A stretch of DNA of 64,000 bases from Rossellomorea orangium (GTDB lineage: Bacteria; Bacillota; Bacilli; Bacillales; Bacillaceae_B), in contig NZ_JAHWGH010000012.1 of the NCBI RefSeq assembly GCF_019334305.1, positions 310,001-374,000 on the forward strand, given 5' to 3'. Shown in pieces: positions 1 to 64,000 of the stretch (position 1 is its first letter; each line of letters begins with the position of its first letter). Below the pieces are notes generated by a model. That model did not search any database, had not been told where the DNA came from, and saw nothing but the letters and a program-made list of their open reading frames with translations. Position numbers and translations under genes: made by a program.

Positions 1-912
1 GTGGTTTTCGCATTGGCGTTCATCCTTCACCATTTTCTATTTGACTGGAAGCCGAAGCAGTATGATTCATTTACAGCAGGAGAGCCAGGCGAAGCACTCA
101 ATGATAAAGTGGTTGTCATCGTGATAGACGGGATGAGGAAGGAACGCTTCTATGAAGCGAATACGCCTTTTCTTGATGGATTGATGGAGAAGGGAACCGA
201 GTATTTAAATATGGAGACGGTGTATCCTGCGAGAACGGTTGTCTGCTTCTCTTCCATGTTCACTGGCACATATCCTAAGGAACATGGCATGAGATCAAAT
301 ATGGTCTGGAAGCTTGGCATCAAGGTGGAAAGTATCTTTGATTCTTTACGGAAAGTAGGGAAAAAAGGGAAGATGCTTGGAATCGCCCACCTGGTGGATT
401 CGTTCGGCAGTGATGTTGATACGGTCACAGCCGTGATGCACAAAGATAAAGCAGATCGAAATATTATCAATAAAGCCAAAAAAATCATGGAAGAGGAAGA
501 CCCTGATCTATTTATTGTCCAATTAATCGGCACCGATCAAATTGGGCATAGTAGGGGTGTCCTATATAATGAATACATTGAAAAGATTGAAGAAGCGGAT
601 CGTTTAATACAAGAATACGTGGAGTGGCTGGAAGCTGAAGGGAAGATGGAAAACACGACCCTCATGATATGCGCCGATCACGGACAGGCAGATGGAATCG
701 GTGGACATGGTCATCTTGATGAAGGCGAGAGGTTCGTTCCTTTCTTTATGGTCGGTCCAGGGGTAAAACCTGGTGAGAAGATTCAGGAAAAACACAGTCT
801 TGTTTCCATGGCACCGACCATCGCCCATTTATTAGGGGCTCCCTTTCCGGGGAACAGCAGAGGACCTGTATTAAACGAGGCGTTAAAGGAGAGTTGGAAG
901 CAACATGAATAA
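1..912 (+). CDS. alkaline phosphatase superfamily phosphodiesterase (NPP type), 5' end at window edge
   Basis: Predicted type I phosphodiesterase/nucleotide pyrophosphatase of the alkaline phosphatase fold, a two-metal hydrolase of phosphodiester or pyrophosphate bonds. What is visible is 303 residues. Metal and nucleophile motifs are in family order: VIDGMRKE (Asp43), YPARTVVCFSSMFTGTYP with the likely nucleophile Thr79, GTDQIGHSRG (Asp179, His183), ADHG near residue 226 and GHGHLDE after it. A hydrophobic stretch at residues 2-14 suggests a membrane anchor or signal, so the enzyme probably works at the outer face. The gene begins at base 1, so true start and upstream residues may be missing. 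It overlaps the next gene, a glycosyltransferase, by 8 bases, which implies coupled translation and a shared pathway, perhaps a lipid- or polymer-linked glycan. Substrate cannot be told from the sequence. Confidence 0.8.
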   Translation: MVFALAFILHHFLFDWKPKQYDSFTAGEPGEALNDKVVVIVIDGMRKERFYEANTPFLDGLMEKGTEYLNMETVYPARTVVCFSSMFTGTYPKEHGMRSNMVWKLGIKVESIFDSLRKVGKKGKMLGIAHLVDSFGSDVDTVTAVMHKDKADRNIINKAKKIMEEEDPDLFIVQLIGTDQIGHSRGVLYNEYIEKIEEADRLIQEYVEWLEAEGKMENTTLMICADHGQADGIGGHGHLDEGERFVPFFMVGPGVKPGEKIQEKHSLVSMAPTIAHLLGAPFPGNSRGPVLNEALKESWKQHE

Positions 913-1672
913 ACAGAAAGTCATTGTCTTCATGCCTGCCCATAATGAGGAAGAGTCGATCGGGGCCGTGATCAGGCGGGTCCCCCGTTCTTTTCATCCT
1001 TCCGTTGAAGTGGAGGTGCTGGTCATCAATGATGGTTCAACGGATCGTACGGTTGAATTGGCACAGGAGGCAGGTGCTGATCACATCGTAACATTCGATC
1101 ATAACCGCGGTTTGGGCGCTGCCGTGAGGGTAGGGTTGAAAGTTTCCGTTGAACTGGGTGCCCATATCGGTGTCATGATAGATGCAGATGGAGAGTATCC
1201 CCCCGAACAGATTCCTGATCTATTACAGCCGCTTTTCAAGGGAGAAGCCGACTATACAATGGGATCGAGGTTCCTTGGTACCATTAACGGGATGAAGCTT
1301 CACCGCCGTTTAGGTAATTACTGTTTTACAGCACTGCAATCCCTTTTGCTCAGAAAGTGGATATATGACGGTCAGTCCGGAATGCGTGCATTTTCTAAAC
1401 AGGCGATGGAACATGCAGAAATCATCCATGATTACAATTATGCTCAAGTGCTGACCTTGAACCTTGTACGAAAGGGGTTCAGGGTGAAGGAAATCCCGAT
1501 TTTGTATCATGTACGGACAACGGGACGCTCCTTCATAAAGTTCAAATCTTATATGTCTTCTGTTCTACCTGCGATTTTGAAAGAGATGCGGAAGCCTGTA
1601 AGGAAAGTGTATGTAGAAGAGCAGGCCCATTTCATCCCTTCTGAAGAAGGAATGAATCAATACGCTAAATAA
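905..1672 (+). CDS. family 2 glycosyltransferase (DPM1/GT2-like)
   Basis: GT-A fold glycosyltransferase of family 2, 255 residues, probably cytoplasmic. The N-terminus reads VIVFMPAHNEEESIGAVI and then VLVINDGSTDRT, the usual nucleotide-sugar binding start, followed by the metal-binding acidic motif MIDADGEYPPEQ near residue 95 and GQSGMRAFSK, typical of the polyprenyl-phosphate mannose/glucose synthase branch. There is no C-terminal membrane domain, so it resembles the short dolichyl-phosphate-mannose-synthase type. The start ATG lies inside the end of the upstream phosphodiesterase gene (8-base overlap). A strong terminator follows at 1702, so the two genes close an operon that enters from outside the window. 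Donor and acceptor are unknown. Confidence 0.85.
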   Translation: MNKQKVIVFMPAHNEEESIGAVIRRVPRSFHPSVEVEVLVINDGSTDRTVELAQEAGADHIVTFDHNRGLGAAVRVGLKVSVELGAHIGVMIDADGEYPPEQIPDLLQPLFKGEADYTMGSRFLGTINGMKLHRRLGNYCFTALQSLLLRKWIYDGQSGMRAFSKQAMEHAEIIHDYNYAQVLTLNLVRKGFRVKEIPILYHVRTTGRSFIKFKSYMSSVLPAILKEMRKPVRKVYVEEQAHFIPSEEGMNQYAK

Positions 1673-1701
1673 GGTAGGATAAGGTTTGTCTATATCGTGA
1701 A

Positions 1702-1740
1702 AAATAAGTACTCTCCTTGTAGTGAGAGTACTTATTTTTT
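1702..1740 (+). terminator. intrinsic terminator after the glycosyltransferase
   Basis: A 14-bp perfect stem (1702-1715 with 1724-1737), an 8-base loop and a run of T. The stem starts and ends in A/T runs, so it could work in both directions. Confidence 0.85.
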
Positions 1741-1741
1741 A

Positions 1742-1771
1742 TTGACAATACGAATGATAATCATTATCATT
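1742..1771 (+). promoter_or_regulatory. sigma-A promoter overlapped by a perfect Fur box
   Basis: A -35 TTGACA (1742-1747), 17-bp spacer and -10 TATCAT (1765-1770). The 15-mer TGATAATCATTATCA at 1755-1769 is an exact match to the 7-1-7 Fur consensus, and it extends to a 9-1-9 palindrome (1753-1771). Because it covers the spacer and -10, Fur bound with iron would block polymerase. The two genes downstream should therefore be made under iron starvation. Confidence 0.9.
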
Positions 1772-1792
1772 GAAAACAGGAGGGAATTATAG

Positions 1793-2542
1793 ATGAAAAA
1801 AACATTCATTACCAGTTTACTCTTAGGTTTACTACTTAATATAATGCTATCTTCGCAGGCAGCCGCCTATTCTTACGGTGACCCAAGCGAAGAAAAAATT
1901 GCAGAAGCGTATAAAGAAATCATGATCAAGCTAGATGAAAACCCTCCAAACTATTCTGAGTCCAAAAAGATTTATGAAACGGTTCAAGAAGAAGTGGATC
2001 AGCATATGGGTGAAAAACCTTCCAAGGTCATTCTTCAAAACCTGGATGAGAAAGAAAAAGAACAAGCCATCGAAAATTTAGATGAACTCCTTGTCCTCAA
2101 TATTGCCAGAAGACTTGAGAGCATTGATAAAAACTTCTCTGAATATGATACTAGTAAGCGATTACTCGCAAAAGGATTTGCTACATATAAAACGCTGTCT
2201 CCCAAGGTAGAAGGAGAAAATCCTGAGTTGGATCAAAAAATTCGTACACAGTTCGATCAAGCGTTGGAATCATTGGGGAATCCGGGGTTGTTCGGTGTCG
2301 GAACCAAGGAATCCGATCAGGAAGCGTATAAACAAAGTAAACAGTTCATAGTGGATTCTCTTCAAAAAGAATTTAACATCAAAAGTCTTGAAGTAGGGCA
2401 TTTTGCTGAAAGTGCCACTGAAGAGGCGAGTCAGAAACAGGAGTGGACAGATATTTCCAACCTGAAGAACTGGCTGCCCATCATCATCATTGCAGGGATT
2501 CTTGCAGCTGCGATCATTTATGCAGTCAGAAAACGTAAATAA
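1793..2542 (+). CDS. secreted, C-terminally anchored partner of FTR1 iron permease
   Basis: A 249-residue exported protein. Residues 1-25 form a signal peptide (lysine start, hydrophobic core, SQAAAYS cleavage area). Residues 26 to about 220 are charged and helix-rich. The C-terminus has one membrane helix (NWLPIIIIAGILAAAIIYAV) and a positive tail. I do not recognise a named domain. It is encoded directly after a perfect Fur box and 38 bases before the FTR1 permease. Some bacterial FTR1 proteins carry a long extracytoplasmic helical domain in the same chain, so I infer that this is the same module as a separate polypeptide, delivering ferrous or ferric iron to the permease. EfeO or EfeB homologues are not seen here. 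The start is the ATG behind AGGAGGGAATTAT. Confidence 0.6.
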   Translation: MKKTFITSLLLGLLLNIMLSSQAAAYSYGDPSEEKIAEAYKEIMIKLDENPPNYSESKKIYETVQEEVDQHMGEKPSKVILQNLDEKEKEQAIENLDELLVLNIARRLESIDKNFSEYDTSKRLLAKGFATYKTLSPKVEGENPELDQKIRTQFDQALESLGNPGLFGVGTKESDQEAYKQSKQFIVDSLQKEFNIKSLEVGHFAESATEEASQKQEWTDISNLKNWLPIIIIAGILAAAIIYAVRKRK

Positions 2543-2580
2543 GTTTAATAAACCGTCATAGCTAGTAAGGGGGAACTAAC

Positions 2581-3501
2581 GTGGAATTACAAGCTTTGCT
2601 GATCACCTTTCGTGAAGTCCTCGAGGCTTTATTGATCATCGGGATCATCACCACCTATCTGAAGAAAACGAACCATGGCCATTTTACAAAGTATGTCTGG
2701 CTTGGAGCAGGATTGGCGATTTTGGCCAGTGTCGGAGTAGCAATGCTCTTTCAGGTCGTCTTTACCGGATTTGCCGCCATGGGAAGCGAGATGTATTTAA
2801 AGATCGGCATTATGCTGGTATCGTCCGTTCTTCTTACACAAATGGTCTTCTGGATGGCAAAGCACAGCCGTGACCTTAAGGGGAATATGGAAGGGAAAAT
2901 GAATCATTTCATTTCGACAGGAAACATAGTCGGCATGGTGATCCATTCCTTCCTGGTTGTTCTGCGTGAAGGTGTAGAGACCGTCTTCTTCTTCGCAGCC
3001 ATTACAGGTGGCGATATTGGAGCTGCCATGCAGGGATGGGGAGCGATTACCGGTGTTGTCATCGGGAGTGTAGTAGCTTACTTATTCTTTAAAGGCACGA
3101 TGAGAATCTCATTGAAGAGCTTCTTTAAAGTGACAGGTGCATTCATCATCCTGATTTCTGCCGGACTTCTTGTCCAGGCGATTTCCATGATGCAGGATAT
3201 AGGATTGATCGGCAGTGTCATTCCACATCTTTATGACCTTACCTGGATTCTTCCTGAGCATCCGATCGACTATGCACATTTCTTGCGTGATACGGGAACT
3301 GCACCGCTGCTATCGGGTGACGTCGGGATTTTCCTTAAAGCACTGTTCGGATATTCTTCCATGCCTTCCATTGAAGAAGTGATGGCCTATATCGGATATT
3401 TCGTAGCCATCTACTTCCTGACCTCCACTAAGCCTAAGACGGTAAAGGCAAAGGAAGAGGTTCAAGCGGGTGTGAAGGACTTAAGCCCCCAAGCTAAATA
3501 A
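2581..3501 (+). CDS. FTR1/EfeU family iron permease
   Basis: Integral-membrane iron transporter of the FTR1 (yeast Ftr1, bacterial EfeU) family, 306 residues with about seven membrane helices. The two diagnostic RExxE iron-binding motifs are present: REVLE at residues 11-15 in the first helix and REGVE at 129-133 in the fourth. The GTG start follows AGGGGG. It is second in a two-gene operon behind a Fur box, so uptake should be switched on by iron shortage. No multicopper oxidase or EfeB peroxidase is linked to it in the window, so how iron is oxidised or presented is not clear. The C-terminal tail is short, charged and cytoplasmic. Confidence 0.85.
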   Translation: MELQALLITFREVLEALLIIGIITTYLKKTNHGHFTKYVWLGAGLAILASVGVAMLFQVVFTGFAAMGSEMYLKIGIMLVSSVLLTQMVFWMAKHSRDLKGNMEGKMNHFISTGNIVGMVIHSFLVVLREGVETVFFFAAITGGDIGAAMQGWGAITGVVIGSVVAYLFFKGTMRISLKSFFKVTGAFIILISAGLLVQAISMMQDIGLIGSVIPHLYDLTWILPEHPIDYAHFLRDTGTAPLLSGDVGIFLKALFGYSSMPSIEEVMAYIGYFVAIYFLTSTKPKTVKAKEEVQAGVKDLSPQAK

Positions 3502-3509
3502 ATGTTTGT

Positions 3510-3597
3510 AAGGACCAAACATCATTGCCTTAAAGATTGAACACCTTTTTCGAAAGGTGTACACTCTATAAAGGAATGTATGTTTGGTCCTTTTTGT
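3510..3597 (+). terminator. nested hairpin terminator after the FTR1 operon
   Basis: Outer arms of 13 bp pair perfectly (3510-3522 with 3580-3592) and are followed by T5. Inside sits a second perfect 8-bp hairpin with a TTCG tetraloop (3541-3560). The outer arm ends at 3592, just before the next gene. Confidence 0.6.
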
Positions 3598-3622
3598 ATT
3601 AAAACGTATGAGGGTGAAGTTG

Positions 3623-5092
3623 GTGAGGGAGAAGACTAGGAAATATAGTAGTTGGGCAAATGGCATCGGGGCATTGGTCATCATATCGGTTTTTATTCTT
3701 CAGGTAATCTGGGTGCCAGCATACGCGTCTACATGGGATATGGTGGATTTTGCCCTCGGTGTGATTCATTTTGATATGTACCAGATGCAGCCCCATTTTC
3801 CCGGATATCCTTATTTTATCCTGGGGGGCAAAGCATTTCATATGCTGGTGAGAGATCCAGTACAAGCCCTGAGCTTCTTTAATATTTTCATGTACGGTAG
3901 TGCCGTCATCCCTCTTTTTTTATTAGTGAAAAGGTTGGTCACCCCTTCCTATACAGTCATGGCGACGGCGTTCATTTATTCAAGCAGCTTTACTATCCTG
4001 ATGGTGAATCAACCCATGTCTGAGGGAGCGGCAATCGGGATGATGTGGTGGTATATATGGAGTTTGGTATTAGCTCATGAGAAATCGCATAATGGATACA
4101 TCATCCTCCCCCTGTTTCTATTCAGCCTGCTTCTGGGAACACGGTTATCTTACTTGGCTCTTGGAATCGGGATCCTGATGATGCTGTATACTAAATGGAA
4201 ATCAGGGCTGTTGAAAATCATGGACCTATTTGTTTATGTTCTTATCACGATTCTCTTTCAGCTCCTGTGGGTTTCAGGCATCAGCATGTCAGAAGGTGGT
4301 TTTGACAGTTTCCTGCGATTGGCCCTTTCCTTTACGAACGGTCACTTTCAGGAATGGGGAGGTGCAATCGGTGCCTCGGATCTCAGCCTGTTGGACAGGA
4401 TGGTAAAACTGCTCTTCGTGAATACGATATGGGTAGGGGGATCAGGGGAATCGGTTATCCTTCTACTCCTTTTGGTTGGAAGTTTCTTTCTGTTAAGGAG
4501 AATTAAGCTTGGGAACCGTCATATGATAAGCATACTGGTCCTTCTGGCAGGCAGTTATTTTCTGTGGGCTTTATTTGCCCAGAACGTGATGAAACCGCGC
4601 CATGCACTGCCTTTGATTGGTATATCGTGGTTTTTCATTACGGTGATGCTGTTTTCAAGAAAAAGGACAAGGGAAGGTTCTCTATTCCTGATCTTATTCC
4701 TTCTGCTTCAAGTTTTCCATACAGGTAAGCTATTATATACTCATACTTCGGAAGTTCCGGTTGTGTATCAAATGGCCGCTTATTTGGAAGAAACCGATCG
4801 GCCGCTTGTTGTTTATACATGGGAAGAGTCAAGGGTACTCGAATATCTTGACGTCCCTTTTATCCATAAAAAAGTGCAAACCTATGAGGTGTTTGCCACC
4901 GATGCAGGATATTATCCTGACCGGGCTATCTATCTGACCGATAAAGTGGTGGAAGGTTTTAAACACCAGGGGATTTCGGTGGATGACTTCATAAAAGTAG
5001 AAAAGCATTTTCATTCAAGTGAGCTCATCGACCCGATTTATCATGACCTTACACTGTATAAATGGGAGAAACCAAGGAAGGGGGAAGAATGA
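3623..5092 (+). CDS. GT-C-like polytopic membrane protein, possible glycosyltransferase
   Basis: About 490 residues with roughly ten to twelve hydrophobic helices. The first external loop reads [11 protein letters not shown] and then PHFPGYPYF, a pattern like the catalytic Asp and the PPGYP-type loop of GT-C lipid-linked-sugar glycosyltransferases (GT39/DUF2723 type), with a soluble C-terminal part from about residue 400. I infer a lipid-phosphate-sugar-dependent glycosyltransferase, with acceptor unknown. The start is uncertain. An upstream TTG at 3584 lies in the terminator arm and is unlikely. ATG 3608 has no ribosome-binding site. GTG 3623 sits 6 bases behind GAGGGTG and is preferred. The stop TGA overlaps an ATG of uvrC, so uvrC may be translationally coupled to it. 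In B. subtilis trxA lies here instead. Confidence 0.55.
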
Positions 5093-6861
5093 TGAATCAG
5101 AATATCACGAATAAATTAGCGCTGCTTCCTGATCAGCCGGGGTGTTATTTAATGAAGGACAGGCAGGGGACGATCATTTATGTAGGTAAAGCCAAAGTAT
5201 TGAAAAACCGTGTCCGCTCTTATTTCACCGGTTCCCATGATGCGAAAACCCAGCGTCTGGTAGGAGAAATCGAAGACTTCGAATACATCATGACATCATC
5301 GGATCTTGAAGCCCTTGTGCTTGAAATGAATTTAATCAAAAAATTTGACCCTAAATATAATGTCATGCTAAAGGACGATAAAAGCTACCCGTTCATCAAA
5401 TTAACGAACGAAAGGCACCCAAGGCTTATCACCACAAGGAAGGTACAGCGAGGGAAAGGAAAGTATTTCGGACCTTATCCCAATGTCGGAGCCGCAAATG
5501 AAACGAAAAAGCTTCTCGACCGATTATATCCTTTACGGAAATGCTCGACCCTCCCTGACCGGGCCTGCCTTTACTATCACATGGGCCAATGTCTCGCCCC
5601 TTGTATTAAAGAGGTAAGTAAAGACACGTACCGTGACATGACTGATGAGATCGCCCGATTTTTGAACGGGGGATACAAAGACATAAAGAATCAGCTGACA
5701 GTTAAGATGAATGAAGCATCAGAAAATCTGGAATTTGAAAGGGCAAAGGAATTCCGGGATCAGATCCTTCACATTGAAGCCACAATGGAAAAGCAAAAAA
5801 TGACGATGACTGATTTCACAGATCGTGATGTGTTCGGATATTCCGTTGATAAAGGCTGGATGTGTGTGCAGGTATTCTTCGTCCGGCAAGGAAAGCTCAT
5901 CGAGAGGGATGTCTCACTATTTCCTCTCTATAATGAGCCCGAGGACGAATTCCTGACGTTCCTTGGTCAGTTCTATTCAAAGTCCAATCATTTTAAGCCG
6001 AAGGAAATTTTCTTACCCGAGGAAATCGATATCGAACTCGCTGAAAATCTTCTGGAAGTGAAGATGACCCAGCCGAAACGAGGAAAGAAAAAGGAACTTG
6101 TAAAGCTGGCCGAAAAAAACGCGAAGCAGGCACTGGGAGAGAAGTTCGCCCTGATTGAAAGGGATGAAGAACGGACGATTAAAGCCATTGAAAGGCTTGG
6201 GGAGCATATGGGGATTTACACTCCATTCCGGATCGAAGCCTTTGATAACTCCAATATCCAAGGTTCGGATCCGGTTTCTGCCATGATCGTCTTTTTAGAC
6301 GGGAAACCGGCAAAGAAAGAATATCGTAAATATAAGATCAAAACCGTGAAAGGTCCCGATGATTATGATTCCATGCGGGAAGTTGTGCGCAGAAGGTATA
6401 CCAGGGTATTGAAAGACGGACTTCCTTTACCCGATCTTATCATCATCGATGGAGGAAAAGGACAGATCGAAGCGGCGAGAGACGTCATCGAAAATGAATT
6501 GGGACTCGATATCCCCATCGGCGGCCTCGCAAAAGATGACAAGCATCAGACATCGGAACTGCTGTACGGGAACCCGTTACAAATCGTTCCCCTTGAAAAG
6601 CGGAGCCAGGAATTCTATCTTCTCCAACGAATCCAGGACGAAGTTCATAGGTTCGCCATCACCTTCCACCGTCAACTAAGAGGAAAAAGCGCCTTCCAAT
6701 CCATCCTCGACGAAATCGACGGCATCGGCCCGAAAAGAAAGAAACAGCTACTTAAACATTTCGGATCCATGAAGAAAATGAAAGAAGCAACCGTGGAGGA
6801 GTTTATAGAGATCGGAATACCTGAAGCCGTTGCGAAGGTACTGGTGGAGAAGTTGAAGTAG
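5092..6861 (+). CDS. uvrC: excinuclease ABC subunit C
   Basis: UvrC makes both incisions in nucleotide excision repair after UvrAB has marked a lesion. It is about 590 residues, the normal length. The GIY-YIG nuclease domain is at the N-terminus ([18 protein letters not shown], Arg in LKNRVRSYF), followed by the Cys cluster region, a UVR UvrB-binding motif ([15 protein letters not shown]), the RNase H-like endonuclease domain with [10 protein letters not shown] and IIIDGGKGQ (Asp of the catalytic triad), and a C-terminal helix-hairpin-helix pair ([13 protein letters not shown]). It starts at ATG 5092 (or 5089) behind AAGGGGGAAG, which overlaps the stop of the upstream membrane-protein gene. 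The sequence closely follows B. subtilis UvrC along its length. Confidence 0.97.
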
Positions 6862-6956
6862 GAAGTGTTAGATATAGGAAATATTGATCATTAGGTTTAT
6901 ATAACATGAGAGTACGGGTTATTGGTTGGTTTAGAAGTAACCATTGAAAAAGCAGA

Positions 6957-7080
6957 GTTGATTGGAGCGGAAGGTGCTCGACTCCTGCGGGAAACGCTGG
7001 ACAGGTGAGACCCCACAGGCGCAGCCGAGGAGGCTCACCGCCAGCCCCGCGGAAAGCGAGCACCTGCAGCGGAAATCAAC
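6957..7080 (+). repeat. dispersed Bacillus intergenic repeat, full-length copy
   Basis: About 124 bases bounded by GTTGATT and AATCAAC, with internal inverted parts (GGTGCTCG near the left end, CGAGCACC near the right end). It is clearly richer in GC than its surroundings. A shortened relative lies at 26265-26337: it starts with the same GTTGATTGGAG and contains GGACAGGTGAGACCC and GCGGAAATCAACC. I know similar sequences as dispersed non-coding repeats in Bacillus genomes. No protein is encoded. Confidence 0.75.
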
Positions 7081-7147
7081 CACCGCATGCTCATCCAAAG
7101 CATCTTAACAAAAACACAATAAAATGAAAAATTGACTCAATTAAACA

Positions 7148-7176
7148 TTGAATCAATTTTTACCCTATGCTATAAT
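7148..7176 (+). promoter_or_regulatory. sigma-A promoter of the lysC leader
   Basis: TTGAAT (7148-7153), 17-bp spacer, TATAAT (7171-7176). It lies about 35 bases upstream of the lysine riboswitch. Confidence 0.75.
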
Positions 7177-7210
7177 AAACAAAAATTTATAACATTATCA
7201 CTTTAAAAAG

Positions 7211-7460
7211 TGGTGATAGAGGTGCGAACTTCAAGAGTACAGGCAAAGAGGAGTATGAGCTCCAGTGAGATGCCTGGAAAGGGGAGATTCGCCGAAGTGT
7301 TTATGATCTCATATCATATCCGCTGGTCCTGCGTTTAAGAAATGTAGGATTGTCAAGATGATTCAATCTTGGAGAGCTATCTCACAATGCCGATGAACCT
7401 ATTTGTATGTTCTGCTGTATGTTCATAAAGCAATGAGATATTATTCTCATTGCTTTTTTT
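7211..7460 (+). ncRNA. lysine riboswitch (L box) with terminator
   Basis: The aptamer at about 7211-7385 shows the conserved L-box elements in order: GATAGAGGTGCGAACTTCAA, GAGTA, AGGGGAGATTCGCCGAAGT (written here with the local variant AAAGGGGAGATTCGCCGAAG), GCTGGTCCTGCG, and TTGGAGAGCTATCTCAC closing stem P1. The expression platform ends with a perfect 12-bp terminator stem (7427-7438 with 7445-7456) and T8. Lysine binding is expected to favour this terminator and lower aspartokinase expression. Confidence 0.95.
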
Positions 7461-7565
7461 ATTATCAGCGCAGGAGTTCCTGTCTATGGACGTCTAGGAT
7501 GATTGTGATTGTACTCTTCATCATCAAAAAGAGTAGCGAAATGCACTCAGAAAGAGGGAGAAGTC

Positions 7566-8804
7566 GTGAGTATTATTGTTCAGAAATTCGGTGGAACTTC
7601 AGTGGGATCTGTGGAAAGAATTCAAAATGTTGCGTCAAGGATCATTGAAGAGAAAGAAAGAGGAAATGATGTGGTTGTCGTCGTTTCTGCCATGGGGAAA
7701 ACAACAGACACACTCGTTGGCCTTGCAAGGGAGATTACATCTCAACCGAGCAAAAGGGAAATGGATATGCTGCTCTCAACCGGGGAACAGGTGACCATTT
7801 CACTACTGACGATGGCCCTCATCCAATCCGGACATGATGCGATTTCCTTTACTGGTTGGCAAGCCGGTATCGAGACAGAGTCTGTTCACAGCAATGCAAG
7901 GATTACCAATATTCATACCGACAAGATGTCGGCTCACCTTCAAGAGGGAAAAGTGGTCATTGTTGCCGGGTTTCAGGGTATGACTGAAACGGGTGAAATC
8001 ACAACTCTCGGCAGGGGAGGATCAGATACTACAGCGGTTGCCATTGCGGCTGCCCTCAAAGCTGAAAGGTGTGATATTTATACTGATGTAGACGGGGTAT
8101 ACACGACAGATCCACGTTATATAAAAGGAGCCAGAAAGTTACCGTCGATTTCCTATGATGAAATGCTCGAACTTGCGAATCTGGGGGCTGGAGTCCTGCA
8201 TCCAAGGGCAGTGGAGTTTGCCAAGAATTATCAAATTCCGTTAGAAGTCAGGTCAAGCATCGATCGAGTGGAAGGAACGTATATTGAGGAGGAAGCAAGC
8301 ATGGAACAGAACTTGATTGTAAGAGGAGTAGCGTTTGAGAATGAAATTACACGGGTCACTGTATTCGGACTTCAAAATGCTTTAACAGGACTATCATCCG
8401 TATTCACTACGCTAGCTAAGAATCATCTGAACGTAGACATCATCATTCAGACCCAGACAGATCAGAACACAACCAATCTATCCTTCTCCATCAAGGAACA
8501 GGATCTTGAAGAAACCCTTGCTGTTCTTGAGCGAAATAAGGAACAGTTGAATTTCACCCATGTCGAGCATGAAAGCGGGCTTGCGAAGGTATCGATCGTC
8601 GGTTCCGGCATGATTTCAAACCCCGGCGTTGCAGCGGAAATGTTTGAAGTACTGGCACAGGAAGACATTGTCGTGAAGATGGTCAGCACCTCTGAAATCA
8701 AAGTATCTACAGTGGTAGATGGAGAGAATATGCAAAAGGCAGCGCGTGTCTTACATACTGCCTTTAACCTCGATGCGCTGAAAATGGAAGAAATCACGTT
8801 GTAG
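7566..8804 (+). CDS. lysC: lysine-sensitive aspartokinase II, alpha subunit
   Basis: Aspartate kinase, first step of the aspartate pathway to lysine, diaminopimelate and dipicolinate. It has 412 residues. The N-terminal kinase domain starts VQKFGGTSVG and contains GRGGSDTTA and DPRY. Two C-terminal ACT domains follow (TRVTVFG, AKVSIVGSGM) and give lysine feedback inhibition. The start is GTG 7566, set by AGAGGGAG and by agreement with B. subtilis LysC, not the upstream ATG at 7509. Expression is controlled by the riboswitch upstream. An internal start at 8301 gives the beta subunit. The next gene on this strand is 850 bases away, so lysC is monocistronic. Confidence 0.97.
   Translation: MSIIVQKFGGTSVGSVERIQNVASRIIEEKERGNDVVVVVSAMGKTTDTLVGLAREITSQPSKREMDMLLSTGEQVTISLLTMALIQSGHDAISFTGWQAGIETESVHSNARITNIHTDKMSAHLQEGKVVIVAGFQGMTETGEITTLGRGGSDTTAVAIAAALKAERCDIYTDVDGVYTTDPRYIKGARKLPSISYDEMLELANLGAGVLHPRAVEFAKNYQIPLEVRSSIDRVEGTYIEEEASMEQNLIVRGVAFENEITRVTVFGLQNALTGLSSVFTTLAKNHLNVDIIIQTQTDQNTTNLSFSIKEQDLEETLAVLERNKEQLNFTHVEHESGLAKVSIVGSGMISNPGVAAEMFEVLAQEDIVVKMVSTSEIKVSTVVDGENMQKAARVLHTAFNLDALKMEEITL
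8301..8804 (+). CDS. lysC: aspartokinase II beta subunit from internal in-frame start
   Basis: ATG 8301 is codon 246 of lysC and sits 6-7 bases behind GAGGAGGAAG, a very strong ribosome-binding site inside the coding region. In B. subtilis the alpha2-beta2 aspartokinase II makes its beta subunit from the corresponding internal start. The product, MEQNLIVRG onward, is 167 residues and holds the two ACT domains only. Inference rests on the SD and on the known arrangement. Confidence 0.8.
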   Translation: MEQNLIVRGVAFENEITRVTVFGLQNALTGLSSVFTTLAKNHLNVDIIIQTQTDQNTTNLSFSIKEQDLEETLAVLERNKEQLNFTHVEHESGLAKVSIVGSGMISNPGVAAEMFEVLAQEDIVVKMVSTSEIKVSTVVDGENMQKAARVLHTAFNLDALKMEEITL

Positions 8805-8816
8805 AACCAATATAGA

Positions 8817-8851
8817 AAAGGGTTGCCCAGAACATACTGGGCAACCCTTTA
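8817..8851. terminator. bidirectional terminator between lysC and yslB
   Basis: A perfect 14-bp stem (8817-8830 with 8837-8850) with a 6-base loop between convergent genes, with A run before and T run after. Confidence 0.85.
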
Positions 8852-8863
8852 TTAGGAGTCAGA

Positions 8864-9301
8864 CTACTCAATCCGGTCTTTGTCGTCCCATCGTACGACC
8901 ACTTTGACCGCATGACTCCGTTTATGTAGTTCGTCAGCAGCTTCTGCCACGCATTTTCTTTGCAGTTGAATTTGTTCTGCAATAAAGCCGGTTTCCAGTT
9001 TGAAATTCACATCCGTTTTCAATGAAAGGCGCCGTTCGATCACTGGACCTTTCAGTTCAAAAGTCATTTCATTCTTTTTCTGTTCCATAAGTGTAAGGGT
9101 TCCCCAGCCTGCCTCATCGAAAAAAGAGGATATTTCCTCTGTCGACTGCAGGGGGAATTTCCGCGAAAGGTGTTTTCCACCCCAGTAAAGAATGTCAGGT
9201 GTATGCTTCCCTAAAATTTCTGGAATCAATATGTCGCGCAACATTTCATATCCGAAGATTGGAACGGATGGTTCATGCAGTTCTTCTTTTTTTTGTTCCA
9301 A
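8864..9301 (-). CDS. yslB: YslB family protein (DUF2507)
   Basis: A 145-residue cytoplasmic protein of the YslB/DUF2507 family, recognised by its sequence and by its place between lysC and sdhC, where B. subtilis has yslB. Typical stretches are VPIFGYEMLRDILIPEILG near the start and a conserved LETGFIAEQIQLQ in the C-terminal half. The family shares the fold of V4R/haem-NO-binding-related small-ligand domains, but its function is not established. The start is TTG behind AGAGGGGATTTAC. It is transcribed against its neighbours and shares a terminator with lysC. Confidence 0.85.
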   Translation of the reverse strand: MEQKKEELHEPSVPIFGYEMLRDILIPEILGKHTPDILYWGGKHLSRKFPLQSTEEISSFFDEAGWGTLTLMEQKKNEMTFELKGPVIERRLSLKTDVNFKLETGFIAEQIQLQRKCVAEAADELHKRSHAVKVVVRWDDKDRIE

Positions 9302-9517
9302 GTAAATCCCCTCTTTCTATAAAACTATTATATACATGAAGAGGTGATTTATCATCCCATACCATGAAAAAATGACCTTGGGATATTTTGGTGATATAAT
9401 ATTTATTGTCTATTTATTAGAATTTTCGAACATTTAGTTGTACAAAACCTCGACTTTTCCATTATCAATTTATTAAAAATATTTTTGCGGTATTGTCGAA
9501 ATTATGTATACGTTTTC
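9302..9517. other. AT-rich spacer between yslB and sdhC
   Basis: Very AT-rich, divergent spacer. It should carry the yslB promoter (minus strand) but I could not pick a clear one. No open reading frame or hairpin of note is seen. Confidence 0.5.
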
Positions 9518-9546
9518 TTGACGCTTCCACTCCTTGGGAGTAAAAT
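9518..9546 (+). promoter_or_regulatory. sigma-A promoter of sdhCAB
   Basis: TTGACG (9518-9523), exactly 17 bp, TAAAAT (9541-9546). This leaves a leader of about 100 bases before sdhC. In B. subtilis the sdh leader is a target of the iron-sparing small RNA FsrA, and the AAGGGGGG ribosome-binding site here would offer a C-rich sRNA a pairing site. Confidence 0.75.
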
Positions 9547-9652
9547 GAACATGTCACATTATTGTTACAATATAAAATATGTATCGTCGTCTAATACGTT
9601 TTGAGATTCATTAGAAAACGAATTCATATTTTATCATTAAGGGGGGTAAATC

Positions 9653-10261
9653 ATGGCTGGAAATCGAGAATTTAATTATCGCAGGCTTCATTCATTGCTA
9701 GGTGTTATTCCAGTTGGATTATTTTTAACACAACATTTAGTCGTGAACCATTTTGCCACTGGTGGGGAAGAATCATTCAATCAGGCGGCACACTTTATGG
9801 AAAGTCTTCCTTTCCGTTATTTCCTTGAAATCTTTATCATCTTCCTTCCATTGTATTTCCATGCAATTTACGGAATTTACATTGCATTCACTTCAAAGAA
9901 TAATGCAAGTAAGTTTGGTTATTTCCGTAACTGGATGTTTTTACTTCAACGTGTATCCGGAGTGATCACATTCATTTTCGTAACTTGGCATATTTGGGAA
10001 ACAAGAGTTGCGGCAGCGTTTGGTGCTGAAGTGAACTTTCAAATGATGGAAAACATTTTATCTAATCCATTGATGTTAGGATTTTATGTGCTGGGTGTAC
10101 TTTCAACGATTTTCCACTTTGCAAATGGATTATGGTCATTCTGCGTTAGCTGGGGACTTACGGTTACACCTCGTTCTCAATTAATTGCTACATATGTTAC
10201 GATCGGAATTTTTGTAGCGTTATCGGTTGTCGGTATGCGTGCAATCTTTGCTTTCGTATAA
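9653..10261 (+). CDS. sdhC: succinate dehydrogenase cytochrome b558 subunit
   Basis: Membrane anchor of succinate:menaquinone reductase (complex II), carrying two haem b groups. It is 202 residues, the same length as in B. subtilis, with five membrane helices. The four haem-ligand histidines known from the B. subtilis protein are all in place: His28 (TQH), His70 (YFH), His113 (TWH) and His155 (IFH). It is first in the sdhCAB operon, with a strong AAGGGGGG site 7 bases before the ATG. It takes electrons from the SdhB iron-sulphur clusters to menaquinone. Confidence 0.97.
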   Translation: MAGNREFNYRRLHSLLGVIPVGLFLTQHLVVNHFATGGEESFNQAAHFMESLPFRYFLEIFIIFLPLYFHAIYGIYIAFTSKNNASKFGYFRNWMFLLQRVSGVITFIFVTWHIWETRVAAAFGAEVNFQMMENILSNPLMLGFYVLGVLSTIFHFANGLWSFCVSWGLTVTPRSQLIATYVTIGIFVALSVVGMRAIFAFV

Positions 10262-10334
10262 GCAGAAAATATATACGAGTCTGATAGATTAACTAAGTGC
10301 TCTCGAAGTATGGTAGAAAAAGGAGTGAGTCACG

Positions 10335-12098
10335 ATGAGTAAAGGCAAAATCATCGTTGTCGGTGGCGGTCTAGCCGGCCTGATGGCCACAATTAAAGCA
10401 GCAGAAAAAGGAACGCAAGTCGATTTATTCTCACTGGTACCCGTTAAGCGTTCTCACTCTGTTTGTGCACAAGGTGGTATTAACGGAGCCGTTAATACGA
10501 AGGGAGAAGGAGACTCTCCTTGGGAACATTTTGATGATACGGTATATGGTGGGGATTTCTTAGCGAATCAACCGCCTGTTAAAGCAATGACTGAAGCAGC
10601 GCCAGGGATTATTCATTTACTCGATCGCATGGGAGTTATGTTTAATCGTACACCGGAAGGATTACTGGATTTCCGTCGTTTCGGTGGAACACAGCATCAT
10701 AGAACCGCTTTCGCCGGTGCTACGACTGGTCAGCAATTATTATACGCTTTGGACGAGCAGGTACGCCGTCATGAAGTGGCAGGTTTAGTAAGCAAGTTCG
10801 AAGGTTGGGAATTCCTTGGAGTCGTCATTGATGACGAAGGAGTAGCACGAGGAATCGTCGCTCAAAACCTTCAAACAATGGAAATCAAATCCTTTGCAGC
10901 GGATGCCGTTATTATGGCATCAGGCGGACCGGGAATTATTTTCGGGAAATCTACAAACTCTGTCATCAACACAGGTTCAGCCGCTTCGATCGTGTATCAA
11001 CAAGGTGCTTACTATGCAAATGGTGAGTTCATCCAGATTCACCCGACAGCGATTCCCGGGGATGATAAGCTTCGCCTCATGAGTGAATCCGCTCGTGGTG
11101 AAGGTGGACGTGTCTGGACGTACAAAGATGGTAAGCCTTGGTACTTCCTTGAAGAGAAGTATCCTGCATACGGGAACCTTGTACCGCGTGATATCGCCAC
11201 ACGTGAGATCTTCGATGTGTGCGTAAACCAGAAGCTTGGAATCAATGGTGAAAACATGGTTTACCTGGATCTATCCCATAAGGATTCAAAAGAGCTTGAT
11301 ATCAAGCTTGGCGGAATCATTGAAATCTATGAGAAATTCATGGGTGACGATCCTCGCAAAGTACCAATGAAGATCTTCCCTGCAGTTCATTATTCAATGG
11401 GTGGACTATGGGTCGATTATGACCAGATGACCAATATTCCTGGATTATTCGCAGCTGGTGAGTGTGATTATTCTCAGCACGGTGGAAACCGTTTGGGAGC
11501 AAACTCATTACTATCCGCTATCTACGGTGGTATGGTTGCCGGACCTAATGCGATTAAATATATTGAAGGTCTTGAGAAAACGGTTGAATCCGTTCCTTCA
11601 TCTGTATTCGACCGCTATGTAAAACAGGAAGAAGAAAAATGGAACAACATCATGTCCCTGAATGGTACGGAAAATGCGTATGTCATTCATAAAGAGCTTG
11701 GCGAATGGATGACGGATAATGTTACGGTTGTACGTCATAACGACAAGCTGAAACAAACGGATGAAAAGATCCAGGAATTGATGGAACGTTACCAAAATAT
11801 CAATATCAATGATACAGCCAAGTGGAGCAACCAGGGAGCGACATTCACGCGTCAATTGTGGAACATGCTTCAGCTTGCCCGCGTTATTACAATCGGTGCA
11901 TTAAATCGTAATGAGAGCCGTGGAGCTCATTACAAGCCTGACTTCCCTGAACGTAATGATGAAGAATTCCTGAAGACGACGATGGCGAAATACAATGCTG
12001 CGACGAATTCACCTGAATTCCATTACGAGGAAGTGGATACTTCACTGATCGCACCACGTAAGCGTGACTATTCTAAGAGCAAAGGGGGAAATAAATGA
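10335..12098 (+). CDS. sdhA: succinate dehydrogenase flavoprotein subunit
   Basis: Catalytic subunit that oxidises succinate to fumarate, with covalent FAD. It is 587 residues, normal for the Bacillus type. The dinucleotide-binding motif VVGGGLAGLMA is at residues 7-17. The flavinylation area SVCAQGGINGAVN contains the region preceding the FAD-linked histidine, and the substrate-binding HPTAIPG and active-site SARGEGGRVW follow. The C-terminal domain ends in a basic tail. The stop overlaps the sdhB start, so subunits are made in step. The lack of SdhD and the single two-haem SdhC are characteristic of type B enzymes. Confidence 0.97.
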   Translation: MSKGKIIVVGGGLAGLMATIKAAEKGTQVDLFSLVPVKRSHSVCAQGGINGAVNTKGEGDSPWEHFDDTVYGGDFLANQPPVKAMTEAAPGIIHLLDRMGVMFNRTPEGLLDFRRFGGTQHHRTAFAGATTGQQLLYALDEQVRRHEVAGLVSKFEGWEFLGVVIDDEGVARGIVAQNLQTMEIKSFAADAVIMASGGPGIIFGKSTNSVINTGSAASIVYQQGAYYANGEFIQIHPTAIPGDDKLRLMSESARGEGGRVWTYKDGKPWYFLEEKYPAYGNLVPRDIATREIFDVCVNQKLGINGENMVYLDLSHKDSKELDIKLGGIIEIYEKFMGDDPRKVPMKIFPAVHYSMGGLWVDYDQMTNIPGLFAAGECDYSQHGGNRLGANSLLSAIYGGMVAGPNAIKYIEGLEKTVESVPSSVFDRYVKQEEEKWNNIMSLNGTENAYVIHKELGEWMTDNVTVVRHNDKLKQTDEKIQELMERYQNININDTAKWSNQGATFTRQLWNMLQLARVITIGALNRNESRGAHYKPDFPERNDEEFLKTTMAKYNAATNSPEFHYEEVDTSLIAPRKRDYSKSKGGNK

Positions 12099-12865
12099 TG
12101 AGTGAAAATAAAAAAGTCCGTTTTATCATTACTCGTCAAGAAAGCCCGGAAACTGCCCCTTTCCAAGAAGAGTTCGAACTTGATTACAGACCGAATATGA
12201 ACGTGATTTCCGCACTGATGGAAATCCGTCGTAATCCGGTCAATGCAAAAGGGGAGCATACGACTCCGATCAACTGGGATATGAACTGTCTGGAAGAGGT
12301 ATGTGGAGCTTGTTCGATGGTGATCAACGGAAAGCCGAGACAATCTTGTACGGCACTGGTGGATCAATTAGAGCAGCCAATCCGTCTTGAGCCAATGCGC
12401 ACGTTCCCAGTTGTCCGCGACCTGCAGGTAGACCGCAGTCGCATGTTCGACAGCTTGAAAAAGGTCAAAGCATGGATTCCGATTGATGGAACTTACGATC
12501 TTGGTCCAGGACCACGTATGCCAGAGAAGAAACGTCAGTGGGCGTATGAACTATCAAAATGTATGACTTGCGGTGTATGTCTGGAAGCATGTCCGAATGT
12601 AAACAGCAAATCAGACTTCATCGGTCCTGCCCCATTATCTCAAGTTCGTTTATTCAATGCGCATCCAACAGGTGCCATGAATCAGGATGAGCGTCTTGAG
12701 TCGATCATGGGCGACGGTGGACTTGCCAACTGTGGTAACTCTCAAAACTGTGTTCAATCTTGTCCTAAGGGAATTCCTTTGACGACCTCGATTGCGGCCC
12801 TTAACAGAGAAACCACATTCCAAATGTTCAAGAACTTCTTCGGAAGCGACCATATGGTTGACTAA
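12095..12865 (+). CDS. sdhB: succinate dehydrogenase iron-sulphur subunit
   Basis: Electron-transfer subunit of complex II, 256 residues. The [2Fe-2S] ligands are in CLEEVCGACSM and the following RQSC. The [4Fe-4S] and [3Fe-4S] ligands are in CMTCGVCLEACP and in CGNSQNCVQSCPKG, in that order. It starts at ATG 12095 or 12098, overlapping the sdhA stop as ATGATG. It ends the operon, with a terminator directly after it. The sequence is nearly colinear with B. subtilis SdhB. Confidence 0.97.
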   Translation: MMSENKKVRFIITRQESPETAPFQEEFELDYRPNMNVISALMEIRRNPVNAKGEHTTPINWDMNCLEEVCGACSMVINGKPRQSCTALVDQLEQPIRLEPMRTFPVVRDLQVDRSRMFDSLKKVKAWIPIDGTYDLGPGPRMPEKKRQWAYELSKCMTCGVCLEACPNVNSKSDFIGPAPLSQVRLFNAHPTGAMNQDERLESIMGDGGLANCGNSQNCVQSCPKGIPLTTSIAALNRETTFQMFKNFFGSDHMVD

Positions 12866-12875
12866 TAATTTTTAT

Positions 12876-12911
12876 AAAAAAAGCACTTTCCTTCAGGAGA
12901 GTGCTTTTTTG
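12876..12911 (+). terminator. terminator of sdhCAB
   Basis: GC-containing stem AAGCACTTTCC / GGAGAGTGCTT (one G-T pair) with loop TTCA and T6. Confidence 0.85.
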
Positions 12912-12987
12912 TTTGCCTCATAAAATACACGGTATTGATGCATAGTAGACACATATGGTCGCATAGAAAAATCCAGGAGTGATGTAT

Positions 12988-14583
12988 GTGAAACGGAGCG
13001 GAGTTTTGGTAGTACTCGTAATCATAATGGTAAGCGCAACCTCATTTTTATCGGAAGAAAATGCATTAGCTATCGAAAAAGATGGCTTACTTCACTTAAC
13101 GATCTTACATACAAATGATGTACATGCCCATTTGGAAAACATTCCATATCTCCACACGGCCATCAAGGAAATAAGAGGAAAGGATGGGGAACTTCTTCTC
13201 CTGGATGCAGGGGATGTATTCTCCGGAACACTGTATTTTAACCAGTATCTTGGGCAGGCCGATGCTGAATTCATGAATAAAATAGGTTATAACGCCATGA
13301 CACCGGGAAATCATGAATTCGACAAAGGCAGTAAGGTGCTGGCTGCTTTCATTAAAGCGCTCTCTTTTCCCGTTGTGAGCAGCAATGTGGATGTCCGGGA
13401 TGATCGGTATCTTGCTCCTTTAATGAAGAAAGGCATCCCTGACCGTGCGGAAGGTGGTTCGATTTATCCTGCGATTATGCAGTCAGTGAAAGGAGTGAAG
13501 GTTGGAATCCTCGGTCTGACAACGGAGGATACAGCCTTCCTATCAAAACCGGGCGATACAATTGTGTTCAGGAACGCCGAGGAAAAGGCGATGGAAGAAG
13601 TGGCTAATCTAAAAGGAAAAGGTGTCAATCATATCATCGTATTGTCGCACTTGGGTTTATCCCGTGATAAACGATTAGCTCAGAAGGTGAAAGGAATCGA
13701 CATCATCATAGGAGGTCATTCACACTCCAAATTGACCAAACCACTTGTCTACAACCTTCAAACGGAGCCTACATTGATTGTGCAGGCCAATGAGTATGGC
13801 ATGTCTTTAGGGGAAGTGCAGGCGGTATTTTCTGACGCGGGCGTATTAACGAGTTGGAACGGCAGATTGATCGATGTGTTGGCAAAAGATGAGGAAGGAA
13901 AAGACGTGTATCGTCCCGATCCATGGGCTCTAAAGAGACTGTCTCAATTAAAGAAGCCAATCGAAGACTTAAAGGGCACGGTCATTGGATTTACGAACGT
14001 GCCATTAAATGGGGATCGCCAGGCTGTTCGGACAACAGAAACCAATTTAGGCAATCTCATTACGGATGCCATGCTGGAGGAAGCAAATCAGTTCGCACCC
14101 ACTCAAGTCGCTTTTCAAAATGGGGGTGGGATCAGACGTTCCATCGATGCAGGAGGAATAACACTCGATGAAGTATTGGAAGTGTTGCCTTTTGGAAACA
14201 GCCTTGTGACGTTGAATCTCTCAGGAGAAGAAATTCTTCAAGCATTAGAACATAGTGTAGCTAAAGTGGATGAGGAATCGGGTCAATTTCTCCAGGTATC
14301 AGGACTTTCATTTCACTTTGATCCCACAAGGACTGTGGGGGAAAGGGTAAGTAACGTAAAGGTGCAAGGTGAACGTCTTGATCGGGCGAAGTCATACAGG
14401 GTGGCGGTCAATGCATTCCTTGCCGATGGGGGAGACGGCTTTAACATGTTTCGAGACGCAAAAGAAAATGGCAGGATCACCGAACTATACTTGAATTTAT
14501 ACGAGGTGATCAGTGGCTATCTCACCAAACATTCACCTGTTTCCCTTAAAGTGGAGGGAAGAATATTGGAGGAATCCTCATAG
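12988..14583 (+). CDS. secreted bifunctional metallophosphatase/5'-nucleotidase
   Basis: Exported two-metal phosphoesterase of the UshA/5'-nucleotidase family, about 531 residues. A signal peptide is followed by the calcineurin-like domain: ILHTNDVHAH (Asp, His), LLDAGDVFSG, GNHEFDKG (Asn, His), VLSHLG and GGHSHS. The C-terminal nucleotide-recognition domain has NLGNLITDAML, FQNGGGIRRSI and NAFLADGGDGFNMF. It probably dephosphorylates external nucleotides for phosphate or nucleoside salvage. There is no sorting signal or C-terminal anchor, so it should be released. The start is uncertain: GTG 12988 lies 8 bases behind AGGAG, while GTG 12979 and ATG 12982 are too close to it. In B. subtilis sdhB is followed by ysmA, so this gene is an insertion relative to that order. 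Confidence 0.88.
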   Translation: MKRSGVLVVLVIIMVSATSFLSEENALAIEKDGLLHLTILHTNDVHAHLENIPYLHTAIKEIRGKDGELLLLDAGDVFSGTLYFNQYLGQADAEFMNKIGYNAMTPGNHEFDKGSKVLAAFIKALSFPVVSSNVDVRDDRYLAPLMKKGIPDRAEGGSIYPAIMQSVKGVKVGILGLTTEDTAFLSKPGDTIVFRNAEEKAMEEVANLKGKGVNHIIVLSHLGLSRDKRLAQKVKGIDIIIGGHSHSKLTKPLVYNLQTEPTLIVQANEYGMSLGEVQAVFSDAGVLTSWNGRLIDVLAKDEEGKDVYRPDPWALKRLSQLKKPIEDLKGTVIGFTNVPLNGDRQAVRTTETNLGNLITDAMLEEANQFAPTQVAFQNGGGIRRSIDAGGITLDEVLEVLPFGNSLVTLNLSGEEILQALEHSVAKVDEESGQFLQVSGLSFHFDPTRTVGERVSNVKVQGERLDRAKSYRVAVNAFLADGGDGFNMFRDAKENGRITELYLNLYEVISGYLTKHSPVSLKVEGRILEESS

Positions 14584-14715
14584 TCATGTAAGAGCCGATT
14601 TTTCATTCGACTCTATTTCGTGTATATAGGTTTCTTATTTTTCAGAAAAAGGGTATAATGAAATGAATCACCATTCATTTTTAGGATATTTCGTTCAATA
14701 AAAGGAGGAGCCAAT

Positions 14716-15186
14716 TTGAAACACTTTACATACATTGAAGATATAGAAACATGGCAAAAAGAATTCTCATTTTCTATCCATATAAAAGTCCGGTTTTCTG
14801 AGACCGATATGTTCGGGCATATGAACAATACGGTGCCCTTCACGTACTTCGAAGAAGCCAGGATCGAGTATTTAAATCACATTGGATTTATGCAGAATTG
14901 GGTAAAGCCCGAAAATGATACCATTCCGGTAGTGGCAGATTTACAATGTGATTTTGTAAAACAAGTATTCTTCGACGAAACGTTGAGGATCTATGTGAAG
15001 GCGAATCGTGTTGGTCATTCTTCAGTGGACATTCATTATATGGGTCTGAATGAAGAAGATGAGATTTGCTTTACAGGTAGAGGAACCATGGTGCAAATAT
15101 CCAAGCAAACTGGAAAAGGTGTCCCTTGGACGGAAGAAATGAAGGCGAAGCTGCATAGTGATAAGGTGGTCTCAAACCCGGTTTAG
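14716..15186 (+). CDS. ysmA: hotdog-fold acyl-CoA thioesterase YsmA
   Basis: A 156-residue 4HBT-family protein. The catalytic helix region reads VRFSETDMFGHMNNTVPFTYFEEARI, with the Asp and His/Asn pattern of YbgC/FadM-type acyl-CoA thioesterases. It probably hydrolyses an acyl-CoA, substrate unknown. The start is TTG 14716, placed 7 bases behind AAAGGAGG. A possible -10 TATAAT lies at 14654-14659, with a poor -35. In B. subtilis ysmA stands between sdhB and gerE, which supports the name. Confidence 0.8.
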   Translation: MKHFTYIEDIETWQKEFSFSIHIKVRFSETDMFGHMNNTVPFTYFEEARIEYLNHIGFMQNWVKPENDTIPVVADLQCDFVKQVFFDETLRIYVKANRVGHSSVDIHYMGLNEEDEICFTGRGTMVQISKQTGKGVPWTEEMKAKLHSDKVVSNPV

Positions 15187-15236
15187 GAAGCAAAAGAAAC
15201 CGCTGCCTATTTTTCATTTAACTTCCTTCTCTATGT

Positions 15237-15265
15237 CACTCTAAACCCTACCTTCACATATGATA
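15237..15265 (+). promoter_or_regulatory. candidate sigma-K promoter of gerE
   Basis: The -10 CATATGATA (15257-15265) fits the sigma-K pattern CATANNNTA exactly. CACT stands 16 bases upstream as a partial -35 (ideal mACm). gerE is sigma-K dependent in B. subtilis, which makes this reading likely. Confidence 0.6.
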
Positions 15266-15331
15266 TTCTGACGACCGACAATACCCATCCCCGCGGTTTA
15301 AAGCTGGCGAAGGCAAGGAGGGTTACCATAA

Positions 15332-15556
15332 TTGAAGGACAATGATTTTACACACAAACCGTTGCTCACCAAAAGAGAAAAAGAAGTATTCGAACTGTTA
15401 GTTCAAGACAAAACAACTAAAGAAATTGCTAGTGATCTATTTATTAGCGAAAAGACAGTTCGAAATCATATTTCCAACGCCATGCAAAAGCTTGGAGTGA
15501 AGGGGCGATCTCAAGCTGTTGTAGAGCTTCTTCGCATGGGGGAACTCAAGCTTTAA
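15332..15556 (+). CDS. gerE: late mother-cell sporulation regulator GerE
   Basis: A 74-residue LuxR-type helix-turn-helix protein that has no receiver domain, the same length as B. subtilis GerE and nearly identical to it (LTKREKEVFELLVQDKTTKEI, SEKTVRNHISNAMQKLGVKG given in part). It is the last regulator of the mother-cell cascade and controls sigma-K coat genes. The start is TTG 15332 behind AAGGAGGG. The upstream region carries a sigma-K-like promoter. Confidence 0.97.
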   Translation: MKDNDFTHKPLLTKREKEVFELLVQDKTTKEIASDLFISEKTVRNHISNAMQKLGVKGRSQAVVELLRMGELKL

Positions 15557-15558
15557 AT

Positions 15559-15645
15559 GTAAGGGACTGATTCTGATGCAGAACAATTAACGGGTTTCTA
15601 AACACGATGCCTATTAATGTTTGAATGAGAGTCAGTCTCTTTTAG
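15559..15645 (+). terminator. possible long-loop terminator after gerE
   Basis: AAGGGACTGATTCT near 15560 can pair over 14 positions (two G-T) with AGAGTCAGTCTCTT near 15636, with a loop of about 55 bases and TTTTAG after. The T run is weak. Confidence 0.35.
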
Positions 15646-15742
15646 TTCTGTTCCATGCTAACTTGTCTTGAATTTTCCCGCGAAAAAGGCGAAAATGCTA
15701 GTAAGGGTCATATGAACTTGTCCCATAATAGATAGAGAAGCT

Positions 15743-15777
15743 AAAACAGGAAGGCTGACGCGTCGTTCCCGTTTTTC
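15743..15777 (+). terminator. possible terminator/attenuator before ysmB
   Basis: AAAACAGGAA (15743-15752) pairs with TTCCCGTTTT (15766-15775, one mismatch), followed by T. It sits only about 45 bases before the MarR-type gene and could be an attenuator. Confidence 0.4.
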
Positions 15778-15822
15778 ATAAGGAGTAATTGTCCGGTTTC
15801 AGAATGTAAAAGGAGAGAAATG

Positions 15823-16284
15823 ATGACGAATTCTAAAGAAGACCAATCCATTGGAGATTTACAAGTTGTGGCAGATATTGAGAAAGACCTTCGATACATA
15901 TCGTCGATCATCAAGCAAAAAGGCAGAGAGATATTAAGTCAGTATACCATCACTCCCCCGCAGTTTGTTGCATTGCAGTGGTTATTTGAATATGGTGATA
16001 TGACGATTGGAGATCTATCAAATAAGATGTACCTCGCATGCAGCACCACGACGGATCTGGTGGACCGTATGGAAAAAAACCAGTTGGTGGAACGTGTAAA
16101 AGATGAGAATGACCGCCGGGTCGTCCGAATCCATATGTTAAAAGAGGGCGAAAGAATTATTGAAGAAGTAATCAAGAAAAGGCAGAATTATCTTCAGAGT
16201 GTCTTAACGGACTTCTCTGAGAAGGAAGTGCTATTATTAAAAGATAATTTAGCCAAACTTCATCAAGAAATTAAACCAGAGTGA
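15823..16284 (+). CDS. ysmB: MarR family transcriptional regulator YsmB
   Basis: A 153-residue winged helix-turn-helix regulator of the MarR type. It has the recognition region GDMTIGDLSNKMYLACSTTTDLVDRMEKN and the wing DENDRRVVRI, here cited in part. It closely matches B. subtilis YsmB, including the LRYISSIIKQKGREIL N-terminus. Ligand and target are unknown. The start is ATG 15823 (or 15820) behind AAAGGAGAG. racE follows within 10 bases, so the two are probably cotranscribed. Confidence 0.9.
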   Translation: MTNSKEDQSIGDLQVVADIEKDLRYISSIIKQKGREILSQYTITPPQFVALQWLFEYGDMTIGDLSNKMYLACSTTTDLVDRMEKNQLVERVKDENDRRVVRIHMLKEGERIIEEVIKKRQNYLQSVLTDFSEKEVLLLKDNLAKLHQEIKPE

Positions 16285-16293
16285 GGGAATAAT

Positions 16294-17094
16294 GTGATTC
16301 AACCAATCGGCATCATCGATTCTGGGGTGGGAGGCCTGACCGTCGCAAGAGAAGTGATGCGTCAGCTGCCGAAAGAGACCATCTATTATCTCGGCGACAC
16401 AGCTCGCTGTCCATACGGACCCAGATCAGCACAAGAAGTAAAAAAGTTCACATGGGAAATGACGCAATACCTCATGGAATACGACATTAAAATGTTGATC
16501 ATTGCCTGTAATACAGCCACGGCGGTTGTTCTGGATGAAATTCAGACCCACCTGGATATACCTGTGATCGGGGTCATCCATCCAGGGGCGAGGGCTGCCA
16601 TCAAGCATACGTATAATAAGAAAATCGGTGTTCTTGGAACCGTGGGGACGATCAATAGCGGCGCTTATGTAGAAGCCCTTCACTCCCTTCACGGAAACCT
16701 GGACGTCACGTCACTCGCATGTCCTAAATTTGTTCCATTAGTGGAAAGTGGGGAGTACGACAGCTCCATGGCGAGCGATATTGTTGGGGAGACCCTTCAA
16801 CCTCTCAGAGATTCCGGGATTGATACGTTGATTCTGGGATGTACGCATTATCCGCTGCTACAACCCAAGATACAGGCATATATGGGCCCGGATGTCAGTG
16901 TGATCAGCTCGGGGGACGAAACTGCGCGGGAAGTCAGTACGATTCTTGATTATTACAATCTCCTGTACAGAGGTGTCCAGCAACCTGAGCATCGATTCTT
17001 TAATACAGGGTCATCAGCGATATTTTCGACGATTGCCTCAGATTGGCTGACAATCGGAAAAGTAAGAGCAGAAACCATTCGATTACAAGGTTAG
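16294..17094 (+). CDS. racE: glutamate racemase
   Basis: Makes D-glutamate for peptidoglycan (and poly-gamma-glutamate where present). It is 266 residues, the normal length. The substrate and base motifs are [12 protein letters not shown] at residues 6-17, the first catalytic Cys in [10 protein letters not shown], and the second in [11 protein letters not shown]. The start is GTG 16294. It lies directly behind ysmB as in B. subtilis. A terminator-like stem overlaps its last codons. Confidence 0.95.
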
Positions 17095-17118
17095 AATCTT
17101 GTGATCGGGTGGTTTTTT
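17080..17118 (+). terminator. terminator overlapping the end of racE
   Basis: CGATTACAAG (17080-17089) pairs with CTTGTGATCG (17098-17107, one G-T). GGTGG and T6 follow. Confidence 0.55.
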
Positions 17119-17198
17119 GTTGTTGATGGGGTGTTTGTGAGTGGGGACATCGACCGTTTTGTAAATTTCGACAATATCTTCACTGCGAGACGTTCAAT

Positions 17199-17341
17199 CA
17201 AGCCGCCTCCGCTTTTGAATCATCCAGCTCCGGCGGCTAGCCCCTCGAGGTCATAAGTCAAGCTTGCCCAAAAGGCAAAGTGCGCCTTTAGGGCAAGCTC
17301 GCCTTATGCTTGTCGTCTCTACCAAGCCGCCTCCGCTTTTG
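17199..17341 (+). repeat. dispersed Bacillus repeat with flanking 19-bp direct repeats and internal hairpin
   Basis: CAAGCCGCCTCCGCTTTTG occurs at 17199-17217 and again at 17323-17341. Between them is CCAGCTCCGGCGGCTAGCC and a hairpin: CATAAG / CTTATG, AGCTTGCCC / GGGCAAGCT and AAAGGC / GCCTTT nested within 17252-17308. I recognise this general type (CCAGCTCC...CTAGCCCCTCGAGG) as a non-coding repeat found in many Bacillaceae. No coding potential is seen. Confidence 0.75.
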
Positions 17342-17430
17342 TTTGTATCTATTTTCAAAAAGTTTCGGTCTATTTTTTGGACGGGGCTCGTATATATGTT
17401 AGTACAAACTGTCTTTTAGGAGGTTTCCCA

Positions 17431-18507
17431 ATGGCAAAAAAAGCGAAGGTGTCAATAGCAGTAACGGTTTTAGCTTCTTCTGTATATCTTTCAGGTTGTG
17501 GATTACTCAGTTTCGGTGACGACAAGGAGAAAATCGATCCTCCTCAAGACCTATCCTACTTAAAAGAAGGGGAGAAAGTCGATACAGCCAAGGGTGAGGA
17601 TTCAGAGAAAAAGGTGAGTAAGGAAGAATCGAATGCTGAAACTGTCATGACGGAACTATATTTAATTGATAAAAACGGCTATGTCGTTTCACAGTCCATC
17701 CCTCTTCCCGGTCAGGAAAGCGTGGCCAAACAAGCACTCGAATATCTCGTGAAGAATGGTCCGGTGGAAAACATCCTGCCGAATGGATTCAGGGCCGTAT
17801 TGCCGGCAGACACACAGGTAACGGTGGATATTAAAGACGGTAAGGCGATTGCCGATTTTTCCCCGGAATTTAATAACTACCAGCCTGAAGATGAGCAAAA
17901 GATCCTTCAATCCGTCACATGGACATTGACTCAGTTCGATTCGGTTGAAAAAGTCGAGCTCCGCGTAAACGGATATCCATTAACGGAAATGCCGGTGAAT
18001 GGTACGCCAATTGATGAAAAGGGATTAACGAGAAAAGTCGGGATCAATGTAGATACCTCAGGTGTTGTGGATCCGACAAGCACAAAGCCGTTGACGGTTT
18101 ACTATGTAGCGCAGTCCGATGACAAAACCTATTATGTACCTGTCACAAAACGCGTCAGCTCAAAATCGGCAGATGAAGTTAAGGCTGTGGTGAATGAGTT
18201 GATTGACGGACCTGGATATTCCTCTTCTCTTGCAAGTGACTTTACCGGTGCGAAGTTATTGGACGATCCGAAGCTAGAAGATGGAACGGTTACTCTGAAC
18301 TTTAACGAAGCAGTCTACGGCAGTTTGGAAGAAAAAATTGTCTCTGAACATATGCTGAATTCCCTCGTCCTTTCATTAACAGAGCAAAAGGGCATTAAAG
18401 GCGTCTCTGTATTGGTTAACGGCGAAGCAACCAAGGTGGCCAAAGACGGTGAAACAGTAACCGAGCCTGTGACAAGACCGGAAAATGTCAACGCAATTAG
18501 TTTTTAA
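17431..18507 (+). CDS. gerM: spore germination/cortex lipoprotein GerM
   Basis: A 358-residue lipoprotein with a lipobox LSGCGLL (Cys at about residue 24 of the ATG 17431 start) and two GerMN domains, at about residues 85-200 and 225-335. GerM in B. subtilis is made in the mother cell under sigma-E and is needed for sporulation and germination. The start is ATG 17431 behind AGGAGG, not the upstream ATG at 17377. A weak sigma-E-like sequence can be drawn before it but is not good enough to call. It lies between racE and rph as in B. subtilis. Confidence 0.92.
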   Translation: MAKKAKVSIAVTVLASSVYLSGCGLLSFGDDKEKIDPPQDLSYLKEGEKVDTAKGEDSEKKVSKEESNAETVMTELYLIDKNGYVVSQSIPLPGQESVAKQALEYLVKNGPVENILPNGFRAVLPADTQVTVDIKDGKAIADFSPEFNNYQPEDEQKILQSVTWTLTQFDSVEKVELRVNGYPLTEMPVNGTPIDEKGLTRKVGINVDTSGVVDPTSTKPLTVYYVAQSDDKTYYVPVTKRVSSKSADEVKAVVNELIDGPGYSSSLASDFTGAKLLDDPKLEDGTVTLNFNEAVYGSLEEKIVSEHMLNSLVLSLTEQKGIKGVSVLVNGEATKVAKDGETVTEPVTRPENVNAISF

Positions 18508-18544
18508 ATAGCGATTTTTTGATATACTATTATAGAATCACTTG

Positions 18545-18582
18545 AAAAGAGGTTGGCAGATTGCCGCCTCTTCTATTTTTGA
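18545..18582 (+). terminator. terminator between gerM and rph
   Basis: AAGAGGTTGGC pairs with GCCGCCTCTT with one bulge, then TATTTTT. Confidence 0.55.
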
Positions 18583-18626
18583 TTAGAACATCTTACATAA
18601 CATATGAAATGACAGGAGGAAATCAA

Positions 18627-19364
18627 ATGAGAACAGATGGCAGAGAAAAAAATCAATTGCGTTCGATTGACATTCAAACAGATTTCGTTAAGCATCCGGA
18701 AGGTTCAGTCCTGATAACGGTAGGAGAAACGAAAGTCATTTGTAATGCAAGTATAGAAGATAGAGTCCCTCCTTTTATGAGAAACAGCGGGAAAGGATGG
18801 ATTACTGCAGAATATTCCATGCTTCCTAGAGCGACTGATACAAGGAACATCCGTGAATCGTCCAAAGGGAAAATCTCCGGAAGAACGATGGAAATTCAAC
18901 GACTGATCGGACGGGCCTTGAGAGCGGTAGTGGATCTGGATAAAATAGGGGAACGCACAATCTGGATTGACTGTGACGTCATACAGGCAGACGGCGGTAC
19001 CAGAACAGCATCAATCACGGGGGCATTCGTTGCCATGGCACTGGCGCTTGCGAAGCTGCAGGATAATAAGAAGATTTCAACCTTCCCATTGAAGAGTTTT
19101 CTCGCAGCAACAAGTGTCGGCATCATAGAAGATCAAGGTGCGGTCCTTGACCTAAATTATGTTGAAGACAGCAGTGCATTGGTAGACATGAACATCATCA
19201 TGACAGGCGAAGGTGAGTTTGTCGAGCTTCAGGGAACGGGAGAAGAAGCAACCTTTACAATGGAGCAATTACAACAATTACTGAAGCTTGGACAAGATGG
19301 AATACAAGAACTATTCGAAATCCAGAAGCAATCATTAGGTGAAATAGTCAATAGATTTCAATAA
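18627..19364 (+). CDS. rph: ribonuclease PH
   Basis: Phosphate-dependent 3'-to-5' exoribonuclease that trims tRNA 3' ends. It is 245 residues, typical for the family, with [11 protein letters not shown] at the N-terminus, the active-site arginines in [15 protein letters not shown]-like context (here [15 protein letters not shown]) and [17 protein letters not shown], and [16 protein letters not shown]. The start is ATG 18627 after ACAGGAGGAAATCAA; the longer frame from 18561 has no site. rph, ysnA and ysnB follow each other closely and form an operon. Confidence 0.97.
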
Positions 19365-19379
19365 AGGGATGAGAAGCCG

Positions 19380-19976
19380 ATGACAAAACGTGTGATCATA
19401 GCGACGAAGAACAAAGGGAAAGCAAAAGAATTCCAACATATGTTTGCTCCGTACGGATATGAGGTACAAACATTACTAGACCTTCCTCATATTGATGATG
19501 TAGAAGAAACAGGTGTAACGTTTGAGGAAAATGCGATATTGAAAGCAGAAACTGTAGCGGAGGAATTGGGAGCATTGGTGATTGCCGATGATTCAGGTCT
19601 CTCCATCGATGCCCTTGAAGGTCGTCCGGGCGTCTATTCTGCCCGTTATGCCGGTGAAGAGAAAAGTGACGAAGCAAATATGGTAAAAGTATTAGGCGAA
19701 TTGGAATCTGTGGACGAGTCCGACCGGACGGCCCGTTTTTACTGTGTACTCGCCATTGCCGGACCGGACATGGAAACGAAAACGGTGACCGGTACTTGTG
19801 AAGGAAGAATCTTACGTGAGAAGAGGGGAACGAATGGCTTCGGCTATGATCCCATTTTCTTTGTGCCATCCCTAGATAAAACCATGGCAGAGTTAACACA
19901 AGAAGAAAAAAGCCGGATAAGCCATCGCGGTCATGCGTTAGAAAAGTTAGGAAATATCATTTCAGACTTAATTTAA
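19380..19976 (+). CDS. rdgB: XTP/dITP pyrophosphatase
   Basis: Ham1/RdgB family enzyme (YsnA in B. subtilis) that hydrolyses non-canonical purine triphosphates such as dITP and XTP and keeps them out of nucleic acid. It is 198 residues. The nucleotide-binding start [11 protein letters not shown], the DDSGL motif at about 70-74, [12 protein letters not shown] and the C-terminal SHRGHAL are present. It stands 15 bases after rph and 12 bases before ysnB. Confidence 0.95.
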
Positions 19977-19988
19977 AGGGTGAGCTGC

Positions 19989-20498
19989 ATGAGATTATTA
20001 GTAGTAAGTGATAGTCATGGATCAAAAGAAGAGTTGATGGAGCTGTCAGAGAAATATCAGTCAACCGTCGATGCCATGATTCACTGCGGTGACTCCGAGT
20101 TAAGTGCCGATGACCCGGTATTGTCACCTTATCTTATCGTTCGGGGAAACTGTGATATGGATGCGCGTTTACCGGATGATCTGGTAGAAGTGGTTGATGG
20201 TCACACCATCATGGTGACCCATGGGCACCTTTATGGAATCAAAATGTCCTTGATGAAGCTCCGTTACCGTGCAGAAGAAGTAGGGGCACAATGTGTGTTC
20301 TTTGGACATTCCCATACGCTTGGTGCGGAATTGAATAATGGCATCTTATTTTTAAACCCTGGCAGTATATTGCTGCCACGGGGGAGAAGTGAGCGTACCT
20401 ACGCGTTGGTGGAGATCCAGGATCAAGAAATAAAAGTATCTTTCCTGACCCATGATCATGTGGTGCTAGAGGAATTGACGCAAACTTTTCAGCTGTAG
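19989..20498 (+). CDS. ysnB: YfcE/MJ0936-type metallophosphoesterase YsnB
   Basis: A 169-residue calcineurin-like phosphodiesterase: VVSDSHG, HCGDSE, RGNCD, THGHLYG and FGHSHT are the metal ligands in order. Substrate is not established. The start is ATG 19989 behind AAAGGGTGAG, where the GTG at 19980 is part of the ribosome-binding site. Last gene of the rph-rdgB-ysnB operon. Confidence 0.92.
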   Translation: MRLLVVSDSHGSKEELMELSEKYQSTVDAMIHCGDSELSADDPVLSPYLIVRGNCDMDARLPDDLVEVVDGHTIMVTHGHLYGIKMSLMKLRYRAEEVGAQCVFFGHSHTLGAELNNGILFLNPGSILLPRGRSERTYALVEIQDQEIKVSFLTHDHVVLEELTQTFQL

Positions 20499-20509
20499 GG
20501 CATAGTGTG

Positions 20510-20535
20510 AGAACCCGTATCATGCGGGTTCTTAT
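20510..20535 (+). terminator. terminator after ysnB
   Basis: AGAACCCG / CGGGTTCT stem with a 7-base loop. The T run is short. Confidence 0.6.
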
Positions 20536-20597
20536 CTATTGTTGAGGAACGTTAAGGAAGAAATGATAAATAAAATTAATCTTTTTTAAATAACCTG

Positions 20598-20626
20598 TTG
20601 ACTTATTGATGCTATGTGAATATAAT
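20598..20626 (+). promoter_or_regulatory. sigma-A promoter of the first tRNA-Arg
   Basis: TTGACT (20598-20603), 17-bp spacer, TATAAT (20621-20626), about 40 bases before the tRNA. Confidence 0.8.
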
Positions 20627-20667
20627 AAATATTGTCCTTGATAAACAAATCAAGAAAAACAAAGCAA

Positions 20668-20744
<77 letters not shown>

Positions 20745-20783
20745 TATTCTTTACATAATACCTTGACATCAGGGTTTTGACAC

Positions 20784-20826
20784 AAGGGATACTATTACAG
20801 GTAACTGTAGGGTATCCCCTTTTTTA
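20784..20826 (+). terminator. terminator between the two tRNA genes
   Basis: AAGGGATAC pairs with GGTATCCCCTT (one bulge), with T6 after. It separates the two tRNA genes into different transcripts or limits read-through. A TATAAT at 20837-20842 could be a -10 for the second tRNA, but no good -35 is seen. Confidence 0.65.
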
Positions 20827-20875
20827 TCCCATATGATATAATAATGAATCTAAGAGTGACACATACTTAATTTTT

Positions 20876-20952
20876 GTCCCAGTAGCTCAGCAGGATAGAG
20901 CAACAGTTTCCTAAACTGTAGGTCGGGAGTTCGAATCTCTTCTGGGACGCCA
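20876..20952 (+). tRNA. tRNA-Arg (anticodon CCU)
   Basis: Nearly the same as the tRNA-Arg(UCU) 208 bases upstream. The main differences are in the anticodon arm: stem ACAGT / ACTGT around loop TTCCTAA (anticodon CCT, reads AGG). CCA is encoded. Confidence 0.96.
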
Positions 20953-20967
20953 TCAATCCTACATACC

Positions 20968-20999
20968 AAAGCTTACCTTGCAGAAGGTAAGCTTTTTTT
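20968..20999 (+). terminator. terminator after tRNA-Arg(CCU)
   Basis: Perfect 12-bp stem AAAGCTTACCTT / AAGGTAAGCTTT with loop GCAG and T7. Confidence 0.88.
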
Positions 21000-21060
21000 G
21001 TTATCCACTAGATATCGTGCTAAACTTAAGGCAACTAAACAGTATAGGCAGGTACGTTTT

Positions 21061-22059
21061 ATGAATAAGGGAAACCAAGAAGGAAAAGGAAAGATTGTTC
21101 AGTTTCCGGGATTGAAGGATCGTCTGCTGGAAAAAGGGGTACTGGCACTGGAACAGGGTGAGGTCCATGAAGCGTCGGAACTCCTCGCACAAGCCTATGA
21201 AATTGACCCGGATAACCCGGATATCAATACAGCGCTTGTATTATCCCTCTATGAAAGCAAGCAATATGACGAAGCGGGATCCATATGTAAAGAGATGCTC
21301 CTTGAAGGGATCGGTGACTACTTCGAGGTTGTTGATATGTATTTAATGATTCTCATTCAGCTTCATCATCATAGGGAAGTGATCGATACGATCAATGCCC
21401 TTTTTGATGAAAAAGAAGTTCCTATTGAAAAGGAAGAACATTTCAGGAAGCTTCTTCAATTCAGTGAAAAGGTCGTGAGTGGGAAAGCGACGATCCCTGA
21501 AAAAGAAGAGCCGGAAGAGGAACAAATCCTGGCTGGAAAGAGCCTGGAGGAGCAGACGCTGATCGTGGCACAGCTCGTTCATCGGAATATCCAACCGTTT
21601 CGACGGGAGTTGGTAAGGGTATTAAGGGACCCGGATGCCCATCCGTTTTTACAAACGATGATATTAAATGTTTTAAGAGAGCACGGAATGGATAAACAAG
21701 TAGTCGTGGTGAAGTTTGATAAGGAAGAGAAGGTATATCCATCAGGATTGACCGATGTATTCGAATCTGGGTTCTTCAAAGGTGTTACAGACTCCCTGGA
21801 TGACCTCCTGGCGCAAACAAACCCTACTCTATTTCAGCACGCCCTGGAACTGGTGAAGCGACACGCCTTCCTTCTCTACCCTTTTACACTTGAAGGGGAT
21901 CCGAAAGAAATCGCATCGGTATATGCCTACTATACAGCGGGGATGTTTGCTGATACGATCCTTGAGGAAGAATTGGAGGAGCAGGTAAAAAGTATACAAT
22001 CTAAAGGGATTTTAGCCAAAGTAGAGGAACTAGAGGAAATTTCCTCTCCCAATATTTAA
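21061..22059 (+). CDS. ysoA: tetratricopeptide-repeat protein YsoA
   Basis: A 332-residue cytoplasmic protein. The N-terminal part has TPR-like repeats (LLEKGVLALEQGEVHEASELL and DPDNPDINTALVLSLYESKQ, cited in part). The middle and C-terminus are acidic and helical with no catalytic motif. Position just before tig matches B. subtilis ysoA. The role is not known; TPR proteins serve as protein-protein scaffolds. The start is ATG 21061. The longer frame from 20998 begins inside the terminator and is rejected. Confidence 0.8.
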   Translation: MNKGNQEGKGKIVQFPGLKDRLLEKGVLALEQGEVHEASELLAQAYEIDPDNPDINTALVLSLYESKQYDEAGSICKEMLLEGIGDYFEVVDMYLMILIQLHHHREVIDTINALFDEKEVPIEKEEHFRKLLQFSEKVVSGKATIPEKEEPEEEQILAGKSLEEQTLIVAQLVHRNIQPFRRELVRVLRDPDAHPFLQTMILNVLREHGMDKQVVVVKFDKEEKVYPSGLTDVFESGFFKGVTDSLDDLLAQTNPTLFQHALELVKRHAFLLYPFTLEGDPKEIASVYAYYTAGMFADTILEEELEEQVKSIQSKGILAKVEELEEISSPNI

Positions 22060-22069
22060 ACGCTCTCTG

Positions 22070-22097
22070 TTGAAAGACAGTGGCTGTATGTTATAAT
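22070..22097 (+). promoter_or_regulatory. sigma-A promoter of tig
   Basis: TTGAAA (22070-22075), 16-bp spacer, TATAAT (22092-22097), leaving a leader of about 115 bases. Confidence 0.7.
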
Positions 22098-22219
22098 GTA
22101 ATGGTTGTAATGTAAAAGTTTTTCATATATTTACGATGATAGTGCTAGATTCACACGGGACTATCTACTACTATGCGTAAAAAAATTAAGATCAATCATA
22201 GATTGTTGGAGGGAACAGT

Positions 22220-23506
22220 ATGTCTGCAAAATGGGAAAAGCAAGAAGGAAATCAAGGAGTTCTTACAATTGAAGTAGAAGCTGCAAAAGTAAACGAAGGT
22301 TTAGACGCAGCATTCAAAAAAGTTGTAAAACAAGTAAACGTACCAGGATTCCGTAAAGGGAAAATGCCACGCGGTATGTTCGAAAAACGTTTTGGTGTAG
22401 AATCACTTTACCAAGATGCATTAGATTTCATCTTACCTGAAGCGTATGCGAAAGCAATCGAAGAAACTGGAATCGATCCAATCGACCGTCCGGAAATCGA
22501 TGTTGAGCAAATGGAAAAAGGCAAAGACTTAATCTTCACTGCGAAGGTACAAGTGAAACCTGAAGTGAAATTAGGCGAATACAAAGGTCTTGAAGTAGAA
22601 AAAATGGAAACAGAAGTAACAGCTGAGGACGTTCAAGCTGAACTTACTTCACTTCAAGAAAAACAAGCTGAGCTTGCTGTTAAAGAAGATGGAAAAGCTG
22701 AAGAAGGCGACACAGTGACAATGGATTTCGAAGGATTCGTTGACGGTGAAGCATTCGAAGGCGGCCAAGCTGAGAATTATTCACTTGAATTAGGTTCAGG
22801 TCAATTCATCCCAGGTTTCGAAGAGCAATTAATCGGGGTTGCATCTGGTGAAGAGAAAGAAGTAGAAGTTACTTTCCCTGAAGAGTACCATGCAGCTGAG
22901 CTTGCTGGTAAGCCTGCTACATTCAAAGTGAAAGTTCACGAAATCAAAGCAAAAGAACTTCCTGCTCTTGACGATGAGTTCGCAAAAGACGCTGACGAAG
23001 AAGTTGAAACGCTTGCTGAACTAAAAGAAAAAATCGAAAAACGCCTTCAAGAGTCTAAAAAGAACGAAGCTGAAACAGCTGTTCGCGAAACTCTTGTAAA
23101 TAAAGCTTCTGACAATGCTGAAGTTGAAATTCCAGAAGTTATGGTTACAGCTGAAGTAGACCGCATGATGCAAGAATTCGGTCAACGCCTTCAAATGCAA
23201 GGTATGAACCTTGACCTTTACTTCCAATTCTCTGGTCAAACAGAAGAAGATCTACGCGGTCAAATGACAGAAGACGCTGGCAAACGCGTTCGCACTAACC
23301 TGACACTTGAAGCAATCGCAGCAGCAGAAAACCTTGAAGTGACAGACGAAGAAGCAGAAGAAGAAGTAAACAAAATGGCTGAACAATACAACATGTCTGC
23401 TGACAACATCAAACAAGCACTAGGTGGCCTTGACACACTTAAAGCCGACCTTAAAGTTCGTAAAGCAGTAGAATTCCTTGTAGAAAACAGCAAAACCGTA
23501 GCATAA
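22220..23506 (+). CDS. tig: trigger factor
   Basis: Ribosome-bound chaperone and peptidyl-prolyl isomerase, 428 residues. The N-terminal ribosome-docking loop has GFRKGKMPR (about residues 43-51). The FKBP domain lies at about 150-245 ([27 protein letters not shown]), and the helical substrate cradle follows to the end. Codon use is biased towards GAA, CTT and GCT, as expected for a highly expressed gene. It is monocistronic, with a promoter and terminator of its own. Confidence 0.97.
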
Positions 23507-23518
23507 TAAAAAATAAGG

Positions 23519-23550
23519 ACAAGGCGCGATTCTTCGTGCCTTGTTTTCTA
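23519..23550 (+). terminator. terminator of tig
   Basis: ACAAGGCGCGA / TCGTGCCTTGT (one G-T) with loop TTCT, then TTTTC. Confidence 0.75.
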
Positions 23551-23564
23551 CAATCAAGCATCAT

Positions 23565-23702
23565 GTTTTGGCTCATTTGTGTGAAACGAACGTTTCACAC
23601 GCTTTTCAGCCCAGCTGAAAAGTAGCCCTCCAACTCAAAAGCGAAAGAGCAAACTCGTTTGCTCCGTCGCTTTTGAGTTGGAGGGCGTAAATGAGCCAAA
23701 AC
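23565..23702. repeat. 138-bp multi-branch palindromic element between tig and clpX
   Basis: Outer arms of 14 bp pair perfectly (23565-23578 with 23689-23702). Inside, three hairpins stand almost back to back: 23579-23600 (GTGTGAAACG / CGTTTCACAC), 23602-23622 (CTTTTCAGC / GCTGAAAAG, loop CCA) and 23625-23686 (20-bp perfect arms with a nested GAGCAAAC / GTTTGCTC stem). Only about 13 bases outside loops are unpaired. It lies after the tig terminator and far from clpX. It looks like a mobile or repeated structured element; no protein is encoded. Confidence 0.8.
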
Positions 23703-24133
23703 CACCACTATGCTAAGCTCGGATTATTAGCCAGCACCACAATATGCTGCATCCATTTTTTTCAGTGGAAATCACGGCCAAAATATTATACTCTATAGTA
23801 TAAGAAACTTTTATCTCCCCAAAAAGAATAAGAACCATTATTTATGGAAAAAGCTTATTAACGGGGTTGCATTACTTTCACCAGGAACATACATAATAAG
23901 ATTCCTTACATTACCTGACTTCAATTGGACAAGCTAGACATTAGCAATGTAAAATATTTGCTAAAATGCGTATTACATAATAAGATGATTCTTAAGAATC
24001 GTATCCATTTCTTTACGAACATATAATATGATAAAATGCAGTACATAACTTTAGGTAATAGGGATGCAAGGAATCGTTCGTTTGATGAAACAGAGCACGA
24101 TTTAATGAAGTTTTAACGAAGGGGTGAAAATCA
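23703..24133 (+). other. long upstream region of clpX
   Basis: Over 400 bases without a gene. It holds a perfect inverted repeat TTATACT-CTAT-AGTATAA (23786-23803), a candidate promoter TTGCAT-17-TACATA (23867-23895) and the palindrome GATTCTTAAGAATC near 23990. No CtsR-type heptad repeat was seen. The true clpX promoter is not certain. Confidence 0.4.
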
Positions 24134-25405
24134 TTGTTTAAATTTAATGATGAAAAAGGGCAATTAAAATGTTCTTTTTGCGGAAAAACACAAGACCAAG
24201 TTCGTAAACTAGTCGCTGGACCAGGTGTGTATATTTGTGATGAGTGCATCGAGCTTTGCACTGAAATCGTAGAAGAAGAGCTGGGTACGGAAGAAGAAGT
24301 AGAATTCAAAGACGTACCGAAACCACGTGAAATCCGTGAAATCCTGGACGAATACGTAATCGGTCAGGATCAAGCGAAGAAATCACTCGCAGTTGCGGTT
24401 TATAACCACTACAAGCGTATCAACTCCAGCAGTAAAGTCGATGACGTTGAACTTTCCAAGAGTAATATTGCCATGATCGGACCAACAGGTAGCGGTAAAA
24501 CCCTCCTTGCCCAAACACTGGCTCGTATTCTTAACGTTCCTTTCGCCATCGCAGATGCCACGTCACTAACCGAAGCAGGTTATGTTGGGGAAGACGTAGA
24601 GAATATTCTATTGAAATTGATTCAGGCAGCTGACTACGATGTAGAAAAAGCTGAAAAAGGAATCATCTACATCGATGAAATCGATAAAGTAGCAAGAAAA
24701 TCTGAGAATCCGTCGATCACAAGAGATGTTTCAGGTGAAGGGGTACAACAAGCCCTCTTGAAAATCCTTGAAGGTACGGTAGCAAGCGTTCCACCACAAG
24801 GCGGACGTAAGCATCCTCATCAGGAATTCATCCAGATTGACACGTCCAATGTCCTGTTCATCTGTGGTGGAGCATTCGACGGTATCGAGCAGATCATCAA
24901 GCGCCGTTTAGGTCAAAAGGTCATCGGATTCGGTTCTGATCCTAAGAATGCCGAAGTAAAAGAAGACAAATCCCTTCTTTCTAAAGTTGTTCCGGAAGAT
25001 CTGTTGAAATTTGGATTGATTCCAGAATTCATCGGTCGTCTTCCAGTCATTTCAAGCCTTGAACCTCTTGATGAAGAGGCATTAGTTGAAATTCTGACAA
25101 AACCTAAAAATGCATTGGTGAAACAGTACCAGAAAATGCTTGAATTAGATGATGTCGAGCTTGAGTTCACAGAAGATGCCCTGCTTGAAATCTCTAAAAA
25201 GGCCATCGAGCGTAAAACGGGTGCAAGGGGATTACGTTCCATCATCGAAACGATGATGCTGGATGTAATGTTCGATCTTCCTTCCCGTGATGATATTAAA
25301 AAATGTATCATTACGAAAGAAACGATCCTTGAAGATGCGGCTCCTCATTTAATGCTTGAAGATGGAACAGTCATCGATCCAAACGAAGAAAAGACATCAG
25401 CTTAA
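24134..25405 (+). CDS. clpX: ATP-dependent protease ATP-binding subunit ClpX
   Basis: AAA+ unfoldase that feeds tagged proteins to ClpP. It is 423 residues. The N-terminal zinc domain has CSFC and CDECIELC. Walker A is GPTGSGKT, Walker B YIDEIDKV, and the ClpP-docking IGF loop is in [16 protein letters not shown] is the RKH substrate loop. The start is TTG 24134, behind AAGGGGTG, and the product begins MFKFNDEKG as in other Bacillus. ClpP is not in the window. Confidence 0.97.
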
Positions 25406-25418
25406 TAGCCTAATACAG

Positions 25419-25452
25419 AGCCAAGAATGATTCTTCATTCTTGGCTTTTTTT
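25419..25452 (+). terminator. terminator of clpX
   Basis: Perfect 12-bp stem AGCCAAGAATGA / TCATTCTTGGCT, loop TTCT, T7. Confidence 0.88.
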
Positions 25453-25484
25453 ACGATGAAAATGATAAAAAGGAGATGGGACAA

Positions 25485-26201
25485 TTGCATGGGAAGAAAA
25501 CAAAGGTGGTTATTAGCTGGAGCGGAGGGAAAGATGGATGTCTCGCTTTATATCGTACTCTAAAAGCAGAAAAAGAAGTAGAGTGCCTTGTCTCCATGGT
25601 CTCTGAAAAACATGAGCGAAACCATGCACACGGCCTGCGATTAGAGATATTACAGCAACAGGCAAAGGCATTGAATATCCCCTTGGTAATGGTCGATTCC
25701 GGAGATGATTATGAGCATTCCCTGATACAGGCATTAGCAGAGTTAAAGCAGGAAAGAGGAATTGACGAAATCGTCTTTGGAAGTTTATATGCAGAAGAAG
25801 ACAGGAAGTGGAATGAAGAAGTGGCATTGAAAGCAGGTCTTAAACCTTCCTTTCCCGTTTGGATATCTAAGGATGAAAGCAGTCGATTATTAAAAGAGTT
25901 CATTACACTTGGATTCTCTGCAGTCATATGCAGGGCTTCCGACAAAGTATTCGATCCATCGTGGCCAGGCCGAATGCTCGACTGGAAATTTTATGAGGAT
26001 ATTCACACGAAAAAAGACTGTTGCGTCATGGGAGAAGCAGGCGAATACCACACCTTCGTCCTCGACGGCCCAATCTTTTCTAAAAAAATTCATCTCGTAA
26101 AATCAGGAGTGGTATTGAATTCCGGACTCTGGTCACTCGACATAGAGGACTGCAAATTAGTAGACAAAAAAGGTGAGTTTGATTGTATTTTTTACCCTTA
26201 A
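25485..26201 (+). CDS. Dph6-type ATP-pyrophosphatase (DUF71)
   Basis: About 238 residues. The PP-loop SWSGGKDGCLALY near the N-terminus and the later ICRASD and GEAGEYHTFVLDGP place it in the diphthine-ammonia ligase-like (DUF71) branch of N-type ATP pyrophosphatases. Bacteria lack diphthamide, so the substrate is something else and unknown. The gene is not in the standard B. subtilis clpX-lonB interval. TTG 25485 is preferred as start, 9 bases behind AAAGGAG, because ATG 25476 overlaps that site. Confidence 0.75.
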   Translation: MHGKKTKVVISWSGGKDGCLALYRTLKAEKEVECLVSMVSEKHERNHAHGLRLEILQQQAKALNIPLVMVDSGDDYEHSLIQALAELKQERGIDEIVFGSLYAEEDRKWNEEVALKAGLKPSFPVWISKDESSRLLKEFITLGFSAVICRASDKVFDPSWPGRMLDWKFYEDIHTKKDCCVMGEAGEYHTFVLDGPIFSKKIHLVKSGVVLNSGLWSLDIEDCKLVDKKGEFDCIFYP

Positions 26202-26264
26202 CGTTAGTGTGGAATTACATATAAGTGCAAGAGAGAAAACAAATTTTTAAATTAAATTTATATT

Positions 26265-26337
26265 GTTGATTGGAGTGGAAGGTGTTCGACTCATGCGGGA
26301 TAGTGGGACAGGTGAGACCCCTGAAGCGGAAATCAAC
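26265..26337 (+). repeat. shortened copy of the intergenic repeat at 6957
   Basis: Begins GTTGATTGGAGTGGAAGGTG and ends GCGGAAATCAAC. It lacks an internal stretch of about 50 bases present in the 6957-7080 copy and has point changes. It sits 80 bases upstream of the lonB promoter. Confidence 0.7.
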
Positions 26338-26416
26338 CAGCACCCGCCAGGTAACGGATTAGAAGTACTCTGCTTTTTTTATCCCTTTTTCAACCATCCA
26401 TTCCCCCCAACTTTTT

Positions 26417-26447
26417 TGTTTATTCCCACAAGGTCAAGGAGATACTA
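26417..26447 (+). promoter_or_regulatory. candidate sigma-F promoter of lonB
   Basis: The -35 TGTTTA (26417-26422), 15-bp spacer and -10 GGAGATACTA (26438-26447) match the sigma-F pattern (WGYWTA, GGHRARAHTW) at all but one position. lonB is a forespore sigma-F gene in B. subtilis. Confidence 0.65.
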
Positions 26448-26483
26448 ACCGATAACAACTTGTATCTACTTGGAGGGAGACGA

Positions 26484-28142
26484 ATGAGCTTTACTAGCAT
26501 CGCTTTATTCATCCAATTATTCTTCGGAATCATCATTGGATTGTACTTCTGGAACCTGTTAAAGAACCAGCGAACTCAAAAAGTTTCCATTGACCGTGAA
26601 TCAAAAAAAGAAATGGAAGAACTCAGGAAGATGAGATCCATTTCATTGACAGAACCCCTTGCAGAGAAGGTTAGACCTGCAAGCTTCGAAGATATTGTCG
26701 GGCAGGAAGATGGCATTAAAGCATTGAAAGCTGCATTATGCAGCCCGAATCCTCAACACGTCATCATCTATGGACCTCCAGGTGTCGGTAAGACGGCAGC
26801 AGCCCGTTTGGTCCTGGAAGAAGCCAAGAAAAATATGAAATCCCCTTTTAAACAGACTGCTGTTTTCGTTGAACTGGATGCCACAACGGCACGCTTCGAT
26901 GAACGAGGGATTGCCGATCCACTGATTGGATCTGTCCATGATCCAATCTACCAGGGTGCTGGAGCCATGGGGCAGGCGGGTATTCCCCAGCCTAAACAGG
27001 GTGCAGTGACGAATGCCCATGGAGGAGTGCTGTTCATTGACGAAATAGGGGAATTGCATCCCATTCAATTGAATAAGCTATTGAAAGTGTTGGAAGATCG
27101 AAGAGTGTTTCTTGAGAGCGCTTATTACAATGAAGAAAATCACCAAATCCCGACTCATATTCATGATATTTTCAAAAATGGCCTTCCGGCTGATTTCCGG
27201 CTGATCGGCGCAACAACTCGTACTCCGAGTGAGCTCCCACCTGCCATCCGTTCAAGGTGTATGGAGGTTTTCTTTAGGGAGTTAGAGCATGATGAAGTGA
27301 AAAAAGTAGCGGCCGGGGCAGTCGATAAAGTAGGGATGACCATCAGCGAAAAGGGTCTCGACACCCTTGCATCATATGCGCGCAATGGGCGTGAAGCCGT
27401 TAATATGGTTCAAATCGCGGCAGGGGTCGCCATAACAGAAAATAGAAAAGAAATCTATGATCATGAGCTTGAATGGATCATCCAATCCAGCCAGCTGTCA
27501 CCCCGTTATCAGAAAAAAATCAACGAAGAAGCAACGATTGGCCTGGTCAATGGTTTAGCCGTGACAGGTCCGAATACCGGATCTTTGCTTGAAATTGAAG
27601 TGAATGTTATACCGGCAAGCGACAAAGGAACCATAAATGTAACCGGAATTGTAGAAGAAGAAAGCATCGGTGATCGGAGTAAATCGATCAGGCGCAAGAG
27701 TATGGCGAAAGGATCGATTGAAAATGTCATCACAGTCCTTCGCTCGATGGGTGTTCCTGCCGATCAATATGATATTCATGTGAACTTCCCTGGTGGAGTG
27801 CCGGTTGACGGACCTTCCGCAGGGATCGCCATGGCTCTTGGCATCTATTCGGCCATCTATAGGATACCGATCAAACATACTATTGCTGTCACAGGTGAAA
27901 TCAGTATACATGGATCGGTTAAACCTGTCGGCGGGGTCTTTCCAAAGGTGAAGGGTGCGAAACTTGCCGGGGCGACCATGGCCATCATTCCCTTCGACAA
28001 TCAACAGGCGATGTTAAGTGAGATTGAAGGAATCGAAGTGGTTCCTGTCAAGCAACTCAAGGAAGTGCTTGATCTTGCCCTGATGAAGGATCATATTCCT
28101 CAAAGTGAGCTTGTATCCGAACAAAATAAGAAAAGTGTGTAG
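26484..28142 (+). CDS. lonB: forespore ATP-dependent protease LonB
   Basis: A 552-residue Lon-type protease, the same length as B. subtilis LonB. An N-terminal hydrophobic helix (residues 5-25) anchors it to the membrane. The AAA+ domain has Walker [10 protein letters not shown] and Walker B VLFIDEIGEL. The C-terminal Lon protease domain has the catalytic Ser in DGPSAGIAMA and Lys in GGVFPKVKGAK. The start is ATG 26484 behind TTGGAGGGAG. It acts in the developing forespore, under a sigma-F-like promoter. Confidence 0.95.
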   Translation: MSFTSIALFIQLFFGIIIGLYFWNLLKNQRTQKVSIDRESKKEMEELRKMRSISLTEPLAEKVRPASFEDIVGQEDGIKALKAALCSPNPQHVIIYGPPGVGKTAAARLVLEEAKKNMKSPFKQTAVFVELDATTARFDERGIADPLIGSVHDPIYQGAGAMGQAGIPQPKQGAVTNAHGGVLFIDEIGELHPIQLNKLLKVLEDRRVFLESAYYNEENHQIPTHIHDIFKNGLPADFRLIGATTRTPSELPPAIRSRCMEVFFRELEHDEVKKVAAGAVDKVGMTISEKGLDTLASYARNGREAVNMVQIAAGVAITENRKEIYDHELEWIIQSSQLSPRYQKKINEEATIGLVNGLAVTGPNTGSLLEIEVNVIPASDKGTINVTGIVEEESIGDRSKSIRRKSMAKGSIENVITVLRSMGVPADQYDIHVNFPGGVPVDGPSAGIAMALGIYSAIYRIPIKHTIAVTGEISIHGSVKPVGGVFPKVKGAKLAGATMAIIPFDNQQAMLSEIEGIEVVPVKQLKEVLDLALMKDHIPQSELVSEQNKKSV

Positions 28143-28149
28143 ACTGTTG

Positions 28150-28184
28150 ACCGATTCGGGTCTATCCGAATCGGTTTGTTTTTG
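28150..28184 (+). terminator. terminator between lonB and lonA
   Basis: Perfect 10-bp stem ACCGATTCGG / CCGAATCGGT, loop GTCTAT, then TTGTTTTTG. Confidence 0.8.
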
Positions 28185-28216
28185 AATGGGGATAACAGGA
28201 ATAAGCGCAGCCTACC

Positions 28217-28273
28217 TTGAATAAAGTTGTAAATACCTATTTAATAGACACTCCCTAGTAAATAAGTTAGAAT
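28217..28273 (+). promoter_or_regulatory. two overlapping candidate sigma-A promoters of lonA
   Basis: TTGAAT (28217)-17-TTTAAT (28240) and TAGACA (28245)-17-TAGAAT (28268). Either or both may start the lonA-ysxC transcript. Confidence 0.35.
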
Positions 28274-28313
28274 TGTACAAAGACTAGGAGAGCATACTTC
28301 GGAGGTGTTATAT

Positions 28314-30638
28314 GTGACAAAACAAAATAATTTAACGGTTCCCCTCCTTCCATTAAGAGGCTTACTTGTTTACCCAACAATGGTCCTGCATTTAGATGTT
28401 GGACGTGAGCGCTCTGTTCAAGCTTTAGAAAAAGCCATGATGGATGATCATTTAATTTTCTTAACGACTCAAAGAGATATGAATATAGATGAGCCAACAC
28501 AGGAAGATTTCTACGAAATGGGAACTTTGACAAAGGTTAAGCAAATGCTTAAACTGCCAAACGGGACCATCAGGGTGTTGGTTGAGGGAATGAACCGGGC
28601 GTCGATTACTTCGTTCACTGAGCAAAAGGATTTCTATGAAGTGACGGTGAAGGAATTCCATGATTCTGAAGGGAAAGAATCGGAAACAGACGCCTTGATG
28701 AGGACGTTACTCAATTATTTCGAACAATACATAAAATTATCTAAAAAAGTTTCAGCTGAAACATATTCCACTGTTTCAGATATCGAAGAACCAGGCAGGC
28801 TTGCAGACATCGTGGCATCCCATCTGCCCCTGAAAATGAAGGAAAAGCAGAACGTCCTGGAAACACTGGATATTAAGAAGCGACTTCAAATGGTCATTGA
28901 AACGATCAACAATGAAAAAGAAGTGCTCAGCTTAGAGAAAAAAATCGGGCAACGCGTAAAGCGTTCCATGGAGCGGACTCAAAAAGAGTATTACCTTCGC
29001 GAGCAAATGAAAGCCATCCAAAAAGAATTGGGCGATAAAGAAGGGAAAACTGGTGAAATTGAAGACCTTACCCTGAAGATTGAACAAGCCGACATGCCGG
29101 AAGATGTAGAACATACGGCATTAAAGGAGCTTGCCCGCTATGAGAAAGTGCCTTCGAGCTCCGCAGAAAGCTCTGTGATCAGAAACTACATTGAGTGGCT
29201 CGTTTCCTTACCATGGTCCACTGAAACGGAAGACCAATTGGACATTAAGCGGTCCGAACAGATATTGAACCGTGACCACTACGGTCTTGAAAAAGTAAAA
29301 GAGCGAGTGCTTGAATACTTGGCTGTACAGCAATTGACCCAGTCCCTTAAAGGGCCGATCTTATGTCTTGCCGGACCTCCAGGGGTTGGTAAAACGAGTC
29401 TTGCCCGTTCCGTGGCTGAATCACTCGGACGGAATTTCGTCCGTATTTCACTCGGTGGCGTTCGTGATGAGTCAGAAATCAGGGGCCACAGACGTACGTA
29501 TGTAGGAGCCATGCCGGGAAGGATCATCCGCGGGATGAAAAAGGCTGGCACCATCAACCCTGTTTTCCTCCTTGATGAAATCGACAAGATGTCCTCCGAC
29601 TTCAGGGGAGATCCATCCTCTGCGATGCTTGAGGTACTGGATCCCGAGCAGAATTCGAACTTCAGTGATCACTATATTGAAGAGACATACGACTTATCAA
29701 AAGTCATGTTCATCGCTACGGCAAACGATTTATCCACCATTCCGGGGCCACTTCGTGACAGGATGGAAATCATTACGATTGCGGGATATACAGAGCTTGA
29801 GAAGTTAAATATTGCGAAGCATCATTTACTGGAAAAACAAATCAAAGATCACGGTTTAACTAAATCGAAGCTTCAAGTGAGAGACGAAGCGATTGTTGAT
29901 ATCGTCCGCTATTACACCAGGGAAGCAGGTGTGAGGAGCTTGGAGCGCCAGCTGGCAGCCCTATGCAGAAAAACGGCTAAGATCATTGTCTCAGGTGATA
30001 AGAAGCGGGTAGTGATCACTTCTAGCAATATAGAAGAGTTCCTTGGGAAGAAAAAATTCCGTTACGGTCAGGCGGAAGTGGAAAACCAGATCGGTGTATC
30101 AACCGGACTTGCCTACACCACTGTCGGCGGAGATACCCTTCAAATAGAGGTATCCCTCGCACCAGGTAAAGGGAAGCTTGTTCTTACAGGGAAGTTGGGG
30201 GATGTCATGAAAGAGTCGGCACAGACAGCGTTCAGTTACGTTCGTTCGAAGGCAAAGGACCTTGGCATTGACGAGAATTTCCACGAGAAACATGACATTC
30301 ATATCCACGTTCCTGAAGGAGCAGTACCGAAAGATGGCCCTTCTGCAGGAATTACGATCACAACGGCCCTCGTATCAGCTCTCACCGGTAAATATGTCAA
30401 CCGTGAAGTAGGAATGACAGGTGAAATAACCCTGAGGGGACGAGTCCTTCCAATCGGAGGGGTGAAAGAAAAAACATTAAGCGCTCATCGTGCCGGAATT
30501 AAAACGATTATCCTTCCGAAAGACAATGAAAAGGATATTGATGATATTCCTGAAAGTGTTAGGGGAGAATTAACATTCATCCTTGTATCACACATAGATG
30601 AAGTCTTAGAGAAAGCATTAGTAGGTGAAAAGAAGTGA
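28314..30638 (+). CDS. lonA: ATP-dependent protease La
   Basis: Cytoplasmic Lon protease of 774 residues that degrades damaged and regulatory proteins. The N-terminal substrate domain begins [13 protein letters not shown]. Walker A is GPPGVGKTS, Walker [10 protein letters not shown]. The catalytic Ser is in DGPSAGITI and the Lys in [14 protein letters not shown]. The start is GTG 28314, 8 bases behind GGAGG; the GTG at 28305 overlaps that site. ysxC starts inside the stop codon (GTGA), so both are one operon. Confidence 0.97.
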
Positions 30639-31219
30639 AAGTAAATCAAGTTGAGCTAGTCATCAGTGCAGTCAGGCCTGAACAATATCCTGGCGATTTT
30701 CTTCCCGAGTTTGCCTTAGCGGGGCGATCCAACGTAGGGAAATCCTCATTCATTAATAAAATGATCGGTCGCAAGAGCATGGCGAGGATTTCATCCAAGC
30801 CTGGTAAAACCCAGACGCTGAACTTCTACAAAATAGAAGAAACCCTCTACTATGTGGATGTTCCCGGTTATGGATTTGCCAAAGTATCAAAAACAGAACG
30901 TGAAGCATGGGGAAAGATGATTGAAACGTACATCACCTCCCGAGAGCAGCTGCGCGCAGTCATCCTGATTGTGGACCTGCGTCACGCACCGACGAATGAT
31001 GATGTCATGATGTATGATTTCCTGAAGCATCATGAGCTGCCATGCATCGTCATTGCCACCAAAGCGGATAAAATCCCAAAAGGCAAATGGCAGAAGCATC
31101 TGAAAGTCACAAAAGAAACACTGAACATGGACAGTGAAGACGACCTCATCATGTTCTCATCCGAAACAGGCCTTGGAAAAGACAAAGCCTGGGACGCGAT
31201 CAAGTCATTCTATAAATAA
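30635..31219 (+). CDS. ysxC: ribosome-assembly GTPase YsxC (EngB)
   Basis: A 194-residue TRAFAC GTPase needed for 50S subunit assembly. G1 is [10 protein letters not shown]3 DVPGYG, G4 [15 protein letters not shown] covers switch I. Start GTG 30635 overlaps the lonA stop by four bases, giving translational coupling. Confidence 0.96.
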
Positions 31220-31224
31220 GTCAT

Positions 31225-31267
31225 AAAAAGAACCGATTTCCGCAAATGTGGAGATCGGTTCTTTTTA
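31225..31267 (+). terminator. terminator of lonA-ysxC
   Basis: AAAAAGAACCGATTTCCGC pairs with GTGGAGATCGGTTCTTTTT with two G-T pairs, loop AAAT. Confidence 0.85.
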
Positions 31268-31471
31268 TTACGAAAAATAGAAATTCGCTTCTAGCTTAAA
31301 TGTAGTAAAAAAGGAGGTCTACTGAAGTCCGTATAAGGTTCATGGACCTATATCGTCCAAGCATATGAAAGGAAATGAAAGGATAGGGACGTATATCTAT
31401 CAATATCAAAGCTGAGTCCGTTTCATCCACTAAAATGGAAAATTATAAGCTGCAGAAGCTATATTTGAATT
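31268..31471 (+). other. spacer upstream of the amino-acid ABC operon
   Basis: About 200 bases without a gene. AAGGAGG at 31311-31317 looks like a ribosome-binding site, but no start codon or frame follows at a workable distance. GTCC / GGAC pairs near 31328-31350 make only a weak hairpin. No known riboswitch is recognised. Confidence 0.4.
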
Positions 31472-31500
31472 TTGAGAATTTTCTCTTTTGTTGATAAAAT
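31472..31500 (+). promoter_or_regulatory. candidate sigma-A promoter of the ABC importer
   Basis: TTGAGA (31472-31477), 17-bp spacer, TAAAAT (31495-31500). GAGAATTTTCTC at 31474 is a near-palindrome over the -35 and might be an operator. Confidence 0.55.
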
Positions 31501-31548
31501 TATGAAAGATTAAAAATATTACAAGCTACATAAGGGGGACTCTAGACA

Positions 31549-32331
31549 GTGAAGAATTGGAAAAGCCTAGTCTTGTTAGTACTTGCTGCTCTTCTTCTAT
31601 CCGCATGCGGAGACAAAGCTACAACTGAGAGTGGTGCGAAGTTAGTGGAGGAAGGCAAATTCGTTTATGCAGCTTCAGGTGAATTCAAGCCATTCAGTGT
31701 AACGAATAATGATGGAACCATGTCCGGTTTCGATATTGAAGTGGCAGAAGCAGTGGCAAAAGAAATGGGACTTGAACCCGAACAGAAGAAATTTAAATTT
31801 GCAGGGATCGTTGAAGGAGTAAAATCCGGACGTTTCGATGCGGCGGTAGCCAGTCATACCATCACGGATGATCGTTTGAAAGAAGTGGATTTCTCAACAC
31901 CTTATTATTATTCAGGACCGCAGATCTTCGTTCGCAAAGACAGCGATGTTGAAACATTGGATGATTTGAAGGACATGGAAATTGCCGTATCCAAAGGTTC
32001 AACGTATGCTGACACTGCAAAGGAAGTAACCGATAAGATTCAGGCATATGATAGCGACGTTGTGGCCCTTGAGGCGTTAAATAAAGGGAAGCATGATGCT
32101 GTCATCACTGATTTCATCACAGGTAAAGAAGCCATTGCTTCGGGTCTTGATATCGAAGCACGCGAGCTGATCGGACGCAGCGAGCAGGCGATCGCTGTCA
32201 GTAAAGACAATGAAGACCTTCTGAAAGAAGTCAATAAAGCACTTGATACACTAAGAGAAGACGGTACATTAAAGAAAATCAGCGAAAAATATTTTAATAC
32301 AGACATTACATCAGATCCCGAGAAAGAGTAA
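31549..32331 (+). CDS. polar amino-acid ABC transporter substrate-binding lipoprotein
   Basis: A 260-residue type II solute-binding protein (SBP_bac_3). The lipobox is LLLSACGDK, with Cys near residue 20. The mature part starts with the family signature KFVYAASGEFKPFSV, followed by GFDIEVAEAVAKEMG. These point to polar amino acids (Arg, Gln, cystine type); the exact ligand is not decidable here. The start is GTG behind AAGGGGGA. Permease and ATPase genes follow, after a hairpin that may lower their level relative to the binding protein. Confidence 0.9.
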   Translation: MKNWKSLVLLVLAALLLSACGDKATTESGAKLVEEGKFVYAASGEFKPFSVTNNDGTMSGFDIEVAEAVAKEMGLEPEQKKFKFAGIVEGVKSGRFDAAVASHTITDDRLKEVDFSTPYYYSGPQIFVRKDSDVETLDDLKDMEIAVSKGSTYADTAKEVTDKIQAYDSDVVALEALNKGKHDAVITDFITGKEAIASGLDIEARELIGRSEQAIAVSKDNEDLLKEVNKALDTLREDGTLKKISEKYFNTDITSDPEKE

Positions 32332-32346
32332 AAGCAGCATGACACA

Positions 32347-32381
32347 GAGCGAATGTGCTTCTATGCGCATTCGCTTTTTGT
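32347..32381 (+). terminator. attenuating hairpin between binding protein and permease
   Basis: GCGAATGTGC pairs with GCGCATTCGC (one G-T), with loop TTCTAT and T5. The permease starts 35 bases later with no promoter seen between, so partial termination is likely. Confidence 0.7.
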
Positions 32382-32416
32382 CTTAAAGTGAGAATATATT
32401 GAACGGAGGGAAGTCT

Positions 32417-33064
32417 ATGCACTTTTTAGAAACTTTTGCAGGTACATATGATGTTTTTCTTAAAGGGATGTTATTAACCTTTCAATTAACCTTTGTTTCG
32501 ATCCTGATTGCGATTGTGATCGGTCTATTTTTCGCTTTCCTTAAGATTTCAGGCATCAAGCCTTTATCTCTCTTGGCGGATTTATATATCTTCGTCGTAA
32601 GGGGTACGCCATTAATCGTTCAAATCTTCATCTTCTATTTCGGTTTGACCTCCTTGAATATTTCAGGCTTCTGGTCTGTCGTCATGGGTCTCGCTTTCCA
32701 TAATGGGGCCTATATTGCGGAAATCTTCAGGGGAGCCATCCAATCCATCGATAAGGGCCAAATGGAGGCGGGCCGATCCCTTGGAATGTCTTTAGGCTTG
32801 TCTATGAGAAGGATCATCCTGCCACAGGCTTTCAGACGTGCCCTGCCGCCCTTGGGGAACCAGTTCATCATTGCCTTGAAGGACTCATCTCTTGCTTCCT
32901 TCATCGGGATGTTCGAATTGTTCAGCGTGGCGACGACACTCGGATCGAATAACTTTGATTATATGACATATCTGCTTGTAGTAGCAATTTATTACCTGGT
33001 TCTTGTATTACTATTCTCTACGATCGTCAATATAATTGAAAAACGTATGTCTATCAGTGATTAA
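32417..33064 (+). CDS. polar amino-acid ABC transporter permease
   Basis: A 215-residue membrane permease of the HisM/GlnP type with about five helices. The EAA loop is [23 protein letters not shown] (cited in part), which contacts the ATPase. [19 protein letters not shown] is the family start. The start is ATG 32417 behind ACGGAGGGAAG. Confidence 0.92.
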
Positions 33065-33086
33065 GAATGATGCGGGAGGGATGAGA

Positions 33087-33821
33087 ATGAGTCAGGAAAT
33101 GATTAAAGTAGAGAAATTAAATAAATCTTTCGGTGATTTGCACGTCCTGAAGGATATTGATATCAGCGTACGGGAAAGTGATGTTGTTTGCCTTATAGGA
33201 GCCAGTGGATCAGGGAAAAGTACGTTGCTCCGCTGTCTTAACTTCCTTGAGCTGAAAGATAATGGGAAGGTTGTCATCGAGGGGGATGAGATCAATCAGG
33301 ATACCCATGATTTGAATAAAATCCGTCAAAAGGTGGGAATGGTATTCCAGCATTTCTACCTCTTTCCCCACAAAACCGTTTTGGAAAATGTGATGGAGGC
33401 CCCGGTTTACGTGAAGGGGATATCTAAGGCGGATGCAAAGAAAGATGCAAAAGCGCTGTTAAAGAAAGTCGGTCTCGGTGATAAGGAGGATGTTTATCCT
33501 TCCAAGCTCTCCGGAGGTCAGAAGCAGCGTGTGGCCATCGCGAGGGCACTTGCCATGAAGCCGGATATCATGCTGTTTGATGAACCGACATCAGCTCTGG
33601 ATCCTGAATTAGTCGGAGAAGTTCTCTCTACCATGAAGGAACTTGCCCTTGAAGGGATGACAATGGTTGTCGTGACACATGAGATGGGGTTTGCCCGCGA
33701 AGTAGCCGATTGGGTCGTCTATATGCATGATGGCCGGATCGTTGAAGTGGGGCCGCCTCAGGAGCTGTTCAATTCTCCGAAAGAGCAGAGGACGAAAGAG
33801 TTTTTGGACTCGGTTCTCTAA
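33087..33821 (+). CDS. polar amino-acid ABC transporter ATP-binding protein
   Basis: A 244-residue ABC ATPase of the GlnQ/HisP type. Walker A is [10 protein letters not shown]-loop [10 protein letters not shown], signature [17 protein letters not shown], Walker [14 protein letters not shown] and H-loop VVTHEMGFA. It starts at ATG 33087, 7 bases behind GGGAGGG. It overlaps no gene; the ATGs upstream fall in the permease end or in the ribosome-binding site. Confidence 0.95.
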
Positions 33822-33832
33822 TAAAACACGAA

Positions 33833-33860
33833 AAAGCCCGGACATTGATCCGGGCTTTAT
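33833..33860. terminator. bidirectional terminator
   Basis: Perfect 10-bp stem AAAGCCCGGA / TCCGGGCTTT, loop CATTGA, between the convergent ABC ATPase and the small membrane protein gene. Confidence 0.85.
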
Positions 33861-33866
33861 TATGGG

Positions 33867-34352
33867 TTACTTTTTCCTTACAAATAAGAGATAGACACCA
33901 ATGCCGATGATGAGAATCGGCCAGAATTCCCACGCCGTTCCTACACTCCCCTCAATGAACCCCAACCAGCGTACCACTTTATCATAGAAAAGGAGAATGA
34001 TAGAGAGTGTCAAGAATAGTATCCCTTGAAACAATCCTGCCCTAGTTTTCTGGTATCTGAGGAGAAAACCGAGGGCGATGATGAGAATGAAGGTCCCCAT
34101 ATGATCTGGCCAAATTTCGAGTTTATTGACAACGTGAAAATGTAAACCGAATCCAACAAGGATCGTACCGGGGAGGATGGCTTCATAATCTCTCGCTCCA
34201 TATCCCTGACCGAGAAATGCAAGTCCCACAATGATAAGCAGCGTGGGCCATGTGAAGAATTCCTGAAACAATACAATATTTGCTTGCTGTAAATAAAAAT
34301 AAGCTCCAAAACCAATTAAGATGATTCCGGGGAATATTCGTTGCTGTTTCAT
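33867..34352 (-). CDS. LiaI/LiaF-type small membrane protein
   Basis: A 161-residue protein with about six short hydrophobic helices in pairs and few polar loops. The repeating pattern FPGIILIGFGAYFY / LPGTILVGFGLHFH / FWPILIIGIGVYLLF is that of the LiaI-LiaF-like transmembrane domain (DUF5668 type). It lacks the C-terminal LiaF domain. In B. subtilis such proteins belong to cell-envelope stress systems; no sensor kinase is linked here, so the function is open. The ATG follows AGGAGGAAAAGT. Confidence 0.7.
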   Translation of the reverse strand: MKQQRIFPGIILIGFGAYFYLQQANIVLFQEFFTWPTLLIIVGLAFLGQGYGARDYEAILPGTILVGFGLHFHVVNKLEIWPDHMGTFILIIALGFLLRYQKTRAGLFQGILFLTLSIILLFYDKVVRWLGFIEGSVGTAWEFWPILIIGIGVYLLFVRKK

Positions 34353-34700
34353 ACTTTTCCTCCTGTTAATAATGAAATCTATGATTCAATCCTATTTTTT
34401 AAGGGAAAAAGACACATAATATAAAAGATGAATCCCTAAATGACGACAAATAGTGAGAAACCTTTCCATCACTTGATTCTTTAGGCATGTTTTGGTACCC
34501 TACATTAGTAGGTAATGTCAAAATATATATGATTTCTTAAGAAATGAAAATGCTTACAAGCGTTTTTCTTTCTCTTTCTTAAATGTAATGATGAAATGAA
34601 TGTTTAGCAAGTCCCGTAAGAAGCAGTCGTTTCTACCCTTTTAATGTATCATATTTAGGTTTCAATTTCTGTTCACATTTCAAGGTCAGGCTCTTATGAG
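34353..34700. other. divergent spacer upstream of hemA
   Basis: About 350 AT-rich bases. TGAAAATGCTTACA at 34545-34558 fits the CcpA cre consensus with one mismatch in the central CG, and overlaps an imperfect hairpin (GAAAATGCTT / AAGCGTTTTTC). ATTTCTTAAGAAAT just before it is a perfect palindrome. None is certain. No coding region is seen. Confidence 0.4.
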
Positions 34701-34704
34701 GACA

Positions 34705-34721
34705 TGTTATAATAAAAGTAA
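34705..34721 (+). promoter_or_regulatory. extended -10 promoter of the hem operon with possible PerR box
   Basis: TGTTATAAT (34705-34713) is an extended -10; the -35 is poor. TTATAATAAAAGTAA (34707-34721) matches the PerR box TTATAATNATTATAA at 11 of 15 positions. In B. subtilis hemA is a PerR target, which makes the weak match worth noting. Confidence 0.45.
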
Positions 34722-34750
34722 TGATTTTACTTGGGGGTGTAGTGCATAGC

Positions 34751-36103
34751 ATGTATACAATAGTCGTTGGTTTAAATTACAAAACGGCCCCTGTAGAGAT
34801 TCGCGAACGTTTATCTTTCAATGAAACTGATCTTCCTTTAGCTATGAAAACATTAAAGGGAAAGAAGAGCATCCTTGAAAATGTGATTGTTTCTACGTGT
34901 AATCGAACGGAAGTATATGCGGTAGTAGATCAGCTTCATACAGGTCGTTATTATATTAAAGATTTCTTATCTCAATGGTTTGATATAGATAAAGAGGAGT
35001 TCACGCCGTATCTGTTCATTTATGAACAAGAAGGAGCCGTTGAACACCTTTTTAAAGTTGCATGTGGATTGAATTCCATGGTTCTTGGGGAAACCCAGAT
35101 CCTTGGTCAGATCCGTTCAAGCTTCCTGAATGCCCAGGAGTCCGGAGCGACAGGAACAGTATTCAATCACCTGTTCAAGCAGGCGGTGACCGTTGCGAAA
35201 AAGGGTCATTCAGAAACAGAGATTGGCTCGAACGCTGTATCAGTCAGCTACGCAGCCGTTGAACTCGCTAAAAAAGTCTTCGGCAGCCTGGAGAAAAAGC
35301 ATGTCCTCATTCTTGGAGCGGGTAAAATGGGGGAACTTGCCATCCAGAACCTCCATGGCAGCGGAGCCACTAAGGTGACTGTGATCAATCGTACTTATGA
35401 GAAAGCTCAAACACTTGCTGAACGATTCAGCGGGAATGCTAAAACGATGCAGGAGCTTCAATGTGCCCTGGTAGAGGCAGATATTATGATCAGTTCTACA
35501 GGTGCAAAAGATTTTGTGATTACGAAAGAAATGATGTCCCATGTGGAAAGCATGAGGAAGGGTCGTCCGTTATTCATGGTGGACATTGCCGTTCCAAGGG
35601 ACTTAGATCCAGCGATCGGGCAACTTGAAAGTGTTTTCCTTTATGATATCGATGATTTGGAAGGCATCGTAGAGGCGAACCTGGCAGAACGCAAGAAAGC
35701 GGCTGAGCAAATCGAAATCCTGATTGAAGCTGAAATCGTTGCTTTCAAAGATTGGTTGAATATGCTCGGAGTGGTACCTGTCATTTCTGCCTTAAGACAA
35801 AAGGCTCTTTCCATCCAGGCCGAGACGATGGAAAGCATTGAACGTAAAATGCCTGATTTAACCGATCGTGAACGCAAGGTTTTGAATAAGCATACGAAGA
35901 GTATCATCAATCAGCTATTAAAAGATCCGATCCTGCAGGCAAAGGAATTGGCAGGAATGCAGGATGCTGAAGATAAATTGGATTTGTTCATCAACATCTT
36001 TAACATTGAACAACAAGTGCTGGAGCAGAAACAAGGGAAAGCAGCCAACGAAAAGACTGAGAGCGGACAGAGCTTTACACCACAACCTTCTTTTCAAGCA
36101 TAA
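34751..36103 (+). CDS. hemA: glutamyl-tRNA reductase
   Basis: First committed step of haem synthesis by the C5 pathway: reduces glutamyl-tRNA to glutamate-1-semialdehyde with NADPH. It has 450 residues. The catalytic Cys50 is in VSTCNRTE, the NADPH-binding motif is [10 protein letters not shown] and the C-terminal dimerisation domain follows. GETQILGQ is conserved. The start is ATG 34751 by comparison with B. subtilis; the GGGGGTG site is about 11 bases away and GTG 34742 is an alternative. First gene of hemAXCDBL. Confidence 0.96.
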
Positions 36104-36118
36104 GTGAGGTTATTGTCG

Positions 36119-36952
36119 ATGTTTGAACAAACGATGACTAGGCTGCACGAACTTATGATTGTTCTGTATGCTATTAGTATTCTGTTTTATTTTATAGATT
36201 TCTTAAACAAAAACCGGAAGGCGAACCTGTTTGCCTTCTGGTTACTTGCGATTGTTTGGGTCCTTCAAACAATCTTTTTATTTCTTTACATGATGAACAC
36301 AGGCAGATTCCCGGTCCTCACCATCTTTGAGGGACTTTATTTTTATGCCTGGGTCCTCATCACCCTGTCCCTTGTCATCAACCGGTTGTTGAGAGTGGAT
36401 TTTACCGTGTTCTTCACAAATGTACTCGGTTTCATCATCATGGCGATCCATACATTTGCCCCCGTTCAGGTAGAATCCCAGGCGATGGCGGAACAGATGG
36501 TATCCGAATTACTATTGATTCACATTACGATGGCCATATTATCGTACGGGGCATTTAGTTTATCCTTTGTGTTTTCCCTCCTGTATCTCTTGCAGTTTAA
36601 GCTGTTAAAGGAGAAGAAGTGGGGGCAGAGGTTATGGAGAATCAGTGATTTGTCCAAGCTTGAGAAGATATCATATATTTCAAACTCCATCGGTGTCGCC
36701 ATGCTGCTCCTCAGCCTGATACTCGGACTTCAATGGGCATACATCAAGCTTCCGGAGTTTCTATGGTATGATCCCAAGATCATAGGATCATTCATTCTAT
36801 TAATTTTATATAGCAGTTATTTATACCTTCGTATTAAAAAGAATGTATTTGGTAAATCATTAGCTTTTCTTAATGTTGCAGCCTTCTTGATCATCTTGAT
36901 CAATTTCTTTCTAGCTAGTCGGTTGTCTTCATTCCATTTCTGGTATTCATAA
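36119..36952 (+). CDS. hemX: HemX, membrane protein modulating HemA
   Basis: A 277-residue integral-membrane protein with eight helices, related to the CcmC/CcsA cytochrome c assembly family (His residues in MAIHTFAP and LLIHITMA). In B. subtilis HemX lowers the amount of HemA. It starts at ATG 36119, just after hemA, and lies in the same position as in B. subtilis. Confidence 0.93.
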
Positions 36953-36969
36953 GTTTTCAGGAGGTCATT

Positions 36970-37902
36970 ATGAGAAAAATTATTGTAGGTTCAAGACGAA
37001 GTAAATTAGCCCTTACCCAAACCAATTGGGTGATTGATCAGTTGAAGGCATTGGACCCTTCTTACGATTTCGAAGTGAAGGAGATAGTCACTAAGGGAGA
37101 TCAGATCCTGGATGTCACTTTATCAAAAGTTGGCGGTAAAGGCTTATTCGTTAAAGAAATCGAGCAGGCGATGCTGGATAAAGAAATTGACATGGCTGTC
37201 CACAGTATGAAGGACATGCCGGCGGTGCTACCTGAAGGGCTCACCATCGGTAGCATACCGGTTCGCGAAGATCATCGCGATGCGTTCATCAGTAAGAATC
37301 ATGTCGCACTTAAAGATCTGCCAGGTGGTGCGATCGTCGGGACAAGCAGTCTTCGTAGAGGGGCCCAGATCCTGTCTGTACGTCCTGATCTTGAAATCAA
37401 GTGGATCCGCGGTAATATCGATACGCGTCTTTCCAAACTTCAGAACGAAGATTACGACGCGATCATCCTTGCAGCAGCAGGACTATCACGAATGGGTTGG
37501 ACATCCGATGTCGTAACGGAATTCCTGGATCCTGATCTTTGCCTGCCGGCAGTAGGTCAAGGCGCATTATCCATCGAATGCAGAGAGGACGATTCTGAAG
37601 TCCGTGACCTCCTTAAGAAATTCGCATGTGAAGAAACAACGACTACTGTAACGGCCGAAAGAGCGTTCCTTCATAAAATGGAAGGTGGCTGTCAGGTTCC
37701 GATTGCCGGATTTGCCGAACTTAAAGACAATGGTGACGTTGCCTTGACCGGGCTTGTCGCTTCACCGGATGGGAAAACGATCTACAAAGAATACATGACC
37801 GGCCAGGATCCAAAAGAAGTAGGAGAAAAAGTGGCTGAAAGTTTAACAAAGCAAGGTGCAAAAGCCTTGATCGATCAGGTGAAAGAGGAGCTCGATCAAT
37901 AA
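36970..37902 (+). CDS. hemC: hydroxymethylbilane synthase
   Basis: Joins four porphobilinogen molecules to hydroxymethylbilane. It has 310 residues. The N-terminus is [15 protein letters not shown], and the dipyrromethane-cofactor Cys is in [24 protein letters not shown] and RRGAQIL are family motifs. The start is ATG behind CAGGAGGTC. It overlaps hemD by one base. Confidence 0.97.
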
Positions 37903-38684
37903 TGAAGGGTGAGGGGCCTTTAGAACATGTAAAGGTTTTGATTACTCGTGGTAATGAGGGATCCAGTGAGACAGGATCCCTCATTAAGAGCGAGGGAGGG
38001 GTACCCATTTTGGTTCCACTTCTTCATTTTCAATCCCATAAAGACCCACGGGAGAAAGAGTTCCTTAGCCACCTGCATACATATGATTGGATTATTTTCA
38101 CCAGTAAAAATGGTGTGAAGTTTTTCCTGGAGGCATTGAAGAGACAGGGAATCTCTTTAGACACATACAAAGGGAGATTCGCTGCTGTCGGGAGCAAGAC
38201 GGGGCATTATTGTCATAAATGTGGAATTACGGTTTCCTTTGTTCCGGAGAATTTCACTGGGGATGACTTCGCGGAAGAGTTCATGTTGAAGGTGAATCCC
38301 GAGGCACACGTCTTGATCCCGAAAGGTAATCTCGCAAGGAATGTGATTGCATCTCAATTATCCTCAGCGGGGGTTGCCTGTCAGGAATGGATCGTGTATG
38401 AAACAGTCCTTCCTCAGAAAAGTATCGTGCAATTAAAGGAAATCATCGAGAACGAACGAGTGGATATTATCACCTTCACGAGTTCATCGACGGTGCATCA
38501 CTTTATGAAGGTCATCCGTGAATATTCACTGTATGACCGCATCCGTGATATCCCCATTGCATGTATTGGTCCCATCACTCAAAATATCGCCGAACAATAC
38601 GGATTGCATGTAAAAATCTGTCCAAGCGTTTATACTGTAAATGAAATGGTGAATGAGATGAAGGAATATATCTCTTCCCGCTAG
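37902..38684 (+). CDS. hemD: uroporphyrinogen-III synthase
   Basis: Cyclises hydroxymethylbilane with ring D inversion. It has 260 residues, weakly conserved as is normal for the family: VLITRGNEGS, DWIIFTSKNGVKFF, ITFTSSSTVHHF and IACIGPITQNIAEQYG. The start ATG shares one base with the hemC stop, with GAGGAG about 9 bases upstream. Confidence 0.93.
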   Translation: MKGEGPLEHVKVLITRGNEGSSETGSLIKSEGGVPILVPLLHFQSHKDPREKEFLSHLHTYDWIIFTSKNGVKFFLEALKRQGISLDTYKGRFAAVGSKTGHYCHKCGITVSFVPENFTGDDFAEEFMLKVNPEAHVLIPKGNLARNVIASQLSSAGVACQEWIVYETVLPQKSIVQLKEIIENERVDIITFTSSSTVHHFMKVIREYSLYDRIRDIPIACIGPITQNIAEQYGLHVKICPSVYTVNEMVNEMKEYISSR

Positions 38685-38711
38685 TTACAAAACATTAGGA
38701 GGCTTTTTAAT

Positions 38712-39686
38712 ATGAAAGACCTGCAATTTAACCGCCATCGCCGCCTGCGTCAATCGGAAACGATGCGTGCGCTTGTTAGAGAAACACATCTTAGAAAAGA
38801 AGATTTAATTTACCCTCTGTTTGTTGTGGAAGGGGAAAACATCAAGAATGTCGTCCCGTCCATGCCGGGTGTTTATCATATCTCACTCGATAATTTAAAG
38901 GCAGAAATGGATGAAGTGGTTTCTTTAGGCATTAAATCGATCATCCTATTCGGTGTCCCTGCTGAAAAGGACGAATTGGGGAAACAGGCCTACCACGATC
39001 ATGGGATTGTTCAGGAGGCCACCCGCTTCGTGAAGGAACAGTACCCAGACCTTGTTGTCATCGCCGATACATGTCTTTGCCAATATACGAGCCATGGTCA
39101 TTGTGGAATCGTCAAAGATGGCAAAGTCCTTAATGATGAGACTCTTGATTTACTGGCGAAAACCGCCGTCAGCCAGGCTGAAGCTGGTGCCGACATCATT
39201 GCCCCATCCAACATGATGGATGGATTTGTTGCAGCCATCCGCCACGGTCTCGATGAAGCAGGATATCATGATGTGCCGATCATGTCCTACGCTGTGAAGT
39301 ATTCATCCAGCTTCTATGGCCCTTTCCGCGATGCAGCCCATTCGACCCCGCAATTCGGGGATCGCAGAACGTATCAAATGGACCCTGCGAACCGCATGGA
39401 AGCCTTGAGAGAGGCTCAATCCGATATGGAAGAGGGAGCGGATTTCCTTATTGTAAAACCGGCCCTTTCTTATCTGGATATCATGCGTGAAGTAAAGAAT
39501 CGATTCAATGCTCCCGTTGTCGCTTATAACGTAAGCGGCGAATACAGCATGGTCAAAGCAGCTGCACAAAACGGCTGGGTGAACGAACAGGAAATCGTAA
39601 TGGAGAAACTGACGAGCATGAAGCGTGCAGGAGCAGACCTTATCATTACGTACTTCGCAAAAGACGTAGCGAATTGGTTATCCTAA
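38712..39686 (+). CDS. hemB: porphobilinogen synthase
   Basis: Condenses two 5-aminolevulinates to porphobilinogen. It has 324 residues. The zinc-binding cysteines are in [14 protein letters not shown] and the Schiff-base lysines are in [18 protein letters not shown] and in [12 protein letters not shown]. The start is ATG after TTAGGAGGC. Confidence 0.97.
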
Positions 39687-39742
39687 TTGGTGGAAAGTTT
39701 CTGTAAGGATGACTGAAAAGATCACTAAAGGAGGAAACCATA

Positions 39743-41035
39743 TTGCGTTCATATGAAAAATCAAAACAAGCATTCAAAGAAGCAGTGAAATTGATGCCGG
39801 GCGGGGTGAACAGTCCGGTTCGGGCATTCAAATCCGTCAAAATGGATCCAATCTTCATGGAAAGAGGAAAAGGGTCGAAAATCTACGATATTGACGGCAA
39901 TGAGTACATTGACTATGTCCTTTCCTGGGGACCGCTCATTCTCGGTCACAGCAATGATCGTGTCGTGGAGAGCATTAAGAAAGTAGCCGAAAACGGGACA
40001 AGTTTCGGTGCTCCGACAGAAATTGAGAATAAGCTTGCTCAACTCGTCATCGACCGTGTACCAAGTATCGAAGTCGTACGTATGGTTTCTTCCGGTACAG
40101 AGGCGACAATGAGTGCCCTCCGTTTGGCCCGTGGATACACAGGCAGAAATAAAATCATAAAATTCGAAGGTTGTTACCACGGACATGGGGATTCGTTATT
40201 GATCAAAGCCGGTTCAGGTGTCGCGACCCTTGGTTTACCTGACAGCCCTGGTGTGCCAGAAGGAGTAGCCAAAAACACGATTACAGTACCTTACAATGAT
40301 TTAGAAAGCATCCGCTATGCATTCGAACAGTTCGGTGATGACATCGCAGGTGTAATCGTCGAGCCTGTTGCCGGAAACATGGGTGTCGTACCTCCGCAAC
40401 CCGGCTTCCTGGAAGGTCTGCGTGAAGTAACGGAAAACCATGGTGCTCTTCTTATTTTTGATGAAGTCATGACAGGCTTCCGTGTCGGCTATGGCTGTGC
40501 CCAAGGCTTTTACGATGTAACTCCTGACTTAACCTGTCTTGGTAAAGTCATCGGTGGGGGACTTCCTGTCGGTGCGTATGGCGGGAAAGCGGAAATCATG
40601 GAAAGAATCGCTCCAAGCGGTCCGATTTATCAAGCGGGCACCCTGTCCGGAAATCCGTTAGCCATGACGGCTGGATATGAGACACTCAGTCAGCTGACTC
40701 CGGAAACCTATACTGAGTTCTCACGTAAAGCAGACTTACTGGAGGAAGGCTTAAAGAAAGCGGCAGAAAAGCACAATATTCCTCACAGGATCAATCGTGC
40801 AGGCTCCATGATCGGCATTTTCTTCACGAATGAAGAAGTATCAAATTACGAAGGTGCCAAGTCTTCTGATCTTGAGATGTTTGCCGAATACTACCGTGAA
40901 ATGGCCCATGAAGGAGTATTCCTGCCACCATCTCAATTCGAAGGACTCTTCTTATCGACAGCACATACGGATGAAGATATTGAAAAGACCCTTCAGGCAG
41001 CGGAAAAAGCGTTTGAAAAAATGAGCAAGAAGTAA
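39743..41035 (+). CDS. hemL: glutamate-1-semialdehyde 2,1-aminomutase
   Basis: PLP enzyme turning glutamate-1-semialdehyde into 5-aminolevulinate. It has 430 residues. The PLP lysine is in [17 protein letters not shown] and the family patterns are [10 protein letters not shown] and [10 protein letters not shown]. The start is TTG 39743 behind AAAGGAGG. It ends the hem operon; the B. subtilis order hemAXCDBL is fully kept. Confidence 0.97.
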
Positions 41036-41040
41036 TGAGG

Positions 41041-41073
41041 CAGCCGATCCTTTTAGGGGATCGGCTGTTTTTA
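41041..41073 (+). terminator. terminator of the hem operon
   Basis: Perfect 10-bp stem CAGCCGATCC / GGATCGGCTG with T5. Confidence 0.88.
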
Positions 41074-41086
41074 TTTGTTTTCCTAT

Positions 41087-41114
41087 CATATTCATCCTTT
41101 CTGTTTCATAAAGT
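41087..41114 (+). promoter_or_regulatory. candidate sigma-E promoter of spoVID
   Basis: CATATT (41087-41092) as -35, 14-bp spacer, CATAAAGT (41107-41114) as -10, against the sigma-E pattern KMATATT and CATACAHT. spoVID is sigma-E dependent in B. subtilis. Confidence 0.55.
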
Positions 41115-41168
41115 GATAATGGCATTGTTTACTATTTCTTTGTTTGGAACTTGAAAGGAGGAATTTCT

Positions 41169-42380
41169 TTGTCACAAGAACAACAATCGTGCTTACGATT
41201 TTCTTTGGAAGAATCAATTTGGTTCAAAAAAGGACAGGAAGTTGAAGAATTGCTATCCATCTCCTTAGATCCTCATATAACGATACAAGAGCAAGAACAG
41301 TATGTACTTATCAGGGGTAGTCTGGATTTGACCGGTGAGTATCTGCCAACGTCACCGAGAGAAGAAGAGGATGATGAGTTTGAAGCAAGCGGTAAGTTTG
41401 TGCAGACAGTGGAAAAACGAGAAAAAGGTGAATATGAATTTGTTCACAGGTTTCCCGTGGATGTAACAATCCCGAAAAACAGGATTGCCAATTTAGGCGA
41501 TATCGATGTGTATGTCGAGTCTTTCGACTATGTCGTGCCTGAAAATGCCTGCTTAAAGCTGAATGCCGATTTAACCATCACGGGAATCTACGGGGAGCAG
41601 CAGGCGCACACACCATTTGAATCGGAGTATGAAAGGGAAGAGGAATTCGAGCCCCTTTACCGGTCGAGTGCAGTCGCTGAAGCAGAAGTAGAAGAAGAAG
41701 TGGAAACGGAAGAAGAGGAAGATCGAGAAGAAGTGTACGAATACGAAAATTACGATGAAGAAGAAATCACCACTTATGTAGAAGAGGAAGCAGAAGAGGA
41801 AGAAGATGATGCTGACGACGAATACCAATCGTTTAATCTGGAAGGAAGGACCCCGCCGGCTGAACATGAGGATGAAATTCCTGTTCAGATTCAGTACGAT
41901 TCAAATCCTGCCCTTTCCTATGAAGAAGTGGATTACCGGAAAGAGAATGTATTTGAACTTCCACAGCATGAGCTGAGTGAATCGTCAGAAGAACAGCACG
42001 CGGAACCCAAAGCCGCCTATACGCCTCCGCCTGCTCCTAAGTATAAGGAAGAGGAATTGGAAGAAGAAGAGTCTTCGTCATCGTCCTCTGCGGTGGAAGC
42101 AGAAATGGATGAAGAAGAGGGAGAAAAGAAAAAGACAAAAGGGAAAAAGAAGTACGAATCCATCTCATTAACGGATTTCTTTGCCCGTAAAGAGGAGGAA
42201 AAAGGAGCGACTCTAAGGGTATGCATCGTACAGGAAGGTGAGAACCTCGATTATATTGCCGAGAAGTATGATCTGACCATCCCGCAGTTATTACGGGTGA
42301 ATCAGCTCGAAGCCAATCAGGATGTATATGCAGGGCAGGTTCTTTATATCCCGAACAGTGAATTCGTATTCAAGGGGTAG
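41169..42380 (+). CDS. spoVID: spore coat encasement protein SpoVID
   Basis: Morphogenetic protein needed for the coat to wrap round the forespore. It has 403 residues. The N-terminal domain (LRFSLEESIWFKKGQEV, FPVDVTIPKNRI) resembles B. subtilis SpoVID. A long Glu-rich low-complexity middle follows from about residue 155 to 345. The C-terminus has a LysM domain (CIVQEGENLDYIAEKYDLT, VYAGQVLYIP). It is much shorter than the 575-residue B. subtilis protein because of the middle. The start is TTG 41169 behind AAAGGAGG. ysxE follows, as in B. subtilis. Confidence 0.93.
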   Translation: MSQEQQSCLRFSLEESIWFKKGQEVEELLSISLDPHITIQEQEQYVLIRGSLDLTGEYLPTSPREEEDDEFEASGKFVQTVEKREKGEYEFVHRFPVDVTIPKNRIANLGDIDVYVESFDYVVPENACLKLNADLTITGIYGEQQAHTPFESEYEREEEFEPLYRSSAVAEAEVEEEVETEEEEDREEVYEYENYDEEEITTYVEEEAEEEEDDADDEYQSFNLEGRTPPAEHEDEIPVQIQYDSNPALSYEEVDYRKENVFELPQHELSESSEEQHAEPKAAYTPPPAPKYKEEELEEEESSSSSSAVEAEMDEEEGEKKKTKGKKKYESISLTDFFARKEEEKGATLRVCIVQEGENLDYIAEKYDLTIPQLLRVNQLEANQDVYAGQVLYIPNSEFVFKG

Positions 42381-42512
42381 AAGCAAAGGTCGTTCCCATC
42401 TGAGGATCGAATAAAAGAGAAGGTAGATATAGCAAAAACGATGGGGCTGACACCAAAATCATTGGAGTTGGTCCGTTTTTTTTAAGAAAAGTAATCTTAG
42501 AAGGTGAGAGGA

Positions 42513-43541
42513 ATGGTACAAACGCTGGAGGGATTAAAGCCTGTCTTGCAGCCTTATGGGGTCGAACCCCATTTTGTTGAGAGCTTCGGGAAAATTTCAA
42601 AAGTATTTTCAAATAAAGGCACTTTAGCAGTTAAACAGCTTTCTGCCCAAAACGGTGTGGACTTTGTCAGGAATGTACAAATGCTCTTTCAAAGGGGCTA
42701 TAATCGGATTGTTCCGATTTATCCCACCCTGGATGGACGATATGCAGTATGGAATGAAGGGGATTTATATTATGTCATGCCCTGGCTTTCAAACTATGAA
42801 CGAGAAGATCAATTTGAAAAGCACCAAAAGATGTTCAGGGAATTGGCGAGACTTCATACCCTTTCTTCCCAGGAAGTGAAAATTGATAAAGAAGAGAGAG
42901 AATCCCACTACGAACAGCTGACGTCCAGATGGGAAAAAGAGCAGCAATTCCTGGATGAGTACGTAGAAGCATGTGAGAAGACCACATACATGTCCCCCTT
43001 TCAATTTCATTTTTGTATGTATTATAAGGACGCATCCCAAGCATTGAAATTTTCACGTAAAATGCTGGATGAATGGTATGAAGAAACCAAAGAACTTGAA
43101 AAAGTCCGGACTGTTATTACGCATGGGAAGGTGTCGACGGAGCATTTTCTTTTTGACGAAAGAGGTATGGGGTATTTTGTCAACTTCGAGTATTCCAAGA
43201 TGGCATCGCCTTTTCATGATCTCCTGCCGTTTTTGTCGAGGACGCTGAAAACCTACCCAAAGTATTATGAGGAATGCATTGAGTGGCTAACCACTTACTT
43301 TCAACATTTTACCGTACGGAATGAAGAGAGGCTCCTTTTCATGAGCTACCTGGCGTATCCCAGCTCCGTCATTGCCGTAGTGGAAAAATATTTCCATACA
43401 CCGAAAGATAAGCGAAATGAACGTAAATCCCTGAAGAAGTTACAGCGTCACTATTGGCTTCTTAAAAATACCGAATATGTTGTCATGCGCCTGGATGAAA
43501 TGGAAAAGCAGAAACAGGAGCAGGCAGCGGAATCAGAATAA
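42513..43541 (+). CDS. ysxE: spore coat-associated kinase-like protein YsxE
   Basis: A 342-residue protein of the CotS/YsxE family with a degenerate aminoglycoside phosphotransferase/protein-kinase fold. It has VITHGKVSTEHFLFD as the catalytic-loop region and FVNFEYSKMASPFHDL in place of the usual IDFD. In B. subtilis YsxE works with SpoVID in spore encasement. The start is ATG 42513 behind AAGGTGAGAGG. No strong terminator separates it from spoVID. Confidence 0.9.
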   Translation: MVQTLEGLKPVLQPYGVEPHFVESFGKISKVFSNKGTLAVKQLSAQNGVDFVRNVQMLFQRGYNRIVPIYPTLDGRYAVWNEGDLYYVMPWLSNYEREDQFEKHQKMFRELARLHTLSSQEVKIDKEERESHYEQLTSRWEKEQQFLDEYVEACEKTTYMSPFQFHFCMYYKDASQALKFSRKMLDEWYEETKELEKVRTVITHGKVSTEHFLFDERGMGYFVNFEYSKMASPFHDLLPFLSRTLKTYPKYYEECIEWLTTYFQHFTVRNEERLLFMSYLAYPSSVIAVVEKYFHTPKDKRNERKSLKKLQRHYWLLKNTEYVVMRLDEMEKQKQEQAAESE

Positions 43542-43543
43542 AA

Positions 43544-43578
43544 AAAGAACTGACGAATTCATATGTCGTCAGTTCTTT
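43544..43578. terminator. bidirectional terminator after ysxE
   Basis: Perfect 13-bp stem AAAGAACTGACGA / TCGTCAGTTCTTT with a 9-base loop, between convergent genes. Confidence 0.85.
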
Positions 43579-43771
43579 AAATCCAATCAAAGTAGATGGC
43601 AAGGCCGATACCAATGAACAGGGTCAACAGAAGAACATCAAAAGTGGTTGGGAGCAAGATGGTGCGGATCCCTTGGAAGATGGTAAAAGGAATGATGAAC
43701 TGCTTACATATGAGACGGGCATTCCCCATCCATTTCTGCAACGTATACTGGTTGATTTTCTTCATAAACAT
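43577..43771 (-). CDS. small hypothetical membrane protein
   Basis: 62-64 residues with an amphipathic basic N-terminal half (KKINQYTLQKWMGNARLICK) and one or two hydrophobic helices (FDVLLLTLFIGIGLAIYF). I do not recognise a family. It is supported by its position between a convergent terminator and the T-box region, by a reasonable start (ATG at codon 1 or 3 after GAGTGG), and by membrane-like composition. A role cannot be assigned. Confidence 0.55.
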   Translation of the reverse strand: MFMKKINQYTLQKWMGNARLICKQFIIPFTIFQGIRTILLPTTFDVLLLTLFIGIGLAIYFDWI

Positions 43772-43878
43772 CCACTCACTTTCTGGGTAGATTCACTACT
43801 TTATCTTATGAATGAAGGATGGAATGGTGCCTATGTATAGGCGAAATGAATATTTTTCAACAAAATCGCCAATAATGA

Positions 43879-43906
43879 TTGACGAAAGTTTATCTTTTCC
43901 TATACT
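43879..43906 (+). promoter_or_regulatory. sigma-A promoter of the valS T-box leader
   Basis: TTGACG (43879-43884), 16-bp spacer, TATACT (43901-43906); a second TATAAT overlaps at 43906-43911. Confidence 0.65.
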
Positions 43907-43919
43907 ATAATGAATAAAT

Positions 43920-44178
43920 GAATAATCACGAAAAGCAATGAACAGGAAGAGTACATTGGTCCTTACTTTCAGAGAGGAAAATCGTTTGCTGAGAGATTTT
44001 CTACGTTAAGACAATGGAAGGTCGCCTGAAGAGCTGTTTCTATGAAATGAGAGTAGTAGAAGCCGGTTAAAAGCCGTTATTTCCGTCGAGAGTTCAGGAG
44101 TCTTCTTTCTCCTGAGAAAAAAGGTGGTACCGCGAATGGAATCCTTCGTCCTTTTCACAGGACGGGGGATTTTTTTAT
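43920..44178 (+). ncRNA. valine T-box leader
   Basis: tRNA-sensing leader of valS. The T-box motif AAGGTGGTACCGCG is at 44121-44134, followed by the terminator AATCCTTCGTCCT / AGGACGGGGGATT and T7 (44140-44177). AGAGA and the long stem I come before. GTC at 44021-44023, in the 3' side of stem I, is the probable specifier codon for valine. Uncharged tRNA-Val would favour the antiterminator. Confidence 0.94.
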
Positions 44179-44222
44179 TTTTTTTTGAAAATGACTCACA
44201 GTATGATATAGGAGGAAATCAC

Positions 44223-46874
44223 ATGGAAACTCAAGATCAACAATTAGCAATGCCGACGAAATATGATCCCAATGCCATTGAACAGGGACGCTACAAATGG
44301 TGGCTAGAAGGCAAGTACTTCGAAGCGACGAACGATAAGGAGAAGGAGCCTTACACCATCGTTATCCCTCCGCCGAACGTAACGGGGAAACTTCATCTTG
44401 GTCACGCATGGGACACAGCACTGCAGGACATCCTGACAAGAATGAAACGGATGCAGGGGTACGACGTACTTTGGCTGCCAGGTATGGACCATGCAGGAAT
44501 TGCCACTCAGGCAAAAGTAGATGAAAAACTTCGTAACCAGGGAATTTCACGGTATGACCTCGGCCGTGAGAAATTCGTGGAAGAAACATGGAAATGGAAA
44601 GAAGAGTATGCCGAGCATATCCGCCAGCAGTGGGCTAAGGTAGGACTTGGTCTTGATTACAGCCGTGAACGCTTCACACTTGATGAAGGATTATCGGATG
44701 CGGTTCAGAAAGTATTCATCGATCTTTACAATAAAGGATTGATCTATCGCGGTGAATATATCATCAACTGGGATCCTGCAACAAAGACTGCGCTATCAGA
44801 TATCGAGGTTATTCATAAAGATGTTCAAGGGGCATTCTATCACATGAGATACCCTCTTGCTGATGGAAGTGGCCACATTGAAATCGCGACAACGCGTCCG
44901 GAAACGATGCTTGGTGATACAGCGGTAGCGGTACATCCAGAAGACGATCGCTACAAGCATCTCATCGGGAAAAAGGTTACCCTGCCAATCGTTGGACGTG
45001 AAATCCCGATCGTCGGTGATGATTATGTGGATATGGAATTCGGTTCTGGAGCGGTGAAAATCACACCGGCCCATGACCCGAATGACTTTGAAATCGGGAA
45101 CCGCCATAATCTTGAACGCATCTTAGTGATGAATGAAGATGGAACGATGAACGAGAGAGCTGACAAGTATAACGGCATGGACCGTTTTGACTGCCGTAAG
45201 CAAATCGTAAAGGATCTTCAGGAATCAGAAGTGTTGTTCAAGATTGAAGAGCATATGCATTCGGTTGGGCACTCCGAGCGTAGTGGGGCAATCGTAGAGC
45301 CGTACCTTTCAAAACAATGGTTCGTGAAAATGGATTCCCTGGCTGAAAAATCCATTCAACTTCAAAAAGATGAAAATAAAGTAAACTTTGTTCCAGATCG
45401 TTTTGAGAACACGTATCTTCGTTGGATGGAGAACACACGTGACTGGTGTATCTCTCGACAATTATGGTGGGGACATAGAATTCCAGCCTGGTACCATAAT
45501 GAAACGGGAGAAATTTATGTAGGTGAAAAAGCTCCTGAGGATATTGAACAATGGACACAGGAAGATGATGTACTTGATACGTGGTTCAGTTCAGCACTAT
45601 GGCCATTCTCTACCCTTGGCTGGCCGGATACAAACGCAGAAGACTTTAAGAGATATTACCCGACAAGTACTCTAGTTACAGGTTACGATATCATTCCTTT
45701 CTGGGTTTCACGTATGATTTTCCAAGGTCTTGAATTTACTGGAGAACGTCCATTCAAAGATGTATTGATTCACGGTTTGGTTCGTGATGCTGAAGGGCGT
45801 AAGATGAGTAAGTCACTAGGAAACGGTATTGACCCTATGGAAGTCATCGAAAAATACGGTTCCGACTCCCTTCGCTACTTCCTTACAACCGGAAGCTCAC
45901 CAGGACAGGATCTGCGCTTCTCATTTGAGAAAGTGGAAAGTGTTTGGAACTTTGCGAACAAGATCTGGAATGCCTCCCGATTCGCATTGATGAATATGGA
46001 TGGAATGACATACGATGAAATCGATTTATCAGGTGAAAAGTCCGTTGCGGATAAATGGATCCTGACACGCTTGAATGAAACGATCGAGACAGTTACACGA
46101 CTTGCAGATCGTTACGAATTCGGTGAAGTGGGACGCATACTATACAACTTCATCTGGGATGACTTCTGTGACTGGTACATTGAAATGGCGAAGCTGCCTC
46201 TTTACGGTGAGGATGAAGCGGCGAAAAGGACGACCCGCTCGATCCTGGCCTATGTACTCGACAACACAATGAGACTTTTACACCCATTCATGCCGTTTAT
46301 TACCGAGGAAATATGGCAGAACTTGCCGCATCAAGGCGAATCCATCACGGTTGCAGCATGGCCAACGGTTGATGAAAAGCTGACGGATAAAGCGGCAGCA
46401 GAAGAAATGAAGCTTCTGGTTGACATCATCCGCGCTGTACGGAATGTTCGTGCAGAAGTGAATACACCAATGAGCAAGCAAATCAACTTGATGCTAAAAG
46501 CAAAGGATGCCCATACCCTGACAATCATCGAAAAGAATCAATCGTATATCGAGAAGTTCTGTAATCCTGAGAAGCTTGAGATGGGCACAGATTTAGAAGC
46601 GCCGGAAAAAGCAATGACGGCAGTGGTTACAGGAGTGGACCTCTACCTTCCATTAGAAGGGCTGATCAATATTGAAGAAGAAATCGCCCGACTTCAAAAA
46701 GAACTCGACAAATGGACGAAAGAAGTTTCCCGGGTTCAAGGTAAGTTGAACAATGAAAAGTTTGTAAGTAAAGCCCCTCAGAAAGTAGTCGATGAGGAAA
46801 AAGAGAAAGAAAAAGATTATTTAGAGAAACAAGCGACTGTTAAAGCACGAATCGAAGAGCTTAAATCAGTTTAA
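44223..46874 (+). CDS. valS: valyl-tRNA synthetase
   Basis: Class I synthetase, 883 residues. The HIGH motif is in [13 protein letters not shown] and KMSKS in [11 protein letters not shown]. The editing domain has [19 protein letters not shown] (in part) and the C-terminus is a coiled coil that binds tRNA. The start is ATG 44223 behind AGGAGGAAATC. The apparent upstream extension lies inside the T-box. Confidence 0.98.
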
Positions 46875-46900
46875 TGTTTATATTGAATAAAGGGTAAGAA

Positions 46901-46975
46901 GAGGGCAATCGATTCAGGTCAGATGGATAGGTGGGTGCATCGCCGACCATCAGACCTGATGAAGGCCCTTTTTCT
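46901..46975 (+). terminator. long hairpin terminator between valS and folC
   Basis: GAGGGC pairs with GGCCCTTT, and inside TCAGGTC-A-GATGG pairs with CCATC-A-GACCTGA. T5 follows. It ends 30 bases before folC, so folC may depend on read-through or on its own weak promoter. Confidence 0.7.
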
Positions 46976-47004
46976 AATGACATCCAAGTGGGAGTGAAAG
47001 AAAA

Positions 47005-48318
47005 TTGTTGAATTATGAATCGGCAGTCGAATGGATACACTCAAGGCTGAGACTTGGAATCAAGCCGGGATTGATGCGGATGAATCACCTCTTGGAGGAA
47101 CTTGGGAATCCCCATCAAAAACAGAGAACGATCCACATCGGTGGAACGAACGGAAAAGGATCTACCGTCACCTACTTGAGAAATGTGTTACAAGATGCAG
47201 GATACACTGTTGGGACATTTACTTCTCCTTATTTCGAACGTTTCAACGAACGTATCAGCATCAATGGAAATCCTGTCAGTGACGATGATCTGACCTTACT
47301 TGTAGAAAAAATCAAGCCGGTCGCAGAAAGGATGGAGAATTCGGAATGGGGTCCTCCATCCGAATTCGAAGTCATTACAGCCATGAGCTTTTACTATTTT
47401 GCCGAAATGAAGCCCGTCGATCTGGTACTCTATGAGGTTGGCCTCGGGGGAAGGCTTGATTCAACGAATGTCATCACCCCTATGCTTTCAGTGATTACGA
47501 GTATCGGAATGGATCATATGCAGTTTCTTGGCAACCGGATAGAAGATATCGCTTATGAAAAAGCGGGTATCATTAAGAACAATGTGCCGGTTGTTTCGGG
47601 TGTGCATCAACCAGAAGCAAGAAAGGTATTAGAAGATAAGGCTGTAGAGGTGGGGAGTGAGCTCTTTCAGCTGAGTGAGGATTTCTCGGCAAAGCGTACG
47701 GCCCTTTTAGAGAAAGGGGAGAGGTTCGAGTACCAGTCGCCCCTTCTACATGATGTGTTCGAGATTTCAATGATCGGGAACCATCAAATCAATAATGCTG
47801 CTCTAGCCATCAAGGTAGTCGAGCTTCTCGAGAAAACGTGTGAGATGAAAATAGGTATCGAGAACATCAGGCATGGATTGAAAAAGGCCACTTGGCCGGG
47901 AAGAATGGAAGCTTTATCGGATACCCGTGACATTTATATTGATGGAGCCCACAATCCAGAAGGAGTGGCGGCCCTTGTAAAGACGATGAAAGAACGCTTC
48001 CTCCATAAGAAAGTAACCGTTCTCTTCTCGGCACTCCATGATAAAGAATTAAAACCGATGATCAATCATTTGGAAGATGCAGCGGATTCTATTGCATTTA
48101 CGACCTTTGACTTTCCGAGAGTGGCATCCGTTGAAGAGCTTTATTCCGTATCTTTACACCCGAATAAGGTAAAAGTGCATGATTGGAAAGCATACCTCAA
48201 AGATAAACTATCCATCATGCAGGATGATGAAGTACTGCTCATAACGGGGTCTCTCTACTTTTTATCTGAAGTAAAACCGTATTTACTTCCTTTATTGGAA
48301 AATTACAGAAAAAATTAA
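47005..48318 (+). CDS. folC: folylpolyglutamate synthase/dihydrofolate synthase
   Basis: Adds glutamate to dihydropteroate or tetrahydrofolate. It has 437 residues of the Mur-ligase type: P-loop HIGGTNGKGSTV, LYEVGLGGRLDSTN, and the C-terminal DGAHNPEG. The start is TTG 47005 or 47008 behind GGGAGTG. valS-folC is the B. subtilis order, where comC follows; here an accessory locus follows instead within the window. Confidence 0.96.
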   Translation: MLNYESAVEWIHSRLRLGIKPGLMRMNHLLEELGNPHQKQRTIHIGGTNGKGSTVTYLRNVLQDAGYTVGTFTSPYFERFNERISINGNPVSDDDLTLLVEKIKPVAERMENSEWGPPSEFEVITAMSFYYFAEMKPVDLVLYEVGLGGRLDSTNVITPMLSVITSIGMDHMQFLGNRIEDIAYEKAGIIKNNVPVVSGVHQPEARKVLEDKAVEVGSELFQLSEDFSAKRTALLEKGERFEYQSPLLHDVFEISMIGNHQINNAALAIKVVELLEKTCEMKIGIENIRHGLKKATWPGRMEALSDTRDIYIDGAHNPEGVAALVKTMKERFLHKKVTVLFSALHDKELKPMINHLEDAADSIAFTTFDFPRVASVEELYSVSLHPNKVKVHDWKAYLKDKLSIMQDDEVLLITGSLYFLSEVKPYLLPLLENYRKN

Positions 48319-48357
48319 GTGACTTTGTTTGGGTGCTTTGATAAAATATTCTTAAAC

Positions 48358-48397
48358 TTGTGACTATTTAACTAGTATAGTATGATCAGACTATACT
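48358..48397 (+). promoter_or_regulatory. promoter with inverted repeat before the diguanylate cyclase
   Basis: TTGTGA (48358-48363), 17-bp spacer, TATGAT (48381-48386). AGTATAGT (48374-48381) and ACTATACT (48390-48397) form a perfect inverted repeat with an 8-base gap that covers the -10, a good place for a repressor. Confidence 0.55.
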
Positions 48398-48425
48398 TAT
48401 TCAATGAAACCTATGGGGGATAGAT

Positions 48426-50138
48426 ATGACGTTACCTTTAAAGAAAAAGCTGTACTTGTTGCTGGCATGGCTTGCCGTTGTGCCGGCCGGCTTGTATTTT
48501 ACATATCAATACTATCCCCCTGAAAATATTGCAGGAAATGAGTTGGAGTTCATTACATTAGTGGCCTTTGCCACTTTCATTCCCCTCATGCCCATCGTTA
48601 TTAACGGTGCCACCATATTTTTCATCCAGTGGGTGACTCTTGTTGGTTTCATTAAATATGGACTATTTATTGAAATCGTCCTCATGCAATTTTCTATCAT
48701 CCCATTGCTCATAAGACTAAGGGTGACGAAGAACGACTGGCATAGAATCCCTTTGAATTCATTGATGTTTTTTCTCGTTTCATGCATCAGTGGATTAATT
48801 TACTTTATGCTTGGCGGGGAAATTGCTGAGAGGGATCTGGGGCAGCTGATTATTCCGATCCTTTGCTATCAGGTTGTATCCATTATGATCAATCAGATTC
48901 TGCTCCTTTTGTACCATCATTATGTGGCTAATAATGATGTGCGCTTTTACAGTAAGGACTTCATATGGGATTTTACTGCGAATATGATCATGTTCCCTTT
49001 GTCTCTATCACTCTATTATTTAACATTTGAGCTCGGAGCCATTGCATCATTGCTGATCGGCGTCCCCTTCGTCAGTCTATCCATCATCTTGAAGCTTTAT
49101 AATTCTTCAGAAAAGATCAATGAATACCTCCAGAAAGCCGGGGAAATCGGTCACCAGTTAACCGAGAGCCTGAAAGTCACAGAAGTACTTGATATTTTCA
49201 TCGAGAAGATCATCGAGACCCTTCCTGTAGAGTATGCGTACATCCTTGATTGCCATGAAGAAGAATTAGTGCTTCTCCGCCGTGTTGAAAATGGAGAAAT
49301 GAAATCCAATAATCTGCGCCCCCTTAAGAAAAACCAGGGAATCAGCGGTGTGGTATGGGAGACGGGGAAGTCCGTCCTTTACACGTCCCGGTCTGAGTGG
49401 ACCGATATTGCAGAAGGCTACATGCCTGAAGATGTAGAAAGTGTACTATGTGTGCCCATCGTCAGAAGCCAGAAAGTGAGGGGCATCCTTCTCCTCGCTT
49501 CTTCCAAAAAGAAGGCATATGAGAAATTCCAACTGATGATCGTCGATATCCTTTGCTCCTATTTCGGAGTGGCGATCGCCAATGCAAGGCACCACGAACG
49601 TACAAAGAAAAACAGTGAACGATGCGCCCTTACAGGCCTTTACAATTACCGTTACTTCGAAGACCTCCTATCCATGGAATATAACAATCTTGAGGCAGGA
49701 AAAAGAAAAAATCTCTCACTTATCATGCTTGACCTGGACCACTTCAAAGTGATCAATGATAACTACGGACACCAGAGTGGAAACGAAATCCTGATTGAAC
49801 TTGCCGACCGCTTGCGCACGCTGATCGATTCCAAAGGGACGGTGGCGAGATACGGAGGGGAAGAATTTGTGATCCTCCTTCCGAACACGGAAAGGGAAGA
49901 GGCACTCCAAATCGCAGAGTATGTCAGGAGCACGATTGCCAATCAGCCATTCACACTGCATGATAGTTTGGACGAGTCCAATAAGCAGATGATGGTAAGG
50001 ATTACGGCGAGTATTGGAGTATCGACTGCTCCGGAAGATGCAGACGATACATTGGCGTTGATTCGTCATGCGGACCGTGCGCTTTATACGGGTGCGAAGC
50101 AGGCAGGGCGGAATCGGGTGGCGCAGTATGTGAAGTGA
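48426..50138 (+). CDS. membrane GAF-GGDEF diguanylate cyclase
   Basis: A 570-residue sensor enzyme predicted to make cyclic di-GMP. Residues 1 to about 220 form six or more membrane helices. A GAF domain is at about 240-390 and a GGDEF domain at about 400-568. The active-site loop is intact (RYGGEEF, GGEEF at 477-481), with DLDHFKVINDNYGHQSGNEIL as the substrate region. The inhibitory RxxD site five residues before GGEEF is absent (DSKGTVARY instead), so product feedback may be lacking. It lies between folC and the type IV pilus genes, which suggests that it regulates them. The ATG follows GGGGGATAG. Confidence 0.9.
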   Translation: MTLPLKKKLYLLLAWLAVVPAGLYFTYQYYPPENIAGNELEFITLVAFATFIPLMPIVINGATIFFIQWVTLVGFIKYGLFIEIVLMQFSIIPLLIRLRVTKNDWHRIPLNSLMFFLVSCISGLIYFMLGGEIAERDLGQLIIPILCYQVVSIMINQILLLLYHHYVANNDVRFYSKDFIWDFTANMIMFPLSLSLYYLTFELGAIASLLIGVPFVSLSIILKLYNSSEKINEYLQKAGEIGHQLTESLKVTEVLDIFIEKIIETLPVEYAYILDCHEEELVLLRRVENGEMKSNNLRPLKKNQGISGVVWETGKSVLYTSRSEWTDIAEGYMPEDVESVLCVPIVRSQKVRGILLLASSKKKAYEKFQLMIVDILCSYFGVAIANARHHERTKKNSERCALTGLYNYRYFEDLLSMEYNNLEAGKRKNLSLIMLDLDHFKVINDNYGHQSGNEILIELADRLRTLIDSKGTVARYGGEEFVILLPNTEREEALQIAEYVRSTIANQPFTLHDSLDESNKQMMVRITASIGVSTAPEDADDTLALIRHADRALYTGAKQAGRNRVAQYVK

Positions 50139-50140
50139 TG

Positions 50141-50180
50141 GAGAGGATGTCTAATGAACAAAGAGGCATCCTTTCTTTAT
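50141..50180 (+). terminator. terminator after the diguanylate cyclase
   Basis: GAGAGGATGTC pairs with GGCATCCTTTC over 11 positions with two G-T pairs; the T run is short. Confidence 0.55.
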
Positions 50181-50231
50181 GAAAAAAGAATAGATCTTGA
50201 GTATTAAGTCCTATTAAAATAGTTTTGAGAT

Positions 50232-50240
50232 TGATATAAT
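50232..50240 (+). promoter_or_regulatory. extended -10 promoter of the VWA gene
   Basis: TGATATAAT at 50232-50240, an extended -10, with a weak -35. It rules out the upstream ATG at 50239 as start codon. Confidence 0.5.
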
Positions 50241-50274
50241 GAAAGTATTACAGGATGCCAAAAAGAGGGATATA

Positions 50275-53157
50275 ATGAGAATTCAACCAAAACTTCCGTT
50301 ACTAGTGTTCTTGATATTTGCATTCATTTTCCATTCAAGCAGTGCCTTTGCAAAGGGAAATGAAGACCTGAGAGTAGACTTTAATGCAACACCTTCACAA
50401 GAAGTAATTGTAAAACCTGTAGAAGGTAATGCAAAAGCGTCATTGGATTTCAATATTATCCCTTCAGGTGAAGTGAAAGAGACCAGCCGTCCACCGATTG
50501 ACGTCGTCTTTGTGTTTGATAAATCAGGTTCAATGAACAGTACGAATAATAAGCTGCAAAACGCAAAGAATGGTCTGACCAGCGCTGTCCAATTCTTTGA
50601 AAAGAATAAACAAAGAAATGACCGTTTTTCCCTCATTACCTTTTCTTCTGATGTTGAAACGATTGTTCCATTAAGCAATGACCTCGATGCCATCAAAACT
50701 TCTATGTTACATACCACCGCTAATGGAGGCACAAATTATACAGATCCTTTGCGTGCCGCGAAAAATATGCTGAAAAACTCTCCTAATGAAAAATATATTG
50801 TGTTTTTAACGGACGGACAGCCCATGATAGCTACAGCAATTGAGAAAGTTAAAAAAGAAGTATGTACAAGATACTGGTTGGTATTTTGCAGTGAAACAGG
50901 AGTGGTTGAAAGTGATGAACAAGTAGTCTATGATTATCAAAATCGTTACAGTTACAACAAGTGGCTTCATAAAATATATTCAACGGATAATAGTAAGCTG
51001 AAATCATTATTTATTCCTTCTGCTTTTTCAATGGACGGTACCTCTTTTAATCCCGGGTGGTACAATCCAGGAGATCTAGAAACGAACAGTCAACAAATGC
51101 AGGCCTTAATTAAACAAAAAGGTCTTGAAGTCTCCAAAGAATTATATAACGCTAAAATCACCATGCACACCCTTGGATACGGGGAAGGGGACCTGGATGA
51201 CCGATACCTACAAATGCTTGCACAGCAAACTTCGGGTAGCTTCATAAAGGCAAGCGAGGGAAGTGTTTCGGATGCGTTTGAAAAATTGGCGAATAAATTA
51301 AACTCAGTCAAATTAGATGGGGAAGTCGTCGTGCCATTGCCGGCAAACGTAACGGTTGACCGAAATCAGTATAAAGTGGTCAATAACTTTGTGTATTTGC
51401 CGTTTTCCACCGTTTATGAAGTGGGGCAAGGAGCACCGTCACCTATTACAGTGTCATTACCGGTAGAATTTACGACAAAGGGTACCTACACATTTAATAA
51501 CTTGAAAATACAATACAAATCAGCAGAAGAGACAGCCTGGAGATATACAAACACCCAATCCGTGACGATCCAGGTGAAGGACGATGCACCTGCATCCGTT
51601 ACAGGAAAACTTGAACTGAATAAGAATAAGCAGGAATTATTCAATTTAATTATTGAGCAAGGAGAAGATACAAACTCTTTTACAGGAAAATATCAGTTGG
51701 AATTTGGAGGTCTGGAAAATCCAAATGCTAAGGGAAATGTAACAGACATCATTATTTACCAGCCGCTACCTGAAGGGGTGGATATTGCGGATAACACCAA
51801 TGTTTCAATAGAGAGCGTTGATGGTCAACGAACGGCAGTCATGAAATTAACTCAAAAGGTTGGCTTTGATAAAGGGAAATTCTCGCAACCTACCCTTTCG
51901 GCGAATATGAAGATGAAGGCAGTGTGGGCCATCAACAATGTGAAAATGCCTCAGCCAAGGGTTTCTTATATCGATTCCAGATTTGGTACAAAAGTGATCA
52001 GTAATTTGACTCCTGACCAAAGTGAACTAAGTGCAAAAGTAAGGACCAGGAAGTATTACAGTCAAAAAGAGTATGCGTATGACGGATATTCTAATGGAGT
52101 GATCAAAAAAGTAAGGGTTTCGGGGCAGGGGGAAACGACTCTCGCAGTTCTAGAAGCTGGAGGAAGTAGCCGTTATCCGAATAAAGCCGTAAAGGAATTA
52201 GTTGCAGGTACTACCTGGCTATCGATCACCTATAAAGATGGATCCACTTCTGAGTTATCATTTATTCCGGATTTGACTGTAAAAGATACTGTCACTAAGA
52301 ATACGTTGGAGGATGGAGCTTCCATTTCGAACGAGGCAGAATTCAGCTTATCAAACGGTGTGCCAGGTCAAGATGTGACATATCAATACCGTATTCTGAA
52401 TGAGGATGAACCAATTGATGGATGGAAGAGCATTAACGTGGAAGAGTGGAAGACGCTCGATATGTTCGGCAAGAATGAAGTCCAGGTGAAAGCAAGCGGC
52501 GGGTTTGCACTCGATGACTACATCATCGGGAAATCCGTCTGGATCGAAGGGGACGACTTAATACGTGTGCCTTCTATTATTGAATTATATGTAGGCGAAA
52601 CGAAGACATTTGATATCGACGTGTTTCCATTTGGAAAGCCAAATAATAACTATCGTGTCAGTGTAACCCCTGGTGACGATTTACTCTTAAACTCGGTGTA
52701 TACACAAACCATTTCTTCCAAGGAGAATAAAATCACCGGAATATCTCCCGGAATCGATGTGGTTAAAGTAGAGACCAAAAATGGAAAGTACAAAAAATAT
52801 ATCCAGGTCATCGTAAAATCCAGGGTAGTAAAGCTCGAAAGTATGGATTTTGATCAATCCAAGTATACGTTGCTTCTTGAGGGAGACGACTTTGACATTG
52901 TTTCAAATTTAATCTTCAATCCTACCAATGCGACAAACCAAAACATCAAGAGTGTAACAGATACAGGAAATGGTGTCGTCGATATCGTAAAAGAAGACGG
53001 ACAATGGAAAGTGATCCCCGAGAAAAGTGGAGTGACAACCATCACTGTGACATCAGACGAAAACCCGGATATTAAAGCCAGGGCGATTTTCGAAGTTGTT
53101 TCAGAAGAAGACGAAGATCCTGATACGGAAGACGGCAGCATTGATGGCAGATGGTAA
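50275..53157 (+). CDS. secreted von Willebrand factor A domain protein, putative pilus-tip adhesin
   Basis: A 960-residue exported protein. The signal peptide ends at about SSAFA (residue 26). The VWA domain spans about 74-360. Its metal-ion-dependent adhesion site looks complete: FDKSGS (Asp82, Ser84, Ser86), Thr153 or Thr156 in GGTNYTDP and Asp180 in LTDGQP. An insert with two Cys (EVCTRYWLVFCSE) may hold a disulphide. The rest is beta-rich with Ig-like segments, the last being of BIG2 type (ITGISPGIDVVKVETKNG). There is no sorting signal or C-terminal membrane helix, so attachment must be by another partner. It is convergent with three pilin-like genes. Pseudomonas PilY1 is also a VWA protein beside such genes, so I infer a tip adhesin. 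The start is ATG 50275 behind AAGAGGG. Confidence 0.75.
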   Translation: MRIQPKLPLLVFLIFAFIFHSSSAFAKGNEDLRVDFNATPSQEVIVKPVEGNAKASLDFNIIPSGEVKETSRPPIDVVFVFDKSGSMNSTNNKLQNAKNGLTSAVQFFEKNKQRNDRFSLITFSSDVETIVPLSNDLDAIKTSMLHTTANGGTNYTDPLRAAKNMLKNSPNEKYIVFLTDGQPMIATAIEKVKKEVCTRYWLVFCSETGVVESDEQVVYDYQNRYSYNKWLHKIYSTDNSKLKSLFIPSAFSMDGTSFNPGWYNPGDLETNSQQMQALIKQKGLEVSKELYNAKITMHTLGYGEGDLDDRYLQMLAQQTSGSFIKASEGSVSDAFEKLANKLNSVKLDGEVVVPLPANVTVDRNQYKVVNNFVYLPFSTVYEVGQGAPSPITVSLPVEFTTKGTYTFNNLKIQYKSAEETAWRYTNTQSVTIQVKDDAPASVTGKLELNKNKQELFNLIIEQGEDTNSFTGKYQLEFGGLENPNAKGNVTDIIIYQPLPEGVDIADNTNVSIESVDGQRTAVMKLTQKVGFDKGKFSQPTLSANMKMKAVWAINNVKMPQPRVSYIDSRFGTKVISNLTPDQSELSAKVRTRKYYSQKEYAYDGYSNGVIKKVRVSGQGETTLAVLEAGGSSRYPNKAVKELVAGTTWLSITYKDGSTSELSFIPDLTVKDTVTKNTLEDGASISNEAEFSLSNGVPGQDVTYQYRILNEDEPIDGWKSINVEEWKTLDMFGKNEVQVKASGGFALDDYIIGKSVWIEGDDLIRVPSIIELYVGETKTFDIDVFPFGKPNNNYRVSVTPGDDLLLNSVYTQTISSKENKITGISPGIDVVKVETKNGKYKKYIQVIVKSRVVKLESMDFDQSKYTLLLEGDDFDIVSNLIFNPTNATNQNIKSVTDTGNGVVDIVKEDGQWKVIPEKSGVTTITVTSDENPDIKARAIFEVVSEEDEDPDTEDGSIDGRW

Positions 53158-53160
53158 AGG

Positions 53161-53198
53161 AAAAGCGAGTCCATGAGAAATCATGGGCTCGCTTTTTT
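53161..53198. terminator. bidirectional terminator with GAAA tetraloop
   Basis: 16-bp stem (53161-53176 with 53181-53196, one G-T), loop GAAA, A4 on one side and T6 on the other, between the convergent VWA and PilX-like genes. Confidence 0.88.
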
Positions 53199-55077
53199 AC
53201 TGGACGATGATTTCGTCACTTATGAGTGAGAGGGATTCTACCCTTGGCAAAGCCTCCAACTTTGAGAGAAGAACATCCCGATTATAATGGACGATAAATC
53301 GGGATAGCTTTTCTTCCTGATTTGAAAAAAGGTCAGTTTCAATTCGATCCATATCATCGACTTTTCCGCGAACGGCATTTATAGTCAGATTCCCTTTAGA
53401 AAAAACGCCGCCGTTCACATAGAAAAGAGAACCGACTCCATATAATGTTGCGTCACTATCCGTATATAAGAAGGCTTGTAATGGTTTAATGTTTTCAGAT
53501 GGATCTGGTAATAGGTCGGTCTCTTTCTTTTCATTTTCATCAGTATAATATTGAAATTCATTCATCCTCGTGACCAACAGTTCTCCTTTAGAAAGTAAAA
53601 TCAGCTGTCCGGAAGTATCTGAGCCTAAAGGATTTTTTATACCTGTGATGTTCAAGTTCGAGATGCTGGTCTTTCCCTTGGCATAGATGACAGAATCAAA
53701 TGCCATTTCATCATCTTCTTCACCTTGATCATTTGCGTCTCCTTGAATGGTTAAGTTCTTCCCTGAAAAAACGTTGCCTTCAATCCTTGAGGTAGAGTTC
53801 TGGGATTGAATCGTCATATTATCGAAACTGACAATATTCTCTTTCAGGCTGATGGGAGCATTCGCTTCAATGGACACTTTACCGGCTGCGACAATGTTTC
53901 CGATCGACATGTCCCCTGAGACATTTGAAATGGTTACATTTCCTGTAGAGATGATATTTCCGATATTCATCGCTGAATCTGCCAGAATGTTAACATCACC
54001 GTTGACGATGAGGTCAACTCCGCTATGAACGAGATTCTTTACGGTGATACTCCTATCGGCTTTTACTATACCTTGTACATTGGGATCCAATATGCCTTTC
54101 AACAGCGGCAGGAAGAGAGAACCGTCTGTTAGAAAGTTACGGGTGATCGTATTTCGTAAATTTACCTGAGTCAAGTTGTTATTGAGTGAAAGATCCAGGG
54201 AATTTAATACTTTTCCAACTTCATCATTGTACGTCTGGTCAAATGAAATGTCGGTAAATTGACTGTCCTGCTTTATGTTAGGTGCTGAGACGTGCGGGTA
54301 AAACTGATTTGTATCCACTAGGGATTTCATTTGCGCATAATTGTCTTTGTCATAGCTGGTATAAATATCCCCGATGATGGATGGGAAAGGTGCAGCCACT
54401 TTTTTATCCTTATGATTGGACAACTGATAATTGGCATCCTCTCTGATGTCTAGTGATTGAGCATATACATTGCCTACAAGATGAGGTGATCCGTTTAATT
54501 CCAGTAGTTCCCTGGCTCCCAGTGTGTATTTCAGGAAACTTGGGATAGGAGATAGGATAATACGCTTACGGACAATCTTTTCAACTTTTCCTTCCTCTGC
54601 ATCAGGGTTTTTTGTGTTGACGATAATCTCATAAACCCTTGTAAGGTTTGTATTGAGAAATTCCAAACCGAACGTGTGATACTGAAGATTATTTGCCCTC
54701 TCGCATTGGTCTCCCAGTAAATTAGACGCTCTATCACCGCTTACATCTACGATTGTAATACATTTGATAGAATCAGAAGATTGATAGGATGGGATGATGT
54801 CTGTTCTTATGAAGTCAGTCACTTTCGTATTGATATTACCTGTCGTCAATCCATCAATATCCAAAGGTTTCGTTGGTTGCAGCTGAGAGATAAGTTTCGC
54901 AGAAATTTCCTCAACTGCTTTTATTCCCTCGTATGTAATATCAATATCCGTTTCCCTTACTTCCGTTCGGTTGGCACCTCCTATTGTAGAGCTCATGATG
55001 GCCATTCCGATCGTTACCATGACCAGGGAGGTGATTAAAACGGTCAACAGGGCATTTCCTCTTTGATTCATAAACAT
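53197..55077 (-). CDS. PilX/GspK-like minor pilin with beta-solenoid passenger
   Basis: A 626-residue protein. The N-terminus MNQRGNALLTVLITSLVMVTIGMAIM (in part) has a class III-like RG cleavage site and a long hydrophobic helix, but Thr instead of Glu at +5, as in GspK and PilX proteins that sit at the tip. Residues to about 200 are mixed alpha-beta. From about 330 to 480 there are repeated rungs such as GDVNILADS, GNVTISNVS, GKVSIEANA, DNMTIQSQN and KNLTIQGDA, which suggest a right-handed beta-solenoid. Last of three minus-strand pilin-like genes. The start is ATG 55077 behind GGGAGGAAATC. I infer a tip pilin bearing a large surface domain. Confidence 0.7.
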   Translation of the reverse strand: MFMNQRGNALLTVLITSLVMVTIGMAIMSSTIGGANRTEVRETDIDITYEGIKAVEEISAKLISQLQPTKPLDIDGLTTGNINTKVTDFIRTDIIPSYQSSDSIKCITIVDVSGDRASNLLGDQCERANNLQYHTFGLEFLNTNLTRVYEIIVNTKNPDAEEGKVEKIVRKRIILSPIPSFLKYTLGARELLELNGSPHLVGNVYAQSLDIREDANYQLSNHKDKKVAAPFPSIIGDIYTSYDKDNYAQMKSLVDTNQFYPHVSAPNIKQDSQFTDISFDQTYNDEVGKVLNSLDLSLNNNLTQVNLRNTITRNFLTDGSLFLPLLKGILDPNVQGIVKADRSITVKNLVHSGVDLIVNGDVNILADSAMNIGNIISTGNVTISNVSGDMSIGNIVAAGKVSIEANAPISLKENIVSFDNMTIQSQNSTSRIEGNVFSGKNLTIQGDANDQGEEDDEMAFDSVIYAKGKTSISNLNITGIKNPLGSDTSGQLILLSKGELLVTRMNEFQYYTDENEKKETDLLPDPSENIKPLQAFLYTDSDATLYGVGSLFYVNGGVFSKGNLTINAVRGKVDDMDRIETDLFSNQEEKLSRFIVHYNRDVLLSKLEALPRVESLSLISDEIIVQ

Positions 55078-55092
55078 GTGATTTCCTCCCTT

Positions 55093-55680
55093 CTAAAAGC
55101 CGAAGCTGCTTTCTAATTGTAGTGTTTTATGAAAACGGGTATCGCTTACGTTGTAGGTTAATTGAATGATGGCATTTTCACAGGGATCGGATGAGCAGCT
55201 GGTAAAAACCTTTGAACCGGTAAAATCGGATGGAGTAGCAAGGATTTCCCCGTTGAAGCTCCATTGCTCTTTTCCGTCAACTTGAACAAGCTCGAGTGTC
55301 TGTTGATCATTTATGACTTCTGCATTTTCTACTTCATAGAAAGATTTGTCAGAGTAGGGAGTCACGTTTTTTTCACTGTCATTCACAAATGTAATGCAGC
55401 TTTCATTGGAGGATGAACATTCTTCTATTCTGTCGAAAGGATAGGAATAGAGATTCTTCATCACCATGGCTGAGACATAATCTGCATCCTCCCGTAATTG
55501 GGCATCGATTGAAACTTTTTCGTAGACTTTATAACCCGTTATGAAAGCTCCATATGTAACAGGGAGAAGAATGGCCGATATAGTAAGTGTAACCAACAAT
55601 TCAATCAGGGTGACACCCCTGTTATCGGATATCTTCGCTTTTGACTTTGCCATCCAATGTCGTACTGTATTCATGATCAT
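55093..55680 (-). CDS. PilW/GspJ-like minor pilin
   Basis: A 195-residue prepilin-like protein. The leader ends SDNRG, followed by VTLIELLVTLTISAILLP with Glu at +5, the full class III signal. The globular part has two Cys pairs (EECSSSNESC and TSCSSDPC), which may form disulphides outside the cell. It starts at ATG 55680 behind GAGGTGG and overlaps the preceding gene by 59 bases. Size and order point to the PilW/GspJ position of the tip complex. Confidence 0.75.
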   Translation of the reverse strand: MIMNTVRHWMAKSKAKISDNRGVTLIELLVTLTISAILLPVTYGAFITGYKVYEKVSIDAQLREDADYVSAMVMKNLYSYPFDRIEECSSSNESCITFVNDSEKNVTPYSDKSFYEVENAEVINDQQTLELVQVDGKEQWSFNGEILATPSDFTGSKVFTSCSSDPCENAIIQLTYNVSDTRFHKTLQLESSFGF

Positions 55681-56152
55681 CTATGGTCCACCTCACTTTG
55701 ACTGTTATTGGAATGTAGGAATTTAATTCTTCAGATGATGACACTTCTTCTGAAGAAATGGAGGCTTCATATTCCAGTCCGTTGACGGTAATGTTTTTTT
55801 TCTGGGGGCATGCCTGACTGATTTCTGATTCAGCGGCAGAGTTAGAGAAAGTAAGATAGCTATCATTACAGATAAATAATGCAAGAAAATCATCTTCGGG
55901 GGGATGCTGGCCGGTGTTCACTTCGTTAAAAAAATTTCTGATCTCCAGAAAATCCTGTTTCTCCATGAACATGAGAACATTTCTCGCAACGTTGACTCCC
56001 ACAGTCTTCTTTTGATTACTATTTGTATATGTACTCGATTGAAGAAAGAAGTTCATGAAGCTTAAAAGGACAATTCCGAGAATCGTTATGGATACCAAAA
56101 GTTCTATCAAAGTTAAGCCTCTATTATTTTTTAATATTTTTATCAGTTTCAC
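55622..56152 (-). CDS. PilV/GspI-like minor pilin
   Basis: About 176 residues. A short basic leader ends NNRG, followed by LTLIELLVSITILGIVLLSF with Glu at +5. The rest is a small soluble domain with two Cys (FICND and ACPQKK). GTG 56152 is preferred as start, behind AGGTG; a TTG at 56170 gives six more residues. First gene of the minus-strand pilin-like operon; it is divergent from the pilB operon with about 100 bases between. Confidence 0.75.
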   Translation of the reverse strand: MKLIKILKNNRGLTLIELLVSITILGIVLLSFMNFFLQSSTYTNSNQKKTVGVNVARNVLMFMEKQDFLEIRNFFNEVNTGQHPPEDDFLALFICNDSYLTFSNSAAESEISQACPQKKNITVNGLEYEASISSEEVSSSEELNSYIPITVKVRWTIDDHEYSTTLDGKVKSEDIR

Positions 56153-56266
56153 CCCAACACCTGCTTTCAAAATACCTGACTTTATTATACAATATCTAGT
56201 AGTCGAAACTTGTTAAAAAAAGTCTGATTTATAAGAAATATATCACAGGAAGGAGTTGAATATAAG

Positions 56267-57448
56267 ATGATTTACCTATTTTCGTTGTTGGCACTCATTC
56301 TTTTGTTACCTATTTTATATTTTGTTCCGATAGGCATCAGCAAGCAGGGGAAATTAATACTGGCCGGTATATCATTTGGTTTGACACTCCTTGGGATTGT
56401 TGCATCGAGTCAATACCCGATGTGGGCAATTGCAATTATGTTAATGGCTTTATTGGGGGTTGCTTCTTATATGATTGACCAACGATTCAGCGGGATGATG
56501 GTGGCTGCTGCAGGAAGTGAAGTGGAAGTGTATGAGGAACAGAAGTACGAAGTCTACCAACCTCAGACAGCTCATCCTGATATACATAGTGAGGAAGTCT
56601 TGGAAAACACGCCTGATAATGACATTCTTCCAGTTGAAGAAGTGCCAGAACAAATAGAGTCAATAATCGACCAAGAGGAAATACTCGAGATTGAGGAAGA
56701 TGAACCACCTATTGACGAGATTGAACTTATACATTCTCCCGTTGAAGAAATGAGCGAATCAGAAAGAGACACAGACATAATACCTGTTCCCGAAGATGAG
56801 AGTGAATGGTTTATTGAAAATACCAACGAAATGACGGGAAAAGTAGAAGTGATAGAAAACCAAAATGAAATCTTTAATGATGGGGATTTAAGTGAAATCG
56901 AAAGTATGATCGATGATACTAATTTGCAGGATGAACCAGAGGTGGAAGAAGAAGAGGCAGGCCTATTCGAGGAGGATATTCCAGAAGTAGGTGATGAATC
57001 TGTTACAGAAGAAGAATTGAGCGATGAAAAAGGTGACTCTGAACGTGAGGAAGTAAACGAGCAAACAGAGTCAACGTTAGAGATCGTAGAGACTGATATT
57101 AATACCGCGCTTAAAGAAGAGGATACTTATATTGATGAACTTCCAAATCGCCATAGGATCATGAGAGAAGTAATGAAGACAATGATCGAACAAATCTCAC
57201 TTTCTAGAAGTCTGTTAACGACAGATCAAATGGAAAACATGATTAAGCATTATTTACATCCCAGTCTACATGATCAGGATTACTATACATTTGCAAGGAT
57301 ATTAATGGATCATTACATTTCAACAGAGCAATATGTGGATTTGTGCATGTTCATTAAAGGAATTGAAGATAGGTTCATGGAATATCCTTACATCTTATTG
57401 GACATAGAACAAACCAAAGAATTTGCCTTGGAAAAACAGACGAAATAA
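56267..57448 (+). CDS. hypothetical acidic membrane protein at head of the pilB operon
   Basis: A 393-residue protein I do not recognise. Residues 1-70 hold two or three membrane helices. Residues about 85-300 are very acidic and low in complexity (many Glu, Asp, Ile and Val). The last 100 residues look folded and cytoplasmic (NRHRIMREVMKTMIEQIS, DYYTFARILMDHYIST). It starts behind GGAAGGAG, 24 bases before the PRC-barrel gene and upstream of pilB, so it is probably part of pilus assembly or its control. There is no match to PilM, PilN or PilO that I can see. Confidence 0.6.
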   Translation: MIYLFSLLALILLLPILYFVPIGISKQGKLILAGISFGLTLLGIVASSQYPMWAIAIMLMALLGVASYMIDQRFSGMMVAAAGSEVEVYEEQKYEVYQPQTAHPDIHSEEVLENTPDNDILPVEEVPEQIESIIDQEEILEIEEDEPPIDEIELIHSPVEEMSESERDTDIIPVPEDESEWFIENTNEMTGKVEVIENQNEIFNDGDLSEIESMIDDTNLQDEPEVEEEEAGLFEEDIPEVGDESVTEEELSDEKGDSEREEVNEQTESTLEIVETDINTALKEEDTYIDELPNRHRIMREVMKTMIEQISLSRSLLTTDQMENMIKHYLHPSLHDQDYYTFARILMDHYISTEQYVDLCMFIKGIEDRFMEYPYILLDIEQTKEFALEKQTK

Positions 57449-57471
57449 ATTGATAGAATAGGTGAGATGAC

Positions 57472-58209
57472 ATGAAGAAAAGTGCAGAGATGAAAACATT
57501 ACCGATTATTAGTATTAACGATGGAAGTGAAATAGGGAGAGTGAAATCCCTTGTTATAAATCCGGAAAAAGGATCCGTCGACTTTTTGACCATCGAACAT
57601 GAAGATTGGCAAGTGAGTGTCAAAGCAATTCCTTTCAAGAAAGTAGTAGGAATCGGGGAGTATGCCGTCACGGTAGAAAATGAGAATGCGGTCATCGACC
57701 TGAATGAAATTCCGATTGCCAACCAGCTGGTAAACAAAAAAATCAAAATCAATGATACTCGCGTAATGACCCGTAAAGGGCAAATGATCGGGAATATTCA
57801 TGAATTCTATGTGGATGATGAAACAGGCGCAATCGTTTCATTAGAGTTAGTTGCACAGGATAGTACATATTTCCTTGGAACTGAGCATGTACTGACCTTT
57901 GGAAAGGATATCATCATTGTAAACGAAGATGCAGTAGAATATTTTAAAGGTACGTTTGAACAACTGGAAAATCCTCATCCTGTATATGAAGAAGAGGTTG
58001 AAACAATCCAGACTCAACAGCATGGTTTGCAAACGATCAAATCGAAACAGACTGAATTATTGACTGGTAAAAGAGTGACAGAAGATATTTATAACCTGGA
58101 AGGGGATTTGTTGATTGCCAAAGGTTCTTCCTTAACAGAATCGGATATTAAAGCTGCTCAAGATGCCGGACCTTCTGTGTTTGTTGATTTAACGATGAAT
58201 ATAAAGTAG
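57472..58209 (+). CDS. PRC-barrel domain protein
   Basis: A 245-residue cytoplasmic protein with two PRC-barrel units: ISINDGSEIGRVKSLVINPE near the N-terminus and RVMTRKGQMIGNIHEFYVDD in the middle (in part). The C-terminal part is less clear and ends with an element like LEGDLLIAKGSSLTESDI. PRC-barrels bind other proteins or small ligands in RNA processing and envelope functions. Its place between an acidic membrane protein and a VanW-like protein suggests an adaptor for pilus assembly. Confidence 0.8.
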   Translation: MKKSAEMKTLPIISINDGSEIGRVKSLVINPEKGSVDFLTIEHEDWQVSVKAIPFKKVVGIGEYAVTVENENAVIDLNEIPIANQLVNKKIKINDTRVMTRKGQMIGNIHEFYVDDETGAIVSLELVAQDSTYFLGTEHVLTFGKDIIIVNEDAVEYFKGTFEQLENPHPVYEEEVETIQTQQHGLQTIKSKQTELLTGKRVTEDIYNLEGDLLIAKGSSLTESDIKAAQDAGPSVFVDLTMNIK

Positions 58210-58234
58210 GAAGTAGCAGGAAGGAGCGCCTGAT

Positions 58235-59611
58235 GTGAAAAAAGGTCTGCTTGTAAAGTTGATGGCCGTATTATTCTGTTCCACGTTTTTTTTATATGGT
58301 TTTTCTCATCTAGGTGTTTTTGCTTATGAGACCTTCTTTGTTAAGTCCCTGCATTTATCGAAACATGCGGCACTTGCATCTATTAATCTGGGTGGAACAA
58401 ACAAAGAGGAAGCCTTAACAATACTGGACGAAAAAATTGATGAGTGGAAGAGAAATCAAAATATCATGATCGAGTTTGAAGGAGAGAGTGTAAGGCTTGA
58501 CCCCTCACTCCTTCAATTCCATCTCGAAGAAAGCATAGAAAAACTAGAAGGTAATGAAAATACGAGTTTAATGGTTTCATTGGAAGAAGAAGCATTGAAT
58601 TATTTCTTATCCAATCATTTCCCCGACTATAATGGCGATGACGTAAACCTGGCTTCTTTAAAGGAGTACATCCTTTCTTTAGCAGGAAGTCTCAACAATG
58701 GAGAAACCGTAAGCGTATTCGATTATTTATCCAGTAATGAATCTACACAAGTCATATTTGAGGCAGTTTCGAATGAATTAGAGGTAACACCAACCATCAA
58801 GAGCTTTATTGACAATCATCCCTCCATTCTCATAGAACCGAACTCCCAGTTTTCTTTCGCAGGCTTTCTGGAAACAGAAGGTTTTGTAGTTGAATCACAG
58901 GCTGATTTAAGTCCGATTGCATCATTACTCTATCAAATCACCTTACATTCCAATTTTTCCATCATTGAACGAAATATAAGTAAAGAGCTTCCAGATTATG
59001 TGACCCTTGGCTTTGAAGCGAAATTTAATCCGATGAATAACCAGGATTTTGTTATCACTAATCCGAACTCAACAGATTATGAGCTGAAGCTTGCTATTCA
59101 AGGTAATCGAATAAAGGCACTATTGCAGGGAATCCCTTTTCCTAATACATATAACGTTAGATTGTCAGATAAAGAAACCTTTCCTCCACGGGTGATTAAA
59201 CAGTTCAGTCCGTTTGTTGATAAGGGAAGCGTCGATATCCAACAGGAAGGAAAAGACGGGATCCTGATCAAGGTGTATAAGCAAAAACTGAGCACCTCAG
59301 GGGAAATACTCTCAGAAGAGCTGATCAATGAAGATTTTTATGCACCACGGCATAAGGTCATGGTTTATCCGCTGCAGGAAATGCAGGAAAACCCAAGTGG
59401 AACATATGATAACGTGCCAAACTCTGAGAATGGGGTTGAAACCCAGGACAGTGAAGGAAGCGAGAATACTTCCTCCATGGGTACTGAAGAGCAGGGTTCT
59501 ACCTCAGTGGATGGGGAAGACGAGGGGAACAGTCCGGAAGATAAAGAATCTGATACTGATTCAAGTTCTAAAGAATCAAATAAGACTCAAAAGAAAAAAG
59601 ATTATAAATAA
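58235..59611 (+). CDS. exported VanW/G5-like protein
   Basis: A 458-residue protein with an N-terminal signal anchor (residues 7-32). A segment like the VanW-associated peptidoglycan-binding domain follows (about 45-110). The VanW-like part (about 195-310) keeps LIEPNSQFSFAGFL and VITNPNSTDYELKLAIQGN, but the Cys-containing GGGxCQ core of typical VanW proteins is absent (ADLSPIASLLYQ). A G5-like beta segment runs about 325-380, then a Ser/Glu/Asp-rich disordered tail ending in KKK. It probably sits in the cell wall near the pilus base. The start is GTG 58235 behind GGAAGGAG. pilB follows in 22 bases. Confidence 0.65.
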   Translation: MKKGLLVKLMAVLFCSTFFLYGFSHLGVFAYETFFVKSLHLSKHAALASINLGGTNKEEALTILDEKIDEWKRNQNIMIEFEGESVRLDPSLLQFHLEESIEKLEGNENTSLMVSLEEEALNYFLSNHFPDYNGDDVNLASLKEYILSLAGSLNNGETVSVFDYLSSNESTQVIFEAVSNELEVTPTIKSFIDNHPSILIEPNSQFSFAGFLETEGFVVESQADLSPIASLLYQITLHSNFSIIERNISKELPDYVTLGFEAKFNPMNNQDFVITNPNSTDYELKLAIQGNRIKALLQGIPFPNTYNVRLSDKETFPPRVIKQFSPFVDKGSVDIQQEGKDGILIKVYKQKLSTSGEILSEELINEDFYAPRHKVMVYPLQEMQENPSGTYDNVPNSENGVETQDSEGSENTSSMGTEEQGSTSVDGEDEGNSPEDKESDTDSSSKESNKTQKKKDYK

Positions 59612-59633
59612 GCCATAAAGAGCGGGTGATTAG

Positions 59634-61295
59634 GTGGCCACGATAAGAAAGAGGTTAGGAGACCTTCTGGTTGACGCAGGAATCTTATCCGAATCACAAT
59701 TACAGGATACGTTGAAGGACAAGGCAAAAGGTCAGAAGCTTGGCGATGCACTGTTGCAAAGAGGATATATTACGGAACAGCAGTTGATAGAAGTACTGGA
59801 ATTTCAATTGGGAATCCCACACGTCAGCCTCTATCGATATCCCTTTGAAACGAACCTATTCCACTTGATTCCGAAAGAATCGGCGAAGAGAAACCTGATG
59901 ATCCCCCTCAAAAAAGAAGGAGATAAACTCTTTGTCGCCATGAGTGATCCTTTGGACTTTTACGCCATAGAAGATCTTCGCTTAGCGACAGGCTTTCAAA
60001 TTGAGACAGCCATTGCGACAAAGGATGATATTCTGAAAGTCATCAATAAGTTTTATGACTTAGAAGATGGATTTGAAGACCTTTTTCAAGAAAATAGAAA
60101 TCAAAATAAAGTAGAAGAGGAAACCGTGGTGGATTCCGATTCACCTATCGTTCGATTAGTAAACGGTATCCTCTCCAATGCGGTGACACAAAAAGCAAGT
60201 GACATACATATCGACCCGCAGGAAACCAAAGTTGTCATCCGTTACAGGGTTGACGGCATTCTGAGAACGGAAAGGAATCTCCCTAAGCACATGCAAAGTA
60301 TGTTGATTGCCAGGCTTAAAATCATGGCGAATCTTGATATTACCGAATTCAGGGTCCCACAGGACGGACGGATTAAGGTGAATATCGATTTTCATCCGAT
60401 TGATTTGCGTGTGTCGACGTTACCAACGGTCTATGGAGAGAAAATCGTCTTGAGGATTCTTGATTTAGGTTCAAGCCTGAATGACCTTGCCAAGCTTGGC
60501 TTCAACAAGGTGAATCATCAGCGATTCATGAAGATGATCCAGCAGCCCACAGGGATCGTCCTCATAACCGGACCGACGGGGTCGGGGAAATCATCCACCT
60601 TGTATGCTGCGCTAAATCACCTTAATAGTGAAGAAGTGAACATCATTACAATCGAGGATCCCGTTGAGTATCAGCTCGAAGGAATCAATCAAATCGGTGT
60701 GAATCAAAATGTCGGTTTGACTTTCGCAAAGGGGCTCAGGGCCATTCTGCGTCAAGACCCGAATATTATCATGGTCGGGGAAATCCGGGACAAGGAGACT
60801 GTTGAGGTATCCATCCGGGCTTCATTAACGGGACATCTCGTCCTTAGCACCATTCACACCAACGATTCAATCAGTACAGTGACAAGGCTTTTGGATATGG
60901 GGGTGGAGCCGTTCTTAGTTGCTTCATCACTAAGTGGAGTCGTGGCTCAACGTTTGATTCGAAGGGTCTGCCGTGACTGCAAGCAAGAGATGCCTGCAAC
61001 TAAGCGGGAAGTGGAGATCTTCTCTAAAAGAGGAATTAAAATCGAGACTATCACGAGGGGGAGGGGCTGCTCTTCCTGCAATATGACCGGTTACAAAGGC
61101 CGGATTGCGATTCATGAAGTCCTTGTCATGAATGATGAAATGAAGAAAGTCATCCTGAATAATGAACCTTTCTCCAAATTGAGGGAGCATGCGGTACGTA
61201 ACAAAACGATTTTCTTGGTCGATGACGGCTTGTTGAAGGTAAAGCAAGGGTTGACCACGACAGAAGAAGTATTACGAGTAGCGATTTCAGAGTAG
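59634..61295 (+). CDS. pilB: type IV pilus extension ATPase PilB (GspE family) with MshEN motif
   Basis: A 553-residue hexameric ATPase that powers pilus assembly. The N-terminal domain carries paired motifs RLGDLLVDAGILSESQL and KLGDALLQRGYITEQQL, which fit the MshEN c-di-GMP-binding pattern. Walker A is GPTGSGKSS, Walker B DPNIIMVGEIRD and the His box GHLVLSTIHTND. A zinc-type CRDC and CSSC pair follows. The start is GTG 59634. pilT follows without a gap. It is a longer type than ComGA of competence, which lacks the MshEN part. Confidence 0.95.
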   Translation: MATIRKRLGDLLVDAGILSESQLQDTLKDKAKGQKLGDALLQRGYITEQQLIEVLEFQLGIPHVSLYRYPFETNLFHLIPKESAKRNLMIPLKKEGDKLFVAMSDPLDFYAIEDLRLATGFQIETAIATKDDILKVINKFYDLEDGFEDLFQENRNQNKVEEETVVDSDSPIVRLVNGILSNAVTQKASDIHIDPQETKVVIRYRVDGILRTERNLPKHMQSMLIARLKIMANLDITEFRVPQDGRIKVNIDFHPIDLRVSTLPTVYGEKIVLRILDLGSSLNDLAKLGFNKVNHQRFMKMIQQPTGIVLITGPTGSGKSSTLYAALNHLNSEEVNIITIEDPVEYQLEGINQIGVNQNVGLTFAKGLRAILRQDPNIIMVGEIRDKETVEVSIRASLTGHLVLSTIHTNDSISTVTRLLDMGVEPFLVASSLSGVVAQRLIRRVCRDCKQEMPATKREVEIFSKRGIKIETITRGRGCSSCNMTGYKGRIAIHEVLVMNDEMKKVILNNEPFSKLREHAVRNKTIFLVDDGLLKVKQGLTTTEEVLRVAISE

Positions 61296-61304
61296 GTGAA
61301 AGCA

Positions 61305-62348
61305 GTGAAAGAAAAAATAGATTATCTTTTAAAGTCCGCTTATGATCTGGGGGCATCCGATATCCACCTGACAGTGGGATCGCCTCCTATCTTCCGCATA
61401 CATGGTGACTTAAAAAGATTCGGTAAAGAACAGTTAATGCCTGAAAGCACAGAATTGATGGCCAAAGCGATTATTTCTGAGCATATGTATCCTGCATTTG
61501 AAGAGGCAGGTGAATTGGATTTTTCCTACGGCATTCCAGGTGTGTCAAGATTCAGGGTGAATGCATTCAGGCAAAGATCATGCATCTCTTTAGCCATACG
61601 TGTCATCCCAACCTCCATCCCGACCATGGAAGAATTATTCCTTCCTCATGCGTTGACGGCGATAGCTGAAAAACCTCAAGGACTGTTCCTTGTGACGGGA
61701 CCTACTGGAAGTGGAAAGTCCACCACGCTGGCAAGCATTGTAGATTATATGAATCGAAAAATGAGGAAGCATATCATTACCCTCGAGGACCCGATTGAGT
61801 ATCTCCATAAGCATGGGGCATCCATCATTGATCAGCGTGAGGTTGGATTCGACACCAAATCATTTTCAAAAGGGTTGAGGAGTGCCTTGAGGCAGGACCC
61901 GGATATTGTCCTTGTTGGGGAGATGCGCGACCTGGAGACCATACATACCGCCATCACGGCAGCGGAGACGGGACATCTTGTGCTTGCCACCCTGCACACC
62001 TCTAGTGCACCGGCAACGATTGAAAGGATTGTGGACGTCTTCCCGCCGGAACAGCAATCGCAAATCCGAGTTCAGCTGGCATCCGTGCTCGTCGGGATCC
62101 TTTCTCAGCGCTTGTTTGCAACGGTGGACAAAAAAGGGAGGCGGGCAGCGACGGAACTCCTGATGAATAATGCGGCCATTGCCAATCTGATCCGTTCTGA
62201 GAAGGTGCATCAGATCCAGAATGTCATGCAGACGTCCAAAACGTCGGGGATGCATATCATGAGGGACAGTGTAATGAAGCTATATGAAAGTGGTATCATA
62301 TCAAAGGAAATGGCGTTTCCTTACAGCAGAGAGGAGATTCCTCAATAG
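61305..62348 (+). CDS. pilT: type IV pilus retraction ATPase PilT
   Basis: A 347-residue ATPase that takes pili down and so gives twitching or DNA uptake force. Walker A is GPTGSGKSTT, Walker B DPDIVLVGEMRD and the His box GHLVLATLHTSS. The C-terminal retraction motif AIRNLIRE appears as AIANLIRSEK. The start GTG 61305 lies behind AGGTG; GTG 61296 is an alternative. PilT is absent from the B. subtilis com system, which indicates a true retractable pilus here. Confidence 0.95.
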   Translation: MKEKIDYLLKSAYDLGASDIHLTVGSPPIFRIHGDLKRFGKEQLMPESTELMAKAIISEHMYPAFEEAGELDFSYGIPGVSRFRVNAFRQRSCISLAIRVIPTSIPTMEELFLPHALTAIAEKPQGLFLVTGPTGSGKSTTLASIVDYMNRKMRKHIITLEDPIEYLHKHGASIIDQREVGFDTKSFSKGLRSALRQDPDIVLVGEMRDLETIHTAITAAETGHLVLATLHTSSAPATIERIVDVFPPEQQSQIRVQLASVLVGILSQRLFATVDKKGRRAATELLMNNAAIANLIRSEKVHQIQNVMQTSKTSGMHIMRDSVMKLYESGIISKEMAFPYSREEIPQ

Positions 62349-63560
62349 ATGGGACGTTTTAAGTATACGGGACGAGATCCAAGAGGGAAGAAATCGGGTA
62401 TCATTACGGCATCTACCAAGAAAGATGCCCTCATTCAGTTGAAGAAACAGGAAGTCAGGGTCATTGACATCCTTGAGATGCCTGAAACGCTCATGACGAA
62501 GGATATCGCTATCGGAAACCCGGTGAAATTGCAGCATCTTGTTATTTTTCTGCGTCAGTTTGCCACATTACTGCAAGCCGGGGTAACGGTGGTGGATGCC
62601 ACTCATATTCTGGGCGAACAGACCGAGAGCAAAGCACTCGGTAAAGCACTGAAGGAAATCGAGGATGAGCTCAGGGATGGAAATCCCTTATCCGAAGCAT
62701 TCTCTAAACATAAGAAAATTTTCGAGCCGCTTCTGATCAACATGCTGATGGCCGGGGAAGCGTCGGGAAGCCTGGATGAGACATTGGAAGGGCTGGCCAT
62801 ACATTATGAAAAGCAACATATTACGAAACAGAAAATCATTTCAGCATTAGCTTATCCAATGGTTGTTGGAGTCATCGCAATTGGTGTCGTTATCTTCTTA
62901 TTAGCCGCTGTTGTGCCCACATTCGTTAACATGTTAACCGATTTCGGGGGAGAACTGCCCGCCATCACAAAGTTTGTCATTGCATCAAGTGAATTCACCC
63001 AGAAGTTCTGGTACATCATCATTTTGTTCTTTGTATTGATTGCTGTAGTCCTTGCTCTTTTACGAAAAGATAAAAAAACGAAATATTATTTGGATTATGC
63101 CGTCCTTCGGATACCGATTTTCGGGAAGATGCTGCAGAAAGCAGTTCTGGCCAGAATGACGAGGACGTTAAGCTCTTTATTCTCGAGCTCGGTTCCAATC
63201 CTGCAGGCGCTTGCCATCGTGGAGAAAGTCGTGGAAAATGAAGTGATTTCCCGTGTGATTGGAGAATCCCGGAGATCATTGGAAAAAGGAACTTCCCTTA
63301 CGGAGCCGATGAAACGGCATTGGGCTTTCCCGCCCTTGGTGACTCAGATGATTGCCATCGGGGAAGAGACGGGGTCCCTGGACTCGATGCTCGCAAAAGT
63401 TGCAGACTTCTATGAGAAGGAAGTGGAAAGTGCAACGGACCGCTTGAAATCATTGATCGAGCCGCTCATGATCGTCATGCTGGCAGGTCTCGTCGGTACC
63501 ATCGTCACCTCAATTCTCGTTCCAATGTTCGAAATCTTCAACAGTGTTCAGAACTATTAG
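62349..63560 (+). CDS. pilC: type IV pilus inner-membrane platform protein PilC
   Basis: A 403-residue GspF-family protein with two T2SSF domains of about 120 residues (FLRQFATLLQAGVTVVDA; MTRTLSSLFSSSVPILQA) and three membrane helices. It holds the PilB and PilT hexamers. It starts at ATG 62349 directly after the pilT stop. QMIAIGEETGSLDSML and the LIEPLMIVMLAGLVG end are standard. Confidence 0.95.
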   Translation: MGRFKYTGRDPRGKKSGIITASTKKDALIQLKKQEVRVIDILEMPETLMTKDIAIGNPVKLQHLVIFLRQFATLLQAGVTVVDATHILGEQTESKALGKALKEIEDELRDGNPLSEAFSKHKKIFEPLLINMLMAGEASGSLDETLEGLAIHYEKQHITKQKIISALAYPMVVGVIAIGVVIFLLAAVVPTFVNMLTDFGGELPAITKFVIASSEFTQKFWYIIILFFVLIAVVLALLRKDKKTKYYLDYAVLRIPIFGKMLQKAVLARMTRTLSSLFSSSVPILQALAIVEKVVENEVISRVIGESRRSLEKGTSLTEPMKRHWAFPPLVTQMIAIGEETGSLDSMLAKVADFYEKEVESATDRLKSLIEPLMIVMLAGLVGTIVTSILVPMFEIFNSVQNY

Positions 63561-63670
63561 AAAATACCTATTATTTTACAAAAAAGTTGATTTTTTTGTC
63601 GGATGATTGTTGTATACTAGTACTAGATTACTATATTTTAGTAATAGATAAATAAACAGGAGGAATTACC

Positions 63671-64000
63671 ATGTTAAAGAAAATGGGTCAAAGATTGAAA
63701 AATGAACGTGGATTGACGCTTATTGAGTTACTGGCTGTAGTTGTAATTTTAGGGATTATTGCTGCGATTGCGATTCCTAGTATTGGTGGGTTGATTGATA
63801 ATTCCAGGAAGGATGCACATATTGCAAATGCAAAGCAAATGGTTAGTTCTGCTAAGATTGCAGTGTCATCAAATGAAGATTTAAGACCTGCTAAAGATGC
63901 CAATGTAACAATGACATTAGAAGATTTGGAAACTAAAGGTTATTTAGATACTTTAAAAGATCCTGATGGTGGAACAACAACGAAAGATGGTTACAATCGA
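63671..64000 (+). CDS. type IV prepilin, probably the major pilin, cut by window end
   Basis: 110 codons are visible with no stop. A 14-residue basic leader ends NERG, followed by LTLIELLAVVVILGIIAAIA with Glu at +5, the full prepilin peptidase signal, and IPSIGGLIDNSRKDAHIANA. The ATG follows AGGAGGAATTACC. A TATACT at 63613-63618 may be its own -10, which would fit higher expression of the main subunit. It follows pilC by 110 bases. Confidence 0.9.
   Translation, partial: MLKKMGQRLKNERGLTLIELLAVVVILGIIAAIAIPSIGGLIDNSRKDAHIANAKQMVSSAKIAVSSNEDLRPAKDANVTMTLEDLETKGYLDTLKDPDGGTTTKDGYNR

What the first reader, a model, noticed from the sequence alone, without database searches (positions are those of the whole stretch)
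50275..56152. A Gram-positive counterpart of the PilV-PilW-PilX-PilY1 tip complex
Three minus-strand pilin-like genes occur in the order PilV/GspI-like, PilW/GspJ-like, PilX/GspK-like. The last lacks Glu at +5 exactly as GspK does. Convergent with them is a secreted VWA protein with a complete MIDAS and no anchor of its own. In Pseudomonas pilV-pilW-pilX-pilY1 code for a tip and priming complex with the VWA protein PilY1. The match in order, +5 residue and VWA partner is seen in the sequence; the joint function is inference.
Basis: partly seen in the sequence, partly recalled or inferred. Interest (0 to 1): 0.78.

Follow-up and report, generated by a model that had tools for sequence, protein, structure and literature searches.

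The report
Swappable tip proteins on Gram-positive pili
In Bacillus-like bacteria a large secreted protein encoded beside three minor pilin genes looks like the tip of the pilus; its head differs between species while its last amino acid is nearly always tryptophan or tyrosine, which suggests a shared plug for loading different tips onto the same pilus.

Summary
Three minus-strand pilin-like genes (V, W, X; X without Glu5) face a secreted VWA protein with a full MIDAS and no anchor, inside a type IV pilus locus (pilB, pilT, pilC, pilA, pilD, pilMNO).

The association is real: in 397 genomes of the same order, 51 of 51 with the VWA family have it beside X and convergent (28 genera).

The reading as a PilV-W-X-PilY1 counterpart is supported as analogy, not homology: no PilY1 propeller, and X seems to carry a beta-helix. 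The VWA protein is one of several occupants of that place. DUF5057-headed proteins take it in 19 of 80 order loci read and in one genome of the window's genus; traces of an ice-binding-like head were seen in other orders. The last residue stays: W in 59 of 59 VWA-type proteins, W or Y in 21 of 21 others, against 39 of 997 in background. On the X tree the head type changes 8-9 times, the last residue 4 times.

Best model: a monoderm pilus tip adhesin that docks on V-W-X by its C-terminus. Docking and tip location are inferred; predicted structures were too poor to test them.

The parts
50239..53157 (+). Secreted VWA protein, 972 aa (alternative ATG at 50275); proposed non-pilin tip protein
50500..50877 (+). 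VWA domain (residues 88-213) with MIDAS D94/S96/S98/T168/D192
   Evidence: nearest solved VWA domains by profile: inter-alpha-trypsin inhibitor H4, S. sanguinis PilB, Mfa5
53101..53154 (+). Acidic C-terminal tail ending ..SIDGRW; terminal W is the most conserved column of the 55 VWA-type ORFs aligned
53197..55077 (-). X: PilX/GspK-like minor pilin (626 aa), Thr at +5, C-terminal part read as beta-helix
53377..54072 (-). Part of X with repeating short strands, read as a beta-helix (residues 336-567; pLDDT 59-83 only at 341-480)
   Evidence: sub-threshold Bactofilin match at residues 187-217
55093..55680 (-). W: PilW/GspJ-position minor pilin, Glu5 present
55622..56170 (-). V: PilV/GspI-like minor pilin, Glu5 present (inner start 56152 possible)
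48426..50138 (+). GAF-GGDEF diguanylate cyclase upstream of the tip gene
56267..57448 (+). Membrane protein with long acidic stretch (called tmE here), first gene after the cassette
57472..58209 (+). PRC-barrel protein, found in most loci of this kind
58235..59611 (+). G5/VanW-like protein, found in most loci of this kind
59634..61295 (+). pilB with MshEN and c-di-GMP motif (59.2 bits, cut-off 38)
61296..62348 (+). pilT (retraction ATPase)
   Evidence: named by likeness and place, no family search of its own
62349..63560 (+). pilC (platform); pilA, pilD, pilM, pilN, pilO follow beyond the window (L009)
   Evidence: named by likeness and place

Best explanation
The four genes code for a monoderm type IV pilus initiation and tip complex. 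V and W are minor pilins with Glu5; X, which lacks Glu5 and so can only sit on top, caps them and carries a beta-helix. The large secreted protein encoded convergently is exported by its signal peptide, binds the V-W-X complex by its extreme C-terminus (a flexible acidic/Gly linker ending in an aromatic residue, mostly R-W, K-W or R-Y, with a free carboxylate), and is pushed out on the growing pilus so that its head ends up at the tip. The head is exchangeable (VWA with MIDAS here, DUF5057 in other genomes, probably an ice-binding-like domain in other orders); the tail is what the pilus recognises. Shown: gene content, order, linkage, missing Glu5, head exchange, constancy of the last residue. 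Inferred: contact, tip location, priming, adhesion.
For: Linkage: 51 of 51 VWA genomes in the order have it convergent and adjacent to X (gaps 42-1603 bp between aligned parts). A script on fetched loci put the VWA ORF in that slot in 42 of the 43 VWA genomes outside the genus, the 43rd having only a partial X. pilB lies in the same stretch in 40 of the 40 order loci. Tail: 55 of 55 VWA-type slot ORFs end in W and this is the most conserved column at 29% median identity (a DxSxS motif is found in 50 of 55; of the 5 without, at least two are frames that lack their 5' part); 4 further VWA-type ORFs also end in W: 59 of 59. 21 of 21 alternative occupants end in W (7) or Y (14); DUF5057 is over its cut-off in 20 of the 21 and Big_2 in 21. 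Of 26 loci cut from the 92 hit genomes of the class search, 25 show a slot ORF ending in W or Y; 4 of those genomes were already in the order set, and in 7 of the 25 a shorter ORF that does not end so lies between it and X. Controls: 6 W and 39 W-or-Y among 997 other ORFs of at least 200 aa; 6 of 6 non-slot VWA proteins of the genus end in K; 0 of 8 closed non-slot Big_2 proteins of the genus end in an aromatic residue. X tree, 68 rows with a partner: VWA-or-other changes 8 times (IQ-TREE quick) or 9 (FastTree), last residue 4 times in both, once among the alternative type alone. Heads unrelated: 20 of 21 alternative heads have no VWA-type hit. Precedents in passages read: modelled strand addition of a C-terminal stretch of PilY1 to PilX in M. 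xanthus (PMC11046646; PMC13190605); TcpF and CofJ dock to tip minor pilins by an N-terminal aromatic peptide (PMC9565799).
Against: No contact, localisation or phenotype data. Structure predictions were poor (X mean pLDDT 44, VWA 34) and no complex could be predicted. X has no significant match in the PDB (best E 0.028). 65 of 116 X genomes have no VWA hit; 16 of the 80 order loci read have X but no recognised partner; 14 of 36 genomes of the genus lack the cassette at this locus, all 14 with pilB. So the tip protein is not needed for every pilus of this kind. One large secreted-looking protein near X (L251, 1260 aa, 583 bp away, in the X clade without partner) ends in K. VWA-type proteins are related to one another, so 59 of 59 is not 59 independent events, and the Big_2 stalks of the two types are alike at Ig level, so part of the shared tail may be common descent. 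All VWA-type ends are W, so the last residue is tied to head type on one side.
Confidence: 0.62

Rival explanations
1. The slot protein is a pilus-dependent secreted effector, carried out on the pilus tip by its C-terminal tag and then released, like TcpF or CofJ, and not a permanent tip adhesin.
For: A short terminal aromatic peptide is how TcpF/CofJ are carried (PMC9565799 passages); no anchor was found in 55 of 55 VWA-type and 21 of 21 alternative ORFs.
Against: Adhesin-like make-up (VWA with MIDAS, Ig domains), a monoderm needs no pilus to cross an outer membrane, and a signal peptide-like start is found in 52 of 55 VWA-type ORFs.
Confidence: 0.15
2. The tail is recognised by something other than V-W-X (for example the G5/VanW-like, PRC or acidic membrane protein, or a wall component), and the protein is a wall- or membrane-retained partner of the pilus base.
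For: tmE, PRC and G5 genes accompany V-W-X in most loci read.
Against: In the genus, genomes that lack the cassette keep G5 and mostly tmE, while the tip gene goes together with X-W-V; the last residue follows the X tree, though trees of tmE, PRC and G5 were not made.
Confidence: 0.15
3. V, W and X form a type II secretion-like pseudopilus and the slot protein is its substrate.
For: I-J-K-like minor pilins with a cap lacking Glu5 are shared by type II systems (PMC9934059 and PMC10191384 passages).
Against: No outer membrane; the locus carries pilT, pilM, pilN, pilO and a major pilin as type IV pilus loci do.
Confidence: 0.05

Closest known systems
PilY1/PilC with PilV-PilW-PilX (FimU) tip complex of diderm type IVa pili
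   Same: Large secreted non-pilin protein encoded beside minor pilins; VWA head in some members; variable N-terminal part; C-terminal end modelled to dock on PilX (passages of PMC11046646 and PMC13190605).
   Different: No PF05567 propeller, X seems to carry a beta-helix, no FimU-like fourth pilin identified, gene convergent with the pilin genes, Ig-like stalk in many members. PMC9934059 states that PilC/PilY1 is absent in monoderms (passage).
Streptococcus sanguinis PilA-PilB-PilC modular tip pilins
   Same: Monoderm; VWA domain at the modelled pilus tip; one pilin lacks Glu5 (passages of PMC9934059); PilB VWA is among the nearest solved domains by profile (7b7p, E 9e-7).
   Different: There the VWA is grafted onto a pilin; here it is a separate secreted protein without a pilin leader.
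TcpF-TcpB and CofJ-CofB of type IVb pili
   Same: Secreted protein docked to tip minor pilin by a terminal peptide with an essential aromatic residue (passages of PMC9565799).
   Different: N-terminal peptide there, C-terminal here; different pilus class and pilins.
Caldicellulosiruptor tapirins
   Same: Beta-helix cellulose adhesins (one passage of PMC7142884); first but insignificant fold matches of X (E 0.028 and 0.18).
   Different: Match is weak, on a low-confidence model; a link of tapirins to type IV pilus loci is recalled and not checked.

Membership tests
PilY1/PilC family | C-terminal beta-propeller PF05567 | tested here: not met
   Not among Pfam hits to E<=1 of the window protein, nor to E<=0.01 in the two other VWA-type proteins scanned or in the 21 alternative ones
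PilY1/PilC family | Encoded next to minor pilin genes of a type IV pilus | tested here: met
   51 of 51 next to X in the order
PilY1/PilC family | Variable head, constant C-terminal docking end | tested here: inconclusive
   Variable head and constant last residue shown; docking not tested
PilY1/PilC family | Located at pilus tip, needed for priming | not testable with these tools
   Needs experiment
Core minor pilins H-I-J-K (FimU, PilV, PilW, PilX) | Order I-J-K with K lacking Glu5 | tested here: met
   Glu5 in V 77/77 and W 84/84, in X 0/84, one a gap
Core minor pilins H-I-J-K (FimU, PilV, PilW, PilX) | Recognised family models for I, J, K | tested here: inconclusive
   V: TIGR02523 at 34 bits, below cut-off; W and X: no specific model
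Core minor pilins H-I-J-K (FimU, PilV, PilW, PilX) | Fourth pilin H/FimU | tested here: inconclusive
   Not in the cassette; one more pilin gene follows pilO but is interrupted in this genome
Core minor pilins H-I-J-K (FimU, PilV, PilW, PilX) | K with large alpha-helical insertion (GspK; recalled) | tested here: inconclusive
   Model shows repeating strands instead, but confidence is low overall
S. sanguinis PilB-type modular pilins | VWA fused to a pilin leader | tested here: not met
   Separate ORF with an ordinary signal peptide-like start
Type IVb pilus secretion signal (TcpF/CofJ) | Aromatic docking peptide at the N-terminus | tested here: not met
   The conserved aromatic residue is at the C-terminus; a conserved N-terminal peptide was not looked for

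The most novel reading that the evidence does not exclude
Type IV pili of Bacillus-like monoderms have a general C-terminal tip-loading signal: a secreted protein that ends in a flexible linker plus an aromatic residue with free carboxylate (mostly R/K-W or R/K-Y) is captured by the V-W-X minor pilin complex. This lets lineages exchange whole tip heads (VWA, DUF5057, ice-binding-like) while keeping the pilus: a plug-and-socket arrangement convergent on both PilY1-PilX and TcpF-TcpB.
Probability: 0.5. Interest if true: 0.88.

Novelty: new variant of a known kind. Interest (0 to 1): 0.75.

Why it matters
A passage of PMC9934059 says that the non-pilin tip adhesin PilY1 is absent in monoderms, and a 2026 review names non-pilin tip proteins only from diderms in the passages shown (PMC13234629). 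A conserved tip slot in Gram-positive type IV pili would fill that gap, suggest a function for DUF5057 (no paper of the held library contains the name), and offer a one-residue test of how a pilus picks its tip. It also predicts which unknown secreted proteins are pilus tips from their place and last residue.

Tried and rejected
PilY1 homology: rejected, no PF05567. Bactofilin identity of X: rejected, sub-threshold. Chance occurrence of the tail: D-G-[R/S]-W-stop has 5 matches in the own genome, of which only the tip gene is a long ORF (the other four lie in open stretches of 7-23 codons). Tail as a property of all VWA or all Big_2 proteins: not borne out in the 6 and 8 checked. Family-level searches gave only the genus. 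Slot-specific residues of X (S180, F181, L500, R504, E507, F508, L533 and others) are a lead only, because X proteins without partner are mostly one clade. The VWA model (pLDDT 34) was not used. Viral fold matches of X: one row at E 2e-4, but with an rmsd of 41 angstroms; disregarded. X protein in plasmids: no match. A promoter and terminator scan gave nothing clearly above shuffles and was not used. A published report of this slot was not found with the searches; that is not proof of absence.

Rows dropped before counts: the 21 alternative tip proteins are slot ORFs of at least 750 aa in loci that I assigned by reading (L073, L200-L213, L242-L246, L258). All 21 were scanned: DUF5057 in 20; L201 (790 aa) has Big_2 but neither DUF5057 nor VWA. 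Large ORFs of loci classed as without partner (L249 947 aa ending in I, among flagellar genes; L251 1260 aa ending in K) were left out; L251 may be a real exception. L228 has only a partial X and is missing from the X tree. L087 is a broken copy counted by its intact 3' part. 37 of the 64 genomes outside the genus with X but without a VWA hit were read; 27 were not. Of the 92 genomes hit in the class search, 26 loci were looked at.

Full report
What is there. The window lies in a genome whose nearest named relatives are Rossellomorea aquimaris, R. arthrocnemi and Bacillus sp. NTK074B. Between folC and the mreB region lies a full type IV pilus locus: GGDEF, VWA gene (+), X, W, V (-), then an acidic membrane protein, a PRC-barrel protein, a G5/VanW-like protein, pilB, pilT, pilC, pilA, pilD, pilM, pilN, pilO (names from pilT on by likeness and place).

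Within the genus. Of 36 genomes, 19 have both X and the VWA protein, always paired; one more (G014) has X-W-V with a DUF5057 protein and an ankyrin protein in place of the VWA; 34 have pilB. Of the remaining 16, 14 were read at the pil locus and lack the whole cassette there, GGDEF being followed by the next accessory gene (13, one); the other two have no pilB hit. Remote V-W-X-like triads with a shorter X were found in 11 of those 14 (three were not fetched) and also in two cassette-bearing genomes, G004 and G032. In the 13 remote loci, one search lists the ORFs of at least 250 aa ending in W or Y within 6.5 kb: several are the shorter X itself (ending in Y), the rest look unrelated to the slot (one of 420 aa ending in W lies 5.6 kb away in L094) and were not followed. 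So the cassette comes and goes as a unit and the pilus genes exist without it.

Across the order. With profiles of X (A2) and VWA (A1), 116 of 397 genomes have X at E<=1e-6 (56 of 135 genera) and 51 have the VWA at E<=1e-15 (28 genera). In 51 of 51 the VWA gene is adjacent to X and convergent. I read 80 order loci outside the genus: all 43 VWA genomes and 37 of 64 with X only. Classes: 44 VWA-type (one of them below the search threshold, one with a partial X), 20 with another large secreted protein, 16 with no recognised partner. Of the 21 proteins of the other type (20 plus G014), 20 have DUF5057 and 21 have Big_2. An ORF of about 250-320 aa lies between that gene and X in 16 of 21 and on its far side in 3; 12 of 12 of these scanned are ankyrin-repeat proteins. 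In other orders, 2 of 9 partial slot proteins scanned begin with the end of an ice-binding-like adhesive domain (PF20597, below cut-off on cut fragments), and 21 of 25 are not found by the VWA model.

The tail. Each VWA-type ORF seen ends in W: 55 of 55 in slots and 4 more. In an alignment of the 55 (median pairwise identity 29%) it is the most conserved column; a DxSxS motif is found in 50. The other type ends in W (7) or Y (14), 21 of 21. Of 26 loci of the class search, 25 show a slot ORF ending in W or Y, commonly DRY; in 7 of them a shorter ORF lies in between; one locus shows no ORF; 4 of the 25 are genomes already counted. The last residue is preceded mostly by R, K, E or L and by a linker rich in D, G, N and S. 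Controls: 6 W and 39 W-or-Y in 997 other ORFs; 6 of 6 other VWA proteins of the genus end in K; 8 of 8 closed Big_2 proteins outside the slot end in K, N, Q or S, a ninth runs off its stretch.

Heads change, the tail stays. On the X tree the partner type (VWA or other, 68 rows) changes 8 times by IQ-TREE quick and 9 by FastTree; the last residue changes 4 times in both, and once if only the other type is counted. With rows without partner included the type changes 10-11 times, 5-6 of them forced by well-supported branches. DUF5057 and VWA heads show no similarity in 20 of 21 cases, while the stalks are alike at the level of Ig domains. This is what a fixed socket with exchangeable plugs would leave, but shared descent of the stalk can explain part of it.

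How it most likely works. X lacks Glu5 and would cap the filament as K does in H-I-J-K complexes (PMC9934059, PMC10191384; passages). The slot protein would bind this cap by its C-terminus and be lifted out at the tip. Two published cases make a terminal peptide plausible: modelled strand addition of a C-terminal stretch of PilY1 to PilX in Myxococcus (PMC11046646, passages), and the N-terminal aromatic peptide of TcpF and CofJ in their tip pilins (PMC9565799, passages). GGDEF next door and the c-di-GMP motif of PilB suggest control by c-di-GMP; this is inference. Structure prediction was weak: X shows an N-terminal helix, further helices and strands as in a pilin, and repeating short strands read as a beta-helix (residues 341-480 at pLDDT 59-83 by blocks of ten); the rest is unreliable; the VWA model is unusable. 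No complex could be predicted.

Known or new. It is not PilY1 (no propeller), not a modular pilin, and not a type IVb effector by the place of its peptide; it may work like the first and third. A passage in PMC9934059 says PilY1 is absent in monoderms. The listings of the searches named in Tried and rejected did not show a report of this slot or its tail; the 2011 survey of Gram-positive pili (passages and one section) and the Paenibacillus thiaminolyticus paper (passages) do not mention it where I looked. I rate it a new variant of a known kind, with a tail motif that would be new if the docking is confirmed.

Noticed in passing
L009 5260-5708 (G000:C3:377260-377708, beyond the window): A second pilin gene after pilO is interrupted by an in-frame stop after about 40 codons; several relatives have an open frame of 146 aa at the like place.
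   Followed up: partly
L085 (G017) and L087 (G020): Cassette decay: a transposase-like gene (by eye) lies between the tip gene and X in G017; the tip gene is split in G020.
   Followed up: no
L197, L238, L239, L240: Two or three tandem VWA-type tip genes in one locus, each ending in W (a further 575-aa ORF in L238 too), as if several tips could be loaded.
   Followed up: partly
L200, L202-L206, L208-L213, L242-L246, L258, L073: An ankyrin-repeat protein of about 250-320 aa sits with the DUF5057 tip gene (12 of 12 scanned have ankyrin repeats). Its N-terminus looks lipoprotein- or membrane-like by eye; function unknown.
   Followed up: partly
L104 (G024:C2:185000-204000): A second, different pil cluster (pilT, pilB, pilC and several pilins) follows flagellar-type and single-strand-binding protein genes (by eye).
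   Followed up: no
L105 (G024:C1:2205000-2224000): folC, pilB and, by their short frames, pilT and pilC are broken into pieces; decay or poor assembly.
   Followed up: no
G000:C12:88453 (L090): A lone pilin gene lies inside what looks like an exopolysaccharide/sugar-nucleotide cluster.
   Followed up: no
window 48426-50138 and 59634-61295: GGDEF protein upstream of the tip gene and a c-di-GMP motif in PilB point to c-di-GMP control.
   Followed up: no
L093, L095, L096, L098, L101, L103: The shorter X of remote minor-pilin triads without tip gene ends in Y itself.
   Followed up: no
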